The translations under genes and the position numbers were made by a program. Shown in pieces: positions 1 through 24,637 of a stretch of 24,637 bases of DNA (positions within the stretch are counted from its first letter, which is position 1; each line of letters opens with the position of its first letter). The notes beneath the pieces are model-generated. The model had not been told where the DNA came from, did not search any database, and saw nothing but the letters and a program-made list of their open reading frames with translations. This DNA comes from a virus. The stretch covers positions 1 to 24,637 of IMG/VR virus record IMGVR_UViG_3300021088_000031; one strand, given 5' to 3'.

Positions 1-422
1 ATATCAAAAAAATATCCATCATGGCTGAAACTGGCAAAACCGGGGAGCATGTTGGTAAACGATCAATACCTCTTTGTCAGGAACTAATGGATATCATAGT
101 CGAAGACAAATTAAAGGACTTGCCTGGTGATTGGTTTGTTTTCGGAAATGAGGGCGAACCGGGTCCGATTGCCACTTATGAGAATTATTTCAGCAAGCGG
201 TATCATCCAATAAAGGTAGCTTTGAATATTGATTTTAAATACACTATATACGGCATTAAGCATACCAGGGTAATTGACTTGTTAATGTCAGGCATGGAAC
301 CTATAAAAGTTATGCTTTACACAGGGCATACCGATTGGGGAAGTTTTCAGGCTTATATCCGCGAACTTGGCGCCGTTATGGATAAGCAATTAATTGGTAA
401 TACTTTAAAGCTTAAAATTTAG
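1..422 (+). CDS. Tyrosine-family site-specific integrase, C-terminal part (start lies outside the window)
   Basis: The frame is open to the left edge, so this is the last ~139 residues of a tyrosine recombinase; an internal ATG at 21 is unlikely to be the true start. The visible part is the catalytic domain: a beta-hairpin region with KTGKTG, then YGIKHTR, then YTGHTDWGSFQAYIREL, where GH and the final Tyr (AYIREL) match the family's His and nucleophilic Tyr. The usual HxLRHT box reads YGIKHT here, so the first His is Tyr and the Arg is Lys; from memory this variant occurs in Bacteroidota integrases. Such enzymes integrate and excise phage or mobile DNA at an att site. The gene ends in tandem stops TAG-TAA and is followed directly by a tRNA-like sequence and a terminator. 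Confidence 0.9.
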   Translation, partial: IKKISIMAETGKTGEHVGKRSIPLCQELMDIIVEDKLKDLPGDWFVFGNEGEPGPIATYENYFSKRYHPIKVALNIDFKYTIYGIKHTRVIDLLMSGMEPIKVMLYTGHTDWGSFQAYIRELGAVMDKQLIGNTLKLKI

Positions 423-423
423 T

Positions 424-439
424 AATCTCGTCGGGAGCA
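424..439 (+). other. tRNA 3'-end-like sequence, candidate attachment-site core
   Basis: Immediately after the integrase stop, the bases read like the 3' end of a tRNA gene: AATC (end of a T loop), CTCGT (3' side of a T stem), CGGGAGC (3' side of an acceptor stem) and A as discriminator, with no encoded CCA. No tRNA body precedes it, because the integrase gene does. Tyrosine integrases often use tRNA 3' ends as att sites, with the core next to int. The identity of the tRNA is not clear to me, and no second copy exists in the window. Confidence 0.4.
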
Positions 440-440
440 C

Positions 441-477
441 AAAAAAAGCCTTTTCAATTTAATGGAGAGGCTTTTTT
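441..477. terminator. Bidirectional rho-independent terminator
   Basis: AAAAAAGCCT at 442-451 pairs with AGGCTTTTTT at 468-477 across a 16-nt loop, giving U tracts on both strands. It can end the plus-strand integrase transcript and the minus-strand operon that arrives from 506. Confidence 0.85.
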
Positions 478-505
478 ATTTCTATGTATGTTTTATGTAT
501 GTTGG

Positions 506-886
506 TTAAACCGGTATTAATTCGATTATTCCGGAATGTTGATTTAATAAATGGCATAATTCTGAAGTGTTTTTTAAAACCTTATGCAGCCTTTTATATA
601 GGCTTAAATGTACTCCAGTTGTTTCAAATGCAGGGTTTCTAAATTGCACATATTGTTCTAATGATTTTAAAATAACAATATCCATATGCCTTGTAGAAAC
701 TGTTAAAAAGCATTCATTCTTTATTAGAGATGCTTCTCGTCTGCCAGTTTGCCCGTACCAAAATTGACCGTGTTGAGCATAATGTTTTGTTTCATCAAGA
801 TTTTTAATTGCCTGGTCTATTGCTGAAAATTCATCATCAGATAATGTAAAATCAATATCGATGTTGTGGGATAATTGGTATTTCAT
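506..886 (-). CDS. Hypothetical phage protein, 126 aa
   Basis: I do not recognise a family. It is the last gene of the long minus-strand early operon and ends TAA close to the terminator at 441-477. The N-terminus is acidic and hydrophilic and the middle carries several His and Tyr residues; no signal peptide or membrane segment is visible, so it is probably a soluble cytoplasmic protein. A plus-strand frame at 567-767 lies inside it and is taken as a shadow because strand and spacing fit the minus-strand series. Confidence 0.65.
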   Translation of the reverse strand: MKYQLSHNIDIDFTLSDDEFSAIDQAIKNLDETKHYAQHGQFWYGQTGRREASLIKNECFLTVSTRHMDIVILKSLEQYVQFRNPAFETTGVHLSLYKRLHKVLKNTSELCHLLNQHSGIIELIPV

Positions 887-903
887 AATTTATTATTTAA
901 AAA

Positions 904-1113
904 TTAAAAATAGTCCGGACACTCGTCTAACATCCTTAAAGTTGAAACGCAAACTAAGCCCATATAAAAAGGGCATAATTCAAGGGCTGCTAATTCGTAG
1001 CTTTCAAGATATTCCTTTACGGCTAATTTCATTTGTCGCCTATCGGTTCCCTGGTAAATTCTTCGTTCGGTGTTCTGCAGCAATTCTATTGCATCTATTT
1101 CGTATGTCATCAT
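904..1113 (-). CDS. Hypothetical small phage protein, 69 aa
   Basis: The protein starts with tandem ATG codons (1113 or 1110) and ends TAA 17 bp before the next gene. It looks helical and contains the motif NTERRIYQGTDRRQMKLA and two Cys in its C-terminal third. No domain is recognised. A plus-strand frame of 90 codons over the same DNA (861-1133) is longer, but the minus frame fits the operon direction and has ordinary phage-protein composition. Confidence 0.55.
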   Translation of the reverse strand: MMTYEIDAIELLQNTERRIYQGTDRRQMKLAVKEYLESYELAALELCPFYMGLVCVSTLRMLDECPDYF

Positions 1114-1165
1114 ACTTATATAAATGCATTTAGGTTACAAATACCAAATGGTGTAATATTGTCCG

Positions 1166-1360
1166 CTAAGCTTTGACATATTTTGTAATGTTATTAAGTT
1201 GTTCATCGTATTCCATCCAGTGCAATATTCGGGTTGTTTGGATGTGAATAACGCCGTTTTCCGGTTCAATATCTTTTACTTTACCAACTCCACTAACTTC
1301 CTTTTCCTTGTCGTGGTCGTAATATTCAAACCTGACTTTATCGCCTTTTGCTAATTTCAT
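1166..1360 (-). CDS. Hypothetical small protein with SH3-like appearance, 64 aa
   Basis: The N-terminus KGDKVRFEYYD and alternating beta-like stretches suggest a small beta-barrel (SH3-like) fold; this is inference from pattern only. It ends in TAG, one of the few TAG stops in the operon. Reading through would add only 11 unremarkable residues, so the stop looks genuine. The leader before the ATG is A-rich (CCAAAAAAATG), typical for Bacteroidota without a Shine-Dalgarno sequence. Confidence 0.65.
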   Translation of the reverse strand: MKLAKGDKVRFEYYDHDKEKEVSGVGKVKDIEPENGVIHIQTTRILHWMEYDEQLNNITKYVKA

Positions 1361-1375
1361 TTTTTTGGTTATTAG

Positions 1376-1390
1376 TAGTAGGAGTTAAAC
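1376..1390. repeat. 15-bp direct repeat, copy 1 (intergenic)
   Basis: Identical to 1637-1651. On the minus (coding) strand it reads GTTTAACTCCTACTA: it contains the stop codon of the upstream gene (1385-1624) followed by a CUCCU-containing leader for the next gene. Confidence 0.8.
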
Positions 1391-1624
1391 CATATTCAAT
1401 GTAAATCTTTCGCCTTTTCCCTTTTTGAGTTTTTCCATTTCTCCCGCATAAATATGATCTTCGGGTATTGAAACTTCAACTTTAACCGCACTATCAAGCG
1501 AATAAAAGTCAAGTATATAAACGGTTGGTTTTATTATAGCGGTGTTTCCACAAAAAAAACCTTCGTTTATTTCTGCCCTATCTGCTGAAACCCGGGTAGA
1601 AATATTTTCTAATATAAATTCCAT
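1385..1624 (-). CDS. Hypothetical small phage protein, 79 aa
   Basis: No family is recognised. The sequence is beta-rich with an acidic N-terminal half and a basic patch near the end (KLKKGKGERF). It ends TAA within the 15-bp repeat at 1376-1390 and begins just after the second copy of that repeat. No signal peptide is seen. Confidence 0.65.
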   Translation of the reverse strand: MEFILENISTRVSADRAEINEGFFCGNTAIIKPTVYILDFYSLDSAVKVEVSIPEDHIYAGEMEKLKKGKGERFTLNMV

Positions 1625-1636
1625 ATTTTTTTTATT

Positions 1637-1651
1637 TAGTAGGAGTTAAAC
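1637..1651. repeat. 15-bp direct repeat, copy 2 (intergenic)
   Basis: Same 15 bases as 1376-1390. It contains the stop codon of the gene at 1646-1978 and the start of the leader of the gene at 1385-1624. Confidence 0.8.
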
Positions 1652-1978
1652 AACTGCTTTTCCATTGCATTTAAGCCATTCACCGAAAGATAATGAACTA
1701 TCCGAATGTAGATAGTCTAAATATCTTTGCTTTGATTTAGATGGCTTAAATTTAGACGGGTTAGTAAATGTATCGAGATAAACAAATTCGGACGTTGTAT
1801 GACATGGCAAGCTTTGTTTTTTGCGGTCATCGTGAAAGGTTACACCAATGTAATTTCCTTTATCTGTTGTAACTGTTCCTTTTCGGCCTGATACAGTTAC
1901 ATCCTGTCCAAAATCAACAGATAGGACGTAGTTTTGATTTATCCATTCAAAATGAATTGTTTGAAAATAGTTTTCCAT
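1646..1978 (-). CDS. Hypothetical phage protein, 110 aa
   Basis: No family is recognised. Two parts are visible: a beta-rich half (residues 1-60, with VDFGQDVTVSGRKGTVTT) and a basic, Ser/Lys-rich segment (PSKFKPSKSKQRYLDYL) before a short C-terminus FGEWLKCNGKAVV. The gene sits between the neighbour at 1989 (10-bp gap) and the repeat at 1637-1651. Confidence 0.65.
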   Translation of the reverse strand: MENYFQTIHFEWINQNYVLSVDFGQDVTVSGRKGTVTTDKGNYIGVTFHDDRKKQSLPCHTTSEFVYLDTFTNPSKFKPSKSKQRYLDYLHSDSSLSFGEWLKCNGKAVV

Positions 1979-1988
1979 CGCTTTTAAT

Positions 1989-2366
1989 TTATTTTTTCAA
2001 TCCAACTATTTGCAATATATCATCTACAGTTTTTTCAAATTCGGGCAGTTCGCTTTTTGTATGCCACTTTTTACGGTATATAAACAGTTTGGTAGCAAGG
2101 TCAGATATCAATTCTGACTTGTCGTTGCTTTTCTTTTTAACGGCTGCCGTATAATTACCCAAAACATCTGTAACCGCTATCTTTTCAGCTATAAGTAGTT
2201 TGTAAATGAGTTCATCTACTGCCGCTTTACTCCAACTTAAAACCTCGCTTTCAGCATCAAACCTCAATTGAGCATAGGCTATACCAGCGACAAAATAAGG
2301 GTTCGTAAAATTATTTTGTCCCTTGTCAAGTATGACCTGTGTTTCGGTGCTTACTGTTACCTTCAT
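1989..2366 (-). CDS. Hypothetical phage protein, 125 aa
   Basis: Mostly helical, charged soluble protein (for example KKKSNDKSELISDLATKL). No recognised domain. Its ATG directly abuts the stop codon of the gene at 2367-2564, which implies co-translation from one mRNA. Confidence 0.65.
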   Translation of the reverse strand: MKVTVSTETQVILDKGQNNFTNPYFVAGIAYAQLRFDAESEVLSWSKAAVDELIYKLLIAEKIAVTDVLGNYTAAVKKKSNDKSELISDLATKLFIYRKKWHTKSELPEFEKTVDDILQIVGLKK

Positions 2367-2564
2367 TTATTGCAGATTTTCTTTCTTTTTAATCAATACA
2401 TCAACCCATTCCTTAAACTCCCTGCTAATCTTAGGGTAAAGTTTTTTTAAAAGTGCTTTCCTGGATTTGGGTAGGCGGAAGTTAATCGTTTCTGTAGGCT
2501 CTTTTTTCTTTGCCCCGGTGCCTTCACGCTTTCCGCCAGCGCCTTTCTTTTTATGTTTAGTCAT
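2367..2564 (-). CDS. Small basic protein with GGKREG motif, possible ribbon-helix-helix DNA-binding protein, 65 aa
   Basis: The N-terminus is a lysine-rich tail with GAGGKREGTGAKKK, a variant of the GGxRxGAGRK motif seen at the start of many small phage and plasmid proteins. It is followed by TINFRLPKSRKALLKKL, which resembles the strand and first helix of ribbon-helix-helix proteins. A role in DNA binding is inferred from the basic tail and this pattern. The ATG overlaps the end of a short open frame (2557-2646) by eight bases. Confidence 0.7.
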   Translation of the reverse strand: MTKHKKKGAGGKREGTGAKKKEPTETINFRLPKSRKALLKKLYPKISREFKEWVDVLIKKKENLQ

Positions 2565-2646
2565 CTACCGCCAAATCCCCAACCTGTTTAGGTATGGGGC
2601 GGGGCCTGCGAAAAACATTCTCAGGGTTAAAACACAGGTTCTTTAA
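2557..2646 (-). pseudogene. Short open frame without a recognisable start codon, possible gene remnant
   Basis: Between the genes at 2367 and 2643 the minus strand carries a protein-like frame ending FRRPRPIPKQVGDLAVDD then TAA, and its stop overlaps the next ATG as in the surrounding operon. The frame is open only back to an in-frame TGA at 2659-2661 and has no ATG, GTG or TTG upstream of the visible peptide; an AGGAG lies at 2648-2652. It may be a gene whose start was lost, use a CTG at 2635-2637, or be chance. Confidence 0.3.
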
Positions 2647-2861
2647 TCTCCTATTAGTTCATCTACGTGAGCGGCAAACTTTTCGTCAAATTCGGTTGGT
2701 GACATATCCTTACATTCACGCATAACTTTCTCGAATTGGTCAGGCGTAAATTTTATAGCCATTTTACATTGTTTTTTGTAAATGTAAAAATCTTTATCGG
2801 TGCATCCATCTTTAAACATCTGCATTATAAATACAATGTTTGCGCGTGTTGTCAGGCTCAT
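2643..2861 (-). CDS. Hypothetical small phage protein, 72 aa
   Basis: Helical, charged protein with three Cys (residues ~20, 32 and 50). The pattern FTPDQFEKVMRECKDMSPTEF suggests two amphipathic helices. No family is recognised. The ATG lies two bases from the stop of the gene at 2864, so the two are co-transcribed. Confidence 0.65.
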   Translation of the reverse strand: MSLTTRANIVFIMQMFKDGCTDKDFYIYKKQCKMAIKFTPDQFEKVMRECKDMSPTEFDEKFAAHVDELIGD

Positions 2862-2863
2862 TT

Positions 2864-3181
2864 TTAATATTCTATAAAACCTTGTTTGGTCGAATTTATT
2901 AAGTTGATATATTCCGACTTTCGCAACGGCCTGAAATCATCGTCGTTAAAATATTTTACTATGGCTTCTTTTGAGCCGTCTCCTACCTTCATAAACATTC
3001 CATCAGTTAACATACTTATAAGCCCGTATGATTTATCACCGCCAACATTAAACCCAACCTTAAACGACACCGTACAAGCAAAAGATAAATCAGTAGTCCC
3101 TAAAGATGACGAGTTTTTTATTACATAAAGTCCGCATTCTATGTCCTTGACATCCCATTTTGCGGTAAGTGTTAATTTCAT
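2864..3181 (-). CDS. Hypothetical phage protein, 105 aa
   Basis: Beta-rich N-terminal two thirds with many Gly and Ser (GLYVIKNSSSLGTTDLSF) and an acidic and basic C-terminal part. No signal peptide and no recognised domain. The ATG is one base from the stop of the gene at 3183. A plus-strand frame at 2886-3128 is a shadow. Confidence 0.65.
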   Translation of the reverse strand: MKLTLTAKWDVKDIECGLYVIKNSSSLGTTDLSFACTVSFKVGFNVGGDKSYGLISMLTDGMFMKVGDGSKEAIVKYFNDDDFRPLRKSEYINLINSTKQGFIEY

Positions 3182-3182
3182 A

Positions 3183-3371
3183 TTATTTAAGTGATAAATT
3201 ATATTCTGATTGAAGTCTTAATAATAATTGTTCTCTTGTTTCTGTTTTCTGAACATCTCCGTAAAATATTTCTATTTCATACCACAGGCATAACCAATCA
3301 TTTGATATACCCGTTTTTTTAGAAATTTCAGGTATTTCATTTATAATGGCGGATTTTATTACTTCCTTCAT
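3183..3371 (-). CDS. Hypothetical small phage protein, 62 aa
   Basis: Two predicted helices (KEVIKSAIINEIPEISKKTG and EQLLLRLQSEYNLSLK) separated by a Trp-containing segment (WLCLWYEIEIFYGD). Its length and pattern fit a small helix-turn-helix-like or adaptor protein, but no family is recognised. It begins 14 bases after the hairpin at 3385-3407 in the direction of transcription. Confidence 0.6.
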   Translation of the reverse strand: MKEVIKSAIINEIPEISKKTGISNDWLCLWYEIEIFYGDVQKTETREQLLLRLQSEYNLSLK

Positions 3372-3384
3372 TGTTTTTAAATTA

Positions 3385-3407
3385 AGCCCGGTTTTTAAGG
3401 CCGGGCT
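3385..3407 (-). terminator. Hairpin, weak terminator or attenuator
   Basis: AGCCCGG (3385-3391) pairs with CCGGGCT (3401-3407), loop 9 nt. On the minus strand it follows the gene at 3416-3751 and is followed by TAATTT rather than a full T tract, then by the next ATG, so partial termination is plausible. Confidence 0.6.
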
Positions 3408-3415
3408 ATTTGTGA

Positions 3416-3751
3416 TTAAAAATTGTAATCGTAAAATCTTACAGGCCTGTCGCCTAAAATGAATTTGCGACCGTGTGCATCTTGCTATTGACGTTTTGCG
3501 GCTGAATATCTAACTTTAATCACTGTGTTATCAGTGTTTGAAGTATAGTTATAATCTTGTTTGTCTTGGTCAGCGCAATTAGCTGAAAAACCGCCTACGT
3601 GAAATTGTGAAGGAAATACAGTTTGTTCGTAATCCATTGCGCGAACTTCGATACATTTTTCTGATACTGTTTTTACAACTTCATAAGGGGTTACATCTGA
3701 ATAACCGTAGTTGTTAGCGAATTTTGCTGTGGTTGAATTTAAAGTTTCCAT
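3416..3751 (-). pseudogene. Hypothetical phage protein interrupted by an in-frame amber codon (88 aa + 22 aa)
   Basis: The first 88 codons run from ATG at 3751 to TAG at 3485-3487. In the same frame, coding continues for 22 convincing codons (QDAHGRKFILGDRPVRFYDY and on) to TAA at 3416-3418. From memory, small phage proteins with the order FHVGGFSxxCADQxxQDYxYTSN and then a W-x-D-A-H-G-R tail ending YDY-N-F form one continuous family, so Trp (TGG) at the TAG position is the likely ancestral residue; this is inference. The context is CAA-TAG-CAA. The gene has a strong Bacteroidota promoter upstream (3789-3819) and is probably the first gene of the transcript running left. Whether the product is truncated, read through or inactive cannot be decided here. 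Confidence 0.7.
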
Positions 3752-3788
3752 TTTGAGAATGTTTTTTTGTTTGTCTGTATTGACACAA

Positions 3789-3819
3789 CAAAGATAAACA
3801 AACTTTTTATATTTGCAAA
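3789..3819 (-). promoter_or_regulatory. Bacteroidota-type promoter for the gene at 3416-3751
   Basis: On the minus strand TTTG (3819-3816) is followed by exactly 19 bases and TATCTTTG (3796-3789), matching TTTG-N19-TAnnTTTG. The start codon lies 38 bp downstream of the -7 box. Confidence 0.75.
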
Positions 3820-3871
3820 ACTTATTTCAAAAAAAGATAATATTTATTTCCGGTATCGTTACCAAAACAGA

Positions 3872-4291
3872 TTATAAGAGAGAATGATCCCGGAAACTAT
3901 AATATTCATCCCGGCAAAGTATAACATGATCTACTAAAGTAATTCCCAAAGATTTGCATATGGAAACTATTTTTGCTGTCTCTTCAATATCGTGTCCCGA
4001 TGGCCGGCAGTCGCCCGATGTATGATTGTGTGAAAGGATAATATGTTTAGATCGTCGTTTAAGGGCGTAAAGAATAGCTGTATCAACATCAAAGTCAACA
4101 TGTGAGTAACCGCCTGTATTTAATTTACGGTGGTATAGATAGTGTTTATTTTGATCGAGGTAAATAACATATACCCTTTCATGGACTAAAAGCTTATCCA
4201 GGTTCCATATTTCTCTAAAGGCCTGTGCGCATTCGCTTGAGTTTGTAATTTGGTTTGTTGGGTTAACTTCAGTAGTAAATTTTTTAGACAT
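3872..4291 (-). CDS. RadC-like JAB/JAMM domain protein, 139 aa
   Basis: The C-terminal half has the RadC/JAMM metal-site signature: Glu at ~38 (HERVYVIYLD), then HNHTSGDCRPSGHD with His 88, His 90, Ser 98 and Asp 101, and the closing LVDHVIL-x-x-D-x-YYSFRD. RadC-family proteins carry this MPN(+) fold; their biochemical role is still unclear despite the DNA-repair name, and they are frequent on mobile elements. At 139 aa it is about the single JAB domain, lacking the N-terminal helix-hairpin-helix of chromosomal RadC. All predicted Zn ligands are present. It stands apart from its neighbours with ~120 bp and 445 bp of noncoding DNA on either side, so it is probably its own transcription unit. 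Confidence 0.9.
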   Translation of the reverse strand: MSKKFTTEVNPTNQITNSSECAQAFREIWNLDKLLVHERVYVIYLDQNKHYLYHRKLNTGGYSHVDFDVDTAILYALKRRSKHIILSHNHTSGDCRPSGHDIEETAKIVSICKSLGITLVDHVILCRDEYYSFRDHSLL

Positions 4292-4361
4292 AGCTTTCGG
4301 GTTAACAATATTCCTGCCGATTAATATATATACTTAAAACACCCCTGCTATAGATAATTTA

Positions 4362-4378
4362 TTTCCAAAAAGTGGAAA
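4362..4378. promoter_or_regulatory. Inverted repeat, operator candidate upstream of the RadC-like gene
   Basis: TTTCCA (4362-4367) and TGGAAA (4373-4378) flank a 5-bp AAAAG spacer, about 70 bp upstream of the RadC-like start codon on the minus strand. The short arms could be a repressor site; no promoter with good spacing is visible beside it. Confidence 0.35.
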
Positions 4379-4417
4379 ATACTCTAAAATAAAAATGACG
4401 TGGACTGCATTACTCCC

Positions 4418-4526
4418 GCAACTCTCGCCCTACCAGGGGCCAGCAACGCAAATAAGCAGCCACGCCATGACGGCGCACTCTATTTTTCGCGTTGCTGTTT
4501 TTCTTAGCCTGGTAGTTGAGAGTTGC
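4418..4526. ncRNA. Long three-step inverted repeat, candidate structured RNA or cruciform element
   Basis: Three perfectly complementary arm pairs are nested: GCAACTCTC (4418-4426) with GAGAGTTGC (4518-4526); CTACCAGG (4430-4437) with CCTGGTAG (4508-4515); CAGCAACGC (4441-4449) with GCGTTGCTG (4489-4497). They are separated by internal loops of 3/2 and 3/10 nt. The 39-nt apical region contains a smaller stem CGCC (4463-4466) / GGCG (4472-4475). In all, 26 bp pair in the main stem plus 4 at the tip, and the island is clearly more GC-rich than its surroundings. No reading frame of note lies in it. It could act as RNA on either strand or as folded single-stranded DNA; no named RNA family is recognised. 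Confidence 0.6.
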
Positions 4527-4736
4527 AACAAAAAAATGAAGTACAAATATCTTTATATATCAAACATATAAAAAAAGCTGTGATTATCATAAGTTATTAA
4601 ATTAATCAGGTCAACAAGTGTAACAAATTTATTACTGACTTTTTTTAAAAAGCTTATTGATTTAACACTTTTTTAACAAAAGAAAATTTATTTACGAATT
4701 TTTGATAAAGTTCAGGATAGCTACAGAATTTAATAT
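4527..4736. other. AT-rich noncoding stretch, nothing further recognised
   Basis: The remainder of the 445-bp gap between the RadC-like gene and the secreted-protein gene at 4737 is very AT-rich, with many short A and T tracts and a TTTTTTTAAAAA run near 4645-4655. I see no open frame with coding character, no strong hairpin terminator for the operon ending at 4737, and no iterons. Confidence 0.5.
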
Positions 4737-5165
4737 TTAATTGGTGGCTTTATTTTTTTGGATAAGCATAAACCATTTGCTGTCATTCAGCCAGCGGACG
4801 TATTTGCGCTTGATGTGAATTACATATTTATCCTTGCTTGTGTCCGGATTGTCGATGCTCCAATGTGGCCTGTTGGGATATTCAAATTGTATCCATTCAT
4901 AGTGCAGCGGCATGTTTGCGACAAGGTTAAAAATAGGTTGCGTTAACATCGTGTACGAAGTAGTACGGTAATCCCTGAATATCTGCTCGGTGTATCCGGT
5001 TAACTTGTCATCGTGTATAACTGGCACGAGACATGGCACCGTATCAATCATAAATATTGCCGTTGCTTTACCTGTGTCGCAAGGTTTTAAGTTGGCAGTT
5101 TTAATCTTTTGCCCAAACAAATTAAGTGAGCAGATTATTAATAGGATTGTGGTTATTGTTTTCAT
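4737..5165 (-). CDS. Exported hypothetical protein, 142 aa
   Basis: A clear Sec signal peptide opens the protein (MKTITTILLIICSLNLFGQ, cleavage near GQ-K), a typical Bacteroidota form. The mature part is soluble and rich in aromatic residues, with two Cys at ~29 and 45 that could form a disulphide in the periplasm. No domain is recognised. The start overlaps the TGA stop of the upstream exported protein by 4 bp (ATGA), so the two are translationally coupled and may act together at the cell surface. It is the last gene of its operon. Confidence 0.75.
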   Translation of the reverse strand: MKTITTILLIICSLNLFGQKIKTANLKPCDTGKATAIFMIDTVPCLVPVIHDDKLTGYTEQIFRDYRTTSYTMLTQPIFNLVANMPLHYEWIQFEYPNRPHWSIDNPDTSKDKYVIHIKRKYVRWLNDSKWFMLIQKNKATN

Positions 5166-5662
5166 TTGTTATGTTGTTTAACTTCCCATTTTATAAAATC
5201 TATTTCTGACGGTTTGCGAGGGACAAGGTACCCTATAAATTCTTGTTCTGTCCGTGCTGGCACATTTTCTATTTTAGAATATTCCTTTGAATGCCCCGAT
5301 TTGCCATTAGATGCAGACCAATACTCATTCCATAAGGTATCAATTTCAGCGGGATAAAAAACAGATTTATACGCCTTTCCTATCGAGTTTTTAATTACGT
5401 TATTGTTGAATTCTATTACAGGGGCTTTGTATTCCATTTCCTGTTCGAATGACATCGGCATGTAGCTAATCGAGTTTTCAGTGCGTCCAACTACTGGAAC
5501 ATCCTGCATTTCATCCTTTAGTTTGATAGTGTCAGTATGTTGATAACAATCTAAAAAATATTTTTGAGCCGTGCTATCGGCTATTGTAATGTTGCCAATT
5601 TTCACCTGCCCAAAAGCAAGTGAGCAAACAAAAATAAGGATGAGGGTTAAGAGGGTTTTCAT
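5162..5662 (-). CDS. Exported hypothetical protein, 166 aa
   Basis: The N-terminus is a Sec signal peptide (MKTLLTLILIFVCSLAFGQ), strikingly like that of the downstream gene at 4737-5165. The mature protein contains acidic and aromatic segments such as FYPAEIDTLWNEYW and no recognised domain. It is coupled by ATGA overlaps to genes on both sides (5162-5165 and 5659-5662). The pair looks like a small export module within the accessory region, possibly involved in lysogenic conversion; this is inference. Confidence 0.75.
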   Translation of the reverse strand: MKTLLTLILIFVCSLAFGQVKIGNITIADSTAQKYFLDCYQHTDTIKLKDEMQDVPVVGRTENSISYMPMSFEQEMEYKAPVIEFNNNVIKNSIGKAYKSVFYPAEIDTLWNEYWSASNGKSGHSKEYSKIENVPARTEQEFIGYLVPRKPSEIDFIKWEVKQHNK

Positions 5663-6024
5663 GACTGTTTAAATATTTCTACGTTAAAAGGCATTTGATT
5701 AATTATCTTCATAGCTATTGGGGATTGCTTAATTAGCGCGGTCATACCAATATTTGAATGTGGTTCATCCCAATAGAAAATACTTTTACTTCCCGGACGG
5801 CCGTCTTTACAGCTACCCTCAATTGCGCAAATTGAATAATGTGCTAACCGATAAAACCGGACTGTCCCGTTTCTCATTCCTTCACCTTTTTTCTTGGATG
5901 GTAGGCCTTCCGGATTGAATGGCAAGTCCTCAAGTCGGTGTAGGCTTCTGTAAATTCCATTGCCATCTAACTCCCAAAGGTAGTGGCCTGCGGTTTGTAA
6001 ATCTGTTCCAAAGTAGTATATCAT
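5659..6024 (-). CDS. Hypothetical phage protein, 121 aa
   Basis: Soluble protein without a signal peptide. It is aromatic and basic, with a KKKGEGMRNGTVRFYRL central region and two Cys (~67 and 72). No family is recognised. Its TGA overlaps the ATG of the exported protein at 5162-5662. Confidence 0.65.
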   Translation of the reverse strand: MIYYFGTDLQTAGHYLWELDGNGIYRSLHRLEDLPFNPEGLPSKKKGEGMRNGTVRFYRLAHYSICAIEGSCKDGRPGSKSIFYWDEPHSNIGMTALIKQSPIAMKIINQMPFNVEIFKQS

Positions 6025-6025
6025 T

Positions 6026-6208
6026 TCATTTATCGGTTTGGTTAATTAATCTGTTATTTTTTTTTTCTTCTTTATAAAACTGAATAATAAAATTTATAAT
6101 ATACACTACCACAACTAATGACCACATTGTTTTTAAATAATGTACAGATGTATTGGCTAATATTTGAGCCAATAATATTATTATGATTGATTGAGTTGAT
6201 TTCTTCAT
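6026..6208 (-). CDS. Small membrane protein, 60 aa
   Basis: Two hydrophobic segments (about residues 7-20 and 28-46: SIIIILLAQILA and WSLVVVVYIINFIIQF), a short loop with a His, and a charged Lys/Asn-rich C-terminus. It is probably an inner-membrane protein. Size and topology would also fit a class II holin, but it is far from the lysis genes. It ends TGA one base before the gene at 5659-6024. Confidence 0.6.
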   Translation of the reverse strand: MKKSTQSIIIILLAQILANTSVHYLKTMWSLVVVVYIINFIIQFYKEEKKNNRLINQTDK

Positions 6209-6211
6209 TTT

Positions 6212-6943
6212 TTAAAGTGCTTTTATTTGGTTAATTAAATCGGTTAAAGTCTTATTTTGATATTCCATATACTCGTAATCGGCACATTGCTTGTCGGTGC
6301 TTAAAATGCCATCGATAGTGCCCTGTATCACCTCTATCACCCTCTCTTTGCTGACAGTGTTTTGCTTTTGCCAAAAATCTACCCCGTTGCGGGTATTCCA
6401 TTTACCTTGAACCTTATCTTTCCTATCATCCGTAATTATAAGGGAACAATCAGTGCAAGTAATACGATAGTAAGGATGTTTGTACCCTAAAATTACACTT
6501 TCACCTTCCTTTCCTCCGCACAATGGACAGGGGTCTATCCCATTTGCAACACCCATTGATACAGGAATATAATCAGTTTCTTCAGTTTCCTCCGGCTTTT
6601 CTGCCTTTGGTGTTATTATGTAAATCTTTCTGACTTTATGAATGGGTTGGTTTAATTCTGAATGGTTTTCGTAGTGGTAGTTATATTGATGTTCTGTTAT
6701 TTCTTCCCACCCATTTGTAAAGGTACTTTGTTGCCAAACTATCCTCCCCTCCAAAATCTCTCCTTCCACCCCATGGTAAGGCGAATGATCGGGGTTGATT
6801 AAGGGCAGTTCAGGATGGGCTGAATTAAATCGCCCACAATCGGGATTGCCGGGAGCCGGATAATTCGAATATGGCGGTCTTATAAATTCCCAATGCGGAT
6901 TTACGGCTATACCGAATCCAGGCTTTGTTGGTTTTATTTGCAT
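6212..6943 (-). CDS. Protein with C-terminal Lar-type zinc ribbon, 243 aa
   Basis: The C-terminal part carries a zinc-ribbon signature, CPLC (Cys 139/142) and CTDC (Cys 163/166), followed by W-N-T-R at ~182. This spacing is that of Lar-type restriction-alleviation proteins, in which CPxCGG...C..C precedes a W..R motif. Lar modulates host type I restriction; whether this protein does so is inference, because similar ribbons occur in many phage proteins of unknown role. The N-terminal ~130 residues are Pro/Asn/His-rich and unrecognised, making the protein much longer than classical Lar (~60 aa). The start overlaps the preceding gene by 10 bp. Confidence 0.75.
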   Translation of the reverse strand: MQIKPTKPGFGIAVNPHWEFIRPPYSNYPAPGNPDCGRFNSAHPELPLINPDHSPYHGVEGEILEGRIVWQQSTFTNGWEEITEHQYNYHYENHSELNQPIHKVRKIYIITPKAEKPEETEETDYIPVSMGVANGIDPCPLCGGKEGESVILGYKHPYYRITCTDCSLIITDDRKDKVQGKWNTRNGVDFWQKQNTVSKERVIEVIQGTIDGILSTDKQCADYEYMEYQNKTLTDLINQIKAL

Positions 6944-7209
6944 TGCTTTTTATTTTTATTTTTACGTTTGTTAGCCCGGCGTTCTTTTCGTGTTATAGGG
7001 GCATTAAAAAAAGGATTAAAATCAGGCACAACTAATTGGGGCTCTAATCCTATTGGCCGTTCGTACTGGCCTAAATTAGCCACCACAACATCTGTACTTT
7101 CAACAATCTTATAGTTATCACCGAGGTTCATTTCTCTTAATTTCGCCTCTAATAAGGCAGTTCCAACGCCGCTAATTCCGCCACCAATGATTATTATTTT
7201 ATCTTTCAT
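6934..7209 (-). CDS. Small protein with dinucleotide-binding-like N-terminus and basic tail, 91 aa
   Basis: Residues 4-20 (KIIIIGGGISGVGTALLE) look like the strand-turn-helix fingerprint GxGxxG of FAD/NAD Rossmann folds, but the protein is far too short for a complete domain. The C-terminal ~20 residues are a run of Arg, Lys and Asn, consistent with nucleic-acid contact. No family is recognised. It overlaps both neighbours (10 bp downstream, 4 bp upstream). Confidence 0.65.
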   Translation of the reverse strand: MKDKIIIIGGGISGVGTALLEAKLREMNLGDNYKIVESTDVVVANLGQYERPIGLEPQLVVPDFNPFFNAPITRKERRANKRKNKNKKQCK

Positions 7210-7568
7210 TTCTCCCCCTCCTTAACCGCTAATCCCTGATCTAAAAGATTGAAAAGGTCTCCGTGTAGTTCGAATACTTTTTCAGCTAAATGATACGGCA
7301 TATATATGGGGTTGTCTTTAATTACTGCCTCTAAATAATGCTTAGCAGCGTCACCTGTTTCGTCGAATTTATTATTCCACCATTCAGCCAACTCCGGTAT
7401 TAAACCCGCTAAGGGGCGTAAACAAGGTTTGTCATATTTTGCCGCATTAACCATATTAGACGATACCAATTCATATTTAGATGGTTCGCCAAATTCGGCT
7501 TCGGTTTCCATCATCATTAATCCAGTCCCCAAATAATATTTGAGAATGTTAAGCATGTTGTTTTCCAT
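7206..7568 (-). CDS. Hypothetical phage protein, 120 aa
   Basis: Helical soluble protein with a Trp pair (AEWWNNKFDETGDAAKHY). I recall comparable small proteins in Bacteroidota prophages but can give no function. The start codon lies 18 bp inside the 3' end of the broken gene at 7549-7920, and its TGA overlaps the next ATG by 4 bp. Confidence 0.65.
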   Translation of the reverse strand: MENNMLNILKYYLGTGLMMMETEAEFGEPSKYELVSSNMVNAAKYDKPCLRPLAGLIPELAEWWNNKFDETGDAAKHYLEAVIKDNPIYMPYHLAEKVFELHGDLFNLLDQGLAVKEGEK

Positions 7569-7920
7569 TGTTGTAGTGTTTAATGAATTCTATTACGGCA
7601 GTATAAACATATTCTATTTTAATTTCACCGAACATAACAGGAATGTAAATATTCAGATCCAAAAAGTTTTTAATTACTATACAGTCACGCCCTATGTTTT
7701 GCGTCCAATAGTTTTCGTGATTATCCCAACCCAATTTAGCTATCTTTAGTCAAACTGGCATGAGCATATTCCAATCTTCATGGTAGGTGTTATATTTAGT
7801 GCATCTGAAATATTCTGCACAGGCCGCATTTTCAAACATAAATACAGCATATTCGCCATTGCGTTTAACTATTTTAATGCCGTCAAATTCTGCTATTATT
7901 TTGTTGTTTTCTTAGTTCAT
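7549..7920 (-). pseudogene. Hypothetical phage protein gene with two in-frame nonsense codons
   Basis: The reading frame runs from ATG at 7920, which overlaps the previous stop as ATGA, to TAA at 7549, 123 codons. It is interrupted by TAA as codon 3 (7912-7914) and TGA as codon 57 (7750-7752). Without the stops it reads like one protein: ENNKIIAEFDG near the start, YHEDWNMLMPV just before the TGA, LKIAKLGWDNHENYW just after it, and YTAVIEFIKHYN at the end. From memory, this order (W-x-x-LMPV-x-x-KI and a final AVxEFIKxYN) belongs to a family common in Bacteroidota phages. No frameshift is seen. The downstream part alone could start only from TTG at 7734. Confidence 0.75.
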
Positions 7921-8066
7921 GGGTGGCTGTTATTAATTCTAAATATTTTACAAATCGGTTGATAGCCTAAATTACAATGTCCATAATATTGAAAATTATC
8001 TTGCGTTAATTCGTAGTAATAAATGTAACGCCTGCCGAATGTTATTTTAATCTTTCTTTTTTTCAT
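7917..8066 (-). CDS. Small basic phage protein, 49 aa
   Basis: The ATG at 8066 overlaps the TGA of the gene at 8063-8536 by 4 bp, and its own TGA overlaps the ATG at 7920 by 4 bp, so it fits exactly into a chain of coupled genes. The product starts MKKRKIKITFGRRYIYYELT and is rich in Tyr, Arg and Lys, with two Cys near the C-terminus (Cys 30 and Cys 38). The function is unknown; the basic N-terminus suggests nucleic-acid contact. Confidence 0.75.
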   Translation of the reverse strand: MKKRKIKITFGRRYIYYYELTQDNFQYYGHCNLGYQPICKIFRINNSHP

Positions 8067-8536
8067 ATCCCCTCCACTTTAAACACCCCATTATCAATTA
8101 ATTCCTGTACCGAGTAGGTGCGGGGCGTGTTGTTTTCCAAAACGGTGACTGGTAGGGCTATAGATAGTTGACGCAAACAATCATATAGCCTAAAAATGTC
8201 TTGGTCTATATAAGGCATATTATTTTTAAGGGTTTGGATAATACTATCGTAAAAGAAATATACAGTGTAACTATCATCCCTAATGGTGATACGATTTTCA
8301 TGTCGATGAATGGTTATTCTTGCCAATCCTATTGCATTGCACATCATTTTTAATTCCTCATCCGTCAGCGCAGATATAGGGCGTACTTGGAGAAAAGACC
8401 AATTTTCAGTATCGTATTTTAAAACGGCATTTAATTCGGGTATAGTTAATTTTATTACCCTTCCGAATGCGGTTACTAAAACATCTTGGTTTAAATACAG
8501 CGCAAATATTTTTGCTTTTGTTTCTTGTGAAATCAT
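8063..8536 (-). CDS. Hypothetical phage protein, 157 aa
   Basis: Soluble protein. Its opening (KAKIFALYLNQDVL) and the segment ISALTDEELKMMCNAIG resemble a family of unknown function that I recall from Bacteroidota prophages. No catalytic motif is visible. It ends in TGA coupled to the 49-aa gene downstream. Confidence 0.7.
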   Translation of the reverse strand: MISQETKAKIFALYLNQDVLVTAFGRVIKLTIPELNAVLKYDTENWSFLQVRPISALTDEELKMMCNAIGLARITIHRHENRITIRDDSYTVYFFYDSIIQTLKNNMPYIDQDIFRLYDCLRQLSIALPVTVLENNTPRTYSVQELIDNGVFKVEGI

Positions 8537-8546
8537 TTTGATGTGG

Positions 8547-8741
8547 TTAAATAGCTAATTTTTTATCTGCTTTTATGGCAACTTTATTTGCAGCCAACGG
8601 TTGGATAGCAATAAAATCACCTCCGTTAAGCGCGTTGGCTATAACAACTGTTTTCCCTTCGTGTAAATAACATTCAAGGCGAATTGATCCAACCTCAATT
8701 ATTTTAGTTATCAGCTCTTTATCGTATATGTCAATTTTCAT
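8547..8741 (-). CDS. Hypothetical small phage protein, 64 aa
   Basis: Short beta/alpha protein with alternating hydrophobic stretches (IIEVGSIRLECYLHEGKTVV). No family is recognised. It is coupled to the upstream gene by a 4-bp overlap at 8738-8741. Confidence 0.65.
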   Translation of the reverse strand: MKIDIYDKELITKIIEVGSIRLECYLHEGKTVVIANALNGGDFIAIQPLAANKVAIKADKKLAI

Positions 8742-8971
8742 TTCTTTAAATATTTATTTATGTCAATTGATAATATAACAGAAGTGCCGTCAAAGTGGCC
8801 CATTTCCGCACAATCCTTTTTCAACGCATCGAGCCGGGCTAAAAGTTCCGCTTCGGTGTAAAATTGGCCGGCGTATTCTTCCATCGAGTTTAAAACAGCC
8901 TGTTTTCTCCTGTCAGTCCACGCTGGCAACGAATTGCAATTATCATCTAAAATTTGTTCGGCGCTTTTCAT
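8738..8971 (-). CDS. Hypothetical small helical phage protein, 77 aa
   Basis: Helical, acidic protein (AVLNSMEEYAGQFYTEAEL) of a kind common in Bacteroidota prophages. No function is assigned. It has ATGA-type overlaps with genes on both sides. Confidence 0.65.
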   Translation of the reverse strand: MKSAEQILDDNCNSLPAWTDRRKQAVLNSMEEYAGQFYTEAELLARLDALKKDCAEMGHFDGTSVILSIDINKYLKK

Positions 8972-9288
8972 TGTTTATCTGTATTAAGTGCTTTACGATA
9001 GTTTTTTAATAACTCATCAATTCCGTCTGCTATATTTTTGTACGAAGATGTATAAGCCAAAACACGTTCAATTTCATAAATAAGGTCGGTTAATTCCTTT
9101 ATACGGGCATCCTTTTCACTATCAGCCATATCATAGGCTACTTGCATGGCAGTAATTATTACATCAGATGCCCAGCCGAAGTTTTTGTCATAATATCCAA
9201 TCATTTCAGCCTCATTTTCAAAGGGGAATGATTCCAATAATACTTGTTTAAAAACCGACTCAAACTTTTTTGTTAATTCTGTTTCCAT
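8968..9288 (-). CDS. Hypothetical phage protein, 106 aa
   Basis: Mostly helical and acidic, with a predicted long helix at residues 55-80 (DSEKDARIKELTDLIYEIER). No family is recognised. It ends TGA overlapping the next start. The Met start is preceded by an AAAAACACC leader without a Shine-Dalgarno sequence. Confidence 0.65.
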   Translation of the reverse strand: METELTKKFESVFKQVLLESFPFENEAEMIGYYDKNFGWASDVIITAMQVAYDMADSEKDARIKELTDLIYEIERVLAYTSSYKNIADGIDELLKNYRKALNTDKQ

Positions 9289-9321
9289 GGGGTGTTAAAA
9301 AGGTTAGTTACTGGGTTATAA

Positions 9322-9573
9322 TTACTTTACAAAGCAGGATGCATATCCACGGTTTGAACACATTAACTCAACACATAAATCTCTTAGACGTGCTTGATAT
9401 TTTTCAGCACTTTCCCCGTCTTTTTGAATTAATTCGTCATTAAACCATCGGGATGTTATTTTTTGATTAAACTGCTTTACGCAATCATTAAAACCCAACT
9501 CATAATATTTTTTAGGAATGCCTTGCAAATCCTTTTTAGGGTCAAAATCCCTTACTGTTACTTTTAAGTCCAT
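9322..9573 (-). CDS. Hypothetical small phage protein, 83 aa
   Basis: The start is placed at ATG 9573 (MDLKVTVRDFDPKKD) because the DNA upstream in the same frame belongs to the 48-aa membrane-protein gene, whose TAA ends 4 bases before this ATG; a longer frame reaching 9612 is therefore rejected. The product is soluble and charged, with three Cys near the C-terminus. No family is recognised. Confidence 0.65.
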   Translation of the reverse strand: MDLKVTVRDFDPKKDLQGIPKKYYELGFNDCVKQFNQKITSRWFNDELIQKDGESAEKYQARLRDLCVELMCSNRGYASCFVK

Positions 9574-9577
9574 CTTT

Positions 9578-9724
9578 TTAAAATTTAACATTAGCACTAT
9601 GTAATAAAACAAAAATTAATGTGATAATTGGAACCAGGAAAATAACGGCTGTTATTCCTTGTTGGGCCAGTGTTGCATCCCCCTTAAAGGTGTGGATAAT
9701 GCTGGATTTAATTGAAGTTTTCAT
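9578..9724 (-). CDS. Small single-span membrane protein, 48 aa
   Basis: The product has a polar N-terminus (MKTSIKSSIIHTFKGDATLA), one hydrophobic span (residues ~24-41, GITAVIFLVPIITLIFVLL) and a short tail. Its stop lies 4 bp before the next ATG, as expected in this operon. The function is unknown. Confidence 0.65.
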   Translation of the reverse strand: MKTSIKSSIIHTFKGDATLAQQGITAVIFLVPIITLIFVLLHSANVKF

Positions 9725-9741
9725 TGCTGGAAATTTTTAAG

Positions 9742-9849
9742 TTAAACATTATTGTCTTTTGCCGGCAAAGCCCGAAGCCTTGTGAGCGTTCGGGTGATTT
9801 GCCGTCCCGGATAGAATTTCCGAAAATATACAGGCTCTTGTTAATTCAT
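9742..9849 (-). pseudogene. Possible remnant ORF with a stop at codon 3
   Basis: ATG at 9849 overlaps the preceding stop by one base (TAATG). Codon 3 is TAA, after which the frame is open and protein-like (QEPVYFRKFYPGRQITRTLT and on) to TAA at 9742. A second frame over the same DNA is also open, and the region is dominated by a palindrome (9764-9803), so coding is uncertain. Confidence 0.25.
9764..9803. repeat. Imperfect inverted repeat / hairpin
   Basis: GGCAAA-g-CCCGAA (9764-9776) pairs with TTCGGG-tga-TTTGCC (9789-9803) around a 12-nt loop. There is no T tract on either side, so it is not an ordinary terminator. It lies in the ~125-bp gap between the genes at 9578 and 9849. Confidence 0.6.
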
Positions 9850-10043
9850 TAATCGTATTTAAAGTAAAAATTTCTGCCCACAATGCGATTATCAATAAAC
9901 ACATCTTCAATTTTTCGTTCAATCAAGCCCCACTCAAAAAGATCAGCACAAACAAAAAAGGCGTTACTGTTAAAGTTTGTCGGCTTAAACCACTCACCTT
10001 TTGTAAACTGGCTTATAATTTCGATATGATAATCTAAGTTCAT
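9849..10043 (-). CDS. Hypothetical small protein, possibly winged-helix-like, 64 aa
   Basis: Short protein whose pattern (ISQFTKGEWFKPTNFNSNAF, then LFEWGLIERK and a beta-hairpin-like end VGRNFYFKYD) is reminiscent of a small winged helix. This is only a pattern impression; no family is recognised. Confidence 0.6.
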   Translation of the reverse strand: MNLDYHIEIISQFTKGEWFKPTNFNSNAFFVCADLFEWGLIERKIEDVFIDNRIVGRNFYFKYD

Positions 10044-10071
10044 ATTTTTAAAAATACCGGCTATTAACCCG

Positions 10072-10091
10072 GGTGCCTATCTTTAGGCACC
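10072..10091. terminator. Perfect 8-bp hairpin overlapping the stop of the 57-aa gene
   Basis: GGTGCCTA (10072-10079) pairs with TAGGCACC (10084-10091) over a 4-nt loop. On the minus strand it includes the TAA of the gene at 10083-10256 but lacks a T tract after it; a short T4 run exists only on the plus side. It may be a weak terminator or attenuator early in the operon. Confidence 0.5.
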
Positions 10092-10256
10092 TTTTAAAAT
10101 GTCGCGTTCTGCCTTTAATTTATCCCAAATTAAAAGATGATCGTTATAGTAATTCATATCAACTTCGCCTTCGCCGAATTTCCTAATCCTGGCGCTCATT
10201 GCATTGATTTCAACCTCTAAGTTATTCATCATTTGGGTAAGCCTTTCAAGTTTCAT
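10083..10256 (-). CDS. Small coiled-coil phage protein, 57 aa, first gene of the early operon
   Basis: ATG at 10256 to TAA at 10083. The product is almost wholly helical, with heptad-like spacing (KLERLTQMMNNLEVEINAM) and a second helix (LLIWDKLKAERDILKG), consistent with a dimeric coiled coil. It is the first gene downstream of the leftward promoter at 10292-10322, about 36 bp from the -7 box. The function is unknown; an early regulatory role is possible from its position. Confidence 0.75.
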   Translation of the reverse strand: MKLERLTQMMNNLEVEINAMSARIRKFGEGEVDMNYYNDHLLIWDKLKAERDILKGA

Positions 10257-10291
10257 TTTGATACGTTTTTGTTATGCCTAATTGCATGATG

Positions 10292-10322
10292 TAAAGATAC
10301 AAGTTGTTTTTGAATTACCAAA
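10292..10322 (-). promoter_or_regulatory. Leftward early promoter
   Basis: On the minus strand TTTG (10322-10319), 19 bases, then TATCTTTA (10299-10292). It is divergent from the promoter at 10358-10388. ATGTAAAG at 10289-10296, spanning its -7 box, is the exact inverse of CTTTACAT at 10384-10391 in the opposite promoter. Confidence 0.75.
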
Positions 10323-10357
10323 CTTTTATGTAATTATTTTTCATTTATTTTTTTTAT

Positions 10358-10388
10358 TTTGTTTTTTAGGTGCAAAACATTACCTTTA
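10358..10388 (+). promoter_or_regulatory. Rightward promoter for the Cro/XRE-like regulator
   Basis: TTTG (10358-10361), 19 bases, TACCTTTA (10381-10388), then ATG at 10405, leaving a leader of only about 10 nt. The A/T-rich 10323-10357 lies between the two divergent promoters. Confidence 0.75.
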
Positions 10389-10404
10389 CATAAATTAATA
10401 ATAC

Positions 10405-10608
10405 ATGATAGTAATAGGTACAGAAAAAGCTTTCTTAGAAATGCTTAATGAACGAGGCGTTTATAAACGTCTTGGAGTTGATCGATCAACAGTATCCAAT
10501 TGGAAAAAACAACGGCAAAAAGTGTCGTTAGATAAGATGGAAGAAATGCTTGTAAAAGCAGGTGCAAGCGTTGTTAATGAAAAATCATGGTATATTGATA
10601 AGGCATAA
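10405..10608 (+). CDS. Cro/XRE-like helix-turn-helix regulator, 67 aa
   Basis: A compact protein whose residues ~17-37 (GVYKRLGVDRSTVSNWKKQR) form a classic helix-turn-helix: turn Gly, recognition helix RSTVSNWKKQR, followed by QKVSLDKMEEMLVKAG as in Cro-type proteins. Such proteins dimerise and bind operators at divergent phage promoters. It is transcribed away from the early operon from its own promoter, and the inverted ATGTAAAG/CTTTACAT half-sites on both promoters are its obvious candidate targets. There is no larger CI-type repressor with an S24 peptidase domain next to it, so the switch may be minimal or depend on another gene. Confidence 0.85.
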   Translation: MIVIGTEKAFLEMLNERGVYKRLGVDRSTVSNWKKQRQKVSLDKMEEMLVKAGASVVNEKSWYIDKA

Positions 10609-10639
10609 AAAAGCCCGGCGAAAACCATAACGCCGGGCT
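10607..10639 (-). terminator. Rho-independent terminator for the cassette at 10671-11379
   Basis: AGCCCGGCG (10612-10620) pairs with CGCCGGGCT (10631-10639), a 9-bp GC-rich stem with 10-nt loop, followed on the minus strand by TTTTTT. It stops minus-strand transcripts before they oppose the regulator gene; on the plus strand it may also slow polymerase after that gene. Confidence 0.85.
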
Positions 10640-10670
10640 AAACAAAACTAACTTATAAAACACTTAAACT

Positions 10671-10763
10671 TTACTCACCTTCATTACCCTTATTTGGCAA
10701 CCAAACAACACAAAGGGCGAGCCCTATTAATACAAGCCCCATTAATGCAATTGCTATTGTCAT
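10671..10763 (-). CDS. 30-aa single-span membrane peptide
   Basis: ATG at 10763 overlaps the TGA of the LuxR-type gene (ATGA). The peptide is a hydrophobic span (TIAIALMGLVLIGLALCVVW) with a short polar tail (LPNKGNEGE), so it should sit in the membrane with few residues outside. Coupling to the HTH gene and the membrane protein upstream suggests a three-gene unit. Confidence 0.7.
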   Translation of the reverse strand: MTIAIALMGLVLIGLALCVVWLPNKGNEGE

Positions 10764-10981
10764 ACAAATAAAGTTGCTTTAGCCTTAACTTCAAAAATTC
10801 CATTTTCTATAGCCCATATTACAAGCCCTGTACGCGATCTTTTTTCAAGCTTTATAAATAAGTTATTTCTATAGTCCTCAACAGTTCTTAAACTCTTAAA
10901 CATCTTTTCTGCTATCTCTTTATAAGTAAGTTCAGAGCAGATTAACTTTAAGAATTTAATTTCATTATCGGATAGGTTCAT
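10760..10981 (-). CDS. LuxR/GerE-type helix-turn-helix protein, 73 aa
   Basis: The whole protein is a LuxR C-terminal HTH: LSDNEIKFLKLICSELTYKE, then IAEKMFKSLRTVEDYRNNLF as helix-turn-recognition helix, then IKLEKRSRTGLVIWAIENGI. It has no receiver or ligand-binding domain, so it is a stand-alone DNA binder of the kind seen in orphan regulators. ATG at 10981 is preferred: it overlaps the preceding stop as TGATG; a TTG one codon earlier is possible. It probably controls its own cassette or phage genes. Confidence 0.85.
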   Translation of the reverse strand: MNLSDNEIKFLKLICSELTYKEIAEKMFKSLRTVEDYRNNLFIKLEKRSRTGLVIWAIENGIFEVKAKATLFV

Positions 10982-11379
10982 CAAGCCGTCTTATATTTTT
11001 TCAATGCCCAATAAACACAATGTTTAAATATCCTATCGTCAAAATTATACCATGCTGGATGTAGTTCATCGGCGTGTTGTTTTAAAATACCATATTTTAA
11101 CTTATCATATAATAACGGTCTTTTAAACACCATATATTTTATAATAAAACTTAAATGAAGTTTATCCCACATGCGGTGGTGTATAAAGCCGAATATCATA
11201 ATAACAATTGCAAAAACACCAGCTATTTCGCCTAAAATAATTATTCCGATAACGGCAAAAATTACCTTAATTCTTTCAATAGCGCCGTCAGCCCAAAAAA
11301 ACTTATCCTGAAAATACATACCAGCTAAAAACACTTTTATCAACTGTGCGATTATTAATAAAATAATTCCTATTTTCAT
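10981..11379 (-). CDS. Integral membrane protein, 132 aa
   Basis: Hydrophobic segments at residues ~3-20 (IGIILLIIAQLIKVFLAGMY) and ~38-66 (a long span with VIFAVIGIIILGEIAGVFAI) suggest two or three membrane spans. They are followed by a basic, aromatic cytoplasmic tail (HHRMWDKLHLSF ... YWALKKYKTA). No family is recognised. It heads a unit with the LuxR-type gene (stop and start overlap) and the 30-aa membrane peptide, so it could sense or signal at the membrane; this is inference from context only. Confidence 0.75.
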   Translation of the reverse strand: MKIGIILLIIAQLIKVFLAGMYFQDKFFWADGAIERIKVIFAVIGIIILGEIAGVFAIVIMIFGFIHHRMWDKLHLSFIIKYMVFKRPLLYDKLKYGILKQHADELHPAWYNFDDRIFKHCVYWALKKYKTA

Positions 11380-11383
11380 TTTA

Positions 11384-11391
11384 CAAAAGTA
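11384..11391 (-). promoter_or_regulatory. Possible -7 element of the membrane-protein/LuxR cassette
   Basis: TACTTTTG on the minus strand fits TAnnTTTG, only 4 bp before the ATG, so the transcript would be almost leaderless. No TTTG lies 19 bp upstream, so the call is weak. Confidence 0.35.
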
Positions 11392-11459
11392 GTAATTATT
11401 GATTATTATTTATTTAATTTTGGTCATTAAAAATCATTAACAATTAATCACAAATTATT

Positions 11460-11966
11460 ATGAGTGAAACCACAAGCCAACCCGAAAACTTTTTTCAAAA
11501 AATTGAAGACGAGGCCGTAAAAATTGTAGATGGAATATTCGGCGAAAACGGCGAATTGAAAACCATCGAGCAAAGCATCGGCAAATTTTCTGATGCTGTA
11601 GTTAACGAATTTAAAAGCCTTGAAGGTAACCCAGAAGCTGACTTTTTCGTTAAGATAGCAGAAGGTATTGACCCGGCCCTAACCCCGTTAATTTCCGGCA
11701 TTGAATTAGCGTTCCCAAAGATTTTAAACATCGCTACAAACGTATCGGCAGAAGTTGACAAACCTGTTGTGCAGCAGATACAGGATGCGAAAACAGCCAT
11801 AAACTCGCAGAAGGCCGCTAACGTAACTTTAGGATCAAATACATTAGGTGGTATTGCTTCGGCTGTGAGTGCCTTTGTATTCGATAATAACGCCACATCG
11901 TTAAATGCTGTAACGCCAAGCCAGTTGATAACCGCACAACAAGTTATTCACTCCCAGGCCGCTTAA
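11460..11966 (+). CDS. Hypothetical protein, 168 aa
   Basis: Acidic helical protein without Cys and without a signal peptide or clear membrane span; segments such as KIAEGIDPALTPLISGIELA and ASAVSAFVFDNN are mildly hydrophobic. I recall comparable proteins in Sphingobacteriaceae prophages but know no function. It is transcribed divergently from the LuxR-type cassette, with 80 bp between the starts, and is followed one base later by the 60-aa gene. TAATTTTG at 11415-11422 could be its -7 box. Confidence 0.7.
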   Translation: MSETTSQPENFFQKIEDEAVKIVDGIFGENGELKTIEQSIGKFSDAVVNEFKSLEGNPEADFFVKIAEGIDPALTPLISGIELAFPKILNIATNVSAEVDKPVVQQIQDAKTAINSQKAANVTLGSNTLGGIASAVSAFVFDNNATSLNAVTPSQLITAQQVIHSQAA

Positions 11967-11967
11967 A

Positions 11968-12150
11968 ATGGATAATGCATCTGAAAAATTAGGCCAAGCT
12001 ATTGACAGGGTTGATAACATGGCAAATGCTTTAAATATTCCCATGCCTGCCGAATTTCATATCGAGCAATTTAAAAGTACATTACCTGAAATTGTTGCCG
12101 AATTAAAATCAGCATTCGCCGAATTAACAGGCGAAAATCCATGGGGGTAA
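11968..12150 (+). CDS. Hypothetical small acidic protein, 60 aa
   Basis: Helical acidic protein (LGQAIDRVDNMANALNIPMP, then IVAELKSAFAELTGENPWG). It starts one base after the 168-aa gene and ends before a strong terminator, so the two form a bicistronic operon. No family is recognised. Confidence 0.65.
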   Translation: MDNASEKLGQAIDRVDNMANALNIPMPAEFHIEQFKSTLPEIVAELKSAFAELTGENPWG

Positions 12151-12170
12151 TTTCCCTTTCCCCTTTAAAC

Positions 12171-12203
12171 AAAAAAGCCTTAACGTTTTGCTAAGGCTTT
12201 TTT
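12171..12203. terminator. Strong bidirectional terminator
   Basis: AAAAAAGCCTTA (12171-12182) pairs with TAAGGCTTTTTT (12192-12203) over a 9-nt loop, with T tracts on both strands. It separates the convergent plus-strand operon (11460-12150) and the minus-strand lysis block. Confidence 0.9.
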
Positions 12204-12243
12204 AATTTACCATTTTACCCGGTTGGGTAATATGGTTTAACTA

Positions 12244-12426
12244 TCAATTATTTTTTAAACTATCAGGTATTTCCGAATGATATTGTAATGATGTATCACC
12301 ATCAAGGTTAATATCGTTTGTATCTGCTTTAGTAAGGCTGTCAGTAAACCTTTTTTGTTTGTCAACGCCATTACACCCCGTTAAAGCAAAACAAATGCAT
12401 ATAGCGGCTATTATTGCGTATTTCAT
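12244..12426 (-). CDS. Small lipoprotein, 60 aa (possible outer spanin)
   Basis: The N-terminus MKYAIIAAICICFALTGCNG is a type II signal peptide with lipobox LTGC, so Cys 18 would be acylated. The mature part is ~43 polar residues. Size, lipidation and a place beside a holin-like protein and a nuclease fit an outer-membrane spanin, the last lysis step in Gram-negative hosts, but spanins have little sequence signature, so this is inference. It is the last gene of its operon, 3 bp after the holin-like gene. Confidence 0.7.
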   Translation of the reverse strand: MKYAIIAAICICFALTGCNGVDKQKRFTDSLTKADTNDINLDGDTSLQYHSEIPDSLKNN

Positions 12427-12429
12427 GGC

Positions 12430-12687
12430 TTATGATTTTACATTTACAGTATCAGCCGAGTTTACAACCGGATTAGCGGCCTGTGAGGCGATTGTATCAT
12501 CTTTTTTGGCGCTACCCGATGAACTGCCAAACCAGTACCCGAGAACGGTACCTAAAGCCCCTACATTGGCAATAGTAATTTGCGGATCAGGTTTAACGCC
12601 GGCAATAAGGCAAAAAAAGAAGTACACGAATACAAAGGATAAAACCACTATTGATAATATGCCCTTAATGTTTTTGTTTAAATCCAT
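12430..12687 (-). CDS. Holin-like membrane protein, 85 aa
   Basis: Two hydrophobic segments are present: residues ~9-29 (GILSIVVLSFVFVYFFFCLI) and ~38-52 (ITIANVGALGTVLGYWFGSS). They are followed by a Ser/Gly/Lys turn and a polar tail. The LGYWFGSSSGSAKK stretch resembles the end of phage holins of the three-helix type, where a YFGSS-like motif is common. Holins make the membrane lesion that releases a cytoplasmic endolysin, and the lysozyme at 14804 lacks its own signal, so a holin is expected nearby. The neighbours are the lipoprotein and the secreted nuclease. Confidence 0.65.
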   Translation of the reverse strand: MDLNKNIKGILSIVVLSFVFVYFFFCLIAGVKPDPQITIANVGALGTVLGYWFGSSSGSAKKDDTIASQAANPVVNSADTVNVKS

Positions 12688-12689
12688 TG

Positions 12690-13256
12690 TTAATTTACTT
12701 TGTAATAAGTGAAAGGATGTTTTGAAACTGTATCATTATTGGGGACAATGTATTTTTCAAAATGTCCCGAATACCTCAACTCTTTAATTGTATAGGTAGG
12801 TATCACAACGTTATCCGGTTTTAGATATCCGGACACGCCGTTCCAATAAACCTTAACATTAACAGGTTGATTTAATTTACGTGTGTAGGCCTCAAGTTGT
12901 AACCAAACCAACCTATTATTATTGGGTCGTTGTGGGAAAGTGTTTGCAAAGTCGAACGAATTATACTCATCAGTTTTATTGCCGTTCTCGTCGCTGGCAT
13001 CGCAATTATGTCCAATATCAAATCCGCTTTTTGCATAATCCTTTGACAGGTTAACGCGGCCACCAGTGGCATGAAATCCCGCTTCGCGACCAACCGCCTT
13101 AACATGTGGTGCCGCTGTCCATATAACGCTATCAGGTATTAATGTTTTTGCGTTCCAATAATCAGTATATCCGGGATAAACGATTTTAACGGTTTGGGCA
13201 AGTGCCGGGCTGCAGCCATATGCCAGCATACATAAAAGATAAAAAACTTTTTTCAT
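12690..13256 (-). CDS. Secreted DNA/RNA non-specific endonuclease, 188 aa
   Basis: A Sec signal peptide (MKKVFYLLCMLAYGCSPALAQ) precedes a beta-beta-alpha-metal nuclease. GFDIGHNCDASD corresponds to the DRGH motif (catalytic His 83, Arg replaced by Ile), and FANTFPQRPNNNRLVWLQLE gives the Mg-binding Asn (~114) and Glu 122 with the 8-residue spacing of Serratia nuclease (Asn119, Glu127). The enzyme should cut DNA and RNA in the periplasm or outside. Within a lysis block it could clear host nucleic acid after lysis or act against competing DNA; the role is inferred. It sits 2 bp from the holin-like gene. Confidence 0.9.
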   Translation of the reverse strand: MKKVFYLLCMLAYGCSPALAQTVKIVYPGYTDYWNAKTLIPDSVIWTAAPHVKAVGREAGFHATGGRVNLSKDYAKSGFDIGHNCDASDENGNKTDEYNSFDFANTFPQRPNNNRLVWLQLEAYTRKLNQPVNVKVYWNGVSGYLKPDNVVIPTYTIKELRYSGHFEKYIVPNNDTVSKHPFTYYKVN

Positions 13257-13260
13257 GTGA

Positions 13261-13524
13261 TTATTTTTTAAGGGTGTCTATTTGTTGTTTTACGCGGCTG
13301 TTGATCCGGTTTAAATCAATAGCCCATAATGTTTTTTGAGCATCGTTGGCGCCGTGTGTGGCCTCGTAAACTATTTGGTTAATTCGACGGTAGTCTGATA
13401 GCTTTACTACTATTACGGTGTCTGAAACGCGCCTGCTGTCAATAAGAGCGGCACCCGCAATATTAATAGTCATAAATAAAACGACTAATGAAATAAGGCC
13501 AATTGTGGTAAGTGTTTTTTTCAT
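13261..13524 (-). CDS. Small membrane-anchored or exported protein, 87 aa
   Basis: A hydrophobic N-terminal segment (residues ~6-27, TTIGLISLVVLFMTINIAGA) acts as a signal anchor or signal peptide. It is followed by a helical, charged periplasmic part ending QQIDTLKK. Such a layout would fit an inner-membrane spanin component, but there is no firm signature. It is spaced 2-4 bp from its neighbours, so it is co-transcribed. Confidence 0.65.
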   Translation of the reverse strand: MKKTLTTIGLISLVVLFMTINIAGAALIDSRRVSDTVIVVKLSDYRRINQIVYEATHGANDAQKTLWAIDLNRINSRVKQQIDTLKK

Positions 13525-13526
13525 GG

Positions 13527-13850
13527 TTAATTTAGTTTGATGTGATATTTTGTTTCAAGATATTTTTTACGGTTAAGCATTATTTGTTTTTCGATTATGG
13601 CATTTTCTACCTGTATGACACTATCTATTTTGTGTTGATAGAAAGTTTCAAACCTTTGATATTTTAAAGCCTCCTTATCATCCTGTGCTGTCGCCTTATC
13701 ATAAAAATACTGGCTTATTTCTTGATATTTAGCAACGCTATCAGCCCAATTTTCGCCATACCAAAAACCGTAGTTAGTAATGCCTTTTTGAGCCTTAACG
13801 GTAAAGGCAATTAAGTAAAATAACGAAAGTAAAACAAGCTTAATTTTCAT
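13527..13850 (-). CDS. Exported helical protein, 107 aa
   Basis: Sec signal peptide MKIKLVLLSLFYLIAFTVKAQ, then a mature part with an aromatic start (GITNYGFWYGENWADSV) and long charged helices, probably coiled-coil, to the end. No family is recognised. It is the first gene of the lysis/export operon (13850 down to 12244), with promoter elements at 13865-13900. Confidence 0.7.
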   Translation of the reverse strand: MKIKLVLLSLFYLIAFTVKAQKGITNYGFWYGENWADSVAKYQEISQYFYDKATAQDDKEALKYQRFETFYQHKIDSVIQVENAIIEKQIMLNRKKYLETKYHIKLN

Positions 13851-13864
13851 GGTTTATTTTTATC

Positions 13865-13900
13865 CAAAAATAGATAATAATTATCTTAATTAAAAGCAAA
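13865..13900 (-). promoter_or_regulatory. Probable promoter of the lysis/export operon, with a palindrome
   Basis: Reading leftward: TTTG (13900-13897), then TATTTTTG (13872-13865) at a longer spacing of 24 bp, so the fit to the consensus is imperfect. Between the boxes, AGATAAT-A-ATTATCT (13872-13886) is a perfect 15-bp palindrome, which makes a good operator candidate. Confidence 0.4.
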
Positions 13901-13941
13901 TTAATTAGCGTAATATAATAGAGTCTTATGTTTTGTTTTTG

Positions 13942-13949
13942 TACTTTTG
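13942..13949 (+). promoter_or_regulatory. -7 element upstream of the Thg1-like gene
   Basis: TACTTTTG fits TAnnTTTG about 36 bp upstream of the ATG at 13985. No TTTG lies at the ideal 19-bp distance. The leader holds a small AGCG/CGCT hairpin (13963-13978). Confidence 0.5.
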
Positions 13950-13984
13950 TGTGCCGTAATTCAGCGGTGTAAAACGCTAAGAAA

Positions 13985-14719
13985 ATGAATACAGAACCAA
14001 TTGGCGACCGTATGAAGCGGTTGTATGAAAACGTTACACGCTATCAATTACAAGGCAGAACATATACTATTATACGTATAGATGGTAAAGCCTTTCACAC
14101 CTACACAAAGGGCTTAAAGAGGCCTTTTGATGAACAATTGATATTAGATATGGATGAAACGGCTTGTTATCTATGTAAAGAGATACAAGGGGCTAAATTT
14201 GCCTTTGTTCAATCAGATGAAATATCAATATTACTTACTGATTTTGATAGCTTAACATCACAAGCATGGTTTGACGGAAATATTCAAAAACAAGCCTCAA
14301 TAAGTGCGAGTTTAGCAACTGCAATGTTTAATCAACTACGTCCAGGAAAATTAGCTCATTTTGATGCAAGGGTTTTTCAAATAAGCGATAAAACAGAAGT
14401 TGAAAATTATTTTATTTGGAGACAGCAAGATTGCACACGAAATTCTATTTCATCCGTTGCTCAATCTATGTATTCGGCAAAACAATTGCATGGTAAATCA
14501 ACGGATAACATGCAGGAAATGATATTTCAAAAAGGTATTAATTGGAATGATTACGATCTTAAATTAAAAAGAGGCAGATTAATAACTAAATATCATTATG
14601 AAAAAAATGGGGCTATTCGTTCTAATTGGAAATCAATCGGGTGCCCTATATTCACACAAGAAAGAAATTTTATCAGTTTAATAATACCTGATAGAAATGG
14701 AATTAACCAATTAGGTTGA
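13985..14719 (+). CDS. Thg1-like protein (3'-5' tRNA nucleotidyltransferase), 244 aa
   Basis: Thg1-family enzymes add nucleotides to the 5' end of tRNAs in the 3'-5' direction; eukaryotic Thg1 adds G-1 to tRNA-His, while bacterial and archaeal Thg1-like proteins (TLPs) repair truncated 5' ends on a template. The signatures are clear: RIDGKAFHTYTKGLKRPFD (metal ligand Asp 33), FVQSDEISILL (Asp 78/Glu 79), HFDARVF at ~125, and NYFIWRQQDCTRNSIS at ~141-156. RNS rather than the eukaryotic HINNLYNT after WRQxDC points to the TLP type. The length is normal for the family and no key residue is missing. It lies opposite to its neighbours with its own -7 box and terminator, the arrangement of a phage moron gene. 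A role in repairing tRNAs damaged during infection is inference. Confidence 0.93.
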   Translation: MNTEPIGDRMKRLYENVTRYQLQGRTYTIIRIDGKAFHTYTKGLKRPFDEQLILDMDETACYLCKEIQGAKFAFVQSDEISILLTDFDSLTSQAWFDGNIQKQASISASLATAMFNQLRPGKLAHFDARVFQISDKTEVENYFIWRQQDCTRNSISSVAQSMYSAKQLHGKSTDNMQEMIFQKGINWNDYDLKLKRGRLITKYHYEKNGAIRSNWKSIGCPIFTQERNFISLIIPDRNGINQLG

Positions 14720-14745
14720 TTAGCGTTATCCTATTTTGGTTAACT

Positions 14746-14767
14746 AAGCCCCTTACAAAGGGGGCTT
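14746..14767 (+). terminator. Rho-independent terminator of the Thg1-like gene
   Basis: AAGCCCC (14746-14752) pairs with GGGGCTT (14761-14767) over an 8-nt loop, followed by ATTGTTT. It faces the end of the minus-strand lysozyme gene. Confidence 0.75.
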
Positions 14768-14803
14768 ATTGTTTAAAAAAAGTGGTAAAATTAAAAAGCC
14801 ACT

Positions 14804-15262
14804 TTACGACATATAAACTTCATATTCTTTTGTCCTGCGTTCAACAAGGTCTTCCAAAGGCTTACCGCCGGCTTTTGACCACATTAGAAACGCTGCTTTT
14901 AATTCCGGCCCTGATACATTAGAATTTACAAGGCGATGAACTGTAGAGCCTTTAAATCCACCCGTACCAATGTTATAAGTAAGGCTTACTAAAGCATTGT
15001 ATTGGTTTTGTGTTAAATCGGGGCGAGTTGTGGAAGATACGGCCAGTTCAAAAGGCTTAACAAGTTGCAAAAACATGCTATCGGCTTGCGCTTGCGATAT
15101 TGGCGGGTCACTCATGGTAACTTTCTTTCCAGTCCCAGGATAATAGGTCATTCCTGTGCCAATAGTGGGGATACCTACCTGATCCAGGTACGGGTGTAAA
15201 ACGCATCCTTCAAATTGCGCTATAAGCCTTATTCCGGCCTCGTCTAATTGTGTAATTTGCAT
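14804..15262 (-). CDS. Phage lysozyme (GH24 endolysin), 152 aa
   Basis: This enzyme hydrolyses the glycan strands of peptidoglycan to release phage. FEG (catalytic Glu 18), PYLDQVGIPTIGTG with Asp 27 and Thr 33 gives the E-8aa-D-5aa-T triad of T4-type lysozymes. The later motifs QNQYNALVSLTYNIGTGGF and a final RRTKEYEVY match the family, and the length is normal. There is no signal peptide or SAR anchor, so export should depend on a holin. It has its own terminator upstream (15311-15344) that separates it from the gene at 15372. Confidence 0.93.
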   Translation of the reverse strand: MQITQLDEAGIRLIAQFEGCVLHPYLDQVGIPTIGTGMTYYPGTGKKVTMSDPPISQAQADSMFLQLVKPFELAVSSTTRPDLTQNQYNALVSLTYNIGTGGFKGSTVHRLVNSNVSGPELKAAFLMWSKAGGKPLEDLVERRTKEYEVYMS

Positions 15263-15275
15263 AAATTTTTTTCTT

Positions 15276-15299
15276 CAAAATTACTTAAACATTATCAAA
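15276..15299 (-). promoter_or_regulatory. Possible promoter of the lysozyme gene
   Basis: TAATTTTG (15283-15276) on the minus strand fits TAnnTTTG 13 bp before the ATG at 15262. TTTG copies lie 12 and 22 bp upstream instead of the ideal 19. A separate promoter is expected because a terminator precedes this gene. Confidence 0.4.
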
Positions 15300-15310
15300 C
15301 TTTTGCAAAT

Positions 15311-15344
15311 AAAAAAGCCGCTCAATTTCTCAACTGTACGGCTT
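15311..15344 (-). terminator. Rho-independent terminator after the gene at 15372
   Basis: On the minus strand AAGCCG, an 18-nt loop containing its own weak pairing, CGGCTT (complement at 15315-15320 and 15339-15344), then TTTTATTT. Confidence 0.75.
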
Positions 15345-15371
15345 CCGATTTATTCACTCTTAAAATTTATC

Positions 15372-16070
15372 TCACCCTACAATATATTTATTGTTTTCAA
15401 TATTCGGCACATTCGCCACTTGATACGGTTTTTTATCAACGGGAATTGTTTTAACGCGATTACGTATCTTATCCCAATAATCATACCCTTGCGGAGATGA
15501 TCCAAAATCAAACGCTATATCTAATGCCTCACCTGCGTCTTTAGCTTCCATATCACATTTTTCTATTGGGGTATTATTAAAGGCATTCATCCGTTCTCCA
15601 TCGGCTAAACACATTTCAAAATAATGCCTGATTGTGCCATCGTAACGGCTTTTTTTTGGTACAGATGATTTGACATAATTGGAAAGCATTTCGCCTTTTA
15701 AAACATCAAGCCTGTCAAACATTTCGGTAATACAGGCAACACAACTTTCCGTGGTTGCATCGTCATTTCTTGATGTCATATATAATTGCTTTTGTATGAT
15801 AGCAACGGCAATTGAAAATTCATCTTTGAGCGCAACAGGCTTTATTGATGTAAGCGAATGGTTGGCCGTATTAAAACATGACGCTATATCGAATAACCAG
15901 TTTTTTTCAGCGTTTAGCGGCGACCGTAAGAAGTCGGTCAATAAATCATCTTTGGGGTCGTCTTGCCCGATAAATTCTTCAGAATGTAAATCCAATGGTT
16001 GCACTATTTGTAAAACAGGATTAATGCCGTCGAAGTGACGTTCGTAAGTTACTTTTAATGTACTTTTCAT
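15372..16070 (-). CDS. Hypothetical phage protein, 232 aa
   Basis: Soluble protein with Cys at ~65, 110 and 113. The C-terminal region FGSSPQGYDYWDKIRNRV resembles the SPxGxDYWxxI ending that I recall from phage proteins of unknown function; no catalytic motif is visible elsewhere. It is a single-gene unit: its own promoter (16114-16121) with an operator-like palindrome upstream and its own terminator. Independent control between two lysis genes suggests a moron or regulatory gene. Confidence 0.7.
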   Translation of the reverse strand: MKSTLKVTYERHFDGINPVLQIVQPLDLHSEEFIGQDDPKDDLLTDFLRSPLNAEKNWLFDIASCFNTANHSLTSIKPVALKDEFSIAVAIIQKQLYMTSRNDDATTESCVACITEMFDRLDVLKGEMLSNYVKSSVPKKSRYDGTIRHYFEMCLADGERMNAFNNTPIEKCDMEAKDAGEALDIAFDFGSSPQGYDYWDKIRNRVKTIPVDKKPYQVANVPNIENNKYIVG

Positions 16071-16113
16071 AAAATTGTTTTTACTCGCTGGCGATATTGC
16101 TCAAGCGGTAATA

Positions 16114-16158
16114 CAAAGATAAATAACACTTTTCAAATTACATTACGGGAACCCGTAA
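16114..16158 (-). promoter_or_regulatory. Promoter and palindromic operator for the gene at 15372-16070
   Basis: TATCTTTG (16121-16114) is a perfect -7 match on the minus strand, with TTTG 12 bp upstream (not the usual 19). Just beyond, TTACGGG-AA-CCCGTAA (16143-16158) is a perfect 7-bp inverted repeat with 2-bp spacer, a strong operator candidate for a dimeric regulator. Confidence 0.6.
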
Positions 16159-16177
16159 AACGCAATATTTATTTTAT

Positions 16178-16211
16178 AAAAAAGCCTCCTTATCCTTGCG
16201 ATTCGGAGGCT
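16178..16211 (-). terminator. Rho-independent terminator after the gene at 16275
   Basis: AGCCTCC (16183-16189) pairs with GGAGGCT (16205-16211); reading leftward the stem is followed by TTTTTTAT. It ends the tail-side transcript before the palindromic promoter region. Confidence 0.85.
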
Positions 16212-16274
16212 CTCACATACAAAAAATAACAATGAGAAAAAACGCCTTTGAGAGGCTGTCCTGCTATATCAAAT

Positions 16275-16733
16275 TTACTTATTATTTTGCGAATAAGTAA
16301 CAATTCTTTTTCCGCTTGCATCATAGTGATATTGTTCACCACCAGGCAATGATAACCGGGCTTTTATAGCCTCTAATTGCTGCTTATAATATTTACGGTC
16401 GGTTGCCAATTGTATTTTAACGTCTGAACTGTTTTTATAAATCGATGTGAAATTAACGCTATCCTTAATGATCTTTTCATCTAACTTTTTATCAAGTTTT
16501 AAGACGGTCAATTTCAATTCGGAAACAGCATCAATAACCTTAGCGTTTTCGGGCTTTTTAACCACGTTGTTATCATACTTCCAAAATCCGCTAACTACCG
16601 TTCCAGTGGCCACTATAACACCAAAAATAAAAACAAATAAAGGCCACCACCTTTTTATCATGTCAATTTCATTGGCTATCTTATTGATAGTTTCATGCTG
16701 CTCTGTCGCTGCTTGTTTTTCTTCTGCGCTCAT
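16275..16733 (-). CDS. Membrane-anchored coiled-coil protein, 152 aa (possible inner spanin or holin accessory)
   Basis: A polar N-terminus (~28 residues) precedes one membrane span (WPLFVFIFGVIVATGTVVSG, residues ~30-50). A long helical segment with heptad-like Leu/Val spacing follows (DAVSELKLTVLKLDKKLDE) to residue ~130, and then a short polar tail. With N-in, C-out topology it would place the coiled coil in the periplasm, like an inner-membrane spanin, but the sequence has no specific signature. It lies between the tail genes and the lysis genes, where late lysis or tail-release functions are common. Confidence 0.65.
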   Translation of the reverse strand: MSAEEKQAATEQHETINKIANEIDMIKRWWPLFVFIFGVIVATGTVVSGFWKYDNNVVKKPENAKVIDAVSELKLTVLKLDKKLDEKIIKDSVNFTSIYKNSSDVKIQLATDRKYYKQQLEAIKARLSLPGGEQYHYDASGKRIVTYSQNNK

Positions 16734-16763
16734 TATTTTAAAGGATGTTTCTGTTTATGATAT

Positions 16764-19700
16764 TTACTCTGCTATCCAATTAGTGCCGTTATAAAACGCT
16801 TTTGTAACTATAGTACCGCCGCCTACTAATGTAATTCCAAATGAAGGTGTTAACGCATCTGTGACATAGGCCGTCATTCCTGTTACACCAGTAGGCAAGG
16901 TGGCTACAGTATATCCCTTTAATTGGACGGTGGCAAAGAAAGCGGCATTATCAGTCGTGTTGTTAAAAGTTACATCAGCATGTCCGGTTGTGGCGTTTCC
17001 TATTACATAATTATCATCGCTGGTATTATTTAACCCTACTGTCCATTTTGTTACCCCTGCACTTTGATACGGAATATTTGCAACGCCTCCTGCCATTGTA
17101 GTGCGGTTAAATATTAATTGCGGGGCTACTGATGAAATTGTTTGGAATGTGGTAAATGTATTTGCAACGTTAGATTGAATAATGTTAGAAGTCCATGTCA
17201 TTCCTGTACCACCACTATTTACTATAGGTACTTGGTTAGCAGTTCCGGCAGTTGCTGCGAAATAAAGAAGCCCATTATTGTCTACAGAAAATTTAGAAGT
17301 GTAAGAAGCTATAGCACCTGTATTTGCGGAGTTTGTTCCGGCATCGATCAGCATTTTTGTACCTGATCCTGTTCCTGCATCATAGGCTTGAAACCATCCC
17401 ACTTTCCACCCGGAAGTACCTGTTCCAACCCCGTTATTTAAAAAGAAGTTCGTTGCCGGCGTAATACCAGATGAAATTGTTCCTGCAATATTGTAATTAA
17501 ACTGCAAACCTTGAAATCCAACTGTAGAATTATTGCTACCTGAAAAGTACATAGCAGCGCTATTTGAAGTACCACCACCGGCTAATCTCAAATCAGAATA
17601 AGTTGAATTACTAAACTCAAAACCCTTTAGGCCGGTAACGTTTAGGGTTCCCCCTCCCTGTGACGTAAATGTCCAAAATCCGTTTGTGCTTAATGCCGGT
17701 TGCGTTACTACCAACCGACTATAGTTTGTGGTTTGGTCTGTAGAATTATACCAAGCCTGCTGTGCACCACTTGATAGGCTTGCTAAGGTAACAAGGTTTG
17801 TTGGGGCACCCGTTCCAAACCCCCACCATCCGTTATTTAATATAGCACCGGCAACCGTTGCACCTGCGTTGCCAACGTTAAAATCGATCGCAGCCGAAGT
17901 ACTTGTGCCATTTCCGGAAGTTCCCTGTAAGGTCAATATATCTGTTATGCCGGTACCACCGGTCAACGTTCTTCCACCCGAAACACCTGCTATATTCACC
18001 GATGAACTTAATACGCCGGCTGATGAAGTTTGAACTATGCCGCCTGCTATATTTAGACCAGGTATTGTTGTTACCCCCGCGGACGATATTGTCATTGCAT
18101 CTGTAGCACCGTTATTCACAACAAAGTGTATAGCGTTGGATGTTGTTGTACCGATAGCTAAATCAGCTGAAGTAGAAGTTAAGTAAACATTATTAGCTAC
18201 GTTAAGCGCTCCTGAACCAACCCAACCTGAACTATTCATGCCAAAATCACCATAAAATGTTGTTGCAGTACTGTTATTATTATTAACAACAACGTCAGAA
18301 CTTGCAGCAGAGCCGCTGTTACTATTCTGTATTATAAGTTGATTATAAGTATTCGCCGAACTTTGAAAAATGCCCAATATATTGGTATCCGAATAGGTAA
18401 GCGCGCCAACGTCAATTTTTCCAGCGGTAACAGTGGCGGTCACTGCCAGGCTACCAAGCGTTCCAACACTGGTAAGTGATGAATTAACAAATGATGCAGG
18501 TAAAGTTGTTGCTGATGCCGATAAATATCCCAATCCGGTTACATAATTCTGTACAGCAGTACTCGACGGATATTGAGTTGCCGATGCCGATAATGTTGTT
18601 TGAAGATTTACTGTGGTTTGTAAAGCAGACCTTGAATTTAAACTATTAGTATAATAAAGATTAGTACCGTCATTTTCAATCGAACCACTTAACGGTGATA
18701 CCAATAATCCTACCGCTACTGGAATTACAAGTGGTGCTACGGTAGTAGTTCCGGATGCTAACGTTACTGTGCCTGTAAAAGTTGGATTTGTAATAGTAGC
18801 AAAATTATTTCCGACAAATGCTGTTGTTGCAATTTTTGTGCTTTTATCTGTTCCAATCTGTGTTGTTGCTGTTACCGCCGACCCTATCGAAATAGGAGTA
18901 AATACGCCCGTTCCGCTCAATGTGGCAGCCAATGTAACACCTCCGTACCATTTAAATGATTGCGATGTAGTAGCTACCGACGACCATAGTACGCCGCTAT
19001 CCTCACCGAAACCATAATCAGTAGTACTACCAGTTATAGCAGGCGCAATAACAATTCTCGTTCCAACCGACCTTGTCGTGAATGATGGAGGTGCTACTAT
19101 ATTCGTTGGATTAAATAATAATATATTTGATGTGGTATTATTCATTTTTAAAAAACCGCCATCAAACTCCCCTGTCCCTGCTGTCCATAATCCAGCTCCT
19201 GCCTGTTGCACTGATACTTGATTTTCTAACCAATTTGTCATGGCTATTTCACCAACGTTTCCTGTTAATTTATTCCGCACTAACAGGCTATCAGCACCTG
19301 AAAAAGTTAACGTGTTTGGGGTGTAATCAAGGGTTAACCCGTTTCTTATTTTATTAAACACAAGGGTTGAAGACGCTACAGGCGGCGTAGCTATCCAAAT
19401 ATCCCCGAAGAAGTCAACAACGCTGTTTGTGCCTGTGTTACTTGTGCCGTTCCAGGATAGGTTAAAAGATGGGGTAACATTCCATTGAGTGTTGTGAAAC
19501 GTAGTATTAGTGCAATTTTGCACATATAAGGCGGTTGTTCCGGTATTTAGATTTTCAAACCTTATGCCGGTACTATTGGCAAGATAAATATTCGAATAAA
19601 CGTTGCAGCTTGCAAAAGTATATCCTAATGTTATCCCATCTGTAAAGATGCCGGCTTGGCCGCAGTGATTAAAGCTTGTGCCCGTAACGGTTGAATGTCC

Positions 19701-21392
19701 GTCGTTATCCAAAGCTACGCCACCTTCAAAATCACCGCCAAAAACAAAATTATCTGAAAATATACAACTACTTATGTTATTATTGCCGCCCTCTACCCGT
19801 ATGCCCCTTCCACATAAAAAGGCAACACAGCCGTTTATGATATTGTATTCTGACCTATAATCAAAATTATATCCGATTGCACAGTATTCCGCTATATTCC
19901 CTGTCAACGTCATACCGTAATGTGTTGATACGCTAACAGGATTGTCCAGTCCGTTTAATGTGGAATAAACCCCTTGACCCAATCTGTGAAACCCGCAGAA
20001 GGATATGTCTATGTTATCGTATTCTGCCCCGGTTGGATAATGCCCCTTAACATCTATTCCGTGCTGTGCGGTTTGAGTAGTGTCGCCAGTGCCCCAAAAA
20101 CCAACATTTTTAATTTTAACAAAACTACCTTCTATAGAAAAAATAGCGGAATCCACGGTTGTTTTTATAGAACCCAAACTGTCGATACCGCACCCTATTA
20201 TTACAGCATTTGCGGGAACATGGATAACCTTGCTTACAATATACCCCCCGCGCGATAATACTATCGGGTATCCGCTATTCACGGCATTTTGCAACGCTGT
20301 TGTTGCGTCACTGCTGTGTGTAGCCCCGAATTGTTCCGGTGTTTTAAAAGGCACTTGAACTTCGGGGGCATACCCGGCAAGATTAGCTGCAAGTCTGCTT
20401 TTTGATACAAGGGCATTAGTAGATGCGGTATCAGCAGATAACGTTCTGTCTGCTGTTAAATCACCACCACCCAGTGTGCCGTACCCTGTTGTTATATTGC
20501 GGGATGTAGGTACATATCCCGCTCCTAAAACCGCATTTACGCTATCTACGTACTTTTTATCAACGATAGAATAAACACTTTGACTATATAATGCGTGATA
20601 GTTACCATTATAAGCCGCTGGGGCGTTTTGAAATTGCCATGAGAAAAATTGTCCCCCAGTATATGCCCCCGTAGTAGCCACCTGGCAATTAAAGCCACTG
20701 CCAGCACCTCCAAGTGCTAAAGGATTTGCCAAAACAAGAACATCGTTAACGCCTTGTCTCGCGCCACCATTGGTTATAATAACTGACGTTACAGCACCTC
20801 CAAATACAGTAATAGTAGCCGTGGGATTAATGCCTGAAGGCCTTGCGCTATTAAACAGTACCACCAATGGATAAATACCATCAACATATAAGCTGCCGCC
20901 TACTATATTTTTGGTAGTCAGCGCCGGTAATCCCGTAGTAAAAATAGGCTCTGAAATACCTCCTGTCAACACATCCCCATTAGCAGACATTGCCAACACA
21001 TTATTAACTATAAAAGGCGAATAGAAGCCTAAAGTACCATTACCCGTCCCCGATACACTTAATTGCTGTATGGATGCCTGTTTTGTTATAAGATTGTTTA
21101 ATGTTGCTAAGTTGCTTATTGAAATATTTGCTCCTACAAAGGCATTTGCTGTTGCTGTTTGGTCAATAGTTAGGTTGGCATGTTGTAGGACGGTGGTGTT
21201 TTGGATTAGGTTTTGCCGGGCCGCGTTGGTATTCCATAAATATTTAAAACTGCCAAAAATGCCCGGATAAAAATATCTTAATGAATCCTGATTTGAAACA
21301 CCTGGGTTTGGTGCGTTCCATTGCGGTGTTACTTGCCCCTTAACCGAAACAGTCAGGATAAAAAGCGTTACAATTAAAATTATTTTTTTCAT
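16764..21392 (-). CDS. Large tailspike/tail-fibre-like protein with beta-helix and signal peptide, 1542 aa
   Basis: The protein begins with a clear Sec signal peptide (MKKIILIVTLFILTVSVKGQ), unusual for a phage tail protein. Residues ~185-240 contain a G-rich beta module (ATITVFGGAVTSVIITNGG). From ~345, FKTPEQFGATHSSDATTALQ opens a pectate-lyase-type right-handed beta-helix reaching ~680, with the polar, repetitive turns of tailspikes. Residue ~860 has the phage-fibre motif GTDKSTKIATTAFV, followed by Ser/Thr/Gly-rich repeats and a C-terminal cap with GMTAYVTDALTPSFG and VGGGTIVTKAFYNGTNWIAE, as in many fibre tips. Such proteins bind and sometimes cleave surface polysaccharide. A strong terminator lies just before its start codon, so expression depends on readthrough or an unseen promoter. 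Many short frames on the opposite strand are shadows. Confidence 0.85.
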   Translation of the reverse strand: MKKIILIVTLFILTVSVKGQVTPQWNAPNPGVSNQDSLRYFYPGIFGSFKYLWNTNAARQNLIQNTTVLQHANLTIDQTATANAFVGANISISNLATLNNLITKQASIQQLSVSGTGNGTLGFYSPFIVNNVLAMSANGDVLTGGISEPIFTTGLPALTTKNIVGGSLYVDGIYPLVVLFNSARPSGINPTATITVFGGAVTSVIITNGGARQGVNDVLVLANPLALGGAGSGFNCQVATTGAYTGGQFFSWQFQNAPAAYNGNYHALYSQSVYSIVDKKYVDSVNAVLGAGYVPTSRNITTGYGTLGGGDLTADRTLSADTASTNALVSKSRLAANLAGYAPEVQVPFKTPEQFGATHSSDATTALQNAVNSGYPIVLSRGGYIVSKVIHVPANAVIIGCGIDSLGSIKTTVDSAIFSIEGSFVKIKNVGFWGTGDTTQTAQHGIDVKGHYPTGAEYDNIDISFCGFHRLGQGVYSTLNGLDNPVSVSTHYGMTLTGNIAEYCAIGYNFDYRSEYNIINGCVAFLCGRGIRVEGGNNNISSCIFSDNFVFGGDFEGGVALDNDGHSTVTGTSFNHCGQAGIFTDGITLGYTFASCNVYSNIYLANSTGIRFENLNTGTTALYVQNCTNTTFHNTQWNVTPSFNLSWNGTSNTGTNSVVDFFGDIWIATPPVASSTLVFNKIRNGLTLDYTPNTLTFSGADSLLVRNKLTGNVGEIAMTNWLENQVSVQQAGAGLWTAGTGEFDGGFLKMNNTTSNILLFNPTNIVAPPSFTTRSVGTRIVIAPAITGSTTDYGFGEDSGVLWSSVATTSQSFKWYGGVTLAATLSGTGVFTPISIGSAVTATTQIGTDKSTKIATTAFVGNNFATITNPTFTGTVTLASGTTTVAPLVIPVAVGLLVSPLSGSIENDGTNLYYTNSLNSRSALQTTVNLQTTLSASATQYPSSTAVQNYVTGLGYLSASATTLPASFVNSSLTSVGTLGSLAVTATVTAGKIDVGALTYSDTNILGIFQSSANTYNQLIIQNSNSGSAASSDVVVNNNNSTATTFYGDFGMNSSGWVGSGALNVANNVYLTSTSADLAIGTTTSNAIHFVVNNGATDAMTISSAGVTTIPGLNIAGGIVQTSSAGVLSSSVNIAGVSGGRTLTGGTGITDILTLQGTSGNGTSTSAAIDFNVGNAGATVAGAILNNGWWGFGTGAPTNLVTLASLSSGAQQAWYNSTDQTTNYSRLVVTQPALSTNGFWTFTSQGGGTLNVTGLKGFEFSNSTYSDLRLAGGGTSNSAAMYFSGSNNSTVGFQGLQFNYNIAGTISSGITPATNFFLNNGVGTGTSGWKVGWFQAYDAGTGSGTKMLIDAGTNSANTGAIASYTSKFSVDNNGLLYFAATAGTANQVPIVNSGGTGMTWTSNIIQSNVANTFTTFQTISSVAPQLIFNRTTMAGGVANIPYQSAGVTKWTVGLNNTSDDNYVIGNATTGHADVTFNNTTDNAAFFATVQLKGYTVATLPTGVTGMTAYVTDALTPSFGITLVGGGTIVTKAFYNGTNWIAE

Positions 21393-21403
21393 ATTTTTTT
21401 TAA

Positions 21404-21440
21404 TAAAAAAAGCGGCACACTCCCAAAGGAATATGCCGCT
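21404..21440 (-). terminator. Strong terminator directly upstream of the tailspike gene
   Basis: AGCGGCA and TGCCGCT (21411-21417 and 21434-21440) form a 7-bp stem with 16-nt loop, followed on the minus strand by TTTTTTT. The T tract ends about 12 bp before the ATG at 21392, and the hairpin starts 23 bp after the Com-like gene. Confidence 0.85.
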
Positions 21441-21463
21441 CTTGGCGATCTCTTTTTAACCCG

Positions 21464-21598
21464 TTAAACTTTCTTACGTTCCCTTTTTACAAGCCTCGGT
21501 AACTTGTTTATAGTACCGCAATGTGGACACTTAATATCGACCCGGTAATCACTTTCACAAATCTTTTTTTTACACGATATGCAGCGTCTTTCTGTCAC
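21464..21598 (-). CDS. Com-like small zinc-finger protein, 44 aa, GTG start
   Basis: Two Cys pairs (CISC at 6-9 and CPHC at 24-27) separated by a short loop, plus a basic tail (PRLVKRERKKV), match the size and pattern of Com, the zinc-finger protein that in phage Mu activates translation of mom mRNA. Here no mom-like gene is visible, so the target is unknown. The start is GTG at 21598, because an in-frame TGA lies directly before it; no ATG is available. It follows the 49-aa gene without a gap and ends before the terminator at 21404-21440. Confidence 0.75.
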   Translation of the reverse strand: MTERRCISCKKKICESDYRVDIKCPHCGTINKLPRLVKRERKKV

Positions 21599-21748
21599 TC
21601 ACAAATATAAATTTTTAATCTTATTTTTAAACAACATTATTAGCTTAATTATTAATGGCTTTTGCCATTCATTTTGGCAAAATTCAAAAATTAATTTTGG
21701 CTTTACTTTGATAACGCGCTCGTCTGATAACCAATCTATATTTCTCAT
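21599..21748 (-). CDS. Hypothetical small phage protein, 49 aa
   Basis: ATG at 21748 lies one base after the stop of the structural gene at 21750, and TGA at 21599 directly abuts the GTG of the Com-like gene in the same frame. The product is basic with a hydrophobic middle (KPLIIKLIMLFKNKIKNLYL) that could be a short amphipathic membrane helix. No family is recognised. A fusion with the Com-like protein through the TGA is conceivable but needs readthrough. Confidence 0.65.
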   Translation of the reverse strand: MRNIDWLSDERVIKVKPKLIFEFCQNEWQKPLIIKLIMLFKNKIKNLYL

Positions 21749-21749
21749 G

Positions 21750-22451
21750 TTAAGTTGAAATAACTAACTGAATATTATCGGCTAAATGACCCGTTCCATC
21801 ATCATCAATATTGATAGAAATACTGTCGGGTATTTCGTCAATAACTTCGGTAATATTTATAGTTGCCGACACTGTTAAATCCTGGTAGCTAAGCGGTGAA
21901 TTAGTAGCCACTTTAAACACCGCACCCGGCGCAAATGTTGATGTAAAAGTATCACCAACATTATAACATGAACCGGCTGATACAGGCGTTACACCCGTAA
22001 CAACTCCACCTAAAACAACTATAGTTACAGTGCCCCCGCTTCCAATGCCATTAGGGCTATAAACACCGGTGTTATTAATAACCGCTTTTGCTGTATATGT
22101 GCCATCCGACGCCGATGTAGCAGCCGTTTTTATCGAAGCTGTTAACAAGCCGCCGCCCGTTATTTTTCTAACTGAAAAACGCGGTATCTGTCCAAATGAA
22201 CTGTATAAAGTTTGAAAGGCAGTTAATGCAATTGGGTTAACTGTCGTTCCGGCTGGATAGTTAATCCTGCTTGGCGTTATACCGGCAGCCATCAAGGCTA
22301 ACACCCAATCCCGGTAAACAAGTTGGGTTGCTTCTGTTATTGCGAATGGTGCCGAATAAGCTACCGTATCATTAAGCACAATATCGGCCCCATCATTGGA
22401 AGCCATACTGTCAACCACCCACATATTACGCCTGCCGTTGCTCTGTCCCAT
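21750..22451 (-). CDS. Phage structural (tail appendage) protein, 233 aa
   Basis: Beta-rich Gly/Thr/Ser composition throughout. The module TVTIVVLGGVVTGVTPVSAG with NVGDTF following (residues ~145-175) is the same type as the one in the tailspike at residues ~185-240. Such GaVtsVtvtnxGxgYxvGD modules are typical of phage tail fibres and baseplate appendages. It starts one base after the stop of the 604-aa tail protein, so it is co-transcribed with it. No enzyme motif is seen. Confidence 0.75.
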   Translation of the reverse strand: MGQSNGRRNMWVVDSMASNDGADIVLNDTVAYSAPFAITEATQLVYRDWVLALMAAGITPSRINYPAGTTVNPIALTAFQTLYSSFGQIPRFSVRKITGGGLLTASIKTAATSASDGTYTAKAVINNTGVYSPNGIGSGGTVTIVVLGGVVTGVTPVSAGSCYNVGDTFTSTFAPGAVFKVATNSPLSYQDLTVSATINITEVIDEIPDSISINIDDDGTGHLADNIQLVIST

Positions 22452-22452
22452 A

Positions 22453-24267
22453 TTATGCGCCTATTGGCCCTTTAAAAAATAATGTAACTATTGATAATTG
22501 TCTATTTTCGCGCTGGCCACCTAACCCGCTTCCGTCAGTGTTGCCGCCTGCTATTTTAATTGTTTGGCTATCGTGAATGCCGTCACCCCCGGGGCCATCT
22601 TGTGTTCCAAGCAGACCACCACCAGCTCTATTTCCGGCTACTGTACCTTGTGTTTTTCCGCGTATTGGATCAACTTCATTAAGGGACGATGATGCGCTAT
22701 TGGTGGTATTTATAGGGTGACTATGTGGTGCTAAATTTGAAATACTGTCCCTGGTATGATCAGTGCCAACCATAGGATTATTTGGATTGGTTGAAGGAGT
22801 AACAAATTGATCATAACCAGTATAACCGTTTTGAGTAACATTCCACGCTGAAATGCCTATATAGTTAGTATTGGTTGATTGGCAATATCCAATAGCAACG
22901 GTACCGCCCCTATTTACCGTTCCATTTCTTCCATCACACATACGACACATGTAATATTCGCTCCCTATCTTTCCAAATCCGGTTGACAAATCCCAATCCC
23001 TTTCAAAATCTGTATCGTCATTTGCTTCCCACATACCTATATCATTTTGTCCGTACCTACTAACAATGTCTAAAGAAGGTGACCCTGATGGTGCTTCATC
23101 ATATTGCAGGTAATCAAAAAGTATGTCAGCAGTTGCCGTTCCGATTGTTATTCCAGTTACATATAGGGTTTGGGGTCCCAAAAATAAAATCTTTCTATCC
23201 TGGTTATAGCCCTGGTTATTTGATGGAACGGGTATAACGTCCGAAAATACCTCACTGCCTCCAGGCGTAATACCAACCTTTAAAGTAAATGGCGTTCCAC
23301 TTGTAAGGTTAACAGATATATTTTTTAATAATGTATATTTTTTAAATATGCCAACGACATTAAAATCAGCCGCCCGGTCAAAATAGTTTTCTGATAATTC
23401 CACTACGGTAAACCCTTTAGGCGGTGTTGTACCTGTTTTTAAGGACTGTAAAAAAAGATTATTTGATTCTACTATGGTCATTGTCAGGCCTACAAACTGT
23501 GTGCCTAACGGGTCTGTTCTTTTTACTTCCCACTTAGCCGATTGCGGGTTTTGGTAGGAAACGCCGTCAATTTCAATTTGATCGCACCCAAAAGCCCAAT
23601 TAACCTTATCGCTCATCCAAGTGGGAACACCGGCAAAGCCACGGTTTGAACCTATGTAAAGCATAAATTCACGGCGCGGTACTGAATTTAATTTTGTTGG
23701 GTTATATTCTTCGTCAGTATAAACTACGTTTTCAAATGCCGGGCTAAACTCTCCTGGAGGTATATTGCCCTCAACCCTCAAATTAAACGTTAAAAACGTG
23801 CCATCGGTGTGTTGAAAAACTACACCAAATCTATTTTGGCTATTAGTGTATTGAAACAATAATGTTTGGGGCCAAACCGATGCAACGCCTATCGGGCGTG
23901 ATTGATATATTTGTACGGTTTCGCTGTCATCAGTGTATTTTATTTCAGCATAATAATTGCCTGCGGCAAATTCATTCCAGTTAATTTCAAATTCATAACA
24001 GGTATAAGTTTGACCTATAATTGAGGTAACCGGCGTTGACGGATCAATGGTAGCTTTAACAATTCCTTTGTAATCGTAAATATATAAAACAGGTGCCCAA
24101 TCACTGAAACATTGCAGGTATTCTATATCATCAGTTTGTCTTTTTTGCAGATATGGGATAAGGTCGTTTTGATAATCAAACGGCACCGAATTATAATTGC
24201 TCGGAAACGTTTGAATAAGCTGCATTGCCAGGGAATTAATGGGGGGATATAGAAATTGTTTTGCCAT
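22453..24267 (-). CDS. Tail/baseplate appendage protein with tail-collar-like C-terminus, 604 aa
   Basis: The N-terminal ~400 residues are beta-sandwich-like with many aromatic residues (YAEIKYTDDSETVQIYQSRP) and look structural. The C-terminal ~150 residues resemble the phage tail-collar domain: GFGKIGSEYYMCRMCDGRNG, then a His-containing region NLAPHSHPINTT, then a Gly/Asn-rich end with AGNRAGGGLLGTQDG. Such domains sit at receptor-binding tips. In this order it is likely a distal tail or receptor-binding protein preceding the tailspike. No signal peptide is present, in contrast to the tailspike. Confidence 0.8.
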   Translation of the reverse strand: MAKQFLYPPINSLAMQLIQTFPSNYNSVPFDYQNDLIPYLQKRQTDDIEYLQCFSDWAPVLYIYDYKGIVKATIDPSTPVTSIIGQTYTCYEFEINWNEFAAGNYYAEIKYTDDSETVQIYQSRPIGVASVWPQTLLFQYTNSQNRFGVVFQHTDGTFLTFNLRVEGNIPPGEFSPAFENVVYTDEEYNPTKLNSVPRREFMLYIGSNRGFAGVPTWMSDKVNWAFGCDQIEIDGVSYQNPQSAKWEVKRTDPLGTQFVGLTMTIVESNNLFLQSLKTGTTPPKGFTVVELSENYFDRAADFNVVGIFKKYTLLKNISVNLTSGTPFTLKVGITPGGSEVFSDVIPVPSNNQGYNQDRKILFLGPQTLYVTGITIGTATADILFDYLQYDEAPSGSPSLDIVSRYGQNDIGMWEANDDTDFERDWDLSTGFGKIGSEYYMCRMCDGRNGTVNRGGTVAIGYCQSTNTNYIGISAWNVTQNGYTGYDQFVTPSTNPNNPMVGTDHTRDSISNLAPHSHPINTTNSASSSLNEVDPIRGKTQGTVAGNRAGGGLLGTQDGPGGDGIHDSQTIKIAGGNTDGSGLGGQRENRQLSIVTLFFKGPIGA

Positions 24268-24282
24268 TTATTTGCTATAAAT

Positions 24283-24637
24283 TTAGTGAATTAAATTCAA
24301 CATATTGTTTTGTGGTGTAAGCAATAATTTATATTCTCTTTGTTTGTTTTTTGCAGGGTCAAAACTTGCCGAAATTAAGAAGCCATAATAAGTATTTCCA
24401 TCAACTTCAAAGCTGATATAGCCCGTTGGAAACATCGTTAAAAGTTTCAAAATATTGATTGGTAAATCGGTTGTAATGGTCGCCACATAAGGTAAAAATA
24501 AAGCCGTTGGTAAAGTTGAGATATCAACAGGTGCGCTTTCAGAAACCGAAACGCCGCTTGTGTTTATAGTTACCAATCCAATACTTTTTAAGGCTTCGGC
24601 AACAAGTATTTGCCCCTCCCATTTATCAAGCATCCCT
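24283..24637 (-). CDS. C-terminal part of a tail protein (start probably outside the window)
   Basis: The frame is open to the right edge; an internal Met at 24633 would give 116 aa, but the protein probably extends further. The end, FEVDGNTYYGFLISASFDPA and then QREYKLLLTPQNNML, resembles the C-terminal region of large Bacteroidota phage tail proteins, as I recall it. It lies 15 bp before the 604-aa tail protein. Confidence 0.65.
   Translation of the reverse strand, partial: GMLDKWEGQILVAEALKSIGLVTINTSGVSVSESAPVDISTLPTALFLPYVATITTDLPINILKLLTMFPTGYISFEVDGNTYYGFLISASFDPAKNKQREYKLLLTPQNNMLNLIH

Follow-up and report, generated by a model that had tools for sequence, protein, structure and literature searches.

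RadC is a member of the JAB-domain superfamily. Its part in repair is a matter of dispute; nucleic acid processing has been argued for as a possible function, and mobile elements and prophages are recorded as carrying it (PMC5512222). It is a very common protein of mobile elements, whether phages, plasmids or integrative elements, and its role is unknown. Among described structured RNAs, the radC motif (RF01754) is listed for Proteobacteria and is probably cis-regulatory according to its authors, and the same work lists Pedo-repair (RF01715) from Pedobacter and 6S-Flavo (RF01685) from Bacteroidota (PMC2864571). At the DNA level, Frpo-type single-stranded DNA (ssDNA) promoters of the F plasmid place a long stem-loop immediately ahead of early genes (PMC9849209).

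The locus described here lies in IMG/VR record IMGVR_UViG_3300021088_000031, which was analyzed over its whole length of 24,637 nt (the window). The record carries an end-located tyrosine integrase fragment (phrog_1), a phage lysozyme gene and genes for tail-type proteins. A promoter of the Bacteroidota type that matches at all ten positions (TTTG-N19-TATCTTTG, 3789-3819, - strand) stands ahead of an 88-aa ORF (3485-3751), which points to a Bacteroidota host. A radC-like gene is present, and residues E38, H88 and D101 of its product fall in invariant columns of protein alignment A1, with H90 nearly invariant. No Lar-like gene was found in the early region. The window also holds a gene for a Thg1-like tRNA-His guanylyltransferase (13985-14719, + strand) with relatives on more than 100 IMG/VR contigs; the relatives L005-L084 yielded no homologue of the hairpin described below, and only one clear tail-gene relative.

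A hairpin upstream of radC and its relative in a second phage

The gap between radC and a 142-aa ORF (4737-5165, - strand) is 445 nt long, and the hairpin occupies positions 4418-4526 within it. A sequence-only reading had described this hairpin as three nested arm pairs of 9, 8 and 9 bp around a tip with a stem of its own, forming a G+C island in an A+T-rich gap that was not expected by chance, and each part of that description was borne out. The outer arms GCAACTCTC and GAGAGTTGC (4418-4426/4518-4526) pair at 9/9 positions and the second arms CTACCAGG and CCTGGTAG (4430-4437/4508-4515) at 8/8, and the inner arms CAGCAACGC and GCGTTGCTG sit within a longer 15-nt pair (4441-4455/4483-4497). 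The apical stem was found on the - strand at 4461-4477, and the G+C content of the hairpin is 54%, compared with 33% and 20% in its flanks. The hairpin holds 26 nested perfect pairs, whereas the maximum in 2000 dinucleotide shuffles was 11. Both strands of 4400-4545 fold well outside the range of shuffled sequences (z of -3.7 for the + strand and -5.5 for the - strand; about -5.8 for the 117-nt core), and no other part of the window folds as strongly on both strands. The minimum fold energy of the + strand is about as good as that of the - strand, so energy does not separate the strands.

Direct searches for further copies gave little. The virus record contains no second copy of the hairpin, a 26-base pattern had no exact match in 85,000 genomes, and blastn against phages and plasmids returned A+T-rich noise only, with nothing significant. 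Exact half-arm patterns matched once each in IMG/VR, inside G+C-rich coding sequence of two unrelated phages (L002 and L094), and these matches were judged to be chance. Close relatives of the radC gene were likewise not found by single-protein search of IMG/VR and genomes. An alignment of Bacteroidota RadC proteins gave 80 phage radC loci, and the DNA 5' of radC at 89 phage and plasmid loci was scanned by folding with G+C correction followed by alignment. One relative was found among these 89 regions, at positions 2792-2942 of prophage record IMGVR_UViG_2898364685_000001 (L109), with the same architecture, directly 5' of radC and on the same strand. Aligned locally to the window RNA it scored 53; the remaining radC upstream regions averaged 22 (sd 3.6), and shuffled controls scored 21 +/- 3 (maximum 37, n=1000). 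It was also found by a covariance model made from the window sequence by itself, as the sole match besides the window in 0.54 Mb of radC loci (E 2e-7) and as the sole match in a further 1.5 Mb of phage DNA (E 5e-7). Since that model used only the window sequence, the match is independent of the two-sequence alignment. This relative had been overlooked by blastn and by the arm-motif patterns and came from folding the DNA upstream of a homologous neighbor gene.

The letters common to the two copies are the 5' motif TTGTACTTC, the A-rich asymmetric loop, AGCAACRC, the apical CGCC....ATGGCGTRGCTG and the 3' motif ACGTCATTTTT, with a spacing from 5' to 3' motif of 136 nt in the window and 131 nt in L109. 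The arm sequences are not shared, whereas the unpaired letters and the shape of the stem are. Conservation runs past the hairpin at both ends, reaching 4391-4546 (Table 1). A pattern for the conserved tip had 62 matches in all of IMG/VR, and the sole real one, L190, is the same record as L109. With the two-member full-length model no further member came up in 50 complete phage and plasmid records that bear radC, in 93 radC loci or in 4 additional plasmid radC loci. Taken with the comparison below, there is little doubt that the hairpin is a conserved structured element.

Table 1. Positions of the RNA element, its parts and the adjoining genes (window coordinates, except in the last line)
Feature	Position	Strand	Basis or remark
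Conserved structured RNA domain, candidate radC 5' leader, ~155 nt	4391..4546	-	Window-only covariance model match to L109:2792-2942 along the entire length; structural alignment A7
5' motif TTGTACTTC	4538..4546	-	Identical in L109
Helix 1, 5' arm (partner 4416-4426)	4518..4528	-	Two-sided changes in 5/11 pairs between members
Helix 1, 3' arm	4416..4426	-	Structural alignment pair counts
Helix 2, 5' arm (partner 4430-4437)	4508..4515	-	Two-sided changes in 3/8 pairs
Helix 2, 3' arm	4430..4437	-	Structural alignment pair counts
A-rich asymmetric internal loop, 5' side, CTAAGAAAAA	4498..4507	-	A-rich in L109 too
Helix 3, 5' arm (partner 4441-4452)	4486..4497	-	Structural alignment pair counts
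Helix 3, 3' arm	4441..4452	-	Structural alignment pair counts
Helix 4 and apical loop TGCGCC GTCAT GGCGTG, then conserved GCTG	4461..4477	-	Best-kept stretch against L109: CGCC....ATGGCGTRGCTG
3' motif ACGTCATTTTT	4391..4401	-	Identical in L109
Possible Bacteroidota-type promoter TATG-N19-TATGTTTG, 9/10 positions	4561..4591	-	Matches this good occur ~1 per 1.3 kb here, hence weak
radC-like JAB-domain gene, 139 aa	3872..4291	-	Pfam RadC E 3e-29; downstream of RNA, same strand
L109 radC	2956-3393 (L109)	+	Start codon TTG at 2956

Several other elements were observed. The second-best upstream alignments (L119 and L124) were low-complexity matches and not homologues of the window RNA. These two phage records share another structured element 5' of radC (L119:220-390 and L124:2760-2930, TATGGGGAATGAAG...TCAAGGGCGGC...CCCTTGACATTATTTATTCCCC), preceded by a hairpin of CTTCCTTTTTCTTTG and CAAAGAAAAAGGAAG, with no Rfam match and no homology to the window RNA. 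A Bacteroides ovatus plasmid has a long nested inverted repeat (GGCGGGGAC...GTCCCCGCC, L097 ~1240-1380) upstream of radC, next to ardA. In a related phage (3300044832_000025, L093:1055-1334), AACTCTGTAAACTTT recurs in both direct and inverted orientation and forms an iteron- or operator-like cluster, and in Tenacibaculum phage Gundel_1 a Pistol ribozyme lies just downstream of the radC region (L104:2564-2642; Rfam, 65.6 bits).

Compensatory changes and the strand bias

In structural alignment A7, which holds two sequences only and was fitted to the structure so that its pair counts lean towards that structure, pairing was kept at 98.6% over 37 pairs (69/70 pair cells standard), with 9 pairs changed on both sides and 7 on one side. 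None of 500 shuffles matched the pairing values of this alignment, and sliding the partner by 1-3 columns brought pairing down to 29-44%. All of the one-sided changes (7/7) still pair as G-U on the radC-sense strand, and the two members together have 8 G-U and 0 A-C pairs on that strand. On the opposite strand the one-sided changes would be A-C mismatches, which favors an RNA read in the direction of radC over a DNA palindrome. This suggests that the element very likely acts as RNA, on the - strand.

Known families did not account for it. Rfam at gathering level found no family in the whole window, and at E<=10 there was no family over the RNA; the single match, to SAM-II, lay in another part of the gap and was a chance one. 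The L109 region matched Rfam at chance level only (best STnc300, E 0.59), and ARAGORN found no tRNA or tmRNA. On the + strand, CTCCCGCAAC, TACCAGG and AAGCAGCCA are similar to segments of 4.5S SRP RNA; this similarity was dropped as chance, given that there is no Rfam match to SRP RNA and that it is not kept in L109. The suggestion of a candidate new structured RNA made from the sequence alone is thus strengthened by a diverged homologue with compensatory changes (the covariation it had proposed to look for in relatives, here 9 two-sided changes in the comparison with L109), by the lack of an Rfam match and by the lack of any repeat copy in the searches. The RNA is a candidate new family, with two members, of a known kind, the structured leader RNA.

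A probable structured leader of radC and the alternatives

In both phages the hairpin directly precedes radC, on the gene's sense strand, a point missed by the sequence-only reading. The - strand RNA is probably transcribed together with radC and would form a structured, cis-acting 5' leader of the phage radC mRNA. Conserved structure with compensatory changes, as looked for in a putative cis-regulatory leader, was found in the two sequences. Transcription may start near 4555-4546, and the RNA would fold as it is made into one long interrupted hairpin, in the order helix 1, helix 2, A-rich asymmetric loop, helix 3 and apical hairpin, with a U-rich stretch ending the folded RNA ahead of radC. 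The fold could then limit or time radC output, with translation start, transcript processing (e.g. by RNase III) and readthrough at the U-stretch as candidate steps, and its partner might be a host factor, RadC itself or a small molecule.

In L109, a 14-bp stem with T5 (~2676-2720) closes the gene upstream of the RNA, and the start of radC is 13 nt past the end of the conserved block at 2942. This terminator and this spacing imply that the radC promoter lies upstream of or inside the RNA, and the RNA would therefore be the radC leader in L109, if the TTG at 2956 is indeed where radC begins. A dyad (GAAGTGCAA-N6-TTGTACTTC, L109:2777-2800) overlaps the 5' end of the RNA and is a possible repressor operator; its right half alone is kept in the window. 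Additionally, the proteins clearly common to the two phages are only RadC and the C-terminal part of the integrase, whose convergent gene radC faces in both (directly in L109, across ~10 small ORFs in the window). Both copies are 5' of radC while little else is shared, and this was counted against radC being a mere neighbor. It should be noted that there are only two members, that the RNA might end at the U-stretch, and that 88 other plasmid and phage radC genes are without the element, so the element is not general to radC. A further-reaching form of the leader reading is that the RNA would be one half of a phage RNA-RadC unit, in which RadC binds or processes the RNA, the pair acts against host defense or in lysogeny, and the RNA, radC and integrase move as a module between unrelated Bacteroidota phages; we regard this as improbable.

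A stand-alone - strand small RNA with its end in the U-stretch (~4391-4386), trans-acting and merely adjacent to radC, is rather unlikely, though several features fit it. The conserved 3' motif is accompanied by a nearby U-run in both members, and in the window ~100 nt separate the RNA from the start of radC, which leaves room for a second promoter and would allow a separate small RNA there. There is also a promoter-like block of its own, weak evidence in both cases: TATGTTTG lies ~15 nt upstream of the window RNA, and a similar T-rich CTTTTTTTATAT..TTGA block (TATAT..TTGA) lies upstream of the RNA in L109 too. However, the U-run begins 11-20 nt past the last helix in both members, no U-run directly follows the long stem on either strand, and the hairpin was not called as an intrinsic terminator. 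The 13-nt spacing in L109, which would need transcription through the RNA, and the shared position 5' of radC in phages with little else in common also argue for the leader over the small RNA. RNase III sites between cistrons are found in the early mRNA of T7, and a hairpin serving only mRNA processing or stability as such a site, with no specific ligand, would be long, dsRNA-like and intercistronic on one strand, as the window hairpin is; its mechanism is also compatible with the leader. As the whole explanation it is quite improbable, because the kept unpaired letters (5' motif, apical ATGGCGTRGCTG and 3' motif) exceed its needs and the upstream gene in L109 has a terminator of its own, so that the hairpin is not intercistronic there.

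Explanations at the level of DNA fared worse. Plasmid radC adjoins ardA, ardC-like and metallopeptidase genes, neighbors that suit a gene used early against host barriers, and anti-restriction genes are a class that ssDNA promoters such as Frpo drive in conjugative plasmids (PMC9849209). This, and the fact that both DNA strands fold well, would fit a cruciform or ssDNA hairpin serving as an Frpo-like promoter, replication start or packaging signal. Such an element is very unlikely given 8 G-T and 0 A-C pairs on one strand across the two members, DNA folds of the window and L109 that differ in the middle, and no iterons or replication genes recognized nearby. Tailed phages inject double-stranded DNA, and the record has phage lysozyme and integrase genes. 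Least credible of all, and by our estimate close to negligible, is a mobile palindrome (MITE, IS end, integron attC or REP-like). In its favor are the G+C island set within an A+T gap and a flanking direct repeat that is imperfect (16 nt, 81%), but A-rich repeats are to be expected in DNA of this kind, the hairpin is single-copy in the record and was not seen in plasmids, phages or, for the 26-base pattern, the 85,000 genomes, and L109 shares unpaired letters and stem shape rather than arm letters. The R and L boxes of attC are absent from the arm ends. The replication origin, packaging structure and mobile palindrome raised from the sequence alone gained no support.

Comparison with described RNA and DNA elements

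A conserved leader on phage copies of radC would offer a handle on the timing of RadC synthesis and also, should RadC bind this RNA, on the function of the protein. Few conserved RNAs are described from Bacteroidota phages, and this would be one more.

The Frpo-type promoters are similar in being long stem-loops directly upstream of early genes, and plasmid radC adjoins genes of the early class. However, Frpo works as DNA, whereas the two-member comparison here favors RNA pairing, and the carrier here, unlike the F plasmid, has the appearance of a tailed phage with double-stranded DNA. The 6S RNAs form long hairpins that an internal loop opens in the center. The element is like 6S-Flavo in being a hairpin RNA, in a family of ~108 positions, but its internal loop in the window is strongly asymmetric (10/3), and the RF01685 covariance model had no match at E<=10 in the window or the L109 record, in agreement with the earlier view that 6S RNA does not fit. 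Pedo-repair shares the Bacteroidota and is named for a possible DNA-repair context; its family model has 211 positions, and the RF01715 model had no match at E<=10 in either record. The radC motif is set apart by model score: the RF01754 model gave no match at E<=10 in the window or the L109 record, and the phages here are of Bacteroidota type. It is nevertheless similar to the element described here in being a structured RNA tied to radC, in lying 5' of that gene and in its length of 149 model positions.

What the first reader, a model, noticed from the sequence alone, without database searches (positions are those of the whole stretch)
13985..14719. Phage-borne Thg1-like 3'-5' RNA polymerase as a self-contained moron
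All catalytic motifs of the Thg1/TLP family are present in a gene inside a phage lysis/export block, on the opposite strand, with its own -7 box and terminator. TLPs repair 5'-truncated tRNAs in vitro. A phage copy next to lysis and nuclease genes suggests protection or editing of tRNAs during infection, for example against host tRNA-cleaving defences, or use of another RNA as substrate. The function in this setting is inference.
Basis: partly seen in the sequence, partly recalled or inferred. Interest (0 to 1): 0.72.

Follow-up and report, generated by a model that had tools for sequence, protein, structure and literature searches.

The report
Phage-carried Thg1-like RNA repair gene
A small phage of a Bacteroidota-type bacterium carries an intact gene for an enzyme that adds nucleotides backwards onto the 5' end of RNA; hundreds of phages carry the same gene, often beside RNA-ligase genes, so it is most likely an accessory tool for repairing RNA (probably tRNA) damaged during infection.

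Summary
ORF 13985-14719(+) encodes a 244-aa Thg1-like protein (TLP) with invariant catalytic residues. Its closest solved relative is the bacterial TLP BtTLP (4kgk; E 1.8e-66), and its AlphaFold model matches that fold. It is the bacterial 5'-end-repair type, not eukaryotic tRNAHis-type Thg1. It is not a rarity: 127 GenBank phage records and at least 102 IMG/VR contigs carry relatives, PHROG 4717 exists, and an RNA-repair/counter-defence role was proposed for a phage copy in 2010.

New evidence here. (1) It behaves as a moron: the nearest relative (82%) sits in a phage whose tail proteins are only 28-31% identical, at another place, and two lysozyme-sharing phages lack it. (2) 34 of 50 Thg1-phage records encode an RNA ligase, 15 within 2 kb of Thg1 (2.4 expected); Bacteroidota chromosomal TLPs lie in RNA-repair clusters. 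(3) tRNAs of Thg1 phages mostly encode G-1 on tRNAHis and show no marked 5'-mismatch excess, arguing against G-1 addition or 5' editing.

Best reading: a mobile 5'-end RNA-repair enzyme, most likely acting on host tRNAs. No ligase or tRNA was found in this 24.6-kb fragment, so partner and substrate remain inference.

The parts
13985..14719 (+). Thg1-like protein (TLP), 244 aa, predicted 3'-5' nucleotidyltransferase/polymerase
   Evidence: Pfam PF04446 E 2.3e-25; PHROG 4717 E 1.3e-86; PDB 4kgk E 1.8e-66; conserved D33, D78, E79; AF2/Foldseek match to BtTLP
13942..13949 (+). Possible Bacteroidota -7 promoter box TACTTTTG upstream of the TLP gene
   Evidence: Matches TANNTTTG, in place for a short 5' UTR, but the motif is at chance frequency in the window
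13951..13984 (+). Short 5' leader with the 16-bp stretch TGCCGTAATTCAGCGG and a weak hairpin, shared with the nearest relative L003
   Evidence: 16/16 identical between window and L003 although the gene is 78% identical in DNA; hairpin z -0.7 and -2.4; the 15-mer is otherwise at chance level in viral contigs
14745..14768 (+). Intrinsic terminator-like hairpin after the TLP gene, between convergent TLP and endolysin genes
   Evidence: 10-bp stem then TTGTTT
14804..15262 (-). Endolysin (phage lysozyme), convergent neighbour
   Evidence: PF00959 E 3.6e-33, phrog_7 E 3.2e-44
12690..13850 (-). Three small secreted-type ORFs (13527-13850, 13261-13524, 12690-13256), the last an Endonuclease_NS nuclease with a signal-peptide-like start; with the TLP they fill the gap between endolysin and holin-like gene
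   Evidence: in L272 endolysin and holin-like gene are directly adjacent
12430..12687 (-). Small membrane protein, holin-like (inference)
   Evidence: 47% identical over its C-terminal part to the gene directly behind the L272 endolysin; alignment score 78 versus shuffled maximum 40

Best explanation
The gene encodes a functional Thg1-like protein of the bacterial 5'-end-repair type (BtTLP-like), carried as a mobile accessory gene (moron) in the lysis region of a probably temperate Bacteroidota phage. Shown here: the family, the intact active site, the fold, the mobility between unrelated phages, and a family-wide linkage to RNA ligases and kinases. Inferred: the enzyme activates the 5'-phosphate of a 5'-damaged RNA with ATP or GTP and adds the missing nucleotides backwards, using the 3' acceptor strand as template. 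The most likely substrate is host tRNA shortened during infection, so that translation of phage proteins continues. Where a ligase or kinase is present it would be one arm of an RNA-repair kit; in this small phage it stands alone or relies on host or unseen phage partners. That the damage comes from a host anti-phage nuclease is the least certain step.
For: Family and active site. TLP rather than Thg1-proper: best match is BtTLP, shown in vitro to prefer 5'-truncated tRNAs of several kinds (PMC3701042), and the eukaryotic HINNLYN segment is replaced by TRNSISS (alignments). Mobility: Thg1 82% identical in L003 while shared tail proteins are 28-31% identical and the gene sits elsewhere in the tail module; L270 and L272, which share the endolysin (76%, 67%), lack Thg1, and L272 has endolysin and holin-like genes adjacent. 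RNA-repair context: 34/50 Thg1-phage records carry PF09414 RNA ligase, 15 of those 34 within 2 kb of Thg1 versus 2.4 expected, 0/20000 random placements; RNA_ligase is the commonest Pfam family among 131 immediate neighbours (6) versus 1 among 131 distant genes; Bacteroidota chromosomal TLPs lie beside RNA ligase, Macro, KptA and kinase genes; isolated phages phiA009 (RNA ligase) and Kalah2 (polynucleotide kinase) repeat the linkage; L270 has an RNA ligase two genes from its endolysin. The two main alternatives, tRNAHis G-1 addition and 5' editing of phage tRNAs, are not favoured by the tRNA survey.
Against: No RNA ligase, kinase or tRNA gene was found in the 24.6-kb window or, for tRNA and ligase, in the five closest relatives, so the repair-kit inference comes from more distant members. 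All these records are linear fragments. The ligase linkage is partly shared ancestry: most of the 15 cases fall in one clade. Anticodon nucleases, the best known tRNA-cutting defences, make breaks that Thg1 alone cannot mend. The conserved leaders hint that other RNA targets are possible.
Confidence: 0.58

Rival explanations
1. It is a true tRNAHis guanylyltransferase, as databases call it, adding the G-1 identity nucleotide to a tRNAHis.
For: Database names. One phage tRNAHis in a Thg1 record lacks an encoded G-1 (L139, U-1 with C73), and in L024 a tRNAHis gene lies directly behind Thg1.
Against: Of about ten tRNAHis genes with C73 in Thg1-phage contigs, all but one have G at -1 in the DNA (one after correcting ARAGORN's offset). 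This phage fragment has no tRNA, and bacteria encode G-1 (general knowledge). The HINNLYN segment is absent.
Confidence: 0.1
2. It edits the 5' ends of the phage's own tRNAs, as in Dictyostelium mitochondria, replacing encoded mismatches in the acceptor stem.
For: Many Thg1 phages encode tRNAs (33 of 50 records); some tRNAs have 1:72 mismatches (24 of 486).
Against: 1:72 mismatches are largely initiator Met and Gln; 2:71 (1.4%) and 3:70 (2.1%) are no higher than 5:68 (3.1%) and 6:67 (2.7%). Small relatives of this phage have no tRNA.
Confidence: 0.06
3. It acts on another RNA: 5' activation (capping-like) of phage or host transcripts, or binding of its own mRNA leader for feedback control.
For: TLPs add nucleotides to several 5'-monophosphate RNAs. 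A clade of phage Thg1 genes has a conserved leader that precedes Thg1 in 17 of 23 pattern hits, and the window leader has 16 bp identical to L003.
Against: No covariation in the leader and a weak hairpin in the window; the element may be DNA. Nothing ties the catalysis to mRNA.
Confidence: 0.14
4. It is a neutral passenger picked up by recombination with no present function in this phage.
For: Patchy distribution and no visible partners in the window.
Against: Reading frame and catalytic residues are intact at 82% and lower identity to relatives, which implies selection; own terminator.
Confidence: 0.1

Closest known systems
BtTLP, Bacillus thuringiensis Thg1-like protein (PDB 4kgk/4kgm, PMC3701042)
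   Same: Same fold and family: phmmer E 1.8e-66, about 45% identity in the structural alignment, same metal-binding Asp residues, no HINNLYN segment
   Different: Bacterial gene, biochemically tested; this one is phage-borne in a lysis region and untested; BtTLP's K43 aligns with R46 here
Phage tRNA-His guanylyltransferase family, PHROG 4717 (e.g. Bacillus phage BSP38, Staphylococcus phage PMBT8, Xanthomonas phage XacN1)
   Same: Best profile match E 1.3e-86; 48-54% identity to Bacillus, Staphylococcus and Xanthomonas phage members
   Different: Listed isolates are mostly large phages (about 88-500 kb), several with tRNA genes; this gene is in a 24.6-kb fragment with an integrase piece and no tRNA
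Bacteroidota chromosomal RNA-repair cluster with TLP (Xanthocytophaga flavus L192; L190, L191)
   Same: TLP 68-70% identical; same tree neighbourhood
   Different: There TLP is beside RNA ligases (PF09414, PF09511), Macro and KptA; here it stands alone among secreted proteins and endolysin
T4 Pnkp/Rnl1 tRNA-repair system
   Same: Proposed purpose: mending tRNA during infection
   Different: Different enzymes and chemistry (kinase/phosphatase and ligase at anticodon breaks); no such genes seen in this window

Membership tests
Thg1/TLP family (PF04446) | Significant match to the Thg1 palm domain over the curated cut-off | tested here: met
   E 2.3e-25, 89.5 bits versus cut-off 29.2
Thg1/TLP family (PF04446) | Two metal-binding carboxylates and surrounding motifs | tested here: met
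   D33 and D78 align with D30 and D75 of BtTLP and are invariant in 20 relatives
Thg1/TLP family (PF04446) | Thg1 fold | tested here: met
   AF2 pLDDT 88.9; Foldseek top hits 4kgm/4kgk E 3.9e-23, then all other Thg1/TLP structures
Thg1/TLP family (PF04446) | 3'-5' nucleotide addition activity | not testable with these tools
   Needs purified protein
Eukaryotic-type Thg1 (tRNAHis-specific) | HINNLYN segment | tested here: not met
   Aligned residues read TRNSISS; the C. albicans Thg1 has HiNNLYN there
Eukaryotic-type Thg1 (tRNAHis-specific) | A tRNAHis that lacks an encoded G-1 | tested here: not met
   Nearly all C73 tRNAHis genes of Thg1 phages encode G-1; no tRNA in the window
Phage RNA-repair module (ligase/kinase with Thg1) | RNA ligase or polynucleotide kinase near Thg1 | tested here: not met
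   None in the 24.6-kb window; met in 15 of 50 other Thg1-phage records within 2 kb. The phage genome is incomplete.
Moron | Patchy presence and transfer independent of the phage backbone | tested here: met
   82% identical in L003 with 28-31% identical tail proteins and different position; absent from L270 and L272 records
Moron | Own promoter and terminator, opposite strand | tested here: inconclusive
   Terminator and strand clear; -7 box at chance frequency overall

The most novel reading that the evidence does not exclude
Phage TLPs, including this stand-alone one in a small temperate phage, are a widespread mobile counter-defence that restores the 5' ends of host tRNAs cut by an acceptor-stem nuclease defence not yet described, with RNA ligase and kinase as optional partners; some are feedback-controlled through their own short leaders.
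Probability: 0.18. Interest if true: 0.75.

Novelty: new member of a known kind. Interest (0 to 1): 0.4.

Why it matters
The in vivo role of bacterial and phage Thg1-like proteins is an open question; they repair 5'-truncated tRNAs in vitro, but what truncates the tRNAs is unknown. Linkage of the gene to RNA ligases in phages, its movement as a single gene between unrelated phages, and the evidence against tRNAHis maturation make a concrete test possible: remove the gene from a phage and look at tRNA 5' ends in hosts with tRNA-cutting defences.

Tried and rejected
1) Phage tRNAHis lacking G-1 as the reason for the gene: rejected for most members. 2) Dictyostelium-type 5' editing of phage tRNAs: no excess of mismatches at 2:71 and 3:70 (no non-Thg1 phage control was run). 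3) The 16-bp leader element as a tRNA D-arm remnant or a widespread motif: the 15-mer occurs elsewhere in viral contigs only at chance-like places, and Rfam finds nothing (the only sub-threshold match is a chance miRNA family). 4) The conserved leader of another Thg1 clade as a structured RNA: strongly conserved and Thg1-specific (17 of 23 hits), but no covariation, so RNA or DNA cannot be told. 5) Finding the host or a complete relative: no DNA match in 50,697 phage records; the tail protein finds only the same contig again. 6) The neighbouring nuclease as part of the system: signal-peptide-like start, so rejected as a tRNA-related partner.

Full report
What is there. ORF 13985-14719 on the + strand encodes 244 aa. 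It matches Pfam Thg1 at E 2.3e-25, PHROG 4717 at E 1.3e-86, and the bacterial Thg1-like protein BtTLP (4kgk) at E 1.8e-66, far ahead of eukaryotic Thg1 (C. albicans E 2.6e-12, human E 4.1e-6). In an alignment with 19 relatives the RIDG and QSDE motifs are conserved, and D33 and D78, which align with the metal ligands D30 and D75 of BtTLP (PMC3701042), are invariant. The model is confident (pLDDT 88.9) and its nearest solved structures are BtTLP with ATP or GTP. The eukaryotic HINNLYN segment reads TRNSISS here. So this is a TLP of the 5'-end-repair type, with an intact active site.

Setting. The window is a 24,637-base linear virus record. It has an endolysin, an integrase C-terminal fragment, a Lar-like restriction-alleviation protein and a RadC-like protein. 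Thg1 lies between the convergent endolysin (14804-15262) and a divergent run of three small secreted-type ORFs ending in an Endonuclease_NS nuclease. A terminator hairpin follows the gene. A TANNTTTG box lies upstream, but this motif is at chance frequency in the window. There is no tRNA and no Rfam match.

Distribution and mobility. 127 GenBank phage records and at least 102 IMG/VR contigs encode relatives. The bacterial and archaeal genome collection gives 482 more candidates, of which 80 were kept. The nearest distinct relative, L003, is 82% identical in Thg1 but 28-31% in two shared tail proteins, and its Thg1 sits between the counterparts of window genes 24283 and 22453, next to a virion structural gene. 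Phages that share the endolysin (L270 76%, L272 67%) have no Thg1 in 94-kb and 44-kb records. In L272 the endolysin stop overlaps the start of the holin-like gene, whereas in the window 2.1 kb with Thg1 and the three secreted ORFs lies between them. L270 instead has an RNA ligase two genes from its endolysin. This is what a moron looks like. The tree joins window and L003 (98% SH-aLRT) inside a mostly viral clade of 70 rows, 58 of them viral; it is a quick search with weak deep branches.

RNA-repair context. In Bacteroidota chromosomes the closest cellular TLPs stand beside repair genes: RNA ligase in L190 and L191; two RNA ligases, a Macro domain and KptA in L192 (Xanthocytophaga flavus); an AAA_33 kinase in L195, with a similar P-loop protein next to Thg1 in L196. 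In phages, RNA_ligase is the commonest family among 131 immediate neighbours (6, versus 1 among 131 distant genes). Of 50 Thg1 records 34 have a PF09414 ligase, 15 of these within 2 kb of Thg1 against 2.4 expected (0 of 20,000 random placements reach this). Most of the 15 fall in one clade, so the permutation value overstates independence; by the tree about four phage lineages plus the Bacteroidota chromosomes show the linkage. Isolated phages repeat it: phiA009 with RNA ligase, Kalah2 with polynucleotide kinase. L007 also has a CCA-adding-type enzyme nearby.

tRNA tests. From Thg1-phage contigs 486 distinct tRNA genes were read. Nearly all genuine tRNAHis genes encode G-1 (one counted after correcting the program's offset); one has U-1. 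Mismatches at 1:72 (4.9%) are largely initiator and Gln tRNAs; 2:71 and 3:70 are not above internal positions. So neither tRNAHis maturation nor 5' editing explains the family. No Thg1-free phage set was measured as control.

Best explanation. An accessory 5'-end RNA-repair enzyme. The host tRNA substrate and the counter-defence purpose are inferences. The idea itself was published in 2010 for phage 201phi2-1 (PMC2904730), and Thg1 was listed with RNA repair in jumbo phages in 2021 (PMC7824862).

Limits. The phage genome is incomplete, so a partner may lie outside the fragment. The host is unknown; Bacteroidota is inferred from relatives and the promoter style. No activity was tested.

Noticed in passing
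L013:9958-9994, L064:9964-10000, L041:8539-8575 and 14 further loci: A clade of phage Thg1 genes has a nearly invariant leader (AACCAGCATCCAACTAACGAMGGTTGCACAATAACATATATT-ATG); in IMG/VR the core pattern precedes Thg1 in 17 of 23 hits. No covariation, no Rfam match; function unknown.
   Followed up: partly
window 13951-13968 and L003:9968-9983: 16 identical bases in the leader of window and L003 Thg1, with a weak hairpin, more conserved than the gene itself (78%).
   Followed up: partly
L024:10849-10925: A tRNA-His gene (with encoded G-1) lies directly behind Thg1 in a 299-kb phage record.
   Followed up: partly
L139:190-262: A tRNA-His gene with C73 but T at -1 in a Thg1-carrying 322-kb phage record, the one clear case that could need G-1 addition.
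   Followed up: no
L192:6413-15398: Xanthocytophaga flavus cluster of two RNA ligases, Macro domain, Thg1 and KptA, a rich bacterial RNA-repair locus.
   Followed up: partly
window 6212-6943: Lar-like restriction-alleviation domain, a possible anti-restriction gene in the same phage.
   Followed up: no
L270:10261-10575: Homologue of window ORF 2864-3181 at 98% identity in a phage record otherwise little related, a recent exchange.
   Followed up: no
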